Shown here in pieces: positions 1 to 64,000 of a DNA stretch of 64,000 bases (positions within the stretch are counted from its first letter, which is position 1; each line of letters opens with the position of its first letter). The notes below the pieces were generated by a model. That model did no database searches. It was not told the DNA's origin and saw nothing but the letters and a program-made list of their open reading frames with translations. The position numbers and the translations under genes are program-made. Source of the DNA: an uncultured Pseudomonadota bacterium (GTDB lineage: Bacteria > Pseudomonadota > Gammaproteobacteria > Steroidobacterales > Steroidobacteraceae). The stretch spans positions 30,295 to 94,294 of the forward strand of contig CAIRLC010000041.1 in the NCBI GenBank assembly GCA_903879335.1, given 5' to 3'.

Positions 1-178
1 TGTGTACGAGCAGACCGCTGCCGGACGCCTTTGATTCTTGCATATCGCCCGATAGGTGGCCACGACAACTGCCTCTTAACAGCGATAATGGGCTTCCGGT
101 GTACCATGAACGCCCCCCTCGGGGGTTGATCAATGTCACATTGAGCCGACTGCGCGCAGCCTTCTGGAGTTCGACCCG

Positions 179-1147
179 ATGAATCGTCCTATTCGCCTTG
201 GCGTTGTCATGGATCCGATCGATACCATCAAGCCGCAAAAAGACTCGACCCTCGCGATGCTACTCGCAGCTCAGAAACGTGGTTGGGAGCTCCATTATGC
301 GGAGTTGCAAGACCTCTATCTGCGAGATGGGGCACCCATGGGTAAGTGGGCCCCTTTACAGGTGCGCTCAGATAATGCGGATTGGTTCACCCGTGGAGAG
401 TCGGTTGCGCGTGGCCTAGGCGAACTCGACGTGATCCTGATGCGCAAGGATCCTCCGTTCGATATGGAATACATCTATTCCACCTATATCTTGGAACGCG
501 CCGAACAGGCAGGGGCGTTGGTCGTTAACCGCCCGCAAGGACTGCGGGACATGAACGAGAAGGTCTATACGGCCTGGTTTGCCGACTGTTGCGCGCCAAC
601 CCTCATCACGCGCGACATGGCAGATATGCACGCCTTCCAACGTGAGCACGGCAAGATCGTCTGTAAGCCCTTGTATGGTATGGGTGGTCGCTCCGTCTTC
701 GTGATTGATTCGGGAGATAAGAACGCGCAGGTCATCTTTGAGACGCTCACGGAATACGGAAGCCGATACGCGATCGTCCAGCGTTACCTGCCGGAAATCG
801 TCTCAGGGGGAGACGCCCGGGTCATCTTGGTGGATGGCGACCCGGTACCCTTCGCACTCGCTCGGATTCCGTCCGCCAGCGACAACCGCGGGAATTTGGC
901 CGCTGGCGCGAGCGGCGTAACCCGTCCGCTCAGTGAACGCGACCGGTGGCTGGCCGCCCAAATTGGCCCTCGTCTGCGCGAGGCCGGGATGCTCTTCGTC
1001 GGGCTCGATGTGATCGGTGATTTTGTCACTGAAATCAATGTCACTAGTCCAACTGGTATTCGAGAAATCGATAAGCAATGCGGGACAGATATCGCCGGTT
1101 TATTGATGGACGCTATCGAGCGCCGACTGGCTGCGCGGGTCGACTGA
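179..1147 (+). CDS. gshB: Glutathione synthetase
   Basis: Cytosolic ATP-grasp ligase that joins glycine to gamma-glutamylcysteine, the last step of glutathione synthesis. The 322 residues match the family length. Family blocks are visible in order: RKDPPFD at 89-95, the glycine-rich ATP loop KPLYGMGGRS at 163-172, DNRGNLAAGA at 235-244, and the metal/ATP-binding EINVTSPTG at 285-293. The ATG at 179 has a GGAG ribosome site at 166-169. It opens a plus-strand run; the next gene starts 2 nt after its stop. gshB beside tonB, algH and ruvX is a conserved gammaproteobacterial arrangement. Confidence 0.97.
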   Translation: MNRPIRLGVVMDPIDTIKPQKDSTLAMLLAAQKRGWELHYAELQDLYLRDGAPMGKWAPLQVRSDNADWFTRGESVARGLGELDVILMRKDPPFDMEYIYSTYILERAEQAGALVVNRPQGLRDMNEKVYTAWFADCCAPTLITRDMADMHAFQREHGKIVCKPLYGMGGRSVFVIDSGDKNAQVIFETLTEYGSRYAIVQRYLPEIVSGGDARVILVDGDPVPFALARIPSASDNRGNLAAGASGVTRPLSERDRWLAAQIGPRLREAGMLFVGLDVIGDFVTEINVTSPTGIREIDKQCGTDIAGLLMDAIERRLAARVD

Positions 1148-1149
1148 TC

Positions 1150-3510
1150 GTGTTTCGGATGGCGGTGGCACTCCTCGCTGCCGCAGGCATTGCGCAGGCC
1201 GCGGCACCGGTAGAATCGATGCCGGTCAACGGGCTCCGTGCGCCGGTGGACATACTCGTCGATCTCTGGGGAGTTCCCCATATCTACGCGCAAACCGAAG
1301 CGGACCTCTATTTTGCCCAGGGCTTTAACGCCGCTCGCGATCGACTCTTTCAGATCGATTTGTGGCGTCGGCGCGGCTTAGGCCAGCTTGCCGAAGTGTT
1401 CGGTAAAGCCTACTTAGATGACGACCGCGCCGCGCGACTCATGCTCTACCGGGGCGATCTCCGAGCCGAATGGGCCGCCTACGGCCCTAAGACCCAGAAA
1501 ATCGCTCAGCGTTTTGTCGACGGCATCAACGCCTATGTTTTATTCCTTGACGCGAATCCCGACAGGCTGCCGGTAGAATTTCAATTAGAGCACTACCGAC
1601 CCGCGCATTGGAACGTGGAAGATCTCATCCGGATACGCAGCCACGGGTTATCTCGGAATGTCGAAAGCGAAGTCGCCCGCGCCCAAGGGGCCTGTCGCGG
1701 GGAACTCGCCGCGGATCGGGTGCGGGCGCCGATCACGCCAAACTGGACAGTTACTATCCCGGTAGGCCTAGATCCGTGCTTGCCTAAAGACGTTTTGCGT
1801 CTTTACACCTTAGCGACGCGCGAATTTCGATTAAGTGCGCCCTGGAACGCTCAGGCACGGAATGAGTTCACGACTCCAGAATCCTTCGACGGCAGCAATA
1901 ACTGGGCAATCTCCAGCACTAAAACAACAACCGGTCGTCCTATTTTAGCCAATGACCCGCATCGGGCTTTTACTGAGCCTAGCGTTCGGTACTTGGTCGG
2001 CCTCGAAGCGCCTGGAATTCATGTCGTCGGGGCCAATGAGCCGCAAATACCGGGCGTCTCTTTAGGCCATAACGAATCGATCGCGTTTGGATACACAATC
2101 TTCCCGGCCGACCAGGAAGATTTGTACGTCTATGAACTTGATTCGACCCTAACCCGCTATAGGTATGGATCTGGCTGGGAATCCATCAAGACAATCACCG
2201 AAACCGTAGAAGTCCGCGACGCCACCCCTGAAGTGATCAATCTTGAGTTCACCCGACACGGTCCACTCATCTACGTGGACAGCCTCCACCATCGGGGCTA
2301 CGCCTTGCGAAGTGCTTGGTTTGAACCAGGCACTTCGGTGTATTTCGGTGCAGTTAGCTACCAAAAAGCGCGAACTTTGAAGGAGTTTGAACATTCAATT
2401 GCGCGTTGGCGGGCGCCTACCCTAAATCACCTGTATGCCGACGTACACGGCACCATTGCTTGGCTACCCGCGGGTCTTGTCCCTAAGCGCCCAAATCACG
2501 ATGGCCTGTTGCCGGTACCGGGTGACGGCCGCTACGAATGGGCCGGCGCTCTGTCCCACAGAGAGATGCCGCGTCGCGTTAATCCAGCCGAAGGATTTCT
2601 GACGAGTTCCAACGAACTCAACTTGCCGCCCGGTTACCCCTACAAAGAGCGCAAGCCTGGCTTCGAATGGACCCCGGGTTGGCGTCATGAAAGAATCGCC
2701 GGCGTTCTAAGCGCCACCGATAAAATCTCTATCGAAGACTCCAAAAAACTGCAGACGGATACAGTCTCATTGCCGGCGCGACGACTAATCGCCGTACTTA
2801 AGGGCCTCAAGACCGACGATGCCGACACGCGCGCGGCGCTCGCCCTACTCGAACATTGGGACGGAAATGTCACAGGCGACTCCGCGGCTGCCGCGCTATA
2901 TGAAACGTGGTACGCGCACCACCTGCGGGTGGGGGCAAAAAACTTGCTCATGCCAGCCGCGCAGGCCGCCGGCGTTGACGGCGCTCATGTGGACGCGCTG
3001 ATCAGTTTTGCCGAACAACCGGAAACGTGGATCCAAAATCGTCCACAGGAAAGGCGCGACGCCTTGCTCACCTCGACGTTAGCCGCCGCCTTTCGCGAGC
3101 TGCGGACCCGATTGGGTATGGATTCCACGCGCTGGCGTTGGGATGCGCTGCATTTCAATCTATCGGAGCACCCATTCTCTGCGATCGTCGACGAAAAAAC
3201 GAAAATGCGCCTGAATGTCGGCCCATTTCCTAAAGACGGAGATGGCTTCGCGCCAAGCCAATCAAGCTATCGATCAGCCGATTACCGCGACCTTGGCGGC
3301 CCCTCTGTACGGGTAATCATGGATGTTGGCCACTGGGACGACTCGGTGGCCGTGAATCACCCCGGCCAGTCCGGTGATCCTGACAGCCCGCATTACCGGG
3401 ATCTTGCGGATCTGTGGCGCCATGGCGAGTACTTTCCGTTGCTGTATTCTCGACATGCGATTGAGCAGGCGACCGAACGCGTCATCCACCTCACGCCCAG
3501 ATCACCGTGA
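1150..3510 (+). CDS. Penicillin acylase family protein (S45 Ntn hydrolase), exported
   Basis: Secreted or periplasmic amidase of the penicillin/acyl-homoserine-lactone acylase family, which cleaves acyl amide bonds after autocatalytic splitting of a precursor into two chains. A GTG start at 1150 (or ATG at 1159) immediately precedes a signal peptide ending near AAAGIAQAAA; the longer reading frame from 1078 overlaps gshB and is unlikely. The predicted nucleophile is the Ser of GSNNW (codon 1894-1896, about residue 249), which would become the N-terminus of the beta chain, followed by the conserved ANDPH segment. Total length of about 786 residues is normal. The substrate cannot be read from sequence; beta-lactams, N-acyl homoserine lactones or other acyl amides are all possible. 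It sits between gshB and a tonB-like gene and overlaps the latter by 4 nt. Confidence 0.9.
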   Translation: MFRMAVALLAAAGIAQAAAPVESMPVNGLRAPVDILVDLWGVPHIYAQTEADLYFAQGFNAARDRLFQIDLWRRRGLGQLAEVFGKAYLDDDRAARLMLYRGDLRAEWAAYGPKTQKIAQRFVDGINAYVLFLDANPDRLPVEFQLEHYRPAHWNVEDLIRIRSHGLSRNVESEVARAQGACRGELAADRVRAPITPNWTVTIPVGLDPCLPKDVLRLYTLATREFRLSAPWNAQARNEFTTPESFDGSNNWAISSTKTTTGRPILANDPHRAFTEPSVRYLVGLEAPGIHVVGANEPQIPGVSLGHNESIAFGYTIFPADQEDLYVYELDSTLTRYRYGSGWESIKTITETVEVRDATPEVINLEFTRHGPLIYVDSLHHRGYALRSAWFEPGTSVYFGAVSYQKARTLKEFEHSIARWRAPTLNHLYADVHGTIAWLPAGLVPKRPNHDGLLPVPGDGRYEWAGALSHREMPRRVNPAEGFLTSSNELNLPPGYPYKERKPGFEWTPGWRHERIAGVLSATDKISIEDSKKLQTDTVSLPARRLIAVLKGLKTDDADTRAALALLEHWDGNVTGDSAAAALYETWYAHHLRVGAKNLLMPAAQAAGVDGAHVDALISFAEQPETWIQNRPQERRDALLTSTLAAAFRELRTRLGMDSTRWRWDALHFNLSEHPFSAIVDEKTKMRLNVGPFPKDGDGFAPSQSSYRSADYRDLGGPSVRVIMDVGHWDDSVAVNHPGQSGDPDSPHYRDLADLWRHGEYFPLLYSRHAIEQATERVIHLTPRSP

Positions 3511-4385
3511 CATTAGCCACCCCGCCCGCGCATCCCAATGCTGCCCATGACCGTCTTGCGACGGCGATTTTTTTGGCCGTGGCACTGCATCTACTCATTT
3601 TGTTAGGCATTGGTTTTTCCGCAGCGACCAAAGGCCATGGCGAGGGGTCATCGCTTGAGGTGATTGTGGTGCACGACCCTGTGTCAGATCCTGTCCAAAA
3701 CGAACAGGCTGACTATTTAGCGGAGGTGAACCAACGTGGCGCGGGGACAGCAACGGACGTCAGGCGCGCCGAGGCTCCAGGGGGCGGCGTTCCGGCTGGA
3801 GCAGAAGGAACCGCATCGGGTGGGGGCAGTCATCAGTACGGCAACGGCGATGACGATCTCGTAGCCACGCGATCTGCCGGTAAAACGGCAAACTCCTACG
3901 CCATTGCCGCCGGAGAACGATCGCCCCTGGTGATGGAAGCTCCGCGCGCTGACGATACAGCCTTTGATACTGGCGATGCGTTGGCGTTGCGCGGTCACCC
4001 GAAAAACGAGCTCCTCGTTACCGCAAACACTCGGGCATCTAGTGTCGCGGTCTATCTTGATGCTTGGCGGCATCGAATCGAACGCATCGGCACCGCGAAC
4101 TACCCGCTTGACCTCATACGCCGCGCCCACCTCACCGGCAGTCCAGTTCTTGAGGTGAGAGTCTCCGCAGATGGCCGCCTTGTTGACGCCATCGTTAGCC
4201 GATCCTCTGGCCATCTTGCGCTAGATCAAGCTGCCCTTAATATTTTGAGACTATCCGCCCCTTTCGAGCCCTTCCCAGGACCGCTCGCCGCGCTACACGA
4301 CAGTCTACGGCTGACCTACGAATGGCAGTTCTCAAAGGGCGAGTTAACCGACTCCACCGTTCGCGCGCCGACAGATACGCAATAG
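3507..4385 (+). CDS. TonB-like energy transducer
   Basis: Inner-membrane protein of the TonB/TolA-C type, likely to couple the proton-motive force to outer-membrane receptors. It has one N-terminal membrane helix (residues about 18-40), a periplasmic linker of about 135 residues and a TonB C-terminal domain at about 180-275, with the NYP turn at 198-200 and a GHLALDQAAL helix. The linker is Gly/Ala/Asp-rich and lacks the Pro-Glu/Pro-Lys repeats of classical TonB. GTG start, overlapping the acylase stop (GTGA). P. aeruginosa carries tonB3 next to gshB and algH, so the position supports a twitching-linked TonB, but no exbB/exbD is in the window. Confidence 0.85.
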   Translation: MTLATPPAHPNAAHDRLATAIFLAVALHLLILLGIGFSAATKGHGEGSSLEVIVVHDPVSDPVQNEQADYLAEVNQRGAGTATDVRRAEAPGGGVPAGAEGTASGGGSHQYGNGDDDLVATRSAGKTANSYAIAAGERSPLVMEAPRADDTAFDTGDALALRGHPKNELLVTANTRASSVAVYLDAWRHRIERIGTANYPLDLIRRAHLTGSPVLEVRVSADGRLVDAIVSRSSGHLALDQAALNILRLSAPFEPFPGPLAALHDSLRLTYEWQFSKGELTDSTVRAPTDTQ

Positions 4386-4425
4386 TCTTCTTGTTCAGGA
4401 ACGATGGGCGGCTGATACTACGGAC

Positions 4426-4998
4426 ATGACCGGCGATTACCTCACCAACCAACTGCTTGTGGCCATGCCAGCGCTGGGCGACCCAAATTTCGCGCACACT
4501 GTAACGTTGGTATGCGAACACAATAAAGGCGGCGCGCTGGGTATCGTCATCAATCGCCCGATGGATATGGCGGTCAGCGAAGTGTTTCAACAACTCGACT
4601 TGGCGACGCAGGACCTGAAACTCGGGAAGCAACCCGTCCTCCGCGGAGGCCCTGTAGCCCCCGAACGGGGGTTTGTGCTCCATCCACCGGCAGCGGATGG
4701 CGCACCTGGCTACGATGCAACGCTAGAAGTTTCCCCAAACCTGCATGTCACCACCTCAAGGGACGTCCTCGCAGCCATCGCTCGCGGTGAAGGCCCGAGC
4801 CAAGCTTTGGTGGCGCTAGGCTACGCTGGTTGGGGCGCCGGGCAATTGGAGGAGGAAATTCGCTCCAACGCATGGCTGAACGTTCCGATGGATACATCCA
4901 TATTGTTCGAGACGCCTTACAACGAACGTTGGCGCGCAGCAGTAAAATTGCTCGGCATTGACTCTGAACGCCTCTCGAGCCAAGCGGGTCATGCCTGA
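4426..4998 (+). CDS. algH: YqgE/AlgH family protein
   Basis: Conserved cytosolic DUF179 protein of 190 residues; its biochemical role is unsettled. In Pseudomonas it is called AlgH for a link to alginate regulation. The signature N-terminus is present (LTNQLLVAMPALGDPNF, then ALGIVINRP), as is the typical LRGGPV segment. The gene overlaps ruvX by 8 nt, the usual algH-ruvX pairing. Confidence 0.93.
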   Translation: MTGDYLTNQLLVAMPALGDPNFAHTVTLVCEHNKGGALGIVINRPMDMAVSEVFQQLDLATQDLKLGKQPVLRGGPVAPERGFVLHPPAADGAPGYDATLEVSPNLHVTTSRDVLAAIARGEGPSQALVALGYAGWGAGQLEEEIRSNAWLNVPMDTSILFETPYNERWRAAVKLLGIDSERLSSQAGHA

Positions 4999-5452
4999 GC
5001 CTTCCGAACCCGCAATTATCGCGCTTGGTTTTGACTATGGCTTGAAGCGCATCGGTATTGCCGCCGGCGATACGCTGACCGGTAGCGCTCGACCAATAGG
5101 CACAATCTCGAGCCACGATGGCGCCCCAGACTGGTCGACAATCGACCGCTATGTTCGCGACTGGGGCCCGTCCGTATTTGTAGTTGGTGTCCCCTATAAT
5201 ATGGATGACTCCCCTACGGCCTTGACTGAATCCGCCATGGCATTTGGCGATGCGCTAAGTAAACGCTTCGGAAGACAGGTTGAGCCCGTCGACGAACGAT
5301 TATCCTCGCGCGAAGCGGAAGATCAGTTACGGCAGCGCCGCGCGAATGGCGAAAGATCTCGTCGCGTGGGACGAGGAGATATTGATGCCGTAGCCGCGGC
5401 CGTACTGTTAGAACAATGGTTGCGGGAACGTAACCGAATGACCAGGACTTAA
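4991..5452 (+). CDS. ruvX: RuvX/YqgF Holliday junction resolvase family protein
   Basis: RNase H-fold nuclease family implicated in pre-16S rRNA 5' processing and Holliday junction resolution. The ATG at 4991 gives 153 residues. A frame opening upstream at 4958 would extend deep into algH and is not preferred. Acidic active-site motifs are visible: GFDYGLKRIG with Asp15, VDERLSS in the middle, and DAVAAAVLLEQWL at the C-terminus. Translation is probably coupled to algH. Confidence 0.94.
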   Translation: MPEPSEPAIIALGFDYGLKRIGIAAGDTLTGSARPIGTISSHDGAPDWSTIDRYVRDWGPSVFVVGVPYNMDDSPTALTESAMAFGDALSKRFGRQVEPVDERLSSREAEDQLRQRRANGERSRRVGRGDIDAVAAAVLLEQWLRERNRMTRT

Positions 5453-5455
5453 AGC

Positions 5456-6430
5456 ATGCCGCCCTTTAGCCAATTTGATGAAGCCGGCAGAATTCGGCAC
5501 TTGATCACCTTAGACGGCCTCTCATGCGAACAAGTCCGCGAATTGCTGGATCGCGCACAAAGCTATCTCGCTCCGCGCGGCTCGGCGCCGATTCGGAGTC
5601 ACGCTCTAGAAGGTCTGACTATCGGCAATATTTTTAACGAACCGAGCACGCGAACTCGCTCGTCTTTTGAATTAGCTGGTCGTCGCTTAGGCGCAGACGT
5701 GCTCAATCTCGAAATACAGCTCTCTTCGCGCGTTAAGGGCGAAACAGTGATGGATACCATCCACACTTTAGAATCGATGGCCGTCGATGTATTCGTCATT
5801 CGCGATGCGGAACCTGGAATCACGCAGTTCGTGGCCGAACACGTCTATGATCACGTCAGTGTCTTGTCGGCTGGCGAAGCGCATATTTCGCACCCAACGC
5901 AGGGCCTTTTGGACGCGCTGACGATTCTGCAATACAAGGGCGGTTTCAGAGACTTGAACATTGCCGTAGTCGGAGATGTGAAACACTCTCGCGTCGCCCG
6001 CTCGGCATATCAGGTGTTCACGGCCTTGGGCGTGGGCGAACTTCGCATAGTCGCGCCGACCGCGCTAATGCCAGACCAAGATTCGATGCCGGACGCTAAA
6101 CGGTTCAATTCGCTCGAGGACGGCATCCGTCACTGTGACGTTGTGATGATGCTGCGTGTGCAGAAGGAGCGAATGGCGCAAGCAGCCATTCCAGATGCTC
6201 ATGAATACCACACGCAATGGGGGCTCACCACCAAGCGACTCAGCCTAGCGAGACCAGATGCAATTGTGATGCACCCCGGCCCAATGAATCGTGAAGTCGA
6301 GATTTCGTCTGACGTCGCAGATGGCGCCCAATCGGTGATTCGCGATCAAGTCACGAACGGCGTCGCCGTGCGCATGGCCGTCCTCGACGCTGTTATTTCA
6401 AACCGTAGACTTCGTGGAGATAGGCGATGA
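5456..6430 (+). CDS. pyrB: Aspartate carbamoyltransferase catalytic chain
   Basis: Catalyses carbamoyl phosphate plus aspartate to N-carbamoylaspartate, the committed step of pyrimidine synthesis. At 324 residues it has the carbamoyl-phosphate loop STRTRSSFE (64-72), the catalytic Lys in VKGET (about 94) and HPTQGLLDAL (146 onward). An AGGA ribosome site lies just ahead of the ATG at 5456. No pyrI regulatory chain follows, and neither pyrR nor the inactive pyrC-like partner seen beside pyrB in Pseudomonas is present. It overlaps the next gene as ATGA. Confidence 0.97.
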   Translation: MPPFSQFDEAGRIRHLITLDGLSCEQVRELLDRAQSYLAPRGSAPIRSHALEGLTIGNIFNEPSTRTRSSFELAGRRLGADVLNLEIQLSSRVKGETVMDTIHTLESMAVDVFVIRDAEPGITQFVAEHVYDHVSVLSAGEAHISHPTQGLLDALTILQYKGGFRDLNIAVVGDVKHSRVARSAYQVFTALGVGELRIVAPTALMPDQDSMPDAKRFNSLEDGIRHCDVVMMLRVQKERMAQAAIPDAHEYHTQWGLTTKRLSLARPDAIVMHPGPMNREVEISSDVADGAQSVIRDQVTNGVAVRMAVLDAVISNRRLRGDRR

Positions 6431-7317
6431 GCGCGAATAATCCGGCCCATCGCGGCAGTATCCTGATTGAAGACGCTCGCGTTGTTGATCATGTCGCCTG
6501 GGAGGGGGACCAGCATGTGCTGACACTCCACGCCCCGAGAATAGCCGCGCGGGCGAAGGCCGGAGCGTTTGTGCACCTCACCTGTGACCCGAACCTGCCA
6601 ATGCGTCGCCCTCTCTCGCTGCAGAGTGTCGATGCGGAGGCAGGCACGATAGAGATACTTTACAAAATCGTGGGAGAGGGAACTCGAAGACTCGCTCTCA
6701 CCCACACAGGAGATCACCTTTCCTGCATGGGACCGATCGGTAACGGTTTCACTCCCGATGCGAGCAGGCCACGAGCCTTACTCATTGGGGGCGGTGTCGG
6801 TTTGCCGCCCATGGTTTTCTTAGCCGAAACCCTTGCGCAGCAGGGCGGCTATGCGCCACTGGCGCTCTTAGGCTCCGAAATTCCGTTCCCATTTCCGACC
6901 GCTGTCTCAAAAATTCCTGAAACGGGTATACCGCAGGACGTTTCCGCTTCGCACGAGCGGCTTGAGGCTATGGGTATTGCGAGTCGGTTGACGAGCGGCG
7001 CGGGAATCGAGGGCTGCTACAAAGGCTATGTCACGGATCTTGCTAGCACCTGGCTTGCCTCTCTGGACGAAGCGACACGCCAGTCGGTCGCGATCTACGC
7101 CTGCGGTCCAACGCCGATGCTGAAGGCAGTCGCGCGAGTTGCACGTCGATTTGCAGTGCCCGCACAGGTATCTCTCGAGGAATATATGGCCTGTGCCGTT
7201 GGAGGCTGCGCCGGATGCGCCGTTCCCGTTACCAACAAGGAAGGTACGTACATGAAACGTGTCTGTGTCGATGGGCCGGTTTTCGACGCCTACCAAGTCT
7301 TCCCAGAGTCCAACTGA
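6427..7317 (+). CDS. pyrK: PyrK-like dihydroorotate dehydrogenase electron-transfer subunit
   Basis: Ferredoxin-reductase-like flavoprotein with an FAD domain, an NAD(P) domain and a [2Fe-2S] cluster, of the type that passes electrons from class 1B dihydroorotate dehydrogenase to NAD+. Residues: FAD motif RPLS at 61-64, nucleotide loop GGGVGLPP at 121-128, CGPTPM at 226-231, and cluster cysteines Cys256, Cys261, Cys264 and Cys280 (ACAVGGCAGC...C). Overlap with pyrB argues for a pyrimidine role. No pyrD of any class is in the window, so its partner is unknown. A generic oxidoreductase reductase subunit is the alternative. Confidence 0.85.
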   Translation: MSANNPAHRGSILIEDARVVDHVAWEGDQHVLTLHAPRIAARAKAGAFVHLTCDPNLPMRRPLSLQSVDAEAGTIEILYKIVGEGTRRLALTHTGDHLSCMGPIGNGFTPDASRPRALLIGGGVGLPPMVFLAETLAQQGGYAPLALLGSEIPFPFPTAVSKIPETGIPQDVSASHERLEAMGIASRLTSGAGIEGCYKGYVTDLASTWLASLDEATRQSVAIYACGPTPMLKAVARVARRFAVPAQVSLEEYMACAVGGCAGCAVPVTNKEGTYMKRVCVDGPVFDAYQVFPESN

Positions 7318-7327
7318 GCACCTCCGA

Positions 7328-8020
7328 ATGAAAATACAGCTGACCCCCTTAGAGGCTCGCATTCTTGGGGCGCTCATTGAGAAAGAAATCACGACGCCGG
7401 ATCAATATCCGCTGTCATTGAATGCGTTGGTCAATGCCTGCAATCAAAAGACGAATCGTGACCCTGTGCTTAGTTTGGACGAGTCGCAAGTTCAACAAGC
7501 CCTCGACGGCCTATCCAAGCGCCATTTGATCTTGGAACGCAGCGGATTTGGCAGTCGCGTCGTGAAATACCGTCATCGACTGTGCAACGGCGAGCACAAC
7601 CCGATTCTAATGACCGCGCAGGAGGTTGCCGTCATCACCGAGTTGATGTTGCGCGGCCCCCAGACACCCGGCGAGCTGCGCTCGCGAGCGCAGCGCTTGG
7701 CCTCGTTTGAGGACCTCGGCGACATCGAAACGACACTGGAAATGCTCGCGGCCCGTGAAGATGGTCCGTTCGTCGTACGCTTACCGAAAATGCCGGGTGC
7801 TCGCGAAGCGCGTTTCTGCCAGCTACTCACGGGCGAGCCTGACCTCGCTGCGATCTCTCCGTCCGCGTCTCACCCGTCCCATATGGGCACGGAGGTGGAA
7901 CGACTCGAGCATGATCTCTCTCTAATCGCCCGAATTGAAGCTCTTGAGTCCCAAGTCATCGCGCTCACGAACCGCCTCAATCAACTCTCGAACGTCGACT
8001 CACCCAACGTCGGAGACTGA
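7328..8020 (+). CDS. YceH family protein (DUF480)
   Basis: Conserved protein of 230 residues made of two winged-helix domains, function unknown. The N-terminal LTPLEARILGALIEKE block and the following DQYPLSLNALVNACNQK segment are diagnostic. The ATG at 7328 starts the conserved domain directly; the frame opens earlier inside pyrK but those residues are not family-like. The last 30 residues are coiled-coil-like (IEALESQVIALTNRLNQL). It is the last gene of the leading plus-strand run and converges on the pil ATPases. Confidence 0.92.
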   Translation: MKIQLTPLEARILGALIEKEITTPDQYPLSLNALVNACNQKTNRDPVLSLDESQVQQALDGLSKRHLILERSGFGSRVVKYRHRLCNGEHNPILMTAQEVAVITELMLRGPQTPGELRSRAQRLASFEDLGDIETTLEMLAAREDGPFVVRLPKMPGAREARFCQLLTGEPDLAAISPSASHPSHMGTEVERLEHDLSLIARIEALESQVIALTNRLNQLSNVDSPNVGD

Positions 8021-8027
8021 GCGCCTG

Positions 8028-9155
8028 TCAACTGAAGCCAATCGTTGCCTCAAGATTGGCTCGAGAATCAGCACTATTCAGCGCATCCTCCAGGGTAATT
8101 CGACCCGCACGCACCAGATCGGTCAATGCGGCGTCGAATCCTTGCATTCCTCGCTCAGTCGACGATGACAGCGCCTCTTTGACTGCAACCGTGTCGCCCT
8201 TGCGAATAAGATCCTGCATATGGGGCGTATTGACTAAGACTTCCATCGCGGCATGACGCCGGTCCGGGCCACGAACCAATCGCTGCGCAAAAATCGCTTT
8301 GAGATATTGCGACAGATCGAGCAGCACCTGCGGGTGCTCATCGCGCGGGAAGAAATTGACGATCCGATCGAGCGCCTCGGCAGCGTTATTCGCATGCAAG
8401 CTGGCGATGCATAGATGCCCAGTGCCTGAGAGCGTAATCGCGGCGCGCATCGCCTCTCGATCGCGAATTTCGCCAATCAGAATTACGTCAGGGGCGGCCC
8501 GCATCGCACTTCGCAATGCTCTATGCAGCGACTTCGTGTCTAAACCGACTTCGCGCTGATTAATAATTGAGCGCTTGTTTGCATGCAAAAATTCAATCGG
8601 ATCTTCGATGGTCAGAATATGATCAGAAACGGTCTCATTGCGATGGTTGATCATCGCGGCGAGAGTCGTCGATTTCCCGGAACCCGTAGCACCGACCATC
8701 AGTATCAGCCCGCGGCGCGCAAGCGATAATTCGCGCACGACATCCGGTAGACCTAAGTCTTCAATTTTGGGCATATCGGCCGTCACATACCGCAGGACGA
8801 TTGCCGGATAGCCACGCTGATGAAAAACCGCGACGCGAAAGCGACCAAGGCCAGGCTCTGAAATCGCAAAATCGATTTCCAACTCTTCTTCGAAATACTG
8901 GATTTGTTCCGGCGTCATCAATCCATACGCAGTTTCCCGAACAAGATCCGGTGTAATGACCTGCTTATTGACCGGATAGATTTGGCCATCGATTTTTATT
9001 TTTACCGGCGCATATGACGTAAAGAACAGATCAGATGCGTGTTTTTCGACCATCAGGCGAAAAAGAGGCTTGGTATTTAATCTTAACGGGCCAGTTTCGA
9101 TCGCGAGGTCGGCAGATTCGGGCGCGGCTTGCGCCGACGGTTTATTGGGACTCAT
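8028..9155 (-). CDS. PilT/PilU family ATPase, third paralogue (PilU-like)
   Basis: Hexameric secretion/retraction ATPase family acting at the cytoplasmic base of type IV pili. About 375 residues contain Walker A (GATGSGKSTT), the Walker B strand DVILIGEIRD and the His box TGHLCIASLHANN. It resembles the adjacent PilU more than PilT: it shares VRHAxNx-type HANNA and the FFPRDEHPQ segment, and has HMQDLIRKGD where PilT has AIRNLIREG. The ATG at 9155 has GAGG 7 nt upstream; a TTG at 9161 is possible. It overlaps the upstream pilU gene by 14 nt, so the three ATPases form one transcription unit. A third copy beside pilT and pilU is unusual. Confidence 0.88.
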   Translation of the reverse strand: MSPNKPSAQAAPESADLAIETGPLRLNTKPLFRLMVEKHASDLFFTSYAPVKIKIDGQIYPVNKQVITPDLVRETAYGLMTPEQIQYFEEELEIDFAISEPGLGRFRVAVFHQRGYPAIVLRYVTADMPKIEDLGLPDVVRELSLARRGLILMVGATGSGKSTTLAAMINHRNETVSDHILTIEDPIEFLHANKRSIINQREVGLDTKSLHRALRSAMRAAPDVILIGEIRDREAMRAAITLSGTGHLCIASLHANNAAEALDRIVNFFPRDEHPQVLLDLSQYLKAIFAQRLVRGPDRRHAAMEVLVNTPHMQDLIRKGDTVAVKEALSSSTERGMQGFDAALTDLVRAGRITLEDALNSADSRANLEATIGFS

Positions 9156-10287
9156 CCGCAATCCTCAATGCCGCGGCCTCTTCACCACCAAATTGCTCTA
9201 GGCGCTTACTTTCGAGTTTTACTCTGAGGCGCAACTCATTCTTGGAGTCAGCATTGCGCAATGCATCTTCGTAGGAAATCAATTCCGCTTCGTATAGATC
9301 AAATAAAGCTTGATCGAAAGTTTTCATGCCAATGCGATTTGATCTCGCCATCACATCTTTCAGTCCAGCGACATCACCCTTAAAGATGAGGTCGGCCACT
9401 AACGGCGAATGGAGCATGACTTCCATCGCAGCGATTCGCCCAGCAGCGCCGTCGCAGGCGATCAACCGCTGTGAAATCAAAGCCTGAATATTCAGCGAGA
9501 GATCCATGAGCAGTTGCTCACGCTTCTCATCGGGAAAGAAGTTAATGATCCGGTCGAGCGCTTGATTAGCATTATTCGCGTGCAAGGTGGCCAGCACGAG
9601 GTGACCCGTTTCCGCGAATTGAATCCCGAATTCCATCGTCTCACGGTCGCGAATTTCGCCGATCATGATGACGTCCGGCGCTTGTCTCAGCGTATTTCGA
9701 AGCGCCACATGCCAAGAGTCGGTGTCCACCCCAACTTCTCGTTGTGTCACGACGCAATGACGATGCGGGTGCACATATTCAATAGGGTCTTCAATAGTCA
9801 CGATATGTCCACGCGTCTCGGCATTACGATGGTCAAGCATCGCAGCCAGCGTCGTCGATTTACCGGAGCCGGTTCCTCCAACCACAATCACAAGACCACG
9901 CTTCAGCAGCGAGACATCCTTAAGAATGGTCGGTAGGCGCAACTGGTCGACAGTGGGTATTTTTGAGGCAATCGTCCGGATCACGCAGCCATGACTACCT
10001 TGCTGTACAAATGCGCTCACGCGGAAACGACCGATACCTTGGGGCGATATCGCAAATTGGCATTCTTTAGTCGCGTCGAATTCACGTGACTGACGATCAT
10101 TCATGATCGCGCGGGTCAGCAGATTGCTTTGCTCCGCAGAGAGTGGCCGTTCGGCGACAGGGAGAACCTCGCCATCAATCTTGATTGCGGGTGGAAATCC
10201 AGCAGTGATGAAGAGATCAGACCCACGTCGCTCGACCATTCGACGCAACAGGTCCTGCATTAATTTAGTCGCCTGGTCTCGCTCCAT
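9142..10287 (-). CDS. pilU: Type IV pilus ATPase PilU
   Basis: PilT-dependent retraction accessory ATPase. At 381 residues it carries Walker A GGTGSGKST at 137-145, the acidic Asp-box strand TIEDPIEYVH, Walker B DVIMIGEIRD and His box TGHLVLATLHANNA. The C-terminus extends beyond PilT (about 35 residues more), as PilU proteins do. It lies 24 nt downstream of pilT on the same strand, the canonical pilT-pilU order. Confidence 0.93.
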   Translation of the reverse strand: MERDQATKLMQDLLRRMVERRGSDLFITAGFPPAIKIDGEVLPVAERPLSAEQSNLLTRAIMNDRQSREFDATKECQFAISPQGIGRFRVSAFVQQGSHGCVIRTIASKIPTVDQLRLPTILKDVSLLKRGLVIVVGGTGSGKSTTLAAMLDHRNAETRGHIVTIEDPIEYVHPHRHCVVTQREVGVDTDSWHVALRNTLRQAPDVIMIGEIRDRETMEFGIQFAETGHLVLATLHANNANQALDRIINFFPDEKREQLLMDLSLNIQALISQRLIACDGAAGRIAAMEVMLHSPLVADLIFKGDVAGLKDVMARSNRIGMKTFDQALFDLYEAELISYEDALRNADSKNELRLRVKLESKRLEQFGGEEAAALRIADESQ

Positions 10288-10311
10288 GTTCCATCGCTGC
10301 CGCGCAGGCGG

Positions 10312-11352
10312 TTACAGCGCCTCCTTATTCTGCGCCTTGAGTCGCGCTTCGTCCTTAGTCACGAGTCCTTTGGTCACGAGGTCTTGAAGACATTGATCCA
10401 AGGTTTGCATTCCTACCGCTTGCCCGGTCTGAATCGAGGAATACATTTGGGCAATTTTCCCCTCTCGAATCAGGTTTCGGATCGCTGGGGTACCCATCAT
10501 GATTTCGTGGGCCGCAATCCGGCCGCCACCGATTTTTTTAAGCAAGGTCTGAGATATCACGGCACGGAGGCTTTCTGAGAGCATCGATCGGACCATGTCT
10601 TTTTCGCCGCCGGGGAACACGTCGACTATTCGGTCGACGGTTTTCGCGGCCGAACTCGTATGGAGAGTCCCGAAAACCAGGTGACCCGTTTCGGCAGCGG
10701 TTAGTGCCAATCGGATCGTTTCGAGGTCCCTCAATTCACCGACCAAGATGATGTCAGGGTCTTCGCGCAAGGCAGAGCGTAGCGCTTCAGAAAAGCCAAG
10801 CGTGTCCCGATGGACCTCGCGCTGATTGATGAGACAGCGCTTTGATTCGTGAACGGCCTCAATCGGGTCTTCAATCGTAATGATGTGTTCGGGCCGCTCG
10901 TTATTACAATGATCGATCATTGCAGCCAAGGTCGTTGATTTGCCTGAGCCAGTTGGACCGGTGACCAGTACCAATCCTCTAGGCAGCATGCACAGATCAC
11001 GAAAAACCGCCGGTGCGTGAAGGTCCTCTAACGTGAGGACTTCGCAGGGAATCAACCGGAAGACGGCGCCTGCGCCGCGATGCTGATTGAAGGCGTTCAC
11101 GCGGAACCGGGCGAGGCGGGGAATTTCGAATGAGAAGTCGGTCTCGAGGAATTCCTCGAAGGCTTTGCGCTGCTTATCATTCATAATGTCGTACACCATG
11201 CTGTGTACGTCTTTATGCGATAAAGCGGGCATATTGATCCGCTTGATGTCTCCATCAACACGAATCATGGGTGGCATGCCTGCCGACAGATGCAAGTCGG
11301 AGGCCTTGTTCTTGACCGTAAATGCCAATAGTTGTGCGATATCAACGGCCAT
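10312..11352 (-). CDS. pilT: Type IV pilus retraction ATPase PilT
   Basis: Motor that depolymerises type IV pili for twitching motility. 346 residues, the standard length. Walker A GPTGSGKST at 132-140, Asp box EDPIE at about 161-165, Walker B DIILVGELRD at 200-209, His box TGHLVFGTLHT at 222-232 and the retraction motif AIRNLIREG at about 290-298 are all intact. It is first in a three-gene minus-strand operon with two PilU-like genes and is divergent from yggS, an arrangement shared with Pseudomonas. Confidence 0.97.
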   Translation of the reverse strand: MAVDIAQLLAFTVKNKASDLHLSAGMPPMIRVDGDIKRINMPALSHKDVHSMVYDIMNDKQRKAFEEFLETDFSFEIPRLARFRVNAFNQHRGAGAVFRLIPCEVLTLEDLHAPAVFRDLCMLPRGLVLVTGPTGSGKSTTLAAMIDHCNNERPEHIITIEDPIEAVHESKRCLINQREVHRDTLGFSEALRSALREDPDIILVGELRDLETIRLALTAAETGHLVFGTLHTSSAAKTVDRIVDVFPGGEKDMVRSMLSESLRAVISQTLLKKIGGGRIAAHEIMMGTPAIRNLIREGKIAQMYSSIQTGQAVGMQTLDQCLQDLVTKGLVTKDEARLKAQNKEAL

Positions 11353-11422
11353 CAGGGCCTCCCGGGGACTTGGCCTCCGGCTCAGAATGAACGGAGTATA
11401 GTCACGGGTGGTGCTTGGCGAT

Positions 11423-12130
11423 ATGTTAACGAGTCCTCAGTTTTCACCTTCACGGTTACTTTCGGTCAAAGATCGCATCGATCGAGCGACTGCCGCCGCT
11501 GGTCGTGCGCCCGGTAGCGTCACCTTGATTGGAGTGAGCAAGACCCAGCCGGTCGATGTCGTCCGGGCAGCAATTTCAGCTGGCCTACGCGACCTTGGCG
11601 AGAATTATCTGCAGGAAGCGATCCCCAAAATCACTGATCTGTCAGGCCTCTGCGACACGGTACACTGGCACTACATCGGTCAGCTTCAGTCCAATAAGAC
11701 ACGTCCGGTCGCTGAGCACTTTGATTGGGTCCATACGGTGGACCGGCGGAAATTGGCTGAGCGGCTATCAGTCCAGCGCCCCGCGCATCGCGGTGATCTT
11801 AACGTTTGCTTGCAGGTCAACATTGGCAACGAGGCCACCAAAGGTGGCATTGATCCGGATGGGATTCTGGATTTAGCGCAAGCGGTCGCCGCGCTGCCTC
11901 GCATAAAGCTTCGCGGGCTCATGTGTATCCCGCCGGAAAGCAATGATTTCGATGGTCAGCGCGGCTATTTTGCGGCATTGCGTCAATTGTTAGATGACCT
12001 GCGAGCGAAAGGGTTTGTCATGGACACCCTTTCAATGGGGATGAGCGCGGATCTAGAAGCGGCGATAATGGAAGGGGCGACGCACGTGCGCATCGGCACA
12101 GCGATATTTGGTGAGCGAAACAAAGTATGA
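11423..12130 (+). CDS. yggS: YggS family PLP homeostasis protein
   Basis: Pyridoxal-phosphate-binding TIM-barrel protein involved in PLP and amino/keto-acid homeostasis. The PLP lysine lies in GVSKTQP; WHYIGQLQSNK and MGMSADLEAAI...VRIGTAIFG complete the family set. The start is uncertain: the ATG at 11423 is chosen, but a GTG at 11408 with GGAG at 11393-11396 would add five residues. It overlaps proC by 4 nt (ATGA), the conserved yggS-proC pair. Confidence 0.93.
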   Translation: MLTSPQFSPSRLLSVKDRIDRATAAAGRAPGSVTLIGVSKTQPVDVVRAAISAGLRDLGENYLQEAIPKITDLSGLCDTVHWHYIGQLQSNKTRPVAEHFDWVHTVDRRKLAERLSVQRPAHRGDLNVCLQVNIGNEATKGGIDPDGILDLAQAVAALPRIKLRGLMCIPPESNDFDGQRGYFAALRQLLDDLRAKGFVMDTLSMGMSADLEAAIMEGATHVRIGTAIFGERNKV

Positions 12131-12975
12131 AAAAGCGAACAGACACTTGGCCTCGGGTAGCGGTGATCGGCGGTGGTCAAATGGCCAGAGCGCTCGTCGG
12201 CGGCTGGCTCGCCCGTGGAGCGCCGCCAGAACATTTATCGATTGCCGACCCGGTAGAGTCGCAGCGTGACTGGTTGTCCCGACGGTTCCAGAAAATTGGG
12301 CTGCATGCAGACAACGCAAAGGCTGCTGCGCAAGCCGACGTCTGGGTCTTCGCAGTAAAGCCGCAGCAACTGGCGGAGGTCGCGGAGGCCCTCGCCCCCT
12401 TAGCTGAAGCACGACGCCCGTTGGTGATTTCAATTGCTGCGGGCATCAGCGCGGCCGATCTAGGCCGCTGGCTTGGCGGTCATGCGAGCGTCGTCCGGGC
12501 AATGCCCAATCGTCCGGCACTGATCGGCGCCGGAGTAACCGGCCTTTACGCCGGGAGCGAAGTGAGTGCTGCCGAACGAGCGGTGACCGAGCGGCTGCTA
12601 GAAGCGGTGGGTTCAGTCGTTTGGGTCGATGCTGAAAGCGAAATCGACCTAGTGACCGCAGTATCAGGGAGCGGTCCCGCATACTTTTTCTTGCTAATCG
12701 AGTTGCTCGAAGCCGCTGCTATCGCCCAAGGACTCAGCCCTGAAGTCGCGCGCAAGCTCGCCGTCGGCACAGCCGCTGGAGCATCCGCGCTGGCAAAGGC
12801 CAGTGGCGAAGAGCCGTCAGTGCTCCGTGAGCAAGTGACTTCAAAGGGCGGCACGACGGCTGCTGCCTTGGAAATCTTTAAGGCCGCAGACTTACGGTCT
12901 ATCGTGGCGCGGGCAGTCGAAGCTGCGGCAGAGCGCTCGCGTGAAATCGCAGCGGAGTTCGGTTCCACGCGCTGA
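12127..12975 (+). CDS. proC: Pyrroline-5-carboxylate reductase
   Basis: NAD(P)H-dependent last step of proline synthesis. 282 residues, with Rossmann motif VIGGGQMARAL at 13-23, VRAMPNRPALIGAG in the middle and the C-terminal signature VSGSGPAYFFLLIELL together with VTSKGGTTAAAL. Translation is coupled to yggS by the ATGA overlap. Confidence 0.97.
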   Translation: MKKRTDTWPRVAVIGGGQMARALVGGWLARGAPPEHLSIADPVESQRDWLSRRFQKIGLHADNAKAAAQADVWVFAVKPQQLAEVAEALAPLAEARRPLVISIAAGISAADLGRWLGGHASVVRAMPNRPALIGAGVTGLYAGSEVSAAERAVTERLLEAVGSVVWVDAESEIDLVTAVSGSGPAYFFLLIELLEAAAIAQGLSPEVARKLAVGTAAGASALAKASGEEPSVLREQVTSKGGTTAAALEIFKAADLRSIVARAVEAAAERSREIAAEFGSTR

Positions 12976-12998
12976 ATACGCGCGCCTAGGAGTTTGTC

Positions 12999-13559
12999 AT
13001 GGCGGAAATTGGCTTTCTGATCCGCACGATTGCCGATCTTGTACTCGCGGCCTTCCTTCTGCGGTGGCTATTCGCGGTACAGCGGACTGATTTTCGAAAT
13101 CCGTTTGTCCAATCGCTGCATCGACTGACCAACCGTGTCATCTTACCGATGCGAAGGGTTCTACCTCCGATCGGTCGCACAGATACCGCGACGGTAACCG
13201 CACTGGTCGTAGTTGCGTTAATGCGTTCGGCAATACTGAGCTTTATCTTAGGGTTCGGTATCCCTTCTGCGCCGGCATTGATACTGGGCGCACTGGTTAT
13301 CATTGCGCGCATGCTCCTTTGGATATTCCTGGGCGCGATTTTTCTGCACGCGCTGTTGAGCTGGGTCGCAGATCCGTACAACCCATTTTCTCGCCTGCTA
13401 GCGGACGTATCCGACCCGATATTGAGGCCTATTCGTCGGTTCGTGCCACCAATCTCGGGTCTAGACCTCACCCCACTCGCGGCTATTCTGCTGTTACAGG
13501 TCGCAATCTATTCTTTGAATACCCGATTGGCGCCACTGTTTCTACCCTACGATTTGTGA
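12999..13559 (+). CDS. YggT family integral membrane protein
   Basis: Small inner-membrane protein of 186 residues with two YGGT repeats: residues about 5-55 (LVLAAFLLRWLF...NPFVQSLHRLTNRVILPMRR) and about 105-165 (LHALLSWVADPYNPFSRLLADVSDPILRPIRR). Role unknown; linked to osmotic or division-related functions in some organisms. An AGGAG site precedes the ATG. Its stop overlaps the next GTG start (GTGA). Confidence 0.9.
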   Translation: MAEIGFLIRTIADLVLAAFLLRWLFAVQRTDFRNPFVQSLHRLTNRVILPMRRVLPPIGRTDTATVTALVVVALMRSAILSFILGFGIPSAPALILGALVIIARMLLWIFLGAIFLHALLSWVADPYNPFSRLLADVSDPILRPIRRFVPPISGLDLTPLAAILLLQVAIYSLNTRLAPLFLPYDL

Positions 13560-13876
13560 CCAGTCTGATCCGACGCGAAGGAAATGACCTTCTACTGCAC
13601 CTGCGTGTTCAGCCTCGCGCATCTAAAGACGAACTGTTGGTGGATGGGGAACGATTACGGTTGCGCATCACCGCACCGCCCGTTGAGGGCGCGGCCAATA
13701 ACCACTTGATTCGCTTTCTAGCCAAAACGTTCGGCGTATCCAATAGCCGTGTGGAAATCGTGCGCGGCCTTTCCGGACGCGAAAAAACAGTAAGAATCAT
13801 TGAACCTACGGTTATTCCCGCAGCGCTCATTGCGATTGGCGCTCCAGAAGAGAGTCTAAAACCGCTTAAAAAATAG
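13556..13876 (+). CDS. DUF167 (YggU) family protein
   Basis: Conserved protein of 106 residues, function unknown, typically encoded after yggT. Family motifs: LRVQPRASKDELL, LRLRITAPPVEGAANNHLI and FLAKTFGVSNSRVEIVRG. The GTG at 13556 overlaps the yggT stop and begins right before the domain; the open frame continues upstream into yggT but without family similarity. Confidence 0.9.
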   Translation: MTSLIRREGNDLLLHLRVQPRASKDELLVDGERLRLRITAPPVEGAANNHLIRFLAKTFGVSNSRVEIVRGLSGREKTVRIIEPTVIPAALIAIGAPEESLKPLKK

Positions 13877-14062
13877 TGGATTTTGGTTTTTAGTATGTTA
13901 TCGTCGCGAACGAAGCAAAAAGAAAGATGTGGTTTAGTACTGTTTTTTTCGGGGTTTGAAGCGCTATCTAGAAGCGATTTCGCTCTCTAAGGTGTGCCTT
14001 GAGTCTAAAAAACCAGCATTAAATCGCTGATCAAGAACCGAAATTCACAGGAGATTAACCCC

Positions 14063-14374
14063 ATGGCAAAGAAGAGCACCGCTCCGACCAAGTCGGAAAT
14101 TCTCGCGCAGATCGCGAAGGACACTGAACTCTCGAAGAAGCAGGTTGGCGCTGTATTCGAGTCGCTGAACGGCATCATCAAGAAGAGCCTCCGTGGCGCC
14201 GGCACGTTCACGCTGCCTGGCCTGCTCAAGCTGAAGGTCGTTAAGAAGCCAGCCACCAAGGCACGCGAAGGCGTAAACCCGTTCACGGGTGAAAAGATGG
14301 TGTTCAAGGCGAAGCCGGCCTCCAAGAAGGTCCGCGCCGCCGCCCTGAAGTCGCTCAAGGCGTTTGTGAACTGA
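14063..14374 (+). CDS. HU family DNA-binding protein
   Basis: Nucleoid-associated protein of 103 residues. It has the HU dimerisation helices (KSEILAQIAKDTELSKKQV) and the beta-arm with GVNPFTGEKMVFKAKPA, followed by the VRAAALKSLK C-terminal helix. The N-terminus is Lys/Ala-rich (AKKSTAPTK). A strong AGGAG ribosome site precedes the ATG. It stands alone, with a 186-bp upstream region and a perfect hairpin terminator downstream, which suggests an abundant monocistronic transcript. Confidence 0.95.
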   Translation: MAKKSTAPTKSEILAQIAKDTELSKKQVGAVFESLNGIIKKSLRGAGTFTLPGLLKLKVVKKPATKAREGVNPFTGEKMVFKAKPASKKVRAAALKSLKAFVN

Positions 14375-14412
14375 TTGAGCGCAGCTTAGGCGCCTGTGCG
14401 CCGAAGGCTATG

Positions 14413-14439
14413 AAAAAGCCGGGGTTTCCCCGGCTTTTT
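14413..14439 (+). terminator. Rho-independent terminator after the HU gene (bidirectional)
   Basis: Perfect 12-bp stem, AAAAAGCCGGGG (14413-14424) and CCCCGGCTTTTT (14428-14439), with a TTT loop. A-tract and T-tract flank it, so it can stop HU transcripts and, on the minus strand, those of the hydrolase ending at 14466. Confidence 0.92.
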
Positions 14440-14465
14440 CGTTTTTGAGCCAATGGGGTTGAGCG

Positions 14466-15110
14466 CTAACGATCGAGAAACGCCTGCACCGATCCCTTCA
14501 GTTCGTTCAGCCGCCCGTGGAAAAAATGCTGCGCGCCCACAATCGTGTCGAGTTGTGCTTTTGGGTGCAATGCGTCCGCCCAAGCCGCGACCGACGCATG
14601 GTCGACTAACTCGTCGGAATCGCCCTGAATAACCAGCGTTGGCGCCGTCGTCAGCGGATGATTGTCAAAGGCGAAGCGCCGGATGGGCGGCGCAATCATG
14701 TAAAGGCGTTCGACCGGCCGAACGGCGGCAACCCGATAGGCGACATAAGCACCGAAGGAAAAGCCCGCCATAATCAGCGGCGCGCGCGGATAGCGGGCGG
14801 ATAGCCAATCCGCTGCAGCGAGAGCGTCGTCGGTTTCCCCTCGGCCGTCATCAAATACTCCAGCGCTGCCACCAACGCCTCGGAAATTGAAACGTAGGGT
14901 CGCGATACCCCGTTCCTGTAACGCTCTTGCCGTCATGTGGACGACTTTATTCTGCAGCGTACCGCCGTGTAACGGATGGGGGTGACAGACGAGTGCCGCA
15001 CGCACACCGTCATGACACTCTGGCACCTCAAGAATCGCTTCAAGGTCACCGACCGGGCCGTTCAAGATTAAGCGTTCAGGCACTGGAGGCCTAAAAGGCG
15101 TCGTGGTCAT
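14466..15110 (-). CDS. Alpha/beta hydrolase
   Basis: Cytosolic serine hydrolase of 214 residues, resembling the small dienelactone hydrolase-like proteins annotated as alpha/beta hydrolases in proteobacteria. The HPHPLHGGTLQNKVV oxyanion region, nucleophile elbow GFSFG, acid GDSDELVD and catalytic His in GAQHFFHGRL are all present. The natural substrate is unknown. Its ATG overlaps the stop of the upstream FKBP gene by 4 nt. Confidence 0.88.
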   Translation of the reverse strand: MTTTPFRPPVPERLILNGPVGDLEAILEVPECHDGVRAALVCHPHPLHGGTLQNKVVHMTARALQERGIATLRFNFRGVGGSAGVFDDGRGETDDALAAADWLSARYPRAPLIMAGFSFGAYVAYRVAAVRPVERLYMIAPPIRRFAFDNHPLTTAPTLVIQGDSDELVDHASVAAWADALHPKAQLDTIVGAQHFFHGRLNELKGSVQAFLDR

Positions 15111-15562
15111 TCGTCCATCACCTGCAAACTAACGAGCGTCACCTCAAATACCAGCGTTGCATTGGGCGGAACCTTGCGCCCGACACTACGACTTCCGTAC
15201 GCAAGCGCCGCCGGAATGACGAGATGCCGCTGACCTCCACGCTGCATCCCAGTGATGCCGGCATCCCAGCCGGCGATCACCGTGCCCCGACCAAGCCGAA
15301 ACACCAGAGGTTCGCCGCCATGGTCTGCCGAGCTATCAAACTTCCGCCCGTGCCCATCAGTCACCGCCGGGTCATACAGATAGCCGGCGTACTGAACCGC
15401 CACAATATCGCCACGGCCCACAGGCGGCCCATGACCTACGGCCACGTCAGTCACCTGCAAACCCGCCGGGAAGCCGGTTGGTGGGCCTAGCGGCATCCCA
15501 TTGGCGGAGCTTGTGGGCCCCGCAAGGAGAAACCACGCTAAGAATGCCCGCATCGCCGACAT
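15107..15562 (-). CDS. FKBP-type peptidyl-prolyl isomerase, exported
   Basis: 151 residues: an N-terminal signal peptide (AFLAWFLLAGPTSSANG) followed by one FKBP domain with VQYAGYLYD, VFRLGRGTVIAGWDAGITGM and IPAALAYGSR motifs. Predicted periplasmic proline isomerase/chaperone. It follows htpG by 35 nt on the same strand and overlaps the hydrolase downstream, so co-transcription with a chaperone gene is likely. Confidence 0.92.
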   Translation of the reverse strand: MSAMRAFLAWFLLAGPTSSANGMPLGPPTGFPAGLQVTDVAVGHGPPVGRGDIVAVQYAGYLYDPAVTDGHGRKFDSSADHGGEPLVFRLGRGTVIAGWDAGITGMQRGGQRHLVIPAALAYGSRSVGRKVPPNATLVFEVTLVSLQVMDE

Positions 15563-15597
15563 AGAGCCCCCAAAGGGCGCGAAACGCGCCTCACCTA

Positions 15598-17487
15598 TTA
15601 TTGCGCAGGCGGGAGACCCAACAGGAGACGATTAACCCGACGCACGAACTCGCCGGGCTCAGTGAGCTGGCCGCCCTCAGCAAGGGTGGCCTGATCAGCC
15701 AAAATGAGAGCGAGATCTCGGAAAGCTTCCTCATCCTCCGTCGCAGCTAAGCGAGCCACCAAGGGATGCGTTGGGTTGATTTCAAGAGTCGGCAGCTGGG
15801 TGGGCATACTTTGGCCGGCCGCATCCATCAGGCGGCGCATTTGTGCGCTCATTTCGCCGGCGGCGCGGACCAAGCAAGCCGGAGATTCAGCAAGCCGTTG
15901 GGTGGTCTTCACTGCCTCCACGCGCTCAGATAACGCCGCCTTAAGACGCTCGCACAGCGCATCAGCCCCCTCGGGGACCGACACGTCTTCCTTCGGCACG
16001 AGGTCTCCAAGATCGAGTTCGCCAGCCGCGACGTCTTGGAAGCTCTTGCCTTCATATTCGCCGAGATAAGACAGCATCCACTCATCAATTCGATCGTGCA
16101 TGAGCAGCACTTCAACGCCATGTTTACGCAAGCGCTCTAGGTGGGGGCTCTGGCGAGCCGCATTCCAAGTCTCAGCAGTCAAATAGTAGATGTGTGATTG
16201 GCCTGGTTTCAGGCGCGACAGATAGTCATCAAGCGATTGGTCCTGCTTCTCAACCGCGGTATGCGTGGAGGCAAAACGTAACAACTTGGCGATACGGTCC
16301 CGATTGGTCGCATCCTCGGCAATGCCTTCCTTGAGGACTTGGCCAAATTCCTTCCAGAAGCTTGCGTACTTTTCCGTCTCATCCTTGGCCAACTTCGCGA
16401 GCAAATCAAGCACGCGGCGGGCAATTCCGGCGCGCATCGCTTCGATATCAGCGTCCGTCTGGAGCAGTTCGCGCGACACATTGAGCGGCAAGTCACTGGA
16501 GTCGACGACACCCTTAACGAACCGCAGATAGAGTGGTAGAAACTGCTCAGCATCATCCAGAATAAAGACCCGTTTGACGTAGAGCTTTAGGCCCCGTGAT
16601 CCATCACGATTCCATAGATCAAACGGCGCCCGCGCAGGCACATAGAGAAGTGTCGTGTACTCGCGCTTACCTTCGACACGGTTGTGAGACCAAGCCAATG
16701 GCGCCGTAAAATCACGCGCCACCGCCTGGTAGAACTCGTTGTATTCCTCGTCTTTGATTTCGCTTCGCGACCGGGTCCACAAGGCCTGCGCGCTATTGAC
16801 GACTTCGCGCTCGAGCGTGGCCTCCTCGTCTTTCCCTGGCGCCTTCGGCAAGCGCACCGGGAAGCCGATATGGTCCGAGTAACGCTTAACTAAGCTTCTG
16901 ATTTTCCAAGCGTCTGCATATTCCAGGGCATCTTCTTTGAGATGCAAAACCACACGGGTCCCACGGGTTGGCTGCGACACGTTTTCGATGGTGAATTCGC
17001 CGTTACCATCAGACTCCCATCGGACGCCTTCGGTCTCTGCAGCCCCCGCAGCACGGGTGTACACCTCAACGCGATCGGCCACGATGAACGCGGAATAAAA
17101 TCCAACACCAAATTGCCCGATGAGCTGTGCATCTTTTTGCTGGTCGCCAGATAGCTGGGACAGGAAGTCAGCAGTGCCAGACTTGGCGATTGTTCCGAGA
17201 TGGGCTACCACCTCGTCGCGAGTCATACCGATGCCGGAATCGGCAATTGTGAGCGTGTGGGCGTCTTTATCGAGATCAATATCGATGACGAGTTCCGCAC
17301 CACCAGCCAATAGCGAGGGGTCGGCGAGGGAGCAGAATCGCAACTTATCGCAGGCATCCGACGCGTTTGAAATCAATTCGCGAAGGAAAATCTCGCGGTT
17401 CGAATACAGGGAATGAATCATGAGGCGAAGCAATTGCTTCACCTCAGTCTGGAAACCACGGGTTTCGCGCGTCGTCGTGTTGGTCAT
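15598..17487 (-). CDS. htpG: Chaperone protein HtpG (Hsp90)
   Basis: ATP-dependent cytosolic chaperone. About 629 residues, the normal size. The GHKL ATPase block is intact ([43 protein letters not shown]), followed by the middle domain ([20 protein letters not shown]) and dimerisation domain. The ATG at 17487 begins the conserved [19 protein letters not shown]; an in-frame ATG at 17499 would add four residues. Heat-shock control is expected for the family, but no sigma-32 promoter was confidently recognised upstream. Confidence 0.97.
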
Positions 17488-17590
17488 GAGCTGCCCCAAT
17501 CAAAATGTTTAGTGGGCTGCCAACGAGGGCAGCCGCAGCAAATTTGGGGGCGGCTCAACTAGGATTCAAGGGGCCAAAAGGCGTCCTGAA

Positions 17591-17773
17591 CTAGCGATTC
17601 GGCTCCTCTGTGCCTTTCCAACCCGACTTCATCTGGTCGGACCAGCGCTTATAGGTTGAATAACTCGGCAGTGTCCGAGTGATCACACCATGGCGAATGG
17701 CCACAGCTTTCACACCTGCAGAGGACTCGGGGTCCGCCGGCTTGCGTGCACGGGGTGCTTTGCGTGTTGTCAT
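17591..17773 (-). CDS. Small basic hypothetical protein
   Basis: Predicted 60-residue protein rich in Lys, Arg and Pro at the N-terminus (TTRKAPRARKPADP), ending in a Trp-containing segment (STYKRWSDQMKSGWKG). No family recognised. It lies in the 390-bp gap between the L,D-transpeptidase and htpG on their strand and does not overlap another gene, which is the main support. It could be spurious. Confidence 0.45.
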   Translation of the reverse strand: MTTRKAPRARKPADPESSAGVKAVAIRHGVITRTLPSYSTYKRWSDQMKSGWKGTEEPNR

Positions 17774-17877
17774 GACACTCTACATTTCCAAATGGAACAA
17801 CAGCCTACGAACGGGCTGCCGGAAATGGGAGGAACTGCGTCACAAGGTGAGCGAACGCTCGGGGGCTTCTTCAGCCT

Positions 17878-18396
17878 CTAGGGCCGGATCTCAATGGGCG
17901 TGTCGACCCGGGTCAATAGCCAGACTTCCAACATATCGTCATTGGTTAGGGCGATACAGCCGTTAGTCCAATCGTTGCGGAAATAATATTCGGCAGGATG
18001 CTTCAGCGTATTAGGCAAGCCATGAATCATGATGGCCCCACCGGGTTCGACATGAGAACGCCGCGCTCTCTCCATGTCGTCTCGGCTTGGGTAAGACACG
18101 TGGATCGACAAGAAATATTCGCTCTGAGAATTCTTGGCGTCGAGCCGATATAGCCCTTCAGGTGTTCGGAAGTCGCCCTCCTGCTCCTTGTGCCCCTTGG
18201 GTGCTAGACCGAGCCACACCTTAAAGCTGCGATAGGGGACTCCGCCGCGCATCAGATACAGCCGACGCTCACTTTTCACAACCACCACACGATCGGCCAT
18301 AGGCAGCGCCTCCGGCGAGACCATCGCTGAAACCTGCCCGGACACCATGGCCGCCAGCCCCAAAGTGGCTGCTAACAACGCACCTCTAACGCTCAT
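17878..18396 (-). CDS. L,D-transpeptidase (YkuD) family protein
   Basis: Periplasmic enzyme expected to make or modify peptidoglycan cross-links or attach proteins to the wall. 172 residues: signal peptide (about 1-24), then the YkuD domain with KSERRLYLM, the conserved MIHGLPN His125 and the active-site Cys147 in the sequence WTNGCIAL, where the family usually has S/T-x-GC-I-R. The start overlaps the upstream lipoprotein gene by 11 nt, and both follow a lytic transglycosylase gene, making a wall-remodelling operon. Confidence 0.9.
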   Translation of the reverse strand: MSVRGALLAATLGLAAMVSGQVSAMVSPEALPMADRVVVVKSERRLYLMRGGVPYRSFKVWLGLAPKGHKEQEGDFRTPEGLYRLDAKNSQSEYFLSIHVSYPSRDDMERARRSHVEPGGAIMIHGLPNTLKHPAEYYFRNDWTNGCIALTNDDMLEVWLLTRVDTPIEIRP

Positions 18397-18757
18397 CGAC
18401 CTTCACATCAGCACAGGTGCGATTGCCAGGAGTGCTTACAGCACGCAGTACGTACTGCCGACCTGCTTCCGCCTCAATGACTAAGGGGAATCGGACAACG
18501 GCGTGGTTCGCCATGACGCAATCGACCAAAACCTCGTGACGCCCCGGCAGCACCGCAACACGTGAGTACCCGAAACGTAAGACGCGGGCATCTACTTTCC
18601 GAATGACAGCTTTAATCGGCACGCCGGAAGTGATTTGTGGCGCACCAACGATGAGCGCCTGGTCGCCGCTCACTCGATCTGGGCCCTCGTACGCTCGTTC
18701 GGTCTGACAAGCAGCAAGCCCGATTAAACCGGCGAAACACGCGAATCGAATACTCAA
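18386..18757 (-). CDS. Small predicted lipoprotein
   Basis: 123-residue exported lipoprotein with a classic lipobox: signal helix RFACFAGLIGLAAC, Cys about residue 17. The start is inferred as TTG at 18757, which overlaps the TGA of the upstream transglycosylase gene and puts the lipobox at the right distance. A longer frame exists but reads backward through that gene in an Arg-rich, signal-less segment. The mature part has a beta-sandwich-like pattern with the PGRHEVLVDC segment found in small PEGA-like domains. Function unknown; the operon suggests a cell-wall role. Confidence 0.75.
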   Translation of the reverse strand: MSIRFACFAGLIGLAACQTERAYEGPDRVSGDQALIVGAPQITSGVPIKAVIRKVDARVLRFGYSRVAVLPGRHEVLVDCVMANHAVVRFPLVIEAEAGRQYVLRAVSTPGNRTCADVKVDER

Positions 18758-20931
18758 TGTTTTACCCCTTCTGCGCTCGAGACTGGCGTCGATGCGGTCG
18801 CCGCTTCGACGATCGGAACATTTACGTTCATCCCGACGTGTATCGCACCGAAGTCTACGTCGGGATTGTATTCGCGCAGGAGCCAAAAGGGGATCTGCCC
18901 ATGACGCGTCAAGGTCCACAGGGTGTCCCCAGCCTGACAGCGACGCGGCTCTGTACCCGTCACACGATGCCGACTCAGAAAGGCGGCTTGCTGCGCCCGG
19001 TGGTACTCGGAGCGGCGCGCTTCAAAAGTAGCGGTATCCACGCCAGACAACTCTATTTTGAGCCGTCGGCCGAAATCCACGGATTCTCCAGTTTTGAGCT
19101 GATTTATCGCGCGCAAACGGTCCCGCGTAATTCCGGCCCACTGCGCCAAATGCCCGATGGTCTCGCTGGATTGCACCCGAATGGCGCTGTCAGCCACCCG
19201 ATAGTCTGCTGAATCAACCGCCGGTGCGCGGACGCTATTGCTCGGCGTGACGCCCTGCACAGCAGCGTGAGGTGACGAGGATGTCGCGACGGCCGGCAAC
19301 TTAACGGGAGCGTCCGCAGCCGTTGCGGCTGGGTCGGATTTTCCGGCCTCGGATACCGATTCGTGGATGCGCAACTTTTGCCCCTCTCGGACGAGGTCGG
19401 GGCGAGCCAGTCCATTCAGCCTGAGGAGCGTTCCGACCGTGATGCCAGATGATCGCGCGATACTCGACAGACTCTCGCCGTGGGCAACCAGATGTACCTC
19501 TGGTAAGTCGACTGTCGGTTCTGACTCCACGGCGGAATTTGATTCGGCCGCTGACGGAGTCTCGGGAGCCGCGACCGACGACTCGGGAAGCAAACTAGGC
19601 GCCGAGTCCTCGTCTGCCTTGATGGCGGGCAGACGCAAGGTCATGCCAGGCCGAACATCCCGAGCCGATACCTGGTTGTAATCCGCCAGCTCGCGGGAAC
19701 GCAGACCATACTGTGTCGCGATACGATCCAAGGTCTCTCCCTTGCCAACGACAACCGTACGCTCCTTGTCGTCTCGTGCCGCTTGACCCATCCGCGCGAG
19801 CAAACGCCCAGCATCGACCCCCGCGGGCACGCGCAGCTCGAAGCCCCTCGGCACAGGCTTTCGGCCTGCCCAAACCGGATCCAACAAGGACAAATTGAGC
19901 GCCCGTAAAGTCTCACGGTCGGTTCCAATGGATTTTTCGAGCGCTTGGGCGGGCATCAAGGCCGGCAATCGAACCGTCCGGCTATCGTCGTGCGGCATTC
20001 GATCGATACGCCCGAAAAACTTGTCGGCGTTGCGATCCACGTCCAACGCGGCCAGGAAGGACACATAAAAATTACGCGACGCAAATCCAAACGTGCGCCC
20101 CTGATAATTTCGAACAATCGTGACGATATCGTCGGTTCCCAACTCTTCTTTTGCTCGGCGCATGCCTCCTGCGCCATGATTCCAAGCGGTTAATGCCAAC
20201 GGCCAAGTACCGAGCGTGTTGTAGTTAATATTGAGGAACTGGGCCGCCGCGAGGGTTGACTTATAGGGATCAAGCCGCTCGTCCACGGTCGCATCGACGC
20301 GCAGCCACCGCTTCCCGGTGCTGCGCATGAATTGCCACAAACCGGCCGCGCCTACTTTGGAGTACGCACGGGGATTAAAAGATGACTCTACGTGAGGTAA
20401 CGCCGATAACTCGCCCGGGAGTCCCTCTCGGCGCAATGTCTCCTCAACATGCTTTTCCCACGCACCAGAGCGAACCAAGCCTTCGCGGAATCGATCGGCT
20501 TGGCCCAATTGAAAGCGGACGTGCTCGGCGGCTTCGGTGAGAGTCGCGTCGGAGACGTTGGCCGGAAATAGGGTTAAGACCCGATTCTCGTCATCAGAAA
20601 GGTCTTCTCGTGCACCCGTACCCAAATGCCGCAACACGCGCTCATAATGGGCACGAACGGTATCCACTAATGCCGAACGTTCGGACCCTGACAATCCTGG
20701 AGGAAAAGTCAGCTCTTCATACACAATATCCAAGTGCCGATCATCATGGAGCAAGCCACCATGGGTCGTCACTTTGGAATAGATCCGCTCCCAAAACAGA
20801 ACATCGGGCTCCAGCACTGCCGGCCGCGGAAATTGCGCTGGGTTTGCATGGACACGGGCCGGAGTCGCTAGGATGCAAGCAGCAGCCAACGCGCACCCAA
20901 CGGTCATCACAGCGCGGCGCGCAGATATCAT
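18754..20931 (-). CDS. mltD: Membrane-bound lytic murein transglycosylase, MltD-like with LysM repeats
   Basis: Periplasmic glycan-strand-cleaving enzyme. 725 residues: signal peptide (1-29), lytic transglycosylase domain at about 150-300 with the catalytic Glu182 in LPHVESSFNP and AGLWQFM, then four LysM-like repeats (about 395-438, 480-522, 570-610 and 665-712; KGETLDRIA, HGESLSSIA, SSETIGHLA, AGDTLWTLT). Classical MltD has fewer LysM units. No lipobox is visible, unlike E. coli MltD. It heads an operon with the lipoprotein and L,D-transpeptidase. Confidence 0.93.
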   Translation of the reverse strand: MISARRAVMTVGCALAAACILATPARVHANPAQFPRPAVLEPDVLFWERIYSKVTTHGGLLHDDRHLDIVYEELTFPPGLSGSERSALVDTVRAHYERVLRHLGTGAREDLSDDENRVLTLFPANVSDATLTEAAEHVRFQLGQADRFREGLVRSGAWEKHVEETLRREGLPGELSALPHVESSFNPRAYSKVGAAGLWQFMRSTGKRWLRVDATVDERLDPYKSTLAAAQFLNINYNTLGTWPLALTAWNHGAGGMRRAKEELGTDDIVTIVRNYQGRTFGFASRNFYVSFLAALDVDRNADKFFGRIDRMPHDDSRTVRLPALMPAQALEKSIGTDRETLRALNLSLLDPVWAGRKPVPRGFELRVPAGVDAGRLLARMGQAARDDKERTVVVGKGETLDRIATQYGLRSRELADYNQVSARDVRPGMTLRLPAIKADEDSAPSLLPESSVAAPETPSAAESNSAVESEPTVDLPEVHLVAHGESLSSIARSSGITVGTLLRLNGLARPDLVREGQKLRIHESVSEAGKSDPAATAADAPVKLPAVATSSSPHAAVQGVTPSNSVRAPAVDSADYRVADSAIRVQSSETIGHLAQWAGITRDRLRAINQLKTGESVDFGRRLKIELSGVDTATFEARRSEYHRAQQAAFLSRHRVTGTEPRRCQAGDTLWTLTRHGQIPFWLLREYNPDVDFGAIHVGMNVNVPIVEAATASTPVSSAEGVKH

Positions 20932-21044
20932 CTATTCAGCCTCCAGCCTCAACTATTCAGAGTATACAAACTGTCAGCACTGCGGTGCTGCGAAGCCGCT
21001 AGAAGAGTCTAGAATTTAACAAGGGGCCGCCCAGAGGGACTGAG

Positions 21045-21494
21045 ATGGACACTCCGACCAACGACATTACGCTGATAGCGCACGCGATCCAATTGTCTCT
21101 TGCGCCGGTCTTCTTGTTGTCCGGCATTGGAGTGATGCTTGGTGTACTCACGAACCGGTTGGCCCGCATTGTCGATCGCGCACGCCCGCTAGAGGAGCGA
21201 CGCAAACACGTAGATCCAGACGCCGCCGCCGAACTGAACCGGCAATTGCAAAGTTTTGCCCGCCGCGCTCGACTCATGAACACCTCGATTACGCTCAGTG
21301 TCATCTCAGCGTTGCTCATCGCGTCCGTAGTCGCGCTGCTATTTTCCAGCGCATTCATTCAACTGAATCTGGCTGTCGCTGTCTCGGCCCTGTTTATCGC
21401 GGCGATGTTCAGTCTTGTTCTGGCCCTAGGCTCGTTTCTGGCCGAAATACGCATTGCGACAGCGGCACTACGCATTGCACACGATCCGCATTAG
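21045..21494 (+). CDS. DUF2721 family membrane protein
   Basis: 149-residue inner-membrane protein with a first helix at about 12-32 (LSLAPVFLLSGIGVMLGVL), a cytosolic basic segment with LARIVDRARPLEERR, and two further helices at about 84-140. This layout is typical of DUF2721. Function unknown. An AGGGACTGAG site precedes the ATG. It is divergent from mltD across a 113-bp gap. Confidence 0.85.
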   Translation: MDTPTNDITLIAHAIQLSLAPVFLLSGIGVMLGVLTNRLARIVDRARPLEERRKHVDPDAAAELNRQLQSFARRARLMNTSITLSVISALLIASVVALLFSSAFIQLNLAVAVSALFIAAMFSLVLALGSFLAEIRIATAALRIAHDPH

Positions 21495-21670
21495 GCGGCA
21501 GCTGAAAATATCGTGTTCGCCAGAATCCACGGACTAAAGGCTGATAGATCGGCTCATCAATTGAGCCGCTCATTGGTCCCCAACGGCCGCATAATTTCCG
21601 CGGCCACCTCAAGCCGACTTTTTCGGTAAGAATTAGCAATTCACCCCGGGCACCGTTAACCATCGACAAA

Positions 21671-21701
21671 TAAAAAGGCCACTCTGATTCAGAGCGGCCT
21701 T
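21671..21701 (-). terminator. Rho-independent terminator of nrdJab
   Basis: Inverted repeat AAGGCC/GGCCTT (21675-21680 and 21696-21701) enclosing CTCTG/CAGAG with one mismatch. On the minus strand it is followed by a T-run (21671-21676 and beyond), 65 nt after the nrdJb stop. Confidence 0.85.
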
Positions 21702-21765
21702 CAGCGCGAGTCGAGAGGAGAGATCACTTCTCATGCTCGACTACAGCAAGATCAGCAGTTAGAGG

Positions 21766-22485
21766 TCAACCGCACTTAGAATCCCCGCAGTTCAGGCAAG
21801 TCATGCAGCCATCCATCATGATGACGGCTGGCGTGCTGCATTTCCCGCACAACTGGGCGCCCTCCGGCATGTGACGCTCGGCAAAGATGTCAGGCTGCTT
21901 CTTTCGAGCCTCGTACTCTTCTTTTTTCTTGGCAATTAAATCCTTGAGATGTTCATCCATCTCAGGACGCGCCAAAACGCCGATCGTTTGCAAATGCTTT
22001 TCGATCACATAGCCGAGCTCGGCAATGATTGAAGGCATGAACTTTCCGCCTGGCTGCCAATAGCCGCCGCGGGGGTCAAAAACCGCCTTCAGCTCTTCAA
22101 CCATGAATGAGATATCGCCGCCTTTACGGAATACCGCGGAGATAATCCGAGTCAAGGCCACGATCCACTGGTAATGGTCTAAGTTCTTAGAGTTGATGAA
22201 AACTTCGAACGGCCTGCGGCGCTCATTCTCGGTTCCTTCATTCAAGACAATGTCGTTGATGGTCACGTACATCGCGTGATCGGAAACGGGAGTCTTAATC
22301 TTATAAGTAGATCCGATAAGCACGTCCGGCCTTTGCAGCCGCTCAGTCAACTCGACAACATTGCTGCCATCTTTGCTGCGACTCGCGTTCGCCTCTGCCT
22401 TCTTCTCCTCGGATGCTTTAGCAACTGCCGGGTCTACGGGCTTCTCGACGCGATACTTGGTGATCTTTTTTTCTATTTTGAGCAT
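21766..22485 (-). CDS. nrdJb: Class II ribonucleotide reductase, NrdJb component
   Basis: C-terminal portion of the adenosylcobalamin-dependent ribonucleotide reductase, made as a separate 239-residue chain. Visible parts: the TSCPD-like region (YVTINDIVLNEG, PFEVFINSKN) and the Cys-rich tail CGKCSTPAVIMMDGCMTC...CGDSKCG, which in the family carries the reducing thiols and a zinc-ribbon-like site. It starts 1 nt after the nrdJa stop. The P. aeruginosa enzyme is split the same way, so this is a natural two-gene form and not a fresh frameshift. Confidence 0.93.
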   Translation of the reverse strand: MLKIEKKITKYRVEKPVDPAVAKASEEKKAEANASRSKDGSNVVELTERLQRPDVLIGSTYKIKTPVSDHAMYVTINDIVLNEGTENERRRPFEVFINSKNLDHYQWIVALTRIISAVFRKGGDISFMVEELKAVFDPRGGYWQPGGKFMPSIIAELGYVIEKHLQTIGVLARPEMDEHLKDLIAKKKEEYEARKKQPDIFAERHMPEGAQLCGKCSTPAVIMMDGCMTCLNCGDSKCG

Positions 22486-22486
22486 G

Positions 22487-24631
22487 TCAGAACTTCCCGT
22501 AATAGCCTTCTTTCAAAGCATCAAAGAGGTTTGAGGCGGTATGGGTCTCACCGTCATATTCGATGGTCTCATCACCACGAACAGACACTTCGGATCCATC
22601 GTCCAAAGTAAACACGTAAGTCGTGTTCTTGAGATCCTCTTCTTTGACGAGAACACCGGTGAAGGCTTCTGGATTAAACCGGAACGTCGTGCACCCCTTG
22701 AGCCCTTGTTCGTAGGCGTAGAGATAAATGTTCTTAAAGTCTTCATATTTGAAGTCTGTTGGAACATTGGCCGTCTTTGAGATGCTCGAGTCCACCCACT
22801 TTTGGGCAGCGGCCTGTACGTCCACATGTTGCTCTGGAGTAATCGTATCGGAGGTGACGAAATACTCAGGCAGGCGCTCGTCGTCAGCGGTTGAACCTGG
22901 CATCGCTTTAGGGTTTACCAAGGCGCGATAAGCGAGCAACTCAAACGAGTAAACGTCAACTCGCTCCTTCGTTTTCTTGCCCTCGCGGATCACATTACGG
23001 AAGTAATGATGCGCAAAGGAAGGTTCGATGCCATTCGAGGCGTTGTTCGCCAAGGAAAGCGAAATGGTGCCGGTTGGTGCGATAGAGCTGTGATGGCTAA
23101 AGCGCGCGCCGGTTGTTGATAACTGCTCGACCAATGCAGGCGCAACCGCTGCAACACGCTGCATGTAACGACTGTAGCGGGCATGCAAGATTCGGCCGGG
23201 TACTCGTTGACCAACCTTCCAGCCGTCCGCCACCATTTCTGGCCGCAAGCGCAGCATTTTTGCAGTCACCACGAACTCTTCGTTCATGATCGGCGCAGGG
23301 CCCTTCTCCCGAGCGAGATCAAGCCCCGCTTCCCAACCTGCAACGGCCATCTCACGAGATACGGCCTCCGTGAACTGGATGGACTCGCCTGAGCCATATT
23401 TCATACCCAGCATCGTCATTGCCGAACCGAGGCCTAAGAATCCCATGCCGTGGCGACGCTTGCGCAGGATTTCTTCACGCTGACCCGGCAGAGGCAACCC
23501 GTTGATTTCAACCACGTTGTCGAGCATTCGCGTGAAGACCTTCACGACTTCCCGATACTCTAGCCAATCAAATTCCGCATCAGCCTTGAACGGGTTACGC
23601 ACGAAGCGAGTCAAATTCACGGAGCCCAACAGGCAGGACCCATAAGGGGGCAGCGGCTGTTCGCCGCAGGGGTTGGTCGCGCGAATATTCTCGCACCACC
23701 AGTTGTTGTTCATTTCGTTCACGCGATCAATCAACACAAAGCCTGGCTCTGCAAAGTCGTACGTGGACGCCATGATGTAGTCCCACACGCGACGCGCCGG
23801 CAGTGACTTGTAAATCTTGCAGCACACGAGACCATCGTCGCGGGTGACATACCCTTCGGTAATCGGCCACTCACGCCACAAGAAAGCCGCCGGATCCGAT
23901 AAGTCGGGCTGCTCTGCGTCATATTCCTTTTGACGAAGCGGAAACGCCAAATTCCAGTTCGAATTGCTCTTGACCGCTTCGATGAACTCATCGGTGATGA
24001 GGAGCGACAGGTTAAATTGCCGCAGCCGGCCGTTCTCGCGCTTCGCCTTGATGAATTCCATGACATCAGGGTGGCCGACATCGAATGTGCCCATCTGGGC
24101 GCCACGACGACCGCCCGCCGAGGAGACGGTGAAACACATTTTGTCGTAGACATCCATGAACGAGAGCGGACCGGAGGTCAGTGCGCCAGCGCCGGAAACA
24201 TATGCGCCGCGCGGGCGCAGCGTCGAGAACTCATAGCCGATGCCACAACCGGCCTTCAAGGTCAGACCCGCCTCGTGCACCTTGTTCAAGATGTCGTCCA
24301 TCGAGTCGGCGATCGTGCCGGATACCGTGCAATTGATGGTTGACGTCGCAGGCTTATGCTCAAGCGCGCCCGCATTCGACGTGACGCGGCCCGCAGGAAT
24401 CGCGCCTTTACGCAATGCCCAAAGGAAGCGCTCGAACCAGTGCGCTCTTAATTCAGGCGCTTCAACGTCGGCAAGCGCCACCGCAACACGGCGGTAGGTG
24501 TCATCCATCGAATGATCAACTGCACGACCGTCTTTTGCGGTCAGGCGATACTTCTTATCCCAAATATCGAGCGAAGCTTCCTGAAAAGGAACCACCGCTT
24601 CCTGTTGTTCCACTTTTTGGGCCGTAATCAT
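22487..24631 (-). CDS. nrdJa: Class II (B12-dependent) ribonucleotide reductase, NrdJa component
   Basis: Catalytic chain that reduces ribonucleotides to deoxyribonucleotides using adenosylcobalamin, an oxygen-independent radical enzyme. 714 residues. The first redox Cys is Cys101 in TINCTVSG, the radical site is NPCGEQ at 320-325 (Cys322, Glu324), and the glycine-rich KAGCGIGYEFSTLRPRGA segment is at about 126-143. No B12 riboswitch was recognised upstream. Instead, NrdR-like palindromes and a long stem-loop lie between 24691 and 24963. Shares a transcript with nrdJb. Confidence 0.96.
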   Translation of the reverse strand: MITAQKVEQQEAVVPFQEASLDIWDKKYRLTAKDGRAVDHSMDDTYRRVAVALADVEAPELRAHWFERFLWALRKGAIPAGRVTSNAGALEHKPATSTINCTVSGTIADSMDDILNKVHEAGLTLKAGCGIGYEFSTLRPRGAYVSGAGALTSGPLSFMDVYDKMCFTVSSAGGRRGAQMGTFDVGHPDVMEFIKAKRENGRLRQFNLSLLITDEFIEAVKSNSNWNLAFPLRQKEYDAEQPDLSDPAAFLWREWPITEGYVTRDDGLVCCKIYKSLPARRVWDYIMASTYDFAEPGFVLIDRVNEMNNNWWCENIRATNPCGEQPLPPYGSCLLGSVNLTRFVRNPFKADAEFDWLEYREVVKVFTRMLDNVVEINGLPLPGQREEILRKRRHGMGFLGLGSAMTMLGMKYGSGESIQFTEAVSREMAVAGWEAGLDLAREKGPAPIMNEEFVVTAKMLRLRPEMVADGWKVGQRVPGRILHARYSRYMQRVAAVAPALVEQLSTTGARFSHHSSIAPTGTISLSLANNASNGIEPSFAHHYFRNVIREGKKTKERVDVYSFELLAYRALVNPKAMPGSTADDERLPEYFVTSDTITPEQHVDVQAAAQKWVDSSISKTANVPTDFKYEDFKNIYLYAYEQGLKGCTTFRFNPEAFTGVLVKEEDLKNTTYVFTLDDGSEVSVRGDETIEYDGETHTASNLFDALKEGYYGKF

Positions 24632-24690
24632 CGTGATGCTGTGCTCCGTTGAGCAAATTATCGTTTTAGTACCGTCCTAAACGACCCCGT

Positions 24691-24737
24691 GAAGCGCCCT
24701 AACTGCGCCGATGGTCTATCAGACCTCAGGGCGCTTC
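24691..24737 (-). promoter_or_regulatory. Long stem-loop in the nrdJ leader
   Basis: GAAGCGCCCT (24691-24700) pairs with AGGGCGCTTC (24728-24737), a perfect 10-bp stem. Inside it GGTCT (24713-24717) pairs with AGACC (24721-24725). It lies 60 nt upstream of the nrdJa ATG and downstream of the NrdR-like box, so it would be in the 5' leader. No run of U follows, so simple termination is less likely than a leader regulatory or stability structure. Confidence 0.6.
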
Positions 24738-24769
24738 CGCTCTCTCGCGATCGATCAAGTTCTTTCGGA

Positions 24770-24785
24770 ACACAACATCTTGTGT
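24770..24785. promoter_or_regulatory. NrdR-like operator, copy 1
   Basis: 16-bp near-palindrome ACACAACATCTTGTGT, matching the known NrdR box pattern (ACACwAtATaTwGTGT) at about 14 of 16 positions. It lies 139 bp upstream of the nrdJa start. NrdR represses ribonucleotide reductase genes in response to dATP/ATP, so the location fits. Confidence 0.7.
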
Positions 24786-24947
24786 CCGAGCGGCTACGTT
24801 ATTTTCGCAGAGCCCCTGAGTCAAGCATCCAAGGACGTTATTTTTAACCGTCAAAAATTACATATAAAACAATTAATTAAATATTTAAATCGAATAATTC
24901 AGCGGTCAGAACGCGCAAATATTTTGTCAAGTAGCAGGCGCCGATAA

Positions 24948-24963
24948 CTACAACATCTTGTGC
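24948..24963. promoter_or_regulatory. NrdR-like operator, degenerate copy 2
   Basis: CTACAACATCTTGTGC shares the 13-bp core ACAACATCTTGTG with copy 1 and the following GAGCGG, as a direct repeat 178 bp away. The outer palindromic bases are eroded. The usual NrdR pair spacing is about three helical turns, so the distance here is atypical. Confidence 0.5.
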
Positions 24964-25188
24964 CAGAGCGGGATCAGCCCCTGCCTCCGGCAACCGGCAG
25001 GGCTGCGCGCTGTCTCTTTCCTTGAAATTCTGCGTGGGTGCCCCATCTCTTATCGAGCGGAAAACCCGTCATAAACGCTGACACGGATCGCTGCGGGTCC
25101 TCCGATTACGGCGACTCGAGTGCTTCTGGTGTTAATCCGTTTTTGCCGGCAGTCCGCGGCCGCGGCGGCTCGATGCGCTTTACGGATT

Positions 25189-25217
25189 GGAACTTTTAGG
25201 CAGCCGATGCGGTCATT
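25189..25217 (+). promoter_or_regulatory. Candidate sigma-E (RpoE/AlgU-type) promoter of the Deg protease gene
   Basis: GGAACTT at 25189-25195 followed by TTAGG, then GTCATT at 25212-25217 as the -10 element (consensus GTCTAA/GTCTGA). The gap from GGAACTT to the TC is 17 nt, one above the usual. It is about 65 bp upstream of the protease start. Deg/MucD genes are classical envelope-stress targets. Confidence 0.5.
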
Positions 25218-25280
25218 TCGTAAGGGCGACTGAATGCCAGTACGCTCCGTCACCACAAAACCATGCACGAAGGGAACTTC

Positions 25281-26672
25281 ATGTTGAATACACGTACCGC
25301 GAATCGGGCTGCCGCCTGCGCCCTCGCCGTCCTGTTTACCGGCGCCGTCGTTACCACGACGCCCGCCATTGCCGAAGGCCGCCTGCCAACCGAAGTTGGC
25401 GGTGCGCCATTACCCTCGCTGGCACCAATCGTGAAGAAGGCCTCGCCCGCCGTTGTCAATATCTCGACACGCGGTACGGTGGCCGAAAAAGGCAATCGCA
25501 ACCCCCTGTTCGATGACCCCTTTTTCAAGCGTTTCTTCGATGCGCCGGAGATGGCTCCTCGGCAACGTCAGTTCCAAAGCGCGGGATCGGGTGTCGTCGT
25601 TGATGCGATACAAGGGTTCATCATCACCAATGCCCATGTTATCGAAAATGCTAATGAAATCACCGTCACCACGAATGACGGTCACGACTACAAAGCAACC
25701 GTTGTCGGCTCAGACGTCGGCGCCGACGTCGCACTGATAAAAGTTAAAGACGCCAAACTCACCGAACTTCCAATTGGCGACTCCTCGAAATCTGAAGTCG
25801 GGGATTTCGTCCTCGCGATTGGTAACCCATTTGGGCTTCAGCACACGGTGACTTATGGCATCATCAGCGCCGTCGGCCGTTCTGGCATCAATCCAGATGG
25901 CTATGAAGACTTCATCCAGACCGATGCGTCGATCAACCCAGGTAATTCGGGTGGAGCACTCATCAACCTACGCGGGGAACTGGTAGGCATCAACTCGGCG
26001 ATTCTTTCCAGATCTGGCGGCAACATCGGAATTGGCTTCGCTATTCCGTCGAACATGGTGCGCTCGATCATGGATCAACTGGTCAAATACGGCGAGGTTA
26101 AGCGAGGCTTGTTGGGCGTCAGTATTTTGACCTTGACGCCTGATCTTGCAGAAAATCTTGGCGCCAAAGACCTGCAAGGCGCCTTGGTGCAGCAAGTGGT
26201 TGAGGGTTCAGCCGCGGAAAAGGCGGGGCTCAAGGCGGGCGACGTCATTACCGCTGTCGCCGGGCAGCCGGTGAAGACTGGACCGGAACTGCGCAACCGC
26301 ATCGGTCTGATGCGGGTCGGCGAAACCGTTGATCTCACGTATTACCGCGACGGCAAGTCGCATCATGCCACTGCGGTCGTCGCCGCCAAGGGGGCTGCGC
26401 CTGGCGAAGATTCGCCGGCTGGCGACCTCCATCGCGCCTTTGAGGGCGCGGATCTGGGCGATGCCGCCAACGGCGGCGGCGTACTCGTCCGCACTGTTGA
26501 GGCCGAAAGCCCAGCAGCACAGGCCGGTCTGCGACCGAATGACGTCATCACGGCAGTGAATCGTCAGAAGGTAGGCGCCTTGAAAGACTTGCGGGCCATT
26601 GTGAAAGGCCAGCAGACGCTTCTGCTGACGGTTCGTCGGGGCGACAGCATCTTAGTCATCCCGGTACGCTGA
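25281..26672 (+). CDS. degQ: DegP/DegQ-type periplasmic serine endoprotease (Do family)
   Basis: Periplasmic quality-control protease/chaperone. 463 residues from the ATG at 25281, which has AGGGAAC just upstream (an in-frame ATG at 25263 would put six charged residues before the signal peptide). Signal peptide to about residue 32 (TTTPAIAEG). Catalytic triad His119 (FIITNAHVIEN), Asp149 (GADVALIKV) and Ser223 (INPGNSGGALIN), then two PDZ domains (about 255-350 and 375-460). Symbol could equally be degP or mucD. A perfect hairpin lies after the stop. Confidence 0.93.
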   Translation: MLNTRTANRAAACALAVLFTGAVVTTTPAIAEGRLPTEVGGAPLPSLAPIVKKASPAVVNISTRGTVAEKGNRNPLFDDPFFKRFFDAPEMAPRQRQFQSAGSGVVVDAIQGFIITNAHVIENANEITVTTNDGHDYKATVVGSDVGADVALIKVKDAKLTELPIGDSSKSEVGDFVLAIGNPFGLQHTVTYGIISAVGRSGINPDGYEDFIQTDASINPGNSGGALINLRGELVGINSAILSRSGGNIGIGFAIPSNMVRSIMDQLVKYGEVKRGLLGVSILTLTPDLAENLGAKDLQGALVQQVVEGSAAEKAGLKAGDVITAVAGQPVKTGPELRNRIGLMRVGETVDLTYYRDGKSHHATAVVAAKGAAPGEDSPAGDLHRAFEGADLGDAANGGGVLVRTVEAESPAAQAGLRPNDVITAVNRQKVGALKDLRAIVKGQQTLLLTVRRGDSILVIPVR

Positions 26673-26693
26673 CGCCGGGCGCTGCTGCGCGTA

Positions 26694-26725
26694 GGATCCC
26701 GGTCTTGTTCGCAAGACCGGGATCC
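26694..26725 (+). terminator. Perfect 13-bp hairpin between degQ and the NDUFA9-like gene
   Basis: GGATCCCGGTCTT (26694-26706) and AAGACCGGGATCC (26713-26725) with loop GTTCGC. It starts 21 nt after the degQ stop and ends 5 nt before the next ATG (26731). No T-run follows. It can act as terminator or, because GGGA inside the 3' arm is the only evident ribosome site for the next gene, as a translation-masking structure. Confidence 0.75.
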
Positions 26726-26730
26726 CTCAG

Positions 26731-27636
26731 ATGCGCCCTTCCAAATTCTTAATCCTAGGTGGCACCGGCTTCGTCGGCTCCACACTCGTTCACCGCCTCA
26801 TTCGAGACGGGCATACGGTGCTGCTACCCACCCGTCACCCGCAGCGATATCCCGACCTTAAGGTACTGCCGGGCGTCCGCTTACTGGCCGCCAATATCCA
26901 TGACCCTGCAGCCCTCGCACAGTTAACGGCCGGCATTGACGTCGTCGTCAACTTGGTTGGAATCCTGAATGAGTCCGGGCATTCAGGCAGCGGCTTTGTA
27001 CATGCGCACACCGCTCTGACTGCAAAGGTCTTAGATGCCTGTCGCGCGAATGGCGTTCGTCGCCTACTGCACATGAGTTCGCTGCGCGCGGATGAGTCAG
27101 CTCCGAGTCACTATTTGCGTTCCAAAGGTGCCGCTGAGCGTCTGATTCGGGAAAGCGTTGGCGGCCCGCAATGGACCATCTTTAAGCCGTCGGTCATTTT
27201 TGGCCGCCACGACTCCCTGACCAATCGATTCGCAGCATTGCTGGGTGTATTACCGATGATGCCGCTGGCACGCGCAACTGCGCGCTTCGCGCCGGTGCAT
27301 GTCGACGACGTCGTTCAGGCGATGGTCAGGTCCTTAGACCTACCCTCGAGTCTCGGAGCCACTTACGAGCTCGGCGGGCCTGAAACCATCAGTCTGGGCG
27401 AACTCGTCCGGTATGTGGCATCGGTAACTCATCGTCGGCGCCTGATTTTTGGCATTCCGGATTGGGCCGGATTCTTGCAGGCACTCGTCTTTGAATACTT
27501 GCCGGGCAAAGTTCTGTCTGTCGATAACTTTCGTTCGCTTGAACTCGACAGCGTTCCGGAGATTGACGGGTTCAAGCAGCTCGGTATCCGCCCGGCTGCA
27601 CTGCACACAATCGTGCCCTTTTATCTCGGTTATTAA
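26731..27636 (+). CDS. NDUFA9-like atypical SDR, NAD-dependent epimerase family
   Basis: 301-residue Rossmann protein of the complex I NDUFA9-like atypical SDR group. The N-terminal nucleotide loop ILGGTGFVGSTL (8-19) is followed by a basic THPQR-type strand, and HMSSLRADESAPS and SHYLRSKGAAERLI give the Ser and YLRSK catalytic-like motifs. Substrate unknown; related proteins are linked to quinone or lipid metabolism. The Shine-Dalgarno sequence is buried in the preceding hairpin. Confidence 0.88.
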   Translation: MRPSKFLILGGTGFVGSTLVHRLIRDGHTVLLPTRHPQRYPDLKVLPGVRLLAANIHDPAALAQLTAGIDVVVNLVGILNESGHSGSGFVHAHTALTAKVLDACRANGVRRLLHMSSLRADESAPSHYLRSKGAAERLIRESVGGPQWTIFKPSVIFGRHDSLTNRFAALLGVLPMMPLARATARFAPVHVDDVVQAMVRSLDLPSSLGATYELGGPETISLGELVRYVASVTHRRRLIFGIPDWAGFLQALVFEYLPGKVLSVDNFRSLELDSVPEIDGFKQLGIRPAALHTIVPFYLGY

Positions 27637-27686
27637 CCCCGTTTTTTCCTTCGCCTTGTCTGCGGCCTGCGCTTAAAATCTGAGCC

Positions 27687-28925
27687 ATGGACATCTATCT
27701 CGTGGGCGGTGCGGTACGCGATGAACTCCTCGGACTCGCAGTCCGAGAACGAGACTGGGTCGTCGTCGGCTCGACGCCCGACGAACTGGAAGCGCAGGGT
27801 TTCCGCCAAGTCGGTAAAGATTTCCCGGTTTTTCTGCACCCGCGATCCCATGAGGAATATGCACTAGCGCGCACCGAGCGAAAAACCGCACCCGGCTACC
27901 ACGGGTTTGAAACGCGTTTCTCGCCGGATGTGACGCTGGATGAAGACTTGCAGCGTCGTGATCTGACAATCAACGCCATGGCAAAGCTGCCTGACGGAAC
28001 GATCATTGATCCTTACGGCGGCATGCGTGACTTGGCGGCGCGAATTTTGCGGCATGTGTCACCCGCGTTTGCCGAAGACCCAGTCCGGATACTTAGACTT
28101 GCGCGGTTCGCTGCCCGCTACGCGCATTTAGGCTTTACGGTTGCACCCGAAACCATGGCCTTGATGCAGCAGATGGTCATTGATGGCGAAGCAACGGCAC
28201 TGGTTGCCGAGCGGGTGTGGGCGGAAACGGAAAAGGCGTTGGCTGAACCCAGCCCGGTGACCTACTTTGCTGTGTTACGCAAATCTGGGGCGTTGGGCGT
28301 GATATTTCCTGAGCTTGATCGGTTGTACGGGGTACCGCAGCCCGAGCGTTGGCACCCAGAAATTGATACGGGCTTGCATGTCATGCTGGTGCTTGAATCC
28401 GCTGCAGCCTTATCCAAAGAACCCCGTGTACGCTTTGCCGCCCTGATGCACGATCTGGGTAAAGGAACCACGCCAAAGAGTGAATGGCCTAAGCATCATG
28501 GCCACGAAGCGCGTGGCGCGAAAATTGTCGACGCACTATGCGCCAGACTGCGGATCCCCAATGAGTTTCGCGACCTAGCCATGATCGTCGCTCGGGAGCA
28601 CGGCAATGTGCACAGGGCCATGGAAATGCGCGCGGACACCATCTTGGCGCTCATTGAACGCTGTGACGGTGTGCGCCGACCTGAACGCTTTCGCGAGGCC
28701 ATCGTCGCCTGCATGGCTGATGCAAGGGGGCGCACCGGTTTCGAACAGGTTAGCTATCCGCAAGCGGACTTTCTAAATCAAGCTCTTGATGCAGTCCGGC
28801 AAGTCACTGTCGACGCGAGCGAACGAGCAGGGCTAGATGGCGCATCCATCGGACGCCTATTTGCGACGCGTCGACTTCAAGTCCTGGAACAACTCTGTCG
28901 CGATAGATCTATAAAGACCCGGTGA
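27687..28925 (+). CDS. cca: Multifunctional CCA tRNA nucleotidyltransferase
   Basis: Adds or repairs the 3' CCA of tRNAs. 412 residues: nucleotidyltransferase head with LVGGAVRDELLG (5-16), RERDWVVVG carrying the catalytic Asp, RRDLTINAMA in the middle, then the tRNA-binding neck and a C-terminal HD phosphohydrolase domain (LMHDLGKGTTP) typical of gammaproteobacterial enzymes. It converges with the MidA-like gene, their 3' ends overlapping by 17 nt. Confidence 0.96.
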   Translation: MDIYLVGGAVRDELLGLAVRERDWVVVGSTPDELEAQGFRQVGKDFPVFLHPRSHEEYALARTERKTAPGYHGFETRFSPDVTLDEDLQRRDLTINAMAKLPDGTIIDPYGGMRDLAARILRHVSPAFAEDPVRILRLARFAARYAHLGFTVAPETMALMQQMVIDGEATALVAERVWAETEKALAEPSPVTYFAVLRKSGALGVIFPELDRLYGVPQPERWHPEIDTGLHVMLVLESAAALSKEPRVRFAALMHDLGKGTTPKSEWPKHHGHEARGAKIVDALCARLRIPNEFRDLAMIVAREHGNVHRAMEMRADTILALIERCDGVRRPERFREAIVACMADARGRTGFEQVSYPQADFLNQALDAVRQVTVDASERAGLDGASIGRLFATRRLQVLEQLCRDRSIKTR

Positions 28926-30078
28926 AGTCTTTGATGGAAAACCCTTCTAGCGGACCTTCGTAGTCGCGCGTTAAGGCCATGCACTTAAACCGTTCGCCCA
29001 TGTCATTAGGCAGCACCAGCCGCAACGCCTCTCGCGCGGCCAACGGCTCGCGCTCAACAGGCAATTGGCTGCGCCAAGCCGCTAAGTGACGCTCAAATCC
29101 ACAAGCAAGAAGAAAGCAGGCCTGCGTGGTATATCCCGCGACGTCGAGCCCGGACTGCATGCCCGCTTCAGCCACGGCCGTGAAATCGACCCAAGCCGTC
29201 AGATCCTGCAGGCCGAGATTGATATACGGGTTGTTATGGATCCGATGGCGATGGAACGCAACGAGGGTGCCTTTGGACCGATCTGGTGAGTACAGACGCC
29301 GCCGAGGCTCGCCGTAATCCACGAGCAACACGACGCCGACTCCAAGCGACTGAGTCACTGCGGCCACCCAATCCTTTAACCGGACACACCACTCAATCTC
29401 CTGACCTACGGCAAGTTCAACGCCAGTATCGGCGAGCCAAGAAACAGCCAGCTGAGATGCAGGACGTGCGACCTCGAGCAATTGTCCGTCAGCGAACTCG
29501 ATGCCGAGCTCCGTCAAGCCGTATGCCTCAGCCCGAAAACGGGCAACCGGCAAGGCATCGAGCACTTCATTGGCCAAGACCAGTCCACGAAATAGCTCGG
29601 TCGGCGGCCGATCCAACCAGAACACTCGATCCCGGATCCCGTTCGGCAAGGTGCTGAGGTGACGCCGCTGGCGTTCCCGTAAATCCGGACTGATCTCTAA
29701 AATTTCATAACGATCCGGCAGTTGCCCCATATCTGCCAACGCCAACAAGATATCGGCGGCCAGTGCGCCGCTACCAGCGCCCAGCTCCAGCACCTGGCCT
29801 CCACCCAGCGACTCCAGCACCTGCGCGCATTGCTGCGCGATGCACCGGCCGAACACCGGCGACAGCTCGGGTGCCGTTACGAAGTCTCCGCCCACCCCTA
29901 ATTTATGGGCGCCTGCAGCGTAATACCCAAGGCCCGGCGCGTAGAGCGCCATCTGCATGAAGGCTTCGAAGGACAACCATCCGCCCGCAGCACGGATGGC
30001 GGCTACGATCTCGGCCTGAAGTCGGGCCTCGTGGGCTTGCTCGTCAGCGGTCAACGGTTCTAAGTCAATCGGGATCAT
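28909..30078 (-). CDS. MidA/NDUFAF7-like SAM-dependent methyltransferase
   Basis: 389-residue class I methyltransferase of the DUF185 family, whose mitochondrial member (NDUFAF7) methylates an arginine of complex I. Motifs: GDFVTAPELSPVFGRCIAQQ in the N-terminal extension, SAM loop VLELGAGSGALAADIL, ANEVLDALPVARF and VVLLVDYGEPRR. It is divergent from the pteridine reductase gene with 38 bp between starts. The bacterial substrate is unknown. Confidence 0.9.
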   Translation of the reverse strand: MIPIDLEPLTADEQAHEARLQAEIVAAIRAAGGWLSFEAFMQMALYAPGLGYYAAGAHKLGVGGDFVTAPELSPVFGRCIAQQCAQVLESLGGGQVLELGAGSGALAADILLALADMGQLPDRYEILEISPDLRERQRRHLSTLPNGIRDRVFWLDRPPTELFRGLVLANEVLDALPVARFRAEAYGLTELGIEFADGQLLEVARPASQLAVSWLADTGVELAVGQEIEWCVRLKDWVAAVTQSLGVGVVLLVDYGEPRRRLYSPDRSKGTLVAFHRHRIHNNPYINLGLQDLTAWVDFTAVAEAGMQSGLDVAGYTTQACFLLACGFERHLAAWRSQLPVEREPLAAREALRLVLPNDMGERFKCMALTRDYEGPLEGFSIKDFTGSL

Positions 30079-30116
30079 GGTCGTACGGGTTGGGCTGGGT
30101 TGTGTATCCTCACCTC

Positions 30117-30878
30117 ATGAGCAACGAAGTGCCACTCCCGCTGTCAGGCCGGACCGCCCTAATCACCGGCGGCGGGCGCCGCTTAGGAGCGGAAATTGCC
30201 AGAACGCTGCACGCGGCAGGCGCCTCCGTGCTCATTCACGTCAACCGCTCAATAGCGGAGGCCGCAGTACTGGCGAACGAACTGCTCGCGTTACGACCCG
30301 CATCCGCGGCCGTTCACAGCGCAGATTTACTTGATCTCGCTACCTTGCCTGAACTGGTCGACGCCGCCATTCGCACGTTTGGAAGCCTAGATATCTTGGT
30401 CAATAATGCTTCGACCTTCTATCCAACACCGATGGGCGAAGTCACGACGGCCGCGTTCGATGACCTGATTGGCACTAATCTGCGAGCGCCGCTCTTTCTG
30501 ACACAAGCCGCAGCGCCAGAATTGCGACGACGAAATGGTCTTGTGCTGAATTTGATCGATATCCATGGGTCGCGGCCTTTAAAGCGGCATCCCGTCTATT
30601 CATCGGCCAAAGCAGGCCTCGCCATGCTGACCCAGTCCCTCGCCCGAGAACTAGCGCCGCATATCCGCGTCAACGGAATCTCGCCGGGTCCCGTGATGTG
30701 GCCAGAGGGCGCAATGGACAGTGACCTGCAAGCACGCATCGTAGATCGAACGGCGCTGAAGCGCATGGGGTCTCCGGCTGATATCGCCAAGGCGGCACTT
30801 TTCTTTGCGAAGGATGCGCCCTATGTGACTGGCCAAATATTGGCGATCGACGGCGGGCGTTCCATCGGCGGTTATTAA
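30117..30878 (+). CDS. folM: Pteridine reductase (FolM-like SDR)
   Basis: Short-chain dehydrogenase of about 253 residues that reduces pterins/dihydrofolate with NADPH. The pteridine-reductase version of the cofactor loop is visible (ALITGGGRRLGAEIA, then HVNRS), with ILVNNAS, catalytic VYSSAKAGL and the ISPGPVMWPEG segment. The ATG at 30117 is used; a TTG at 30090 is unlikely. Its end overlaps the folK end by 4 nt, tail to tail, and the folate neighbours support the assignment. Confidence 0.9.
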   Translation: MSNEVPLPLSGRTALITGGGRRLGAEIARTLHAAGASVLIHVNRSIAEAAVLANELLALRPASAAVHSADLLDLATLPELVDAAIRTFGSLDILVNNASTFYPTPMGEVTTAAFDDLIGTNLRAPLFLTQAAAPELRRRNGLVLNLIDIHGSRPLKRHPVYSSAKAGLAMLTQSLARELAPHIRVNGISPGPVMWPEGAMDSDLQARIVDRTALKRMGSPADIAKAALFFAKDAPYVTGQILAIDGGRSIGGY

Positions 30879-31375
30879 GGCGCCGCCGCCCCGACAATCG
30901 GTACCGGGCGTAATTCGTGCGCTTGTGAATCAAACCCCCGCCACAAATCAGCCATCGTCTGTCGCAGCACCGGGTGCTGAAGAGTCGGAGCGATTTCGGC
31001 TAGCGGAGCCAACATAAAGGCCCGTCTTAGTAGGTCGGGACGAGGCAGCGTCGCTCCCTCGAATTCACCCACCACATCGCCGTACAACAGCAAGTCCAAA
31101 TCCATGCGACGCGGAGCCCACTTGGGCGCCGTTCGCCCTCGCCCACAACTGGACTCAACCTCGTGCAAAACGGCGAGCAAATCGTCCAAGGACAAAGCCG
31201 TTGTGAAGCGAACTGCAAGATTGATGAAATCCGGGCCCTCAAAGCCGACCGCTCGATTTGCATAAGCCCGCGATGAAACCAGATCGGGAAATCTGGCTTT
31301 CAGCAACGCGAGTGCTGTGGTCAGATTCTCTTCAGGTTCAACATTAGACCCAGCCGCAACATACACGTCGCGCAC
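30875..31375 (-). CDS. folK: 2-amino-4-hydroxy-6-hydroxymethyldihydropteridine diphosphokinase
   Basis: Pyrophosphorylates hydroxymethyl-dihydropterin in folate synthesis. 166 residues with VYVAAGSNVEPEENL at the N-terminus, DFINLAVRF, the signature APRRMDLDLLLYGD, and LPRPDLLRRAFMLAPLAEI. GTG start at 31375, 2 nt after the folB stop, so the two are co-transcribed. Confidence 0.95.
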   Translation of the reverse strand: MRDVYVAAGSNVEPEENLTTALALLKARFPDLVSSRAYANRAVGFEGPDFINLAVRFTTALSLDDLLAVLHEVESSCGRGRTAPKWAPRRMDLDLLLYGDVVGEFEGATLPRPDLLRRAFMLAPLAEIAPTLQHPVLRQTMADLWRGFDSQAHELRPVPIVGAAAP

Positions 31376-31377
31376 TT

Positions 31378-31746
31378 TCAGAGTCCGAAATCAGCGCGCG
31401 AGCGTTCAATCATGACGCCTACGTCGCGACTGCCGCGAACGGCGCCGGGCTTATTCAGAACAATCTTGACCCAAGGCAACCCGAATTTCTCGAGGATAAG
31501 CCGGGCCACTTGCTGCGATAAGGTCTCGACAAGCCCATATTGACTGGCTTCAACAAAGGCAATGACCGCCTTCGCCACCGACTTGTAATCAAGCGTGTAA
31601 GCAATGTCGTCCGTCGCGGCAGCCTGTCGTATATCTGCCGGAAATTCGAAGTCGAAGCTGACCGTTTGACGGATCCCACGCTCCCAATCGTAGATACCGA
31701 TGACAGTCTCGATGCGCAAATCACGCAGGAAGATTCGGTCATTCAT
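31378..31746 (-). CDS. folB: Dihydroneopterin aldolase
   Basis: Converts dihydroneopterin to hydroxymethyl-dihydropterin, the step before FolK. 122 residues: ETVIGIYDWERGIRQTV, TLDYKSVAKAV and the active-site region VETLSQQVARLILEKF, ending VRGSRDVGVMIER. First gene of folB-folK, and downstream of tsaD by 67 nt on the same strand. Confidence 0.95.
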   Translation of the reverse strand: MNDRIFLRDLRIETVIGIYDWERGIRQTVSFDFEFPADIRQAAATDDIAYTLDYKSVAKAVIAFVEASQYGLVETLSQQVARLILEKFGLPWVKIVLNKPGAVRGSRDVGVMIERSRADFGL

Positions 31747-31813
31747 GAGTGCGTTTCTCGGAAAAGAGGACGAAGGGCGTGCACCCTACCAGTGTACGCG
31801 CACGCATGCACGA

Positions 31814-32884
31814 TCAGGCGCCGGGTGGACGCAGCTCGCTGAGCGACCAACGCGCCCGGGCCATCGGTCCCTCGGTTGTTCGCTCCCCCGCGCTGAGGCG
31901 TTCGTACCCTGCATAGGCGATCATGGCTGCGTTGTCGGTGCAAAATTCGGGGCGTGGGTACGCGGCTCGAGCGCCGTAGCGAGCGGCGACCTCAGCCAAC
32001 CGCGCACGAAGTCGCCGGTTAGCGCCGACACCACCCGCGACCACCACCACCTGCCGTCCTGAGGCCTCTAGCGCGCGCCCCACTTTGGTCACAAGGGTTT
32101 CAACGACGGCATCCTCAAACCCACGCGCAAGATCGGCTCTGGCGGCCGCATCATCGCCGGCGCTCTTGAGCGCCAAAAGCGCCGCCGTTTTGAGGCCGCT
32201 AAAACTGAAGTCATAGCCGGGCCGATCCAACATAGGACGGGGGAATTTGTACACACCAGGCCGTCCCATTTCCGCTAGGTGGGCTAGCTTCGCGCCGCCG
32301 GGATAAGCGAGCCCTAACAATTTCGCTGTTTTATCAAAAGCTTCGCCGGCCGCATCGTCCAGCGACTCACCCATCACCTCGTACTGCCCAACCCCCACAA
32401 CGTCGACGATCATCGTATGTCCGCCTGACACCAAGAGCGCCAGATAGGGGAAGGGCGGTGGGTCAAGTTCCAAGCGCGGCGCCAGCAGGTGCCCCTCAAG
32501 GTGATGAATGCCCACGGCGGGAACTCCCCATGCCATTGACAGGCTGGCACCCACCAGAGCACCCACCAGGAGCGCACCAATCAGGCCCGGGCCGGCGGTA
32601 TAGGCGATTCCGCCCAATTCAGACGGGGACAGGCTCGCGTCCTTCAAAACAGCCCGAATCATGGGGACTAAGCGCCGCACATGGTCCCGAGACGCAAGCT
32701 CTGGGACGACGCCGCCCCAAACTTCATGGAGGTCAGTCTGGGTGTAGACCGTGTGCGCGATGAGCCCCCTCCCGCCGCCATAAATGGCCACAGCGGTCTC
32801 GTCACAGGAGGATTCGACCCCCAGAACCAGGAGTGGATGGGCCCTTTGGGGGGGGAGTTGAGATGGGTTTTGATTTTCTTTCAC
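31814..32884 (-). CDS. tsaD: tRNA threonylcarbamoyladenosine biosynthesis protein TsaD
   Basis: Essential ASKHA-fold enzyme of t6A37 modification in ANN-decoding tRNAs. 356 residues; [16 protein letters not shown], the metal-binding [10 protein letters not shown] and [12 protein letters not shown] are intact. GTG start at 32884. There is no other usable start before the conserved domain, so a C8 tract (G8 at 32848-32855 on the plus strand) is translated as part of the Pro-rich leader ([10 protein letters not shown]). Divergent from rpsU. Confidence 0.95.
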
Positions 32885-32956
32885 GACATCCGTAGACTAA
32901 CCGGCTCTCTGCCTGACTGGTAGTCGGGCTCTAATCTCGAGTAAAGGTCGATCTCA

Positions 32957-33166
32957 ATGCCGAGCGTACGTATCCGCGAGAACGAGTACTTCGACGCTGC
33001 CCTGCGTCGTTTCAAGCGCGCCTGCGAAAAGGCTGGCGTCCTCACGGAGCTTCGCCGTCGCGAATTCTATGAGAAGCCCACCCAAGAGCGTAAGCGCAAG
33101 AAGGCGGCCGCTGTGAAGCGCCACCTCAAGCGTGTGTCGCGCGAAGGCGTGCGCGCGCCCCGCTAA
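32957..33166 (+). CDS. rpsU: 30S ribosomal protein bS21
   Basis: 69-residue basic ribosomal protein needed for initiation. [20 protein letters not shown] and [20 protein letters not shown] are the family pattern. AAAGG precedes the ATG. It heads the rpsU-yqeY-dnaG-rpoD macromolecular synthesis operon; 72 bp separate it from divergent tsaD, so the shared promoter lies there. Confidence 0.98.
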
Positions 33167-33179
33167 AGGGCACTCTGCA

Positions 33180-33626
33180 ATGACGCTGCGCGAACGCATC
33201 ACCGAAGAGATGAAGGCGGCGATGCGCTCTGGCGATAAAGATCGCCTAGGGCTCATCCGCATGCTCCAAGCTGCGATCAAACAGCGGGAAGTCGACGAGC
33301 GGATCACGCTTGACGACACCCAGACGCTGTCGGTCGTCGAAAAGATGGTCAAGCAGCGGCGTGAATCGGTGGTGCAATTCGAGGCTGGCGGTCGCGCTGA
33401 CCTCGCAGATAAAGAGAATGCTGAAATCAGCATTCTTTCTTCCTATCTGCCCACACAACTGGATGCAGCCGAGCTGGACGCCTTGATTCAGGGCGCCATT
33501 GCTGAATCCGGTGCCTCGTCTATCAAGGACATGGGCAAGGTGATGGCAGTCGTCAAGGGCAAGGCCGCGGGTCGTGCCGACATGGGCGCCGTAGGCGCGC
33601 GCGTCAAGGCACTGCTCGGCGGCTGA
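33180..33626 (+). CDS. GatB/YqeY domain protein
   Basis: 148-residue protein resembling the tRNA-binding tail domain of GatB; role unclear, possibly transamidation-like tRNA binding. TLRERITEEMKAAMRSGDK, LDTxxxLIRMLQAAIKQREV and the C-terminal IKDMGKVMAVVKGKAAGRADMG pattern are typical. The ATG at 33180 follows rpsU by 13 nt; an upstream frame overlapping rpsU is rejected. Its insertion between rpsU and dnaG is common in proteobacteria. Confidence 0.92.
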   Translation: MTLRERITEEMKAAMRSGDKDRLGLIRMLQAAIKQREVDERITLDDTQTLSVVEKMVKQRRESVVQFEAGGRADLADKENAEISILSSYLPTQLDAAELDALIQGAIAESGASSIKDMGKVMAVVKGKAAGRADMGAVGARVKALLGG

Positions 33627-33649
33627 TAACAGCCCCGCGCGGGACCGCC

Positions 33650-35440
33650 ATGTCCGGCAGGATCCCCAGAGCCTTCATAGACGAGCTGATTGCCCGCACC
33701 GACATCGTCGAGGTGATCGGCAGTCGTATCCCGCTGAAGAAAGCAGGCCGGGAATGGAAGGCCTGCTGTCCATTTCACGGCGAAAAAACACCGTCGTTTA
33801 CGGTTTCTCAACAAAAGCAGTTCTACCACTGCTTCGGCTGCGGCCTACACGGTACCGCGCTCACCTTCCTGATGGAGCACGATCGGCTCCCCTTTCCGGA
33901 TGCCGTTGAAGACTTGGCCGGCCGCCTTGGGCTGGAAGTTCCGCGTGAAGGGGGGGCGCCAGACTCGCCAGAACGTCATCTCGATGATCTTTACGCCTTA
34001 ATGGCTGCAGCCGATCAACATTTTCGGGACGAATTACGAGATTCGGACCGCGGCAAGGAATACCTGAAAAAGCGGGGCTTGGTCGGCGAGACGGCGGCGC
34101 GCTATCACTTAGGTTTTGCCCCAGCAGGCTGGGATGCGGTACTCAAGAAATTTGGTGCGACCGATGCGGGCCGGCAGGCTCTCCTGACGACCGGACTGAT
34201 CATTGAGAGATCGCCAGAAAACCAGCGCGGGCAGGGACCTGGCTACTACGACCGCTTTCGGGACCGAGTGATGTTTCCGATCCGCGATACCCGCGGCCGC
34301 GTAGTCGGCTTTGGCGGTCGGGTTTTGGATCAGGGTGAACCGAAATACCTCAATTCCCCGGAAACACCGCTATTTCACAAAGGCCGAGAGCTCTACGGAC
34401 TATATGAGGCGCGGCAAGAACTTCGGCAGATTGAACGACTGCTCGTGGTCGAGGGCTATATGGACGTGGTGCGGCTTGCCCAGGCCGGCATCCATTACGC
34501 TGTAGCCACCCTCGGAACGGCGACGACACCCGAGCATTTAAATCGCCTGTTCAGGGTCACCGGAGATATCGTGTTCTCTTTCGATGGAGATCGAGCGGGC
34601 CGTCAAGCTGCGTGGCGCGCGCTTGAAACCTGCCTCCCCTTCGCGAAGGATGGCAAGCGCATACAGTTTTTGTTCTTACCGGACGGCCACGACCCTGACA
34701 CGCTAGTGGCTGAGGAAGGACGAGAGGCATTTGAGGCTCGCGTCGCGGGTGCCATGCCGCTGTCCGAATACTTGGTGCAGCATTTGGCCGCAGAGACAGA
34801 CCTGACCAGCGTCGACGGAAGAGCCCGCTTGGCTGAAACCGCTCGGCCACTCTTGCAGAAAGTTCCGCCAGGCGTCTTCCGAGAACTGCTCATTGAACGA
34901 CTCGCGCGCGAAGTGCGTATGAGCGGCCCACGCTTGGCGGCACTACTCGGCTTAGGCGGCGGCGTCGGAACGCCAGTAATTGAAACCCGACGTAGTCGGC
35001 CGATCACAGGCCGTGGCTCGCTACTGAGTCAGGCGCTCGCCCACTTACTCCAGTATCCCCAAGCCGCCATTGCAGTACGCAACCCGGAATCCTTGCGCCT
35101 CGGCGGCGAGCGCGGATTAGAAGTGCTCGCAGAAATCATTGAAATGCTTCATGAAACGCCGAATCTCTCAACCGGCCAATTGGTCGAACGGTGGCGAGAT
35201 CGGCCTGAGCATGGCCGCCTGCTGGCCTTAGCCTCACAACCGCTCCCCGATCTGCCGGCTGAGGCTGCCCAGCGAGAATTTACCGCTGCCGTCGATCGCC
35301 TCATGCGCGAGGCCGGCCCAGAGCGCCGCATCGATGAGCTCATCCAAAAAGCAGCCACAGATGCGCTAACGGACTCGGAAAAACAGGAGCTTAGGGAGCT
35401 CCAAGCGCGGCCGAAGCCCGCCCCCAAATCGGCGCGCTAG
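33650..35440 (+). CDS. dnaG: DNA primase
   Basis: Makes RNA primers at the replication fork. 596 residues: N-terminal CHCC zinc ribbon (Cys40, His43, Cys61, Cys64: CCPFHGEKTPSFTVSQ...YHCFGCG), the RNA-polymerase domain with VMFPIRDTRGRVVGFGGRV, the Toprim block LLVVEGYMDVV and FSFDGDRAGRQAA, then a C-terminal DnaB-interaction region. Middle gene of the macromolecular synthesis operon. Confidence 0.98.
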   Translation: MSGRIPRAFIDELIARTDIVEVIGSRIPLKKAGREWKACCPFHGEKTPSFTVSQQKQFYHCFGCGLHGTALTFLMEHDRLPFPDAVEDLAGRLGLEVPREGGAPDSPERHLDDLYALMAAADQHFRDELRDSDRGKEYLKKRGLVGETAARYHLGFAPAGWDAVLKKFGATDAGRQALLTTGLIIERSPENQRGQGPGYYDRFRDRVMFPIRDTRGRVVGFGGRVLDQGEPKYLNSPETPLFHKGRELYGLYEARQELRQIERLLVVEGYMDVVRLAQAGIHYAVATLGTATTPEHLNRLFRVTGDIVFSFDGDRAGRQAAWRALETCLPFAKDGKRIQFLFLPDGHDPDTLVAEEGREAFEARVAGAMPLSEYLVQHLAAETDLTSVDGRARLAETARPLLQKVPPGVFRELLIERLAREVRMSGPRLAALLGLGGGVGTPVIETRRSRPITGRGSLLSQALAHLLQYPQAAIAVRNPESLRLGGERGLEVLAEIIEMLHETPNLSTGQLVERWRDRPEHGRLLALASQPLPDLPAEAAQREFTAAVDRLMREAGPERRIDELIQKAATDALTDSEKQELRELQARPKPAPKSAR

Positions 35441-35495
35441 CGCCAGACGCGATCCGGCACGATTCTTGACAAGCCCCTGATTTAATTCGGGGAAC

Positions 35496-35524
35496 TTGGG
35501 ATTTCGGGCGCGGCGGTGTAAACT
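35496..35524 (+). promoter_or_regulatory. Candidate internal sigma-70 promoter of rpoD
   Basis: TTGGGA (35496-35501), 17-bp spacer and TAAACT (35519-35524), 39 bp ahead of the rpoD start. A TTGACA at 35466-35471 has no matching -10 at 16-18 bp. Weak match, placed where rpoD promoters are often found. Confidence 0.35.
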
Positions 35525-35562
35525 ACTGGGCTATTTGTCTGTCTCCCCTAAGGGGTCTTCCC

Positions 35563-37434
35563 TTGAGCGAAAAGAAATCTGCGGCACCAGCCTCTGGCGT
35601 GCCAGACGAGCGTCAATCCCAGCTCAAGCTGCTCATTGCCAAAGGCAAAGAGCAAGGCTTCCTCACCTATGGTGAGGTCAACGACCACCTGCCAAGCGAA
35701 ATCGTCGATCCCGAGCAGATCGAAGACATCGTAAACATGATCAATGACATGGGTATCCCGGTGTACGAAAAGGCACCGGACGCCGAATCCTTGATTATGG
35801 CCGATGGTCCGGTCGCCACGGATGACGAAGCGGTTGAAGAAGCCGCTGCCGCTCTGGCCACGGTCGACGCAGAGTTTGGTCGCACGACCGATCCCGTCCG
35901 CATGTATATGCGCGAGATGGGCACGGTTGAACTGCTCACGCGAGAAGGCGAGATCAGGATCGCCAAGCGAATTGAGGAAGGTCTGGACGCCGTGCGCTCT
36001 GCGCTGGCTAATTTCCCATCGACCTACGACTTTATTCTCGGCGCTTATGAACCGGTAAAGGGTGGCCAAGGCCGCCTCGCAGATATCATTGTCGGCTTCG
36101 TTGATCCCAATGCTCCAGATGAAATCGCTCAGCCGCAGAATCCGAAGCTGATGGCAGCGGACAAGGGCGAGTCGGAGGACGACGACGAGGAGGCTGAGGA
36201 CGAAGAAGGCGCCGAGACTGGCCCGGATCCAGAAGAGGCAGCGCGTCGTTTCTCTGCCATTCAGAAGCTTCACGTGCAAATTGTGAAGTCGCTTGATGGC
36301 GCGACGCCGAAAGATCCTAAGGTCGTCAAACTGCGCAAGAAGCTTCAAGAACAGTTCATGGAACTGAAGCTGTCGCCAAAGATGTTTGACGCGCTGATCA
36401 ACAATCTCCGTGATCACGTCGCGACCATCCGCGGTCTTGAGAAAGAAATCATGTTGGTCTGCATTAAGCAGGCCGGCATGCCGCGCAAAGACTTCATCAC
36501 CGTCTTCCCAAAGAACGAGACGAGCACGGATTGGATCGATAAGCAGATTAAGCTCAAGCGCAAGCATTCAGCGGCGTTGGCCAAGCTGAAGCCAGAAGTA
36601 ATCGCGCGGCAACAGACGATTCTTGACCTAGAGAAGAACCTTCATCTCAAGATTCATGAGGTGAAGGAGATTAATCGTGAGGTTGCGGTCGGCGAAGCTC
36701 AGGCTCGACGTGCAAAGAAGGAAATGGTGGAAGCCAACCTTCGCCTCGTGATTTCGATCGCTAAGAAGTACACCAATCGTGGCTTACAGTTCCTCGATTT
36801 GATTCAGGAAGGCAACATCGGCCTGATGAAGGCAGTCGACAAATTCGAATACCGCCGCGGCTATAAGTTCTCTACCTACGCCACGTGGTGGATTCGCCAA
36901 GCCATCACGCGTTCGATCGCCGATCAGGCTCGCACCATCCGCATCCCAGTCCACATGATCGAAACGATCAACAAGCTGAACCGCATCTCGCGGCAGATGC
37001 TTCAGGAAATGGGCCGCGAGGCCACTCCGGATGAGTTGGCTGTGCGGATGGAAATGCCTGAGGACAAGGTGCGCAAGGTCCTTAAGATCGCCAAAGAGCC
37101 GATTTCGATGGAAACACCGATCGGCGACGACGAGGACTCGCATCTTGGTGACTTCATCGAAGACGCCTCGGTCCAGTCACCACTGGAATCGGCCACGATG
37201 GAAAGCTTGCGTGAGACCACCCATGCGGTGCTTGCGCAATTGACGCCACGCGAAGCCAAAGTGCTTCGGATGCGTTTTGGTATCGACCTCAACACCGACC
37301 ATACCCTTGAGGAAGTCGGTAAGCAGTTCGATGTCACCCGGGAACGTATTCGTCAGATCGAAGCTAAAGCGCTGCGCAAGTTACGTCATCCGAGCCGTTC
37401 GGAGCAGCTGCGCAGCTTCCTCATGGAAGAATAA
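35563..37434 (+). CDS. rpoD: RNA polymerase primary sigma factor RpoD (sigma-70)
   Basis: Housekeeping sigma factor, 623 residues. Region 1.1 ([20 protein letters not shown]), region 1.2 ([20 protein letters not shown]), an acidic non-conserved insert (about 205-225, [13 protein letters not shown]), region 2 ([33 protein letters not shown]), region 3 and the region 4 helix-turn-helix ([20 protein letters not shown]). Starts with TTG at 35563 behind AAGGGG; no ATG/GTG alternative fits region 1.1. Last gene of the operon. Confidence 0.98.
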
Positions 37435-37443
37435 GCGAGCCGA

Positions 37444-37770
37444 TCAAGCCAGAAGCCGGACCGCGGTGTATGCCGCGAGTCCGGCGGCCATTGACCATAG
37501 CATTTGGCGTGATGCCCACATCACGATAGCGGCAACGATAGCTGCAGCGAACCGTGGGTTCTCAACAGCACCTAGAGCCCCGTCATCCATGATGATCACG
37601 CTCGGCGCCAGGGTTGCCGCGAGGGCCGCAGCCGGAGCCAGTCTGAGAGCTCGCTCAACAGACTCGGGCAGAACCAAGCGCTCGCCGAACAGCAGAAAGC
37701 TACAGCGCGTCACCACGGCCGTAGCCCCGACACCCAATACGGCAATCCAAATTTTTGTCTCGGGGCTCAC
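37444..37770 (-). CDS. azlD: AzlD family branched-chain amino acid transport subunit
   Basis: 108-residue membrane protein with four hydrophobic segments; LGVGATAVVTRCSFLLFGERLVLPESVERALRLAP is the AzlD pattern in two halves. Forms an exporter of branched-chain amino acids with AzlC. Its GTG start overlaps the azlC stop (GTGA), and ilvE is the next gene upstream. It converges on rpoD with only 9 nt between stops. Confidence 0.9.
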   Translation of the reverse strand: MSPETKIWIAVLGVGATAVVTRCSFLLFGERLVLPESVERALRLAPAAALAATLAPSVIIMDDGALGAVENPRFAAAIVAAIVMWASRQMLWSMAAGLAAYTAVRLLA

Positions 37771-38471
37771 GGGGAAACTTCTTTTCGTCGATCCACGGCC
37801 ATGGCCGCGACGATGCCCGCAAGTATCGCGGCAATTACGCCGAGCTTAAATGGCAATCCGCGCAGGACAAGGCTGAACGCGGCGGCGACGGCCGCACCGA
37901 TTTGGGCCGAGCGTACTGCCAACATCGGCACCAGCACAGCCAGCAGAGCCAGCGCGCCGATGAAATCTAAGCCCCAATTGGATGGAATAAACGTCGCCGC
38001 GAATAAGCCGACTAAGGAGGCTAGGTGCCAAATTACGAAGACAAGAAGACCCATGCCGAAGAAATACCAAGTACGCATGGGATCAGCACGCAGCGTGGTT
38101 TCATGACGCATGTAAAAGACAAAACCTAGATCGGAGATGAGGTAACCGAGCGTTAAGCGCTCGCGCATCGGCAGCATGCGAAATGAAGGCGCTAGCGCAG
38201 CGCTATAAATCACGAATCTTAAATTAACGACCAATGCGCTCAAAACCGTTACGGCGATGGGCGCACCCGCAAGCATCAGCGGCAAAGCCGCCAACTGGGC
38301 CGCGCCTGCATAGGCGATCAAGGACATCCCGACTGCCTGCCCTAGGGTGAGTGCTGACTTGGCCATTGCCACGCCGGTCACTAACGACCAAGCAGCAATC
38401 GCCGGACTCGCCGGCAGCATATCCCAGAGCCCAGCCCGCACCGCGGCTCCGCGGGTGTTCGGTAGTCGCAA
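37767..38471 (-). CDS. azlC: AzlC family branched-chain amino acid exporter subunit
   Basis: Large subunit of the AzlCD permease, 234 residues with about seven hydrophobic segments; AGAAQLAALPLMLAGAPI and VVNLRFVIYSAALAP are typical. The start is TTG at 38471, 2 nt after the ilvE stop; a GTG ten codons in is an alternative. The context of a branched-chain aminotransferase and the AzlD partner supports the substrate class. Confidence 0.9.
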   Translation of the reverse strand: MRLPNTRGAAVRAGLWDMLPASPAIAAWSLVTGVAMAKSALTLGQAVGMSLIAYAGAAQLAALPLMLAGAPIAVTVLSALVVNLRFVIYSAALAPSFRMLPMRERLTLGYLISDLGFVFYMRHETTLRADPMRTWYFFGMGLLVFVIWHLASLVGLFAATFIPSNWGLDFIGALALLAVLVPMLAVRSAQIGAAVAAAFSLVLRGLPFKLGVIAAILAGIVAAMAVDRRKEVSP

Positions 38472-38473
38472 GC

Positions 38474-39547
38474 TTAGTCTCGTGAACTACGAGAGACGTC
38501 GCGGGTCCAGTTGAATGGATCGGGCGCGCGCCGTTCCTGGATGGCCAGCAGTGCCTGACGCAATTCTTGCGCAACGACGTCAACCGCTGCCGGTATATGG
38601 TCGCGCCCGTCCGCATCACCAAGCACACCGATCGGGGCCACAATTGCTGCGGTTCCACAGGCAAAGACCTCGGTGCAGGTACCGCTCTGTATCTGCTGCA
38701 ACAACTCATCGATGAGCATGGGTCGTTCAACGACGGTGTAGCCGCGATGCCTCGCCAATGTGACCAGCGAATCGCGGGTAATGCCTGGGAGAATGGCGCC
38801 GTCGAGCTGCGGCGTGTGCAGCTCACCATTGATCACGGCAAACACGTTCATGCCGGATAGTTCTTGAATATATCGGTGCTCAGCGCCGTCTAACCACAAT
38901 GCAATCGTATAGCCACGCGCTAAAGTCGAATTTGAAGCCCGCAGTGACGCAGCGTAATTGGCCGACGCCTTAGCTACACCGACACCGCCAACTGCTGCCC
39001 GCACATCTTTACGCTCGATAGCGACCTTAAGCGGTCCGCTCGCATAAGCCTCTACCGGATTTGCGATCACCATAAATCGGAAGGTGTTCGAATTTCGCAG
39101 CAAGTAACCAGGCTCAGACCCGTAAAGAAAAGGCCTTAAATATAGGGACTTACCGTCACCCGTAGGAATGAAATCTGCCATCGCGCCGGCCACGGCATCA
39201 ATTCCCTCGAAGAACAAATTCTCAGGTACCGGCGGCATGGCTAGGCGTTCGGCCGAACGGGCAAGCCGTTCGAAGTTGTCTTGCGCTCGAAATAAATTAG
39301 GCCAGGCGACACCCGCTCGATACGCCTTCATCCCTTCAAACACGAACTCGCCGTAATGTAAGGCCCGCGCGCCTGGAGCAATTTCGATGGGCCCATAGGG
39401 GGTCAGCGCACCTTTACCCCACTGCCCATCGGCGTACTCGACCGAATACATGACCGGAGCAAGCACGAGGCCGAATCCGAGTTTTTCAGGTAGCGAAAAG
39501 CTCTTTAGCGCGCTCGCTACATCAGGGGAAATCGTATAGTTCGTCAT
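38474..39547 (-). CDS. ilvE: Branched-chain amino acid aminotransferase
   Basis: PLP fold-type IV transaminase of 357 residues, the long (type II, eukaryote-like) form of BCAT rather than the roughly 308-residue E. coli IlvE. VEYADGQWGKGALTPYGP, LFRAQDNFERLARSAERLAMP, the PLP-lysine segment GVAKASANYAASL and EVFACGTAAIVAPIG are visible. Transfers amino groups between Leu/Ile/Val and 2-oxoglutarate. Operon with azlC and azlD. Confidence 0.94.
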   Translation of the reverse strand: MTNYTISPDVASALKSFSLPEKLGFGLVLAPVMYSVEYADGQWGKGALTPYGPIEIAPGARALHYGEFVFEGMKAYRAGVAWPNLFRAQDNFERLARSAERLAMPPVPENLFFEGIDAVAGAMADFIPTGDGKSLYLRPFLYGSEPGYLLRNSNTFRFMVIANPVEAYASGPLKVAIERKDVRAAVGGVGVAKASANYAASLRASNSTLARGYTIALWLDGAEHRYIQELSGMNVFAVINGELHTPQLDGAILPGITRDSLVTLARHRGYTVVERPMLIDELLQQIQSGTCTEVFACGTAAIVAPIGVLGDADGRDHIPAAVDVVAQELRQALLAIQERRAPDPFNWTRDVSRSSRD

Positions 39548-39654
39548 GAAATTACCTTAGTTCTTCCGCAAGACCCCGGTCCCGTCAGAGATTTTCGACG
39601 CCTATGGTGGGCCTGAATCGATCGTGTCGTCAGCGTATACGAATTGCGCTCAGC

Positions 39655-41016
39655 CTACCCAGCCAAGCCAACGGAAAGGATAACGAGGATTCCCATCGGA
39701 CACAGGTATCTCAATGCGAATACCAGCACCCGGTATTGTCGCGGCGACAGCCCGCCGTAGTCGATATTGCTAACACGCCCACCTAATCTCCAGCCAAGAA
39801 ACACGCTGACGAACAGCGTAGACAGTGGCATCAACACATTTGAGCTAGCAAAATCGACAATTCCAAATAGATTCAGGTGTGCCACACGCGGAATCACGGC
39901 CAGCGGATGCCAATCCGCGCAAGCGCCGAAAGAAGCCACCGACCCCTGCCCCACTAGCCAGCAGGTGGTTGTTGCGATCAACGTCGCCACAGTGCGAGTC
40001 AATTTAAAGCGCTCGGTAAGCCAAGAAATCCATGGCTCCATCAACGCCAAGGTCGGCGTTAAGGCCGCCAAGACCAGCAAAGCGAAGAACAGCGATCCCA
40101 CCGCTCGACCACCCGGCATTTCGGCGAAGGCGACGGGGAGGACTTGAAAAACAAGTTCCGGACCACTTGCGGGGTTCAGTCCGTAGTGAAAAACCAGTGG
40201 AAATATAACGACCGTCGCAAGACCGGAGACTACCAAGATCGATCCGATGACGGCGACTACGCTTCGACCTAACGGCTCGCTGGCCGGCATATAGCTGCCG
40301 TAGACCATCATGACGCCAACGCAAATTCCCAACGCATAAAATGCTTGGCCAACCGCATCGAGCAGCACGGTGGGCGTTAGCCGACTGAAATCCGGCGCGA
40401 ACGCGAAGTGCAGGCCCTTAACAACGTCACCGGTTTCGAGTGAATAGCCCACGAGCAAGAGCAGAACGAAGAGGAGGGCTGGCGCTCGCCATCGATTGGT
40501 AAATTCGAGACCGCGGTTGACTCCACGGGCGGATATCAATGTCACTATCGCAAAAAAGCTCAGCTGCCAGCCCGAAGCTGCCCACGTATTGCTGACGATC
40601 GCATGAAAAAGTTGGGTCGTCTGCGCAACTCCCCCGCGCGCGTACTGGCCAGTGATGAATAACCATGTATAGGCCAGCACCCAACCGGCGATCATCGAGT
40701 AGTACGACGTCACCAAAAAGCCCGCCAACGGCCCCGTCCATCCGACGATATTCCAACCGCGGGAGAAACCGTAACGCGCCGCAATCGTACCGGCAGCACT
40801 CTGGGGGCTTGTGCGCGCTAAGCGGCCGATCACCGCCTCTCCAATGAGCATCGGCGCACCAAACACAAGGCAAGCCAGTACGAAGACGATGATGAAGGCG
40901 AAGCCTCCACCGGCACCTGTGAGATAGGGAAAGCGCCAAATACTACCCAGACCCACCGCTGCACCAACGGCTCCGAGTAGAAAGCCGAGGTCAGTGGACC
41001 AGCGTTGTGTGCTCAT
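39655..41016 (-). CDS. Sodium-dependent transporter, SNF/NSS family
   Basis: 453-residue, about 11-helix sodium:amino-acid symporter. The family's first helix is intact (LGFLLGAVGAAVGLGSIWRF then PYLTGAGGG, the Na+/substrate loop). Bacterial members carry tryptophan, leucine, tyrosine or alanine; the substrate is not readable here. It follows a catabolic cluster on the same strand at 143 bp distance, so it may supply that pathway. Confidence 0.92.
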   Translation of the reverse strand: MSTQRWSTDLGFLLGAVGAAVGLGSIWRFPYLTGAGGGFAFIIVFVLACLVFGAPMLIGEAVIGRLARTSPQSAAGTIAARYGFSRGWNIVGWTGPLAGFLVTSYYSMIAGWVLAYTWLFITGQYARGGVAQTTQLFHAIVSNTWAASGWQLSFFAIVTLISARGVNRGLEFTNRWRAPALLFVLLLLVGYSLETGDVVKGLHFAFAPDFSRLTPTVLLDAVGQAFYALGICVGVMMVYGSYMPASEPLGRSVVAVIGSILVVSGLATVVIFPLVFHYGLNPASGPELVFQVLPVAFAEMPGGRAVGSLFFALLVLAALTPTLALMEPWISWLTERFKLTRTVATLIATTTCWLVGQGSVASFGACADWHPLAVIPRVAHLNLFGIVDFASSNVLMPLSTLFVSVFLGWRLGGRVSNIDYGGLSPRQYRVLVFALRYLCPMGILVILSVGLAG

Positions 41017-41125
41017 AGAAACGTGCCGTTCAGGCGCGCGGGCAACCCGTCGCCACTCATAGTCATTTTCATCGTGGCGTATTCTTGTCAGTGAGGAGAA
41101 AGATCTGGGTTTTAAGCTCTACAAG

Positions 41126-41153
41126 GGCAGTTCGGCATCCATGCCGAACCGCC
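41126..41153 (-). terminator. Hairpin downstream of the cyclase gene
   Basis: GTTCGGCAT (41130-41138) pairs with ATGCCGAAC (41141-41149), extended by GGC/GCC with one mismatch. It starts 6 nt after the cyclase stop on the minus strand. No T-tract follows, so it is a possible attenuator or 3' protective hairpin rather than a classic terminator. Confidence 0.5.
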
Positions 41154-41159
41154 ATCGTG

Positions 41160-41978
41160 TCAGGGCAAAATTGCGATAACGCGTGCCGGGAAGCCCGTGC
41201 CACCCTCAGGCTTTGGCCAACTGATAAAGACCAGAGCACCTGACTCTGGAACCTTATCGAGGTCGGCCAACATTTCAATTTGATAGTGATTCAGCCCTAG
41301 GATGTAGCTCTCAAGCGAGTAATCATCCTTGTCCGTCTGAAAGCCTGGATCCGTATCCGTCGTTTCGTGACCGGAGGCGGTAATTTTTCGGTCTTCATAG
41401 AGCAATTGTAGAACTTCCTTGCTCCAACCCGGATAGTGCGCGTGGCCTTGCGCATCACGATTCTGCATCGCAGCGTCGTCTGGCCATCGCTTCGACCAAT
41501 CCGTGCGCATAGCCACAAAAGCGTTTTTCGGAATGCGACCGTGCTTAGATTCCCAGGCTTTGACGTCGTCCAACGTCAGCGTGTAGTCGGGATTTTTGGC
41601 AACTTTGTCATGCACGTCGAGCACGACCAAGGGCATGATGGTCTCCGTCAGAGGCACCTCATCGACCGTGCGCAGGCCATCATGAAAATGAGCCGGCGGA
41701 TCAATGTGGGTTCCCCACTGACCAACATGGGTGAATTGCTGCACCTTAAAGCCATCTTTTGGGATCGTGTACATTGTATTCACGGTCTCCTCGCCAAACC
41801 CTTTCCAGTGCGGCGTGGAGGGACCGAAGGCGTGCGTCAGATCAACAAAAGTCTTTGCCGAGAGTGTCGCATAGACCTCATTAAGCGTAGCCGCTTTAGC
41901 AGGCTTTTCGGCCAGCGCGGCCGAACCGGTAGTCAACACAATGAGTGCGCCGAGCACAGCACGTCGAATAATGTTCAC
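41160..41978 (-). CDS. Cyclase family protein (kynurenine formamidase-like hydrolase), exported
   Basis: 272-residue PF04199 metal-dependent hydrolase. After a signal peptide (about 1-24) it has FVDLTHAFGPSTPHW and the metal motif HVGQWGTHIDPPAHF. The family hydrolyses N-formylkynurenine, cyclic amides or esters; the substrate here is unknown. Start is GTG at 41978 with GGAGACATTGCA upstream; a frame reaching back to 42041 lacks a ribosome site. It follows the TonB receptor by 69 nt and is predicted periplasmic, so uptake and hydrolysis could be linked. Confidence 0.88.
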   Translation of the reverse strand: MNIIRRAVLGALIVLTTGSAALAEKPAKAATLNEVYATLSAKTFVDLTHAFGPSTPHWKGFGEETVNTMYTIPKDGFKVQQFTHVGQWGTHIDPPAHFHDGLRTVDEVPLTETIMPLVVLDVHDKVAKNPDYTLTLDDVKAWESKHGRIPKNAFVAMRTDWSKRWPDDAAMQNRDAQGHAHYPGWSKEVLQLLYEDRKITASGHETTDTDPGFQTDKDDYSLESYILGLNHYQIEMLADLDKVPESGALVFISWPKPEGGTGFPARVIAILP

Positions 41979-42047
41979 TGCAATGTCTCCTTTGGCTATG
42001 TGGAGGCGGATGGCTGCGCCAGCACCCATCCGCACACCCATTTCGGC

Positions 42048-44501
42048 TTAGAACTTGTAGTTCACGTGGGCTTTCACCCAACGAGGCATGCCTGGATACC
42101 GCTGAGCGAGGCCGTTAATACCTGTGTTATCGAACCCCATCATGGCGTAGTGCTTATCCGAGAGATTTTCGACTGACAGGCCGACCTCGAATTTGTTACT
42201 TGCCGGGGTATAGAACACACGCGCATTCGTGATGCCATAGGCCGCTTGCTCGACACTCGGCATATCGGCTAAGTTAAACCAGAAGCGTGACAGATAATTG
42301 CCGTCCACCTGGAACGACAGCCGACCGCCAGCCACCGGGGTGGTGTATCGGGCGAGCGCATTACCCGAAATTTTGGGTGCATTTCCCGGCACGTAATTGC
42401 CGTAGACCAAACTGTAGTCGCCTCGGACTCGCCCAGGAACGTTCTTAACCAAGGCGTCGACATAGGACAAACCCAAACCAAAACGCCACGCATCGTTCGG
42501 TGCCCACTGCAAGTCAACCTCAGCGCCCTTATGGGTCGCATCGGCGTTCACAATGAGCTGTTCGAGGCTGACCGTGTAAATAAGGGCCTGGTAGTCCTTA
42601 TAGTCGTAGTAGTAAACCGCTCCGTTTAAACGGACCGTGTGTTGCAGGAATTCAGTCTTGAAGCCCGCCTCGTAGGAGGTCAGTACTTCCGGACGGAAAG
42701 TCAGGTCATCCTTGTTTTGGATGGTGGATGGGAACAACGGCGCGGTAAACCCACCGCCCTTAACGCCGCGGTTGTAGCTCACGTACAGCAACGCGTCAGG
42801 GGCAACATGGAAATCAAGCTGAGCCTTACCAGCCCACAGGGTATCGGAGCGACTCCCATTGTAATCACCGCTCAACTGCAGCCCATCGGGCCGCGTTAAC
42901 TGCAGGATTTGGCCGGTCGTGCTCTGAGGAAAGTACTCATACGGACTCCAACTAAACGTGTAGTCCTTCTGGTCACGAGTCACGCGAGCGCCGACGGTGA
43001 GGCCGACCATATCGGATAGGCGATACTCGATCTGACCGAACGCCGCGTAGGATTTTGTCTGCAAGCTGTAGGGCGCGCGTGTTGCCGGCAAACCGCCGTC
43101 TGGCGACGGTGAAGCGCCACCGATAACAAAGCCCGGACCGCTTCCCGCCACATAGGGCGATGGCGAATAAGGCCATGGCCCTGGCACGCCACTATAAGTC
43201 TGGTAGTAGGCGTTATTGGGATTCGTGTAACCACCATTTTGCGACTGATCGACGAACTCTCGAGCACCGAAAAATGCCGGACCTTCCCAGCCCTCGTAAT
43301 AGTCACCGTTGATATTCAGTCCATAAATGCCGGCCTGCCATTGCAGCTGCTTGTCGCCACCATTCAGACGCAGTTCAATGGACTTCTGAACGACATCGCT
43401 ACCGTTGAAGAATTGGAAGATCGTGTATGGCGACACGTCGGAGTCTTCCTGGTACTCCTTCTTCAGCTTGGAATAATCGACAATTCCGGTAAAGGTCGTG
43501 CCGCTAAAATCTTTGGTGTACTTCACCGAGAGACCGCTGGTCTTGATTCGAGCGTATCCGGCTCGGTTATTAGTGGTCGTGAAGTTTGGGCTATTCGGAA
43601 TGCCGCTGGCATTCGCGCCTGCTCCGGTTCCCCAGATATTGGCATTACCCGCCAGCTGGTTATAACCATCAGCGCCTGGGTTGGTGGCGTACTGCTCCCA
43701 ACCGCCGGCACGCTGGTCGGAGCGACTGGCACGGGCATTCAATAACGTTTCACCGCCGGCAACATCTTTGAACAACAGTTGCCCACGGACACCCCAGTCG
43801 TTTCCGTTCTCAGAATCCGGAGCACCACCAGCGATGTTGTGGAAGATCGGGTCGTAGTGATTACTCTCAAACGAGAATCGACCGTCGATGTTATCGGCAA
43901 TCGCACCGCCAACCGCGCCCTCGACGCGGGTCAGATTGTGCTGACCAATAGTCACATCAACGTAGCCGTTGGTGTCGGCCGTTGGGCGCCGAGTGACAAA
44001 GTTTGCCAGTCCGCCCGTTGCGTTACGTCCGAATAGAGTTCCTTGAGGCCCGCGTAATACTTCTACGCGCTCCATATCAAACATTGAGAAGGCAAGCCCG
44101 GCCATCTGACTGACATACACGTCGTCGACGTAAATGGCGGCAGGACTCTCCTGATGATCGGCAAAGTCATTCTGCGTGACGCCGCGAATTGACAAGCTGA
44201 ATGAAGAAGGACCGTTAGGCTGAGTCAACACCACCGCGGGCATTGACTTCGTGATGTCACTCGCGCTGACAGCGCCCAGTGCGCTGAGGTCGTCGCCGGA
44301 TACTGCCGAAATAGCGATACCCACTTCCTGTGAGTTCTGGGCTCGCTTCTGTGCGGTCACGACGATTTCTTCAAGACCTCCAGACACCGCGGGCGCTGTC
44401 TCGGCAGCTCGGGCCGAAGAGGCAAACACCTGCGCGACACCAAGCGCAAGCGTCGCGCTCAACAAGCCACCAATTCTCGGGTTATTCGATCGGTTAATCA
44501 T
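42048..44501 (-). CDS. TonB-dependent outer-membrane receptor (catabolic cluster)
   Basis: 817 residues: signal peptide to about residue 32 (ASSARAAETA), TonB box-like EIVVTAQKRAQNSQEV at about 44-59, a plug domain with SIRGVTQNDFADHQESPA and VEVLRGPQGTLFGRNATGG, and a C-terminal 22-strand barrel ending in a Phe (WVKAHVNYKF). This is the large class found in Caulobacter/Sphingomonas/Xanthomonas-like scavengers, which import small organic compounds. The neighbouring SDR, cupin, CMD and cyclase genes on the same strand suggest an aromatic or lactone-like substrate; this is inference. Confidence 0.93.
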   Translation of the reverse strand: MINRSNNPRIGGLLSATLALGVAQVFASSARAAETAPAVSGGLEEIVVTAQKRAQNSQEVGIAISAVSGDDLSALGAVSASDITKSMPAVVLTQPNGPSSFSLSIRGVTQNDFADHQESPAAIYVDDVYVSQMAGLAFSMFDMERVEVLRGPQGTLFGRNATGGLANFVTRRPTADTNGYVDVTIGQHNLTRVEGAVGGAIADNIDGRFSFESNHYDPIFHNIAGGAPDSENGNDWGVRGQLLFKDVAGGETLLNARASRSDQRAGGWEQYATNPGADGYNQLAGNANIWGTGAGANASGIPNSPNFTTTNNRAGYARIKTSGLSVKYTKDFSGTTFTGIVDYSKLKKEYQEDSDVSPYTIFQFFNGSDVVQKSIELRLNGGDKQLQWQAGIYGLNINGDYYEGWEGPAFFGAREFVDQSQNGGYTNPNNAYYQTYSGVPGPWPYSPSPYVAGSGPGFVIGGASPSPDGGLPATRAPYSLQTKSYAAFGQIEYRLSDMVGLTVGARVTRDQKDYTFSWSPYEYFPQSTTGQILQLTRPDGLQLSGDYNGSRSDTLWAGKAQLDFHVAPDALLYVSYNRGVKGGGFTAPLFPSTIQNKDDLTFRPEVLTSYEAGFKTEFLQHTVRLNGAVYYYDYKDYQALIYTVSLEQLIVNADATHKGAEVDLQWAPNDAWRFGLGLSYVDALVKNVPGRVRGDYSLVYGNYVPGNAPKISGNALARYTTPVAGGRLSFQVDGNYLSRFWFNLADMPSVEQAAYGITNARVFYTPASNKFEVGLSVENLSDKHYAMMGFDNTGINGLAQRYPGMPRWVKAHVNYKF

Positions 44502-44569
44502 TATTTTCAGCCCCTAAATTTCAACTAAATAGTTTGGGTAGATAAACTTGTCTGGGATCGCAATCTCGC

Positions 44570-45304
44570 TTAGATCGACTGCAGCACGCCACCATCAACA
44601 CAGATTGCTTGGCCGGTCACGTAATTGGCTTGTCGAGATGCGAGGAAGGCAGCGAAAGCAGCGAAATCTTCAGGTGTTCCGATCCGTCCAGCCGGAATAG
44701 TTGTAGATGCCTTCGTCTCATCGACGTTCAATTCGATGAGACGCTCAGTCAATTGATATCCGGGCATCAACGCGTTAACCGTGATCTGATCTGACGCAAC
44801 TTCTTTACTCAATGCATTCACTAGGCCGTGCAGGCCTGCGCGCAGAGAATTAGACAACATCAAATTGGGCACGGGCTCTTTGGCTGCGATGGATGTGACG
44901 ACAATAATGCGCCCATGTTGTTGAGCACGCATTCCCGGTAACGCGGCACGAATTGCGCCCACCGCACTCATCCATAATCCCTCAAAGGCCTGCCGCCAAC
45001 CGGCGTCCGTGATCGAATCAAAGGTTGCCGCTGGAGGACCTCCAGTATTGACCACCAAAATATCGAGGCCACCCAATCGGGCAGAGGCTTCAGCAACGAC
45101 ACGAGACGCAGCCCCGTCAACTGAGAGGTCGCAGACGATCCCTTCAGCCCCTAATTGGTTAGCGACCGCCGCAATTCGCTCGGCATTTCTGGCACAGATG
45201 GCCACCTCAGCCCCTTCAGCGATTAGCGCAGCTGCAATAGCCTTTCCAAGCCCGCGGGACGCGCCCATCACCAGAGCTCGGCGGCCTTTAATGTTGAGAT
45301 TCAA
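44570..45304 (-). CDS. SDR family oxidoreductase lacking the catalytic Tyr/Lys
   Basis: 244-residue Rossmann protein. Cofactor loop ALVMGASRGLGKAIA at 10-24, NTGGPP at 86-91 in place of NNAG, and Ser138 in VVTSIAA are present, but the usual YxxxK is replaced by Ser151-x3-Arg155 in NLMLSNSLRAGLHG. A known subgroup of the FabG-like SDRs has this change. It could be a reductase with altered mechanism, or a binding protein. It sits between the cupin (12 nt) and the TonB receptor (68 nt). Confidence 0.87.
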   Translation of the reverse strand: MNLNIKGRRALVMGASRGLGKAIAAALIAEGAEVAICARNAERIAAVANQLGAEGIVCDLSVDGAASRVVAEASARLGGLDILVVNTGGPPAATFDSITDAGWRQAFEGLWMSAVGAIRAALPGMRAQQHGRIIVVTSIAAKEPVPNLMLSNSLRAGLHGLVNALSKEVASDQITVNALMPGYQLTERLIELNVDETKASTTIPAGRIGTPEDFAAFAAFLASRQANYVTGQAICVDGGVLQSI

Positions 45305-45316
45305 TTTCTTATAACC

Positions 45317-45697
45317 TCAACGACGCAGGTAGTCGTCAGTTCCCGTGAGCCAATCAATACGCGGCGGATTGAATATGTCGCAGTCGAGGGTGTCTTCGAG
45401 AGCCAGCGCTCGATGCGGGACGTTTGAGGGGATCACCACAACCTCACCGGCACGTACAACGATCTCACGCTCATCATTTTCACCGAACCAAAAATGCAAT
45501 GCGCCGGAGATGATGTAGGTCAGTTGTTCGTTTTCGTGATGATGACGAGGCACATCGTCACCCTTCTTCAAGTGAACGTGCGCAATCATCAGTCGTTCGC
45601 CGGTCACTAATTTACGCGTGATCGTCCCTTTCATTGGTTCGGCAGGAATATCGTCCCAACGATGGTGGGACACGGCGTTCGCGTTTGGTGTTGCCAT
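45317..45697 (-). CDS. Cupin domain protein
   Basis: 126-residue single-domain cupin. Motif 1 is HHHENEQLTYIISGALHFW and motif 2 is VVVIPSNVPHRALALEDT, giving the metal ligands. Cupins of this size are metal-bound isomerases, dioxygenase-like enzymes or sensors. Encoded between the CMD-family gene and the SDR in a compact minus-strand cluster. Confidence 0.88.
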   Translation of the reverse strand: MATPNANAVSHHRWDDIPAEPMKGTITRKLVTGERLMIAHVHLKKGDDVPRHHHENEQLTYIISGALHFWFGENDEREIVVRAGEVVVIPSNVPHRALALEDTLDCDIFNPPRIDWLTGTDDYLRR

Positions 45698-45726
45698 TGT
45701 TATTGAAAGTCCTAAATGATTTTCGG

Positions 45727-46119
45727 TTAGAGAAATCGGTCGTCAATGTCTACGCCAAGTGCCGTGACCAATCGATTGGTCTCGTTGGCGAGACCGACGA
45801 TCGCGAGTAGTTCTGAATACTGCTGCTCCGACATACCTTTATTGCGAGCGGCTGCACCGTGCGAAGCGATGCAGTAATGACATCCATTTGATGCGCTGAC
45901 GGCAACATACAAGAGTTCTTTGACCAAGGGGTCGAGCTCACCGGGCCCCATGACGTCCTTGATGTTGGACCAAATCCTGCGCAAAGCTGGGGGGTCGTGC
46001 GCCAACACTTTCCAAAAATTATTAATCCAATCGGTCTTACGAGTCGCCATGATGTCGTCGTATACAGCTCGAACCTCGGGAGAGGCATCGGCATATTCAA
46101 TGGGCAACCGCTTCGGCAT
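45727..46119 (-). CDS. Carboxymuconolactone decarboxylase (AhpD-like) family protein
   Basis: 130 residues. The CMD/AhpD active site is present: Cys80-x2-Cys83 and His87 in NGCHYCIASHGAAARNKG. The Cys pair favours AhpD-like thiol peroxidase chemistry over true carboxymuconolactone decarboxylase, which lacks it. First gene of the cluster cupin-SDR-TonB receptor-cyclase; its promoter lies in the 321-bp gap upstream. Confidence 0.88.
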   Translation of the reverse strand: MPKRLPIEYADASPEVRAVYDDIMATRKTDWINNFWKVLAHDPPALRRIWSNIKDVMGPGELDPLVKELLYVAVSASNGCHYCIASHGAAARNKGMSEQQYSELLAIVGLANETNRLVTALGVDIDDRFL

Positions 46120-46440
46120 GGAGGCACCTGTTGTTCTCGTGAACGTAGCCTACCGACTTAATGGACGGATGGCTTGCGCCTTGACCGTTTATTGCAAAAC
46201 CGTAATTTCGGTCATTGCCAACTTACTCAGTTAGCCATGTGACTCTAACACCGCCAAAAGAACGTTGTAAACGCAACACGTGGGCTCGCCTTAGCCGGCG
46301 TCACCCAAGCTTTAGAACTCTTTTCTAGGTTTGGAAAACAAAACGAGCTAACGCTTGCGGCCGTAAAACACCGGCTATGAGATGGCGAGTTCAGTCGACA
46401 GCAGCGCATCACCTGAGCGGCGCAAGCGCCCACCCAGGCC
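46120..46440 (-). other. Intergenic region upstream of the CMD cluster
   Basis: 321 bp with no supportable gene. It is the likely promoter region of the minus-strand cluster. A short hairpin GGCGC/GCGCC (46419-46430) lies just past the stop of the upstream lipoprotein gene. Nothing else was recognised. Confidence 0.5.
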
Positions 46441-47214
46441 CTAACGATTTGGCGCGGGCGGGCCTTCGTCGGCTGCGGCCGACAATTCCGCCTCGGTTGC
46501 GCGTCGGTACTGTGCGTGAATCGTGATCGTTTTTACCCCGGTGACGTGCACTTCCAGGATCCGATGAATGCGATCGTCACGGGTATAACGCACTGAGTCG
46601 ACAACTCGCACGTGTTTCCCATCGTCGCTCGAGACAACAAAGGCATCGGCCACCCACCCTCCCCGCAAGGCGCGTGACCCATACCGATCCGTCAGGTTGA
46701 TCGGTTCGTCGTCTCCAGCAATAAAGGCGCGCCCCCGAGCATCCACGCCTACCCGGACGGTGCGAGCATCCTGTTGGATATCGAGGCGCTTTGATGGCAG
46801 TGCAAAGTGTCCGACAAATTCGAATGGAGGAAAACGCCCCCATGCAGGAACGGCCTCACGACTCGTGAATCCGCGATCGCCATCGCCGCCTTGGCCGGAG
46901 CGACTTGACCGCCGATCGGTACCCGGTGGCATCGAATCTGGCTCGGCGCCCTCGCGAACTTCATTTCCCCAAAGATCGTAACGCGCTCGCCGTAGCTCTC
47001 TAATTCGCGGTAGCGCCGCCCTGATTAGCGCTTGTGCGTCGTCACTTGCTCCCACTTCCAGAACCCAGTGGCCAGATAAATTAACTGGACTTGATGGCGT
47101 GGGAGCAAGACGTGGTCCGCCCCCGCAACCCACCATCACGACTGCGCACACGGATAAAGCGCAGCCGACAAATGCAGCTTTCACTTGGCTGTATAGCCGC
47201 GACCTTCGAGGCAT
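46441..47214 (-). CDS. Predicted lipoprotein, unknown function
   Basis: 257 residues from the ATG at 47214. Signal helix AFVGCALSVCAVVMVGC ends in a lipobox (VMVGC, Cys about 30). The mature part contains NLSGHWVLEVGASDDAQALI, a charged, Arg/Ser/Gly-rich low-complexity segment, and a beta-rich C-terminus (RILEVHVTGVKTITIHAQYRR). No named family recognised; the NLSGHW start of the mature domain resembles small exported proteins of soil proteobacteria. The start overlaps the upstream gene by 34 nt. Confidence 0.8.
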   Translation of the reverse strand: MPRRSRLYSQVKAAFVGCALSVCAVVMVGCGGGPRLAPTPSSPVNLSGHWVLEVGASDDAQALIRAALPRIRELRRARYDLWGNEVREGAEPDSMPPGTDRRSSRSGQGGDGDRGFTSREAVPAWGRFPPFEFVGHFALPSKRLDIQQDARTVRVGVDARGRAFIAGDDEPINLTDRYGSRALRGGWVADAFVVSSDDGKHVRVVDSVRYTRDDRIHRILEVHVTGVKTITIHAQYRRATEAELSAAADEGPPAPNR

Positions 47215-47825
47215 GCGCTCATCGCTCGAAGATACTCGGCCCGCGCGATGGACACATTGTTGACCACCTCTCCACCGCCCGGACGGGTTGGATCGAAATG
47301 GGTTTGATCTGAAGCCCAGCGATGGCACTGGTAACGATCCTCCGATTGCTGCGCTTCGGTCTGACCATTGCGCGGGTAAACGTAGAGGTCTGCCGGAGCG
47401 GCTTGCGGCGCACCGTCCGCCCCTTCTGGCGCCGGAACAACTTCATATGAGCGCTGTTCCTGACGCCAGACATAGTACACGTCATTTGCGTAGTAATACG
47501 GAACCCCACCGAACCATAGGGTTGAGTAAAAGCCCGGCAAGATCGGCACAAACACACCAATCGGCGGTGCTATTACGGTCCAACGCGGACCATAGGGAGC
47601 GTACCAATTACCGCCGTGATACCAGTATCGACCACCGCCGTGGTGAACTTCGTAACCGCCGCGCGGTACGGAGGTCATGACCGTTCCGCGGGGGGCGAAC
47701 GGTTGATGGCCTTCATGGTAATCACCAGACCTAGGCCCAAATCGATCTGGGTGGTCAGCCATTGCGGGCGCCAAGGTCAACGCAAGCGCGCACGTGACAA
47801 ACAACATGATGGTTGGGTGCTTCAT
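47181..47825 (-). CDS. DUF6515-like exported protein sharing a module with its neighbour
   Basis: 214-residue exported protein, signal peptide to about residue 23 (TLAPAMADHP). The ATG at 47825 has GAGG upstream (an upstream GTG at 47837 overlaps that site). Residues 60-125 are Gly/Tyr/Trp-rich (GGRYWYHGGNWY, GVPYYYANDVYYVW), the pattern of DUF6515. Residues 150-179 (YPRNGQT...DRYQCHRWASDQTHFDP) and 200-214 (RAMSACLEGRGYTAK) closely match the adjacent glycine-zipper lipoprotein. Function unknown; envelope location inferred. Confidence 0.82.
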   Translation of the reverse strand: MKHPTIMLFVTCALALTLAPAMADHPDRFGPRSGDYHEGHQPFAPRGTVMTSVPRGGYEVHHGGGRYWYHGGNWYAPYGPRWTVIAPPIGVFVPILPGFYSTLWFGGVPYYYANDVYYVWRQEQRSYEVVPAPEGADGAPQAAPADLYVYPRNGQTEAQQSEDRYQCHRWASDQTHFDPTRPGGGEVVNNVSIARAEYLRAMSACLEGRGYTAK

Positions 47826-47833
47826 AGCAATCC

Positions 47834-48382
47834 TCACTTAACCGAATAGCCTCGACCCTCAAGGCATGCGGTCATCGCTCGCCGGTAAGCCCCTGCTTTT
47901 TCACCGCCGCCGGAGGGTCCGGCGGATTGAGACAGTGCACGGTCGCGCTGTGCATCAGCCCGTTCCGCGTTCTCGGTGGCGGCGCCAATCGCGCCGCCCG
48001 TAATAGCACCAACGATCGCACCGCCACCCTCGCTGCCTCGAGGCGCAATGATTGAACCCAGTACAGCGCCTGCGATCGCGCCAACGGTGAGACCGGAACC
48101 CGGTATCGGCTCCTGAGCTACAGGACGACTCGGCGGTGCAGTGGGCAATTGCGCGGGATCAAAACCGGTCTGTTGGGCAGCCCAACGGTGACAGTCATAG
48201 CGGTCACGGTCTAACTGCTCCGGTGTTTGCCCGCGCGCTGGATAGGCGATGACTTCTTGGTAGCGCGGCGCTGCGGCCACCGGATACGGTCGATGGTAAT
48301 AGCTACGTGGCGGCGGCGATTCGACGCAAGCCGTCAGCGACAAACCACCGAATAAAACTGCAGGCAACCAATATTTCGACAT
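47834..48382 (-). CDS. Glycine-zipper outer-membrane lipoprotein
   Basis: 182 residues: lipobox SLTAC with Cys19, the shared module YPARGQT...DRYDCHRWAAQQTGFDP at 47-76, a glycine-zipper membrane segment at about 98-136 (GAIAGAVLGSII, GAIVGAITGGAIGAA), and the C-terminal RAMTACLEGRGYSVK. Compared with the next gene, the zipper is inserted between the two halves of the module. Likely an outer-membrane stability lipoprotein of the YMGG/SlyB kind. First in a three-gene minus-strand unit. Confidence 0.85.
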   Translation of the reverse strand: MSKYWLPAVLFGGLSLTACVESPPPRSYYHRPYPVAAAPRYQEVIAYPARGQTPEQLDRDRYDCHRWAAQQTGFDPAQLPTAPPSRPVAQEPIPGSGLTVGAIAGAVLGSIIAPRGSEGGGAIVGAITGGAIGAATENAERADAQRDRALSQSAGPSGGGEKAGAYRRAMTACLEGRGYSVK

Positions 48383-48613
48383 TTGAGAGCTCCCAATTCA
48401 AGCGTTCGAGGACTCTATCCCAACGGTAACAACGTTTTGAGTGCCGCGCAGATGACAGAATGTAAACGCCACGTAGAGATTAGACGGGGCAAGCCTCTGC
48501 GAGTTCCCGCAAATTGCCTCTTCTTTGCCTCTGGGCCGCGATGACAGCCCGAAGACTGGCATCGAACGGTACACTCACAACGTCGGGCATGAGGCCCTGA
48601 AGCGAGTATTGAT

Positions 48614-50389
48614 ATGTCTGCCCAACCGTCTGACCGACCAAAATCGCGTTCCTTACGACCCCTGGCCGCGCTTAAGCCCTTTTTGCAGCCTTATCGCTCT
48701 CGCGCTCTGATCGCCTTAGCTGCACTGGTGATCGCGGCAGCCGCCATGCTAGCGCTGCCCATCGCGCTACGACAAATGATTGACCATGGGCTTGCAGCGC
48801 AGAGCGCGGTGGCGATTGATCGTTATTTTGTCGGTTTTTTGCTGGCGGCTGCAGCTTTTGGTGGGTTTGCCGCACTTCGGTTCTACCACGTCACCTGGCT
48901 GGGTGAGCGACTGGTCGCCGATGTACGTCGCGCTGTCTACGCCCGCGTCGTCGCCATGGATCCAACTTTCTTCGAGGTAACCCGAACGGGGGAAGTCCTA
49001 TCTCGGCTTAATACGGACACCACGTTGGTACAGACCATCGCCGGCTCGTCCCTATCCATTGCATTGCGTTCGGTTCTTAACCTCATCGGCGCGCTCGTCA
49101 TGCTCACGCTGACTAGCCCTAAATTGACCGGTGCACTTGCTCTATTTTTGCCGGTCATTGTTGTGCCGCTAGTCTGGGTCGGTCGGCGAGTCCGCAAATT
49201 GTCTCGGGATGCTCAGGACCGAGTAGCAGACTCCAGCGGTCTCGCCGGGGAAACGTTAAACGCGATTCAGACTGTGCAAGCGTACACCCTCGAAGATCTG
49301 CAATGCCGTCGTTATAACAGCGCGGTCGAGGCGGGCTTCAGTGTCGGCATCGCCCGCACTCGGGTTCGCGCGGTACTGACCGCCCTCGGGACAACGCTAG
49401 TCTTTGGAGCGATTACGGCTGTGCTCTGGCTAGGTGCGCATGAAGTATTGGCGGGCACGATGACGGGAGGCCAACTCGGACAATTCTTGCTTTATGCCGT
49501 TTATGTCGGCAGTTCGGCAGCGATGCTTAGCGAAACGTTCGGAGAGATGCAGCGCGGCGCTGGCGCCATGGAGCGTTTATCCGAGCTGTTGATCGCCCGA
49601 CCGTCGATCGAGTCGCCCGAGAACCCTGCGCACCTTGCAAGCCGAACGGCAGGCGCAATTCGATTTGAGGCGGTCACATTTAACTACCCGTCGCGCCCCG
49701 ATGCGTCGGCACTCACGGAATTCAACCTCGACGTAGCGCCTGGCGAAACCGTCGCACTGGTTGGCCCATCCGGTGCCGGAAAAAGCACTGCTTTCCAATT
49801 GTTACTGCGCTTTTATGATCCTGCGATAGGTCGCGTCATGATCGATGGCGTCGACATTGCAACGCTCGATCCCAAAGCGCTGCGATCGCAGATCGCGCTC
49901 GTGCCGCAAGATACCGTGCTGTTTGGGGCAAGTGCCTACGAGAACATCGGGTACGGCAAACCTGGCGCATCTACAAGCGACATCGAGAGCGCAGCCCAAG
50001 CGGCCGCAGCGGACGGATTCCTCCAGGAACTCCCGAACGGCTATGACACTTTTCTTGGCGAGCGCGGCTTGCGTTTATCGGGAGGCCAGCGGCAACGGCT
50101 GGCAATCGCTCGCGCCGTCCTGAAGGATCCGCCTATTCTGCTGCTTGATGAAGCGACCAGCGCACTCGACGCCGAGAGCGAACGGCTCGTTCAAGTCGCT
50201 CTGGAGCAACTGATGGCAGGCCGAACAACCCTCATCATCGCGCATCGACTGGCGACGATCTTGAAGGCGGACCGCATCATCGTTGTAGATCAGGGCAAGA
50301 TCGTCGGTGAAGGCACCCACGACAGTTTACTGGCCACCAATCCCCTATACGCTCGACTCGCGGCTTTGCAGTTCGGCATCACCGTGTGA
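48614..50389 (+). CDS. ABC transporter, fused permease and ATPase (MsbA/ABCB-type exporter)
   Basis: 591 residues: six-helix type-1 exporter domain (about 20-320, starting FLQPYRSRALIALAALVIAA) and a nucleotide-binding domain with Walker A GPSGAGKST, signature LSGGQRQRLAIARAVL and Walker B ILLLDEATSALDAE, all intact. Homodimeric exporter; the substrate (lipid, drug, peptide or metal conjugate) is undetermined. It converges on the TonB receptor gene with 4 bp between stops. Confidence 0.94.
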   Translation: MSAQPSDRPKSRSLRPLAALKPFLQPYRSRALIALAALVIAAAAMLALPIALRQMIDHGLAAQSAVAIDRYFVGFLLAAAAFGGFAALRFYHVTWLGERLVADVRRAVYARVVAMDPTFFEVTRTGEVLSRLNTDTTLVQTIAGSSLSIALRSVLNLIGALVMLTLTSPKLTGALALFLPVIVVPLVWVGRRVRKLSRDAQDRVADSSGLAGETLNAIQTVQAYTLEDLQCRRYNSAVEAGFSVGIARTRVRAVLTALGTTLVFGAITAVLWLGAHEVLAGTMTGGQLGQFLLYAVYVGSSAAMLSETFGEMQRGAGAMERLSELLIARPSIESPENPAHLASRTAGAIRFEAVTFNYPSRPDASALTEFNLDVAPGETVALVGPSGAGKSTAFQLLLRFYDPAIGRVMIDGVDIATLDPKALRSQIALVPQDTVLFGASAYENIGYGKPGASTSDIESAAQAAAADGFLQELPNGYDTFLGERGLRLSGGQRQRLAIARAVLKDPPILLLDEATSALDAESERLVQVALEQLMAGRTTLIIAHRLATILKADRIIVVDQGKIVGEGTHDSLLATNPLYARLAALQFGITV

Positions 50390-50393
50390 TGGA

Positions 50394-52508
50394 TCAGCCG
50401 CCAAAGGCACGACTCAGGCCGAGGTAGACGCCCCGGCGCTGTCCCCATTGCGGCGCGCCGACGCCCACACCGGTGCCGTCGCGCAATTCGTAGACTCGAT
50501 CGAAAAGGTTAATGACGGAAAGCGTCCATTCGAGCTCACCGACGAAGCTCAGCATCATCTTCCGGTGTGCGGATAGGTTGAAGGTGACGTAGCTCGGTAG
50601 ATGGTTTGCATTCAGGGCTCCGTCTCGCAATCCGGAGCCTGCGATGAAATCGACGCTCACGGTTGTATCGCGGATTTCTTGCGTAAGACCACCGGATAAC
50701 GTGATCCGTTGGTCGTGATCAAGAGGAATCCACTGACGGGCGATAGCGGCCAGTTCCTCGGCCGCAAAATTGTATTGGCCGGTCACAATTTGAGTCGCTT
50801 CTGCCCGACCCCATGCGGCATTCAAATAGGCACTGGTCGTACCCCGCCGCCAACCCACGGTCGTTTCGATGCCGTAAATTCGACCACGCGCATAATTGAA
50901 AGGCGAGAATAAGACGGCCGGTCCAAATTGCCCCTCGTCTCCAAGATCGGTGATCGAACGGAAGTACCCGTCGACACCGAAGGTCACTGCAGGAGCGAGC
51001 CGCGTCATAAGACCTAAATCAAAGTAATGGGAACGCTCCGCTCGTACGGCCGCATCACCGGTTGACGGCGCCGCACCCGTGGTCTGTGCGAACAGGCCTA
51101 CTGATTCCGGTGAAATCTTTTCCGTAGGTGGTGGCGTGAAGTACCGCGCGTAGCCGGCGTGTACGGTCGTCCCACCGTCTAACTCAACCACCACAGCCAG
51201 TCGAGGGCTTAACTGAGTTTCACGAATCAATCCGTCATAACCGTCAAAACGAGCACCTAAATTAACGGTCCATCGATCCAAGGGATGCCATTCATCCTGT
51301 AGATAACCGCCCCACAAACGCGCGCCGGTACGCGAGCGGTCAGCTATCGTCAGCGAGTTAAATACCACGTCACCCATCGCGTCGAGGGGATAGACCGTTG
51401 TCGTGGCGGTCGTGTGCGCCACCTCATCGTGGTAGGTCAAACCGAAGCGGAGCGTATGTCGCTCGCCCGGAGTACTGGCATCGAATTGAACTCCCCAGCG
51501 AGAATTGGTGCGCGAAATATCACCCGCGGCTCCTGAAAAGGCCAAATCTCCTTTTAAGTCAGGAAGATAATGCACTGCTGATTCGCGGTCGTAGAGAGCG
51601 AACTGATAATGCAACGGTCCGCCGCTGGCGTTCTCATAGGCGAGGACGACGTAACGGTTGCCCTCGTGCTGACGATCGTCAAGCGCTGCGGATAGTGGCG
51701 GAGCATCATCCGGTGAAACGTATAGCGGAGACAGTCCAGGCCGCACTGGTATCTGAAAAGAGTCGTCGGCAAGACCAACCATTAGGCTGACCCGTGCCGA
51801 TGTCGGCAAGACGTGCGCTGCGTAGGCGAAGCCGCTCCACTGATCGGTCCGGTCATGCTGCGCGGACTGCGTTGGTAACGGATTTTCGATCCCTAGGTTA
51901 TTTTGAACATGTCCGCCCGTCGCATAGTAGGACCACCCCTCAGTGGCGCCACTAACCTCCCCATCAAACTCCCGGTGTGCTGGCGAGCCGACCAGTAGAT
52001 TGAGCTCGCTACCGTTGTGGTAGTCAGAACCCTTGGTGTGAATGTCCACGACTCCAGCCGTGCGATAGCCATATTGCGCCGGCAAAGCGCCGGTTAGTAG
52101 ATTGATTTCATTGGCGAATCTTGGATTAAGCGCCTGACCAAAGAGAGCAATCGACTCCGGAATCACCACATCGTTGATCCGATACTGAAGGTTGGCATGG
52201 TCGCCACGAACGTGCAGCTGGCCAAACGAATCTTGCGTAACACCAGGAGCACGAAGGAGCACTTGATTTAAAGGCGTGGATTCACCGAGCGGAAGATTTT
52301 TTAGATCTGCAGCTGCTAAGCGATACTCACTTGCGCCGATCTCGGGCATGAGTTGATTGCGAGCTTCGTCGAGGCGACGAGCAGTGACCTGAATTTCAGT
52401 GAGATCAGTCGCGGGCGCGGGCTCAACGGTCTCAGCGAGACTGGGCTCGGTTAAGAGCGCCAAACCGGCAAGAACCGCCCGCCGTAAAAAAAATTGTGAA
52501 TAGGACAT
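50394..52508 (-). CDS. TonB-dependent outer-membrane receptor (metal-context)
   Basis: 704 residues from the ATG at 52508, which starts the signal peptide (FFLRRAVLAGLALLTEPSLAET). TonB box-like DLTEIQVTARRLDEARNQL, plug with LLRAPGVTQDSFGQLHVRGDH and VVIPESIALFGQ, barrel ending GVYLGLSRAFGG. It differs from the other two receptors and lacks the FGRNATGG plug motif. The upstream small His/Cys exported protein on the same strand hints at copper or zinc uptake, but this is inference. Confidence 0.9.
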   Translation of the reverse strand: MSYSQFFLRRAVLAGLALLTEPSLAETVEPAPATDLTEIQVTARRLDEARNQLMPEIGASEYRLAAADLKNLPLGESTPLNQVLLRAPGVTQDSFGQLHVRGDHANLQYRINDVVIPESIALFGQALNPRFANEINLLTGALPAQYGYRTAGVVDIHTKGSDYHNGSELNLLVGSPAHREFDGEVSGATEGWSYYATGGHVQNNLGIENPLPTQSAQHDRTDQWSGFAYAAHVLPTSARVSLMVGLADDSFQIPVRPGLSPLYVSPDDAPPLSAALDDRQHEGNRYVVLAYENASGGPLHYQFALYDRESAVHYLPDLKGDLAFSGAAGDISRTNSRWGVQFDASTPGERHTLRFGLTYHDEVAHTTATTTVYPLDAMGDVVFNSLTIADRSRTGARLWGGYLQDEWHPLDRWTVNLGARFDGYDGLIRETQLSPRLAVVVELDGGTTVHAGYARYFTPPPTEKISPESVGLFAQTTGAAPSTGDAAVRAERSHYFDLGLMTRLAPAVTFGVDGYFRSITDLGDEGQFGPAVLFSPFNYARGRIYGIETTVGWRRGTTSAYLNAAWGRAEATQIVTGQYNFAAEELAAIARQWIPLDHDQRITLSGGLTQEIRDTTVSVDFIAGSGLRDGALNANHLPSYVTFNLSAHRKMMLSFVGELEWTLSVINLFDRVYELRDGTGVGVGAPQWGQRRGVYLGLSRAFGG

Positions 52509-52567
52509 GTGATCTTGAATGCTCGTACCCGCCGAACTACCGATCAATTCTTATGATCGGGACTCAG

Positions 52568-52894
52568 TTATCCGAGGAGAGCGGGTGGAGCGCGAGACAG
52601 ATAGCGCAGTAGCAGCACCTCGCCACTTCGTGCAGTCGGCATTGGCTCCACGGGGAGACTGTACGAGATCCGAATCGCTATTTCCGGGACCGCCGTCGTC
52701 GGGCCTGCCGCAGACTCGACGGCGGCGATGCAAGCCGCGCATGCGATGGGGTGAGGGGCGGCCCGGTCATGCAGTGCGTGGCTGGCAGAATGGACCAGCC
52801 CCACCCATTGCGCACTGGCGTACAGAATCACGAGGACTCCCAACAGGAAACCCCGTAAACCGTCGACCCGAGCTAAAAGTGACCGTAAGCGCAC
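52568..52894 (-). CDS. Small His/Cys-containing exported protein (DUF2946-like)
   Basis: 108 residues: a membrane or signal helix (GFLLGVLVILYASAQWVGL) followed by potential metal ligands His35, His39, His42, His48, Cys52 and Cys55 (HSASHALHD, HPIACAAC), and a C-terminal RAPP motif. GTG start at 52894. Proteins of this form are commonly encoded before a TonB receptor in copper or zinc loci. It precedes the receptor gene by about 60 nt on the same strand. Confidence 0.72.
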   Translation of the reverse strand: MRLRSLLARVDGLRGFLLGVLVILYASAQWVGLVHSASHALHDRAAPHPIACAACIAAVESAAGPTTAVPEIAIRISYSLPVEPMPTARSGEVLLLRYLSRAPPALLG

Positions 52895-53104
52895 AGACCA
52901 ACCTTAGCAGATATCGGCAAGCGGACGGGCTTGGCACTGGATCAGACCGATAATCTGGCTTCAAGTTCCGGAGCCCGGGAGCATGGCGGGCATGGGTGAA
53001 CGAGGGTAGGATCATGGGACAGTTGGGAGAGCGTGTCCGCCATCTCGACCTCGGCCGCGGACGCGTAACCGATTTTGAAGTCATTTGCGTGGGGGGAGAG
53101 ATTC

Positions 53105-53568
53105 ATGATTACGCTGAAAATTAATGGTAGAGCGCTTGAAACCGATGCATCACCGGACACACCACTGTTGTGGGTACTGCGTGACCATCTCGGCATGACC
53201 GGCACCAAATTTGGCTGTGGCAAATCGCTATGCGGTGCGTGCACCGTCCATGTCGACGGTTCGGCAACCCGGTCGTGTGTAACGCCGGTTGAGAACGTGG
53301 TTGGTAAAGAAATCAGAACGATCGAGGGCCTCTCCAAAGACCGCTCGCATCCCGTGCAGCAGGCTTGGATGGAATTGGATGTGCCACAGTGCGGCTACTG
53401 CCAATCCGGCCAGATCATGTCGGCGACTGCCTTGCTTGAGCGCAACCCTAACCCGACTGACGCAGACATCGACTCAGCGATGGCAGGCAATATCTGCCGC
53501 TGCGGCACCTATCCACGCATTCGCGCGGCGATTCACAAAGCTGCCGACCTGATGAAGGGGGCCGCTAA

Positions 53569-53572
<4 letters not shown>
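53105..53572 (+). CDS. (2Fe-2S)-binding subunit of an IorA-type molybdenum hydroxylase
   Basis: 155 residues: plant-type [2Fe-2S] domain with Cys38, Cys43, Cys46 and Cys58 ([10 protein letters not shown]) and a second cluster domain with Cys96, Cys99, Cys131 and Cys133 ([18 protein letters not shown]). Carries electrons from the molybdenum subunit. The ATG at 53105 has a GGGGGGAGAG site; the earlier frame at 53075 is rejected. It overlaps the molybdopterin subunit by 4 nt. Confidence 0.95.
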
Positions 53573-55710
<2,138 letters not shown>

Positions 55711-56150
55711 CGCTCGTCGAAACGAGACCTCAAGGGGACCCGGCTGCCGATAGGGCAGCCGGTCTTCCCACAGTGCCAAGGCGGGACGGCTGTCCTAAAA
55801 TGGTTGATGCGGCCCCGCCATTTCGCTTCTGGGCAGAACCACACTGAAGCGACCGCCGCCTAAAGGGGGTCAACGGCCTGGACGCGTGCTTGCATATCGC
55901 GCTGCTTTGGCAAGCCCGCCAGTGAAAGAATTCGAGCCACGCCGCCCGGCACCTGCTTGGGCGTTCGAAATGATGCTCAACGTCTGTGCCCGTGTGCCGA
56001 AAACCGAGACGGAACGCCGCGATTGGCCGCAAATACGATAATCTTTCGCCACACCGGATCAATAGGTTATTTAGGCGCAATTGAACTCGCCGTCCCAGCG
56101 TTGAAGCCTATTGCGTCACGTCACCCCCATACTGAGTTTTTTGGAAAGTC
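55711..56150. other. 440-bp intergenic region with a hairpin, no gene
   Basis: After the molybdoenzyme stop a hairpin CCGGCTGCC (55740-55748) / GGCAGCCGG (55754-55762) with loop GATAG is followed by TCTTCCC and can serve as a terminator. The rest has no convincing coding frame. The 3' end carries the promoter of the GNAT-DUF885 operon. Confidence 0.55.
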
Positions 56151-57155
56151 ATGGTGAGCTTAGCGATTGAGTCGGTAAATCAGCCTGAAATCATGGCGCT
56201 GATCGAAGCGTTGGATACCTATCAGAAACCGCTCTATCCTGCGGAAAGTCACCACGGCATCGATTTTTCGGCGTTGTCGCAAGACAACGTGATCTTTATC
56301 GTCGCGAGAAGCGCCGACGGCGCCGCTGTTGGCTGCGGCGCCATCGTGCTGGAAGACAGCTATGGCGAATTAAAACGGATGTACACGGCACCATCCGCTC
56401 GCGGTCGCGGCGTGGCACGCACCATCCTCTCAGCCCTAGAAGCAGAAGCATCGCGCCGGAAGGTTTCGGTATTCCGGCTGGAGACCGGCTATCTTCAGCC
56501 TGAAGCGATCGCGCTCTACGAACGAGCCGGTTATCGACGTCGAGGTCCATTCGGGGACTACACGAACGACCCCAACTCTGTGTTTATGGAAAAACCGTCG
56601 CTGCCTCCGGGATATACCCTGCGTTTAGCGAGGCTGGATGAAGCTTCGGAGATTTCGACAGTGATCGGGCGATCGGCGCGCGAAGTGGGCAGCCAAGATT
56701 ATTCGTCGGCTGTCATCGAAGGCGCACTCACGGGTGCCTTCGGCGTCGACACGCAGTTGCTGCGAGATCAAACGTATTTCGTGATCGAATATTCTTCTAT
56801 CTTGGTGGCCGTGGGCGGATGGAGTCGCCGACGCACGCTGTTCGGAAGCGATTCTCGTTCCGGCAGAGAGCCAGAATTACTGGACGCCACGACTGACGGC
56901 GCGCGTATTCGGGCGTTTTTCGTCCATCCTGAACATACTCGGCTAGGCTTAGGCACGGCGATTCTTTGCGCAAGCGAGAGCGCGGCACGGGCCGAGGGGT
57001 TTTCGGCGTTTGAAATGATGGCGACTCGCACGGGTCGCCATATGTATCAGCGCCACGGCTACACAGGGGACACGTCAATTCAACACCCGGTGGGCGACAG
57101 TATTGCGATCGAATTCTTCCCAATGTCCAAGCGCGATCAATTGACGCAACGATGA
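56151..57155 (+). CDS. Tandem GNAT acetyltransferase, two domains in one chain
   Basis: 334 residues with two GNAT folds: N-terminal about 1-148 (ELKRMYTAPSARGRGVA, AIALYERAGYRRRGPF) and C-terminal about 155-330 (AFFVHPEHTRLGLGTAIL, GRHMYQRHGYTGD). Both have the acetyl-CoA loop form RGRGVA / RLGLGTA. Likely acts on small amines or protein N-termini; the acceptor is unknown. ATG at 56151; overlaps the next gene as ATGA. Confidence 0.88.
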   Translation: MVSLAIESVNQPEIMALIEALDTYQKPLYPAESHHGIDFSALSQDNVIFIVARSADGAAVGCGAIVLEDSYGELKRMYTAPSARGRGVARTILSALEAEASRRKVSVFRLETGYLQPEAIALYERAGYRRRGPFGDYTNDPNSVFMEKPSLPPGYTLRLARLDEASEISTVIGRSAREVGSQDYSSAVIEGALTGAFGVDTQLLRDQTYFVIEYSSILVAVGGWSRRRTLFGSDSRSGREPELLDATTDGARIRAFFVHPEHTRLGLGTAILCASESAARAEGFSAFEMMATRTGRHMYQRHGYTGDTSIQHPVGDSIAIEFFPMSKRDQLTQR

Positions 57156-58918
57156 GCAAAAGGACTTTGATCGCGGGATTAATTCTGGGCGCTTGTTTGA
57201 CCGGCTCGGCCTCCTTTGCCGCTAAGGTTGGCGACTCGATCGACGCTGTAGTGAAAAGTTATGAGGCCTTAGCGTCTCAAACCGATGGTCTGTCTGGCCC
57301 GGGATGGCCGAACGTGCGACCTGAAGCTGTGCATGCACGGCTGGAGGGTTTTAGACAATTGCGTCATCGACTGAGTGCCTTGCGCTCAGCGCCGGCGCAG
57401 TCTCCCGAAATCGAGACCCGGGAGTTATTAGCGTGGCGACTAGATCTACTGATAGAAGCTGGTCGATTTGATGAGGAGCGTGTCCCCTTTGATAACGGAG
57501 ATGGCTTTTTTAATACGGCAAACTATGCGGCGGCACAGACTGTGCTCCGCAGCGAAGCCGATGCCCGAGCCTGGATTGCGAGATTAAAGGCGCTTCCGGA
57601 TTATTACCGAGTGCAGATCGCAAACATGCGCCGTGGTTTGGCAACAGGCTTCACCCAACCCCGGTCAATTGCCGAGGGCATCCTCAGGACGCTCGAGATT
57701 GCGGCAGATCAACCGGTAGAAGCGAGTCCCCTCCTCGGCCCCTTCCGACGGGTGCCGGCAACACTGCCCGATGACGTCAATCAAGGTCTGCGCGCCGAGG
57801 CGGCCGTGGTCATTCAAGATCAAATCAAGCCAGTACAACTCGAATTAGTCCGTTTTTTTGAAGACGAATACATCCCGGGCGCACGAGTAACGACCGGTGC
57901 TCGGCAACTCCCGGATGGTGAGGCGTACTACCCATTTTTGGTTCGGCGGTCCACAACCCTCCCGCTTTCGCCTGAGGAAGTGGAGGCTATCGGGGAATCT
58001 GAATTGGCGCGTCTCACGCGTGAAATGGAAGTCACTATGCGGGAGGCGGGCTGGCAAGGCGACTTACGCTCATTCATTGAGTTCTTGCGCACGGAACCGG
58101 CGTTCTATGCGCAGAATCTTGAGTCGTACATCGAGAAAGGCAGCGAAATCGGCAAGCGAGTTGATGCGCTCTTACCGCTCTCTTTTGGCAAATTACCGCG
58201 CCTGACGTGGGGGCTTCGGCGCAAACCGCCGGAATTGGATGCGTCCTCGAGCGGCTATGACCCCGGCGACCCTGCGAAGGGTATCGCCGGCTCGGTCGTC
58301 GTGGGTTCTCGGTCATACGGAGATCCACTCTTTTCATTGCCGGCTTGGATCCTCCATGAAGGCGTTCCTGGCCACCATTTACAGATTGCACTCGCGCAAG
58401 AGCGCTCAGATTTACCCCCATTTCGGCGCAAAGACGATATCACTGCATTCGTCGAAGGATGGGCGTTGTATTCCGAGTACCTCGGCGTAGAGATGGGCGT
58501 CTATCGCAACCCGTATGAGCGCTTCGGACGGTTGGCTTTCGAAGTCTGGCGCGCCTGTCGCCTTGTCATGGATGTGGCCATTCATTGGCGCGGCCAAGTG
58601 CCTGAACAAGCTGAGCAGTGCCTGCTCCAAAACACAACATTGCCCCGATCGGTTGCTGACTACGAGACCGCCCGGTATACCGCGTGGCCTGCACAGGCTT
58701 TGGCTTATAAGATCGGAGAGCTGCACATCTTGGCGCTACGCCGACATGCTGAGACAAAACTAGGCCAAAAATTTGATTTGCGGCGCTTTCACGACCAGTT
58801 GCTAGATGATGGCCCAATGCCTTTAATGATGGCTGACCGGCATATCGAACGATGGATTGAACGCTCAACTTCCGCGGCTTCACCCGATTCTTCCCGAGGC
58901 TCCCATGACCGCCCCTAA
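57152..58918 (+). CDS. DUF885 family metallopeptidase-like protein, exported
   Basis: 588 residues, signal peptide to about residue 23 (LTGSASFAAK). DUF885 zinc motif LHEGVPGHHLQ at His402-Glu403...His408, with the usual Asp/Glu-rich downstream helix (FVEGWALYSEYLGVEMG). Predicted periplasmic dipeptidase/peptidase-like hydrolase. Translationally coupled to the double-GNAT gene, so acetylation and peptide or amine turnover may act on the same substrate. Confidence 0.88.
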   Translation: MSKRTLIAGLILGACLTGSASFAAKVGDSIDAVVKSYEALASQTDGLSGPGWPNVRPEAVHARLEGFRQLRHRLSALRSAPAQSPEIETRELLAWRLDLLIEAGRFDEERVPFDNGDGFFNTANYAAAQTVLRSEADARAWIARLKALPDYYRVQIANMRRGLATGFTQPRSIAEGILRTLEIAADQPVEASPLLGPFRRVPATLPDDVNQGLRAEAAVVIQDQIKPVQLELVRFFEDEYIPGARVTTGARQLPDGEAYYPFLVRRSTTLPLSPEEVEAIGESELARLTREMEVTMREAGWQGDLRSFIEFLRTEPAFYAQNLESYIEKGSEIGKRVDALLPLSFGKLPRLTWGLRRKPPELDASSSGYDPGDPAKGIAGSVVVGSRSYGDPLFSLPAWILHEGVPGHHLQIALAQERSDLPPFRRKDDITAFVEGWALYSEYLGVEMGVYRNPYERFGRLAFEVWRACRLVMDVAIHWRGQVPEQAEQCLLQNTTLPRSVADYETARYTAWPAQALAYKIGELHILALRRHAETKLGQKFDLRRFHDQLLDDGPMPLMMADRHIERWIERSTSAASPDSSRGSHDRP

Positions 58919-59435
58919 TTCGCATCGGCGCTCCTTCGTCATGGGCGCTGGCGCCGCCCTTTTCGCAGCCAGCGCACGCGGCGAATCAGGGGTCACTCCG
59001 CCGCCAAGCCCTCGACTGACTTTTGTTTACGAAGCTCTGGTCCTATTAGCGAAAGACGTCCCACACGGGCGAACCCCTCACGGCGAGCGTTTTCGCGCAC
59101 CGATCATTGGGGGCGATTTTTACGGGACGGACTTCTCCGGAAAAATTGTCCCTGGCGGCGCGGACTGGCAGCTCCTGCGCTCTGATGGCTGGTTTGAACT
59201 GGACGCGAGTTACTTCATGGAAACCTCGGACGGCGTCCAAATACAGGTTCGCAACCATGGGCTTTGGCACAGCGACTCCGGTGATTGGCCAGCCGATTAC
59301 GCGTACACGACGCCAGAATTCGAGGCGCCAAATGGTCGCTATGAGTGGCTCAATCGAAGAGTATTTGTGGGTACGGTTTCACCTTCGCCCGACTCAAGGC
59401 CAGCCGTCGTGATCAGAGTTTGGGCGGTTGGCTGA
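58905..59435 (+). CDS. DUF3237 domain protein, Tat-exported
   Basis: 176 residues. A twin-Arg-type leader (SHRRSFVMGAGAALFAASARGE) is followed by a DUF3237 beta-barrel-like domain (PRLTFVYEALVLL, GRTPHGERFRAPIIGGDFYG, GGADWQLLRSDGWFELDASY). The ATG at 58905 overlaps the end of the DUF885 gene by 14 nt, the third member of the operon. Function unknown; DUF3237 genes often lie in aromatic or steroid degradation loci. Confidence 0.85.
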   Translation: MTAPNSHRRSFVMGAGAALFAASARGESGVTPPPSPRLTFVYEALVLLAKDVPHGRTPHGERFRAPIIGGDFYGTDFSGKIVPGGADWQLLRSDGWFELDASYFMETSDGVQIQVRNHGLWHSDSGDWPADYAYTTPEFEAPNGRYEWLNRRVFVGTVSPSPDSRPAVVIRVWAVG

Positions 59436-59826
59436 AGACTGATCGAAAGAAGCTCGACGCCAACTCGCGTCGAAGCGGAACAGCTCTATTTCGATAGGTG
59501 TTGTTGAAATCTGACCTGTGCAATTCGTGCTCGGCGATCTCGGCCGCGCAGATCACCGACCGTATCAGGCGCACTCAGCAACATCGGTTATTACCCAAAA
59601 TTAGTCGATCAAACTTGTAGATGGGAAAACAGTCGCGCCCAATGGAACGGCAAAGCTGATTTTTATTTTATTAATTTAAAATCATGGACTTAAAAATACT
59701 TCGCATACAACTCCATTATAACTAGATTGCATTAACGTCTCGAAAAAGCGACCTAGCGAAAACCAAAATTGGGGTACAGAATACCGACCACTACGATCAA
59801 ACAGCGCCAACAGGGGCATAAAACAA
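59436..59826 (+). other. 391-bp upstream region of the third TonB receptor
   Basis: No gene. The right half is unusually AT-rich (about 59660-59735, TTTTATTTTATTAATTTAAA), with a TATAAC at 59717-59722 that could be a -10 element; a clear -35 was not found. The rest is ordinary sequence. It presumably holds the promoter and any operator of the receptor gene. Confidence 0.5.
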
Positions 59827-62469
59827 ATGAAATTGATCCAGTCATACCCACTTTTGCTCGCGGCAATCACCGCGACATTTGTCGCGCAAGCACAACAATC
59901 GCCCGGCGGCCCGGAAAAACCTGCGACCGTCGGATCGAGTCTCGATGAGACGGTCATTACGGGTACACGACGTGAGGGGCGAACGGTGCTTGAGTCGTCG
60001 GCCTCAATCGACGTCTTATCCGGCGAAGATCTGGCCTCACAGTCCACAGCCAATATGTTGGACACCTTATCGAATGCCGTGCCCAGCTTTACTGTCGGAC
60101 AGAATTCAATTTCTGATGCCTCGAGCTTCGTTCGGGCACCCTCCCTGCGCGGTTTGCCCGGCGACGAGCTACTCGTCATGCTCAACGGCAAACGACTGAA
60201 CCGCTCTTCGCTCGTTCAGGTCTACCAAGGCGGCGAAACTGAACTGTCATTTGGGTCTCAAGGCCCTGATCTTGCATCGATTCCGTCCATTGCGATCCGG
60301 TCGCTGGAGATCCTCAAAGACGGTGCATCAGCGCAGTACGGCTCGGACGCGATCGCTGGCGTCCTGAACTATCAATTCCGGGAAAATAACACCGGATTTG
60401 AGGCGACTGCCCGCTACGGACAATATGACACCGGCTTATTTCCCCGGGACGGTGCCGATCGCGAAGTCGCGTTTAATTGGGGCCTACCGCTAGGCACTGG
60501 CGGTTTCGCCAACCTTTCAGCGGAATGGGCTAGCAACGAACAGACTGTTCGAAACGCAACACGGCCGTCTGCAATCGCCTTTGCAGAAAACTACCCGGCG
60601 CTGGCGTCCCAACTTCCCCACTACCCGGGCCCGGTGCAGGAATTCGGCACGCCGCCGGCGGATAGCCTCAAGGTTTTCCTGAACAGCGCGCTGCCGTTGG
60701 CCAATGGCGACAAAATCTATTTCTTTGGGAATTACTCGCACATCGCGGCGAATGAAAGCTTCAATTACCGACTGCCGACCGACGTCACTGATCAGTACGG
60801 TAACTCGTTTGGTCGTAATGCCGCCTTCTACGACATCTACCTAGATCCGTGCACGGCTAATCTGACGGGTTGCCCAGCCGGCGGATACGTCAATAACGCG
60901 CACACGTTCAACTTCTCCAGCGTCTACCCTGCCGGCTTCACGCCTCGCTTCTACGGCACAACGGTTGAGCGCTTTGCGGCAGCTGGATATAAAGGCAAGA
61001 CAGAGTCAGGCCTCACGTACGACTTCTCTTTGACTAGCGGCCATAACGAACTATCACTGAGCCTGCGCAACTCACTGAACCCATCCTTAGGTCCGCAGTC
61101 ACCCACGTCATTTAATGACGGCGCATTCGTACAGGATGAGTACACGGCCAGTCTTGATCTGTCGACGCCTTTGAAAGCGCCGGGTTTCATAAATCCGTTG
61201 TCCGTCGCGTTCGGTCTTGAACTGCATCATGAGAAATATTCTCAACATGCGGGCGATGCGGCGTCCTACGCGTCGGGACCTTATGCATATCAACCCCTAT
61301 ATGACTGCACAGGCACGATCTGCACACCGACACCGGATGGCTCTGGCGCGCAAGTTATTGCCACTAAGTCGACCGCGTCGAATGGATACGGCGGCAATGC
61401 ATCAACGTTCAGCGCTTCTACCCGCAACGTCGCAGCCTATGTGGATCTAGAAGGCGATCTGACTGATCACCTAACGCTCGGTGTAGCAGGACGTTATGAG
61501 AATTATTCGACCTTCGGTTCAACCAGCCTTGGCAAATTCCAGGTGCGTTACACCGTGACGGATGCGATCGCGTTGCGCGCAACGGTGAGCAACGGATTCC
61601 ATGCCCCCACAGCAGGCCAGCAGAACGTTCAGACGGTATCCACCACATTCACCAATGCAGGCACCCAAGTCGAGATTGGCACCTATCCTGTGGATAGTGT
61701 CATCGCAAAGTACTACGGCTCGAAAACCATCAAGCCTGAAACGTCAACAAATCTCAGTGCCGGTATCGTTTTCACCCCGGGTAACGATTTCGTTGCTACC
61801 TTGGATGCCTACCAAATTGACGTGCGCGATCGCATTACGATCAGTCGCGCCTACGATGTCAGCCTCGCAGATATTCAGGCGCAACCAGCTCTGTCATATG
61901 TTGGTGAAGGCGGTTCAGTCCAGTACTTTACGAATGGCTTTAGCACGCGGACAAAGGGTCTCGACTTAGTGCTCACAAAAACGGTGCGCTTACCAAATGA
62001 CGCTACCCTGTCAGGTACGCTCGCTTATAACTACAACATTACGGACGTGACGAAACGGGATACTTCGGTCGTTGCAGACTATCAAGTTGTCGACATTCAG
62101 CATTACGCTCCCAACAATCGCATCAACACAACCTTGAACTATTCTCAGGGCAAACTTACCGTTGGGTTGCATGAGAACTATTACGGCACCTATCGCGACG
62201 AGTTTGATTATCCAGGGCAGTTATTCAGCGCCAAGCTGACGACTGATTTGGATGTAGGTTATGAAGTTGCGCCGAAGGTTGTCTTGGCGATTGGTGCTCG
62301 AAACTTATTTAACGCGTTCCCAGATCGCATCAAGAACAATGATGACGTCGGAAACACGATTTATCAGACGACCCATAGCCTCTGGGATGGTGAGTTCTAT
62401 CCGCGTGGCGGCGGTCCCTTTGGTTATAACGGCCGTTTTGTCTACGCACGAATCGGCGCGAAATTCTGA
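59827..62469 (+). CDS. TonB-dependent outer-membrane receptor, large (third)
   Basis: 880 residues: signal peptide to about residue 22 (ATFVAQAQQ), TonB box-like LDETVITGTRREGRTV, plug with RAPSLRGLPGDELLVMLNGK and LEILKDGASAQYGSDAIAGV, then a large barrel ending YNGRFVYARIGAKF with the terminal Phe. The ASAQYGSDAIAGV plug variant marks the group found in soil and freshwater proteobacteria, substrates unassigned. No obvious enzyme neighbour except an MFS transporter 99 bp downstream, which could complete uptake across the inner membrane. Confidence 0.93.
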   Translation: MKLIQSYPLLLAAITATFVAQAQQSPGGPEKPATVGSSLDETVITGTRREGRTVLESSASIDVLSGEDLASQSTANMLDTLSNAVPSFTVGQNSISDASSFVRAPSLRGLPGDELLVMLNGKRLNRSSLVQVYQGGETELSFGSQGPDLASIPSIAIRSLEILKDGASAQYGSDAIAGVLNYQFRENNTGFEATARYGQYDTGLFPRDGADREVAFNWGLPLGTGGFANLSAEWASNEQTVRNATRPSAIAFAENYPALASQLPHYPGPVQEFGTPPADSLKVFLNSALPLANGDKIYFFGNYSHIAANESFNYRLPTDVTDQYGNSFGRNAAFYDIYLDPCTANLTGCPAGGYVNNAHTFNFSSVYPAGFTPRFYGTTVERFAAAGYKGKTESGLTYDFSLTSGHNELSLSLRNSLNPSLGPQSPTSFNDGAFVQDEYTASLDLSTPLKAPGFINPLSVAFGLELHHEKYSQHAGDAASYASGPYAYQPLYDCTGTICTPTPDGSGAQVIATKSTASNGYGGNASTFSASTRNVAAYVDLEGDLTDHLTLGVAGRYENYSTFGSTSLGKFQVRYTVTDAIALRATVSNGFHAPTAGQQNVQTVSTTFTNAGTQVEIGTYPVDSVIAKYYGSKTIKPETSTNLSAGIVFTPGNDFVATLDAYQIDVRDRITISRAYDVSLADIQAQPALSYVGEGGSVQYFTNGFSTRTKGLDLVLTKTVRLPNDATLSGTLAYNYNITDVTKRDTSVVADYQVVDIQHYAPNNRINTTLNYSQGKLTVGLHENYYGTYRDEFDYPGQLFSAKLTTDLDVGYEVAPKVVLAIGARNLFNAFPDRIKNNDDVGNTIYQTTHSLWDGEFYPRGGGPFGYNGRFVYARIGAKF

Positions 62470-62479
62470 TGGTTGTTCG

Positions 62480-62503
62480 GGCGGCCCGATGGAACGGGCC
62501 GCC
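62480..62503 (+). terminator. Hairpin terminator after the third TonB receptor
   Basis: GGCGGCCC (62480-62487) and GGGCCGCC (62496-62503) with an 8-nt loop, followed by TGATTCTTTG. It lies 10 nt after the stop; the T-tract is weak, so some read-through to the MFS gene is possible. Confidence 0.7.
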
Positions 62504-62568
62504 TGATTCTTTGCGGTCACCCCTGAGTAGCGTTATAACGGATAACGCAATCTGATTGGGAATGATGA

Positions 62569-63837
62569 ATGGCCACCGAAGAAAAAGCAGGCGCTAGCCG
62601 CGGCCCATCGTTCCCCATTTTTCTATACTTTGGCTCGTCAACGATTTTGCTGCTGCTTGTAGCACCTGACGGCACGTGGCTTGACGTTGCCACAGCCTAT
62701 CTTCTTCAGATGAAGCTGCACGCAACACCGTCGCAGATCTCTACGTTTCGAGTGTTGACAGGTGCGCCAATTTATATGGGCTTCTTGTTTGGTCTTGTCC
62801 GAAATCTTTGGAATCCGTTTGGCTTACGCGATCGTGGCTACTTTCTGATATTTTCAGTAATTACTGGGCTAATTTTTGCAGCGCTTGCATTGTTGGACGT
62901 TACGTATGCTGCGCTGTTCGTAGGCGTGTTACTGATCAGCATTTGCACACGTTTTTTACTGGCCGCACAACAAGGCCTTATGGGACTGGTCGCCCAAGAG
63001 CATCTAATGTCCGGCCGGATGGCTGCGTTATACAGCGCTTGCTACTTTATCCCACTCATATTGGGCGCCCTATTCGCGGGCGTAGCTGCAGATTCATTCA
63101 CTCCAAGGATGCAATTTCTGACCTTAGCGGTAGTCGGTGTTGCAGTTGGAATTTTTGGTTTTTTGAAGCCTAAGAGTGTGTTTGAAAATGCCTATGAGCA
63201 GCCTCAAGCTCAGGGCTCAGATCTCGTTTCTGACTTGCGCCGTCTGTTCAGCGACCCTGCCGCGCTTGCAGCCGTGGCAATGATTTTTTTATGGCAGTTT
63301 GCGCCGGGCTTGCAAACAGTCATGCAATTCCACCTCACAGAACACTTGGGTGCCGCGGAATCCGCATTCGGCTATTGGACGGCAACGTATTACGTGTCGT
63401 TCTTACCTGGGGTGATTGGCTACGGCTATATTTGCCAGAAAGTTGCGTATGGCCGGCTAGGAACTTGGGCCATCCTCGCGAGCGCGCCGTTAAATTTAGT
63501 GCTGCCGCTTTTGACAAGCCCCGAGCAATTGATGTGGTTTGCAGTTCCGTTGGGGTTGTCGGCGGGCGCCGCTTTCGCAGCACTCTACGACATTGCCATT
63601 CGTGCCTGTCCGCCGGGACTGCACGGCGCTCTCATGATGGCTGTGGCGGGCGGTAACCAGTTGGGTTGGCGAACTGGCGATGTCTTCGGTACTTGGCTTT
63701 ATGGAAGCGGTGGTGACCACGGCTTCTGGTACGCATCAATCGGCACAGCGGTGACCTCCGGGATCGCACCACTGTTTCTCGCGCTAGCGCCCCGAAATCT
63801 TTTGGCGACACGGGACGGAGAGCCGTTAGGCGCCTGA
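62569..63837 (+). CDS. MFS transporter (BT1/folate-biopterin-like or AmpG-like)
   Basis: 422-residue, 12-helix inner-membrane carrier. Helices begin at about residue 14 (FPIFLYFGSSTILLLLVAPDG) and the RVLTGAPIYMGFLFGLVRNLWNPFG loop is typical of the BT1/PUCC-like MFS side branch. Substrate unknown. It follows the TonB receptor and may form an import pair with it. It converges on the tRNA at the right edge. Confidence 0.85.
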   Translation: MATEEKAGASRGPSFPIFLYFGSSTILLLLVAPDGTWLDVATAYLLQMKLHATPSQISTFRVLTGAPIYMGFLFGLVRNLWNPFGLRDRGYFLIFSVITGLIFAALALLDVTYAALFVGVLLISICTRFLLAAQQGLMGLVAQEHLMSGRMAALYSACYFIPLILGALFAGVAADSFTPRMQFLTLAVVGVAVGIFGFLKPKSVFENAYEQPQAQGSDLVSDLRRLFSDPAALAAVAMIFLWQFAPGLQTVMQFHLTEHLGAAESAFGYWTATYYVSFLPGVIGYGYICQKVAYGRLGTWAILASAPLNLVLPLLTSPEQLMWFAVPLGLSAGAAFAALYDIAIRACPPGLHGALMMAVAGGNQLGWRTGDVFGTWLYGSGGDHGFWYASIGTAVTSGIAPLFLALAPRNLLATRDGEPLGA

Positions 63838-63882
63838 TCAAGCGAGCTGGGCTGTTTGGCCGCAGTCGCTTGCTTACCGATG

Positions 63883-63922
63883 TGGTGGGCCCGCAGGGAT
63901 TCGAACCCTGAACCAAGGGATT
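63883..63922 (-). tRNA. 3' exon (positions 37-76) of a split tRNA, probably tRNA-Ile(CAU)
   Basis: On the minus strand the exon is exactly 40 nt and fits positions 37-76: A37 A38, anticodon-stem strand TCCCT (39-43), variable loop TGGTT, T-arm CAGGG-TTCGAAT-CCCTG, acceptor strand CGGGCCC, discriminator A and an encoded CCA. The 5' exon, anticodon included, lies outside the window. The AATCnCTTGGT start is like E. coli tRNA-Ile2 (CAU), and Azoarcus tRNA-Ile(CAU) has a group I intron at this same site, so the identity is inferred from those two points. Confidence 0.85.
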
Positions 63923-64000
63923 CACTTATCCCCACGATTTCCCGTGGGAGTGGACTATCTCTTCACCCTCGCCAACCCCGAAAGGTAGCGGTCGGGTGCG
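63923..64000 (-). ncRNA. Group I self-splicing intron in the tRNA anticodon loop (3' part, runs off window)
   Basis: Reading the minus strand, the 78 nt upstream of the exon include GCACCCGACC, a P8-like hairpin (CGCTACC...GGTTGGCG), the P3/P7 strand GGTGAAGAGATAGTCC, a P9 hairpin (CCCACG/CGTGGG, plus 63931-63948) and a terminal G before the exon. These follow in the same order as the 3' end of the Azoarcus pre-tRNA-Ile intron (GCACCC, GGTGAAGGCATAGTCC, P9, terminal G). The predicted splice point is after anticodon position 36. P1-P6 and the guide sequence are outside the window. Confidence 0.82.

Follow-up and report, generated by a model that had tools for sequence, protein, structure and literature searches.

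A predicted group I intron with an additional hairpin in a tRNA-Ile2(CAU) gene of an uncultured Steroidobacteraceae bacterium

In the splicing of group I introns, an exogenous guanosine attacks first, the freed exon then attacks in turn, and the terminal G of the intron is placed in P7. The closest described system is the pre-tRNA-Ile intron of Azoarcus sp. BH72 (IC3), which we take to be inserted between positions 36 and 37 of tRNA-Ile(CAU), as in the gene reported here, and which presumably also resembles the present intron in its P7/J8-7 strand and its small size (205 nt). To our knowledge, there is nothing between P7 and P3 of the Azoarcus intron, that is, no P7.1/P7.2. The two introns would thus have the tRNA and the insertion point in common, whereas the present one is about 60 nt longer and contains P7.1/P7.2. 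The initial annotation of this DNA had called the intron Azoarcus-like; this description is apt for the core and the insertion site, but not for the extra P7.1/P7.2, which is present in 54 aligned relatives and departs from the Azoarcus type.

According to a review by Hausner et al. (2014; PMC3984707), bacterial group I introns are located mostly in tRNA and rRNA genes, and complexes of the Azoarcus pre-tRNA-Ile have been crystallized. The table of another review from 2014 (PMC4033280) lists cyanobacteria, alpha- and beta-proteobacteria only. In the publication on tRNAscan-SE 2.0 (PMC8450103), group I introns are reported in tRNA-Ile2 genes of Acidovorax and Burkholderia, and an fMet or Ile2 gene is stated to have been missed in 36 genomes owing to group I introns. 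These cases, which we liken to ours by their description, concern the same isotype in genes that were missed by a tRNA finder and found by alignment and an RNA family search, but they come from other genera. Interrupted tRNA-Arg and tRNA-Leu genes have been described for Thiomargarita and BOGUAY, large sulfur bacteria that we take as Gammaproteobacteria (PMC4853749); that study concerns other tRNAs and did not determine the intron type. Among the papers listed in our searches of the open-licence literature, which are no proof of absence, there was none on a tRNA-Ile intron of the order studied here.

The interrupted gene and its splice sites

The window, by which we refer to the entire stretch of 64,000 nucleotides that was analyzed, corresponds to bases 30295-94294 of contig CAIRLC010000041.1 (C41) in a genome of 3.14 Mb, 46 contigs, and 96.78% completeness. 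Contig C41 ends at window base 64000, inside an interrupted tRNA-Ile gene, of which the last 118 bases, read on the minus strand, comprise 78 nt of the 3' part of an intron followed by tRNA positions 37 to 76 including CCA (Table 1). From these bases, it had initially been proposed that exon 2 covers tRNA positions 37 to 76 and is preceded by an intron with a terminal G, which proved exact. We consider it highly probable (about 0.93) that the window ends in the 3' part of a tRNA-Ile2(CAU) gene that is interrupted after position 36 by a group I intron of 268 nt. The intron is a known kind of ribozyme, to which this gene adds another case with a structural extra.

Table 1. Coordinates of the interrupted tRNA gene and its neighbor in the window (contig C41), and of the complete gene copy on contig C2 of the same genome.
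Feature	Position	Strand	Contig	Remarks
tRNA-Ile2(CAU) 3' exon, positions 37-76 (A37-A76)	63883..63922	-	C41	CCA encoded; 100% identity to contiguous intronless exon 2 of G048 and G029
3' 78 nt of the 268-nt group I intron	63923..64000	-	C41	cut by contig end; identical to L005:9468-9545
Terminal G of intron	63923	-	C41	directly before exon 2; 77 more intron nt up to 64000
P8 5' strand CACCC	63994..63998	-	C41	helix 16: 100% of cells paired, 4/5 pairs invariant
P8 3' strand GGGTG	63964..63968	-	C41	pairs with CACCC in helix 16
P7 3' strand TAGTC	63953..63957	-	C41	helix 13, invariant; partner GACTA lies off C41, seen on C2
P9 hairpin CCCACGG-GAAA-TCGTGGG	63931..63948	-	C41	GNRA-type loop; helix 19: two-sided changes in 6/7 pairs, 92.5% of cells paired
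P9.0 ACT (63951-63949) / AGT (63926-63924)	63924..63951	-	C41	just before terminal G; helix 18: two-sided changes in 3/3 pairs
MFS transporter gene	62569..63837	+	C41	convergent, 45 bp past tRNA 3' end; PF07690; marks element-free side
Exon 1, 36 nt, GGGCCTG...GGACTCAT	L005:9242-9277		C2	anticodon CAU at end
Intron, 268 nt, C...G	L005:9278-9545		C2
Exon 2	L005:9546-9585		C2

Alone, the piece in the window matched only the 3' end of the Rfam model Intron_gpI (RF00028), with 21.1 bits and an E-value of 0.029 in 4 kb, which is below the gathering score of 50 bits. The whole gene is present on contig C2 of the same genome (L005:9242-9585), and its last 118 nt are identical to the end of C41. The intron of this copy aligned to model positions 1-253 of 253 with 58.4 bits (E-value 5.7e-13), moderately above the 50-bit cut-off and within family RF00028, and it is the sole Intron_gpI match reported in an Rfam search of the genome. 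The group I class given in the initial annotation, for which a covariance search had been suggested, is borne out by this score and by covariation over 54 rows. The predicted 5' half and P1-P6 core were found directly upstream on C2, although with the acceptor strand GGGCCTG, including a U-G pair, and not GGGCCCG. Because the window piece folds with an ordinary energy (z -0.70), the structural case rests on homology and covariation, not on energy.

In G048 and G029, which belong to the same family as the present genome, no sequence separates the exons; exon 1 (35 bases compared) and exon 2 (41 and 40 bases) are each 100% identical to those reported here. These empty alleles with contiguous identical exons position the intron between U36 and A37, in agreement with the insertion after position 36 that had been annotated. 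A chance resemblance to a group I intron was ruled out by the full copy together with the exact empty sites. When the exons of C2 were joined in a script, ARAGORN folded a 76-nt tRNA with anticodon CAU and a full cloverleaf. The anticodon inferred earlier is thus correct, since exon 1 on C2 ends in CAU and the spliced tRNA folds with it. ARAGORN labels the spliced tRNA as Met(cat) and does not separate Ile2; by likeness to known tRNA-Ile2 sequences, we take this CAU tRNA to be Ile2 and not Met.

Screening a single genome for each GTDB r220 species with a sequence pattern identified at least 118 stretches. Among the 118 listed, the 5' half was readable in 112, the other six beginning inside the gene; with the gene reported here, this gave 113 parsed genes. 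All 113 of these genes parsed from the listed matches have C as the first and G as the last intron base, and all 113 have GGACTCAT before the intron and AATCCCT after it, which is in part required by the search pattern. CCA was not seen in 40 of the 113, in three of which the sequence ends there. Separately, we observed that the letters directly after the discriminator base vary among the parsed genes, as if integrating elements had swapped 3' ends.

ARAGORN with default settings detected no tRNA in the full C2 copy, and with introns allowed it reported a tRNA-Gln(CTG) with a splice site shifted by two bases. For the 118 listed relatives, not one intron-containing call carried CAT, and six relatives had no intron-containing call at all. 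The intron can explain missing or wrong tRNA annotation.

Intron structure, putative splicing, and tRNA modification

For an alignment, 54 genes were chosen by hand for spread from the 113 parsed genes, leaving out L099 and L130, which were parsed past a contig end, and L153, which contains Ns. The structure was drawn by hand and comprises the tRNA arms, P1, P2, P3, P4, P5/P5a, P6/P6a, P7, P7.1, P7.2, P8, P9.0, and P9. Over 92 pairs and 54 rows, 96.4% of 4905 cells are standard pairs, by comparison to a mean of 87.0% after shuffling (none of 500 shuffles as high) and to 35-45% when partners were slid by 1-3 columns. Related sequences can exceed shuffles without any structure, and sliding is the better control. 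Two-sided changes occur in 44 of the 92 pairs across the 54 rows. Covariation among these relatives thus supports most of the predicted helices.

The core is paired almost throughout, in 98.8% of cells for P3, 99.4% for P4, and 100% for P7 and P8 (54 rows), as belongs to a group I core, with two-sided changes in four of six pairs of P3, one of six of P4, and one of five of P8. The U36-G pair in P1 is present in all 54 rows. Covariation is silent for P1, P5, P6, P7, and the anticodon stem because these are invariant across the alignment, and P5a is poorly supported, with pairing in 22% and 51% of its cells. Between P7 and P3, the extra hairpin P7.1/P7.2 is paired in 100% of cells over the 54 rows. 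P7.1 is CCTG/CAGG, or GCGG/CCGC in two similar rows from metagenome-assembled genomes (MAGs) labelled Verrucomicrobia (L083 and L117), to which its two-sided changes (two of four pairs) are confined. In P7.2, three of four pairs have two-sided changes, and the variants GGGC/GCCC, GCGC/GCGC, GAGC/GCTC, GGAC/GTCC, and GGAG/CTCC were observed. Most of the two-sided changes in P3 also come from L083 and L117, which are closely similar. That these two MAGs share the tRNA-Ile intron, with P3 and P7.1 changed in a compensatory manner, is an observation in its own right and may reflect transfer or misbinning.

From the sequence, the C2/C41 intron is predicted to be self-splicing. A guanosine bound in P7 would attack after U36, the terminal G at window position 63923 would then move into P7, and the freed U36 would attack before A37, with a normal 76-nt tRNA as the outcome. 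Lysidine at C34, introduced by TilS, and t6A at A37, introduced by the TsaD complex, would be formed only after splicing, because in the precursor C34 is paired in P1 and A37 lies 268 nt away, not joined to U36. The tsaD gene that had been noted in the window is indeed present there (match at 31895-32827, minus strand), and tilS is present in the genome. Both genes are expected in bacteria, and nothing ties either of them specially to the tRNA-Ile2 gene.

In similarity and pattern searches of this genome (96.78% complete), no intronless Ile2 gene was found, which is why AUA decoding most likely depends on the putative ribozyme. The similarity search scored seven of 18 candidates with the full gene and 15 of 15 with the 3' part only, and given this coverage and the completeness of the genome, a further Ile2 gene could be missed. 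The moderate Rfam score, and the fact that splicing is a prediction, would also be compatible with an intron that is degenerate or dependent on a protein, the tRNA then being made from another gene. We regard this as extremely improbable in view of the covariation and the conserved core among relatives, and of the genome searches that returned no intronless Ile2 gene. If the dependence of AUA decoding on the ribozyme is true, reliance on self-splicing for an essential function would be widespread, and it could be tested in cultured Dyella, Rhodanobacter, Lysobacter, and Steroidobacter.

Distribution and inheritance of the intron

Carriers among the matches listed include Dyella, Rhodanobacter, Lysobacter, Luteimonas, Dokdonella, Arenimonas, and Steroidobacter. 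Among 14 other genomes of the genus that were searched by similarity, the gene is whole or nearly whole in 12 and cut by a contig end in G008, and G013 gave no match to the gene. At the level of the order, the intron pattern picked out 90 of 396 genomes and a pattern for the intronless anticodon arm 191, and by reading the two tables against each other, none of the 90 was found among the latter. These pattern counts are lower bounds: G066, G067, G079, G080, and G087 have the intron by similarity and not by pattern, the intronless pattern also misses genomes, and 115 of the 396 match neither. In the order to which G105 belongs, 197 of 299 genomes match the intronless pattern, the only one of the two applied there, so that mutual exclusivity of the patterns refers to one order.

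Across the class, Intron_gpI has matches at E<=0.001 in 56 of 369 genomes, 41 of which score above the cut-off. The statement in the initial annotation that group I introns are uncommon in gammaproteobacterial tRNA genes does not hold, given these class-wide matches and the share of the order (90 of 396 genomes) that has the intron pattern. The best 30 class loci comprise 18 tRNA-Ile2 introns, all 18 of which have the P7.1 signature, eight loci within tRNA genes assigned by ARAGORN to His, Asp, Ser, Lys, or Leu, and four loci without any tRNA found. One genome with an intronless Ile2 gene, G017, has an Intron_gpI match below the cut-off (L300; C8, approximately 372494-372724) within a tRNA assigned by ARAGORN to Leu(UAA).

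For 37 introns representing 14 genera, a tree requires 13 changes of genus label, the fewest possible, by comparison to a mean of 23.2 for shuffled labels (none of 200 as low). The introns thus cluster according to genus, in keeping with descent that was mostly vertical. Neither g1 nor g14 forms a single clade in this tree, in which half of the inner branches (17 of 34) are weak. Intron-bearing and intronless states are both present in genera g4, g10, g19, and g48. Most of the loci compared in g19 and g4 have neighboring genes in common between the two states, indicating that intron gain or loss occurred in place. Genera that differ in the presence of the intron at one locus provide material for measuring its gain and loss. 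Within g19, the intron-bearing loci L283 and L285 have the same neighbor genes as the intronless loci L287 and L288, whereas the tRNA is in the opposite orientation.

The contig break and the two 3' flanks

On the C41 side, the tRNA is followed by the MFS gene (Table 1) and a gene read as a TonB-type receptor. On the C2 side, a tyrosine-integrase gene (PF00589, PF13356, PF22022) is located behind the tRNA. This arrangement resembles the genomic islands in tRNA genes that are described in the Islander publication (PMC4383910), in which a tyrosine integrase gene lies directly behind the tRNA 3' end, but the target on C2 differs in being an intron-bearing tRNA. An integrase of the C2 type was found just downstream in 10 rows, two of which are one place, of 138 flanks with duplicates included.

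Upstream of the tRNA, rmuC is present in 14 of 18 full-length relatives examined. In G010, rmuC and the tRNA are followed directly by a TonB-type gene, and the MFS gene was not found behind the tRNA; in G007, rmuC and the tRNA are followed after approximately 3.1 kb by an MFS homologue and then by the receptor gene. For the remaining 16 of the 18 relatives, MFS and TonB-type genes were not found in the flanking stretch examined. Based on the gene order in G010 and G007, C41 most likely shows what naturally lies downstream of the rmuC-linked tRNA. We therefore favor, as the probable arrangement, a single tRNA that occurs with either of two 3' flanks among the bacteria sampled, namely the integrase gene on C2 and the original neighbor on C41. 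The probable cause of the contig end at this tRNA is that elements integrate at its 3' end.

The identity between C2 and C41 extends over exactly 118 nt and ends right after CCA. Similar contig pairs were observed in G022 (127 nt), G103 (127 nt), and G104 (197 nt); a pair in G106 shares 45 nt only and is thus taken as two different copies, not an overlap. The sole other overlap among 12 contig ends of the present genome measures 141 bp and not 118, which leaves an assembler explanation of the break less than clean. The integrase gene behind the C2 copy and an identity that stops exactly after CCA would also be expected if the edge of C41 were the displaced attR of an element residing in the tRNA, with a direct repeat of at least 118 nt that includes 78 nt of the intron. 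This appears unlikely, given that six of eight genomes scanned (over 2.5 kb in our own, 19-134 kb in the others) had no repeat with a score of at least 15, the remaining two being G100, with a repeat of 17 nt, and G105, with a match of 36 nt within exon 2. Moreover, the far end of the element should match the gene, but no other contig of the bin does (seven of 18 candidates scored). An intron inside the attachment sites of elements was rejected as an explanation, as only exon-sized repeats were found.

The two matches in the genome might alternatively represent two full intron-bearing tRNA-Ile2 genes, one of them cut by the contig end. We consider this quite improbable: the neighbors on C41 are those that follow the rmuC-linked tRNA in G010 and G007, a second 5' half was not found on any contig (seven of 18 candidates scored), and the 13 further members of the genus that carry the gene showed no second intron match. 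A second tRNA gene at the edge of C41 is thus disfavored by the gene order in two relatives, and a single tRNA with alternative 3' flanks remains our preferred reading.

Two of the scanned genomes merit separate mention. On G100:C2 (L220-L222), a 17-nt repeat of the tRNA 3' part lies 26.4 kb downstream of an integrase-flanked, intron-bearing tRNA and is possibly a short attachment site inside exon 2. On G105:C8 (L223, 240000-248000), from a MAG labelled Dokdonella, an intronless tRNA half (approximately 244165-244220) is located 1.04 kb downstream of an intron-bearing tRNA-Ile without CCA; the half covers roughly positions 26-76, has A37 replaced by G, and includes CCA. This half, the only such case among the 118 listed loci (up to 8 kb each), is perhaps a fossil of an intronless allele. 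A displaced intronless half as in G105 is what would be predicted if elements targeting the 3' end or anticodon arm of tRNA-Ile2 moved the intron as well: an element with the intron-bearing half in its attachment site would restore an interrupted tRNA gene and displace the intronless half of the host, a process that we regard as very improbable. If true, it would constitute a route of intron gain that is free of a homing endonuclease.

No intron match was found in plasmids, and seven phage records contain partial matches covering 17-26% of the query. Three of six viral pattern hits (L333, L336, and L337) look like chance, with neither a tRNA nor an Intron_gpI match, and the other three match Intron_gpI below the cut-off and are cut at the contig start. 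The three viral contigs that start inside the intron showed no second copy at the other end, these contigs being fragments. These IMG/VR contigs (L332, L334, and L335) run from within the intron through exon 2 into what by eye is an integrase-like frame, and L332 and L334 come from different samples, yet begin at the same first base.
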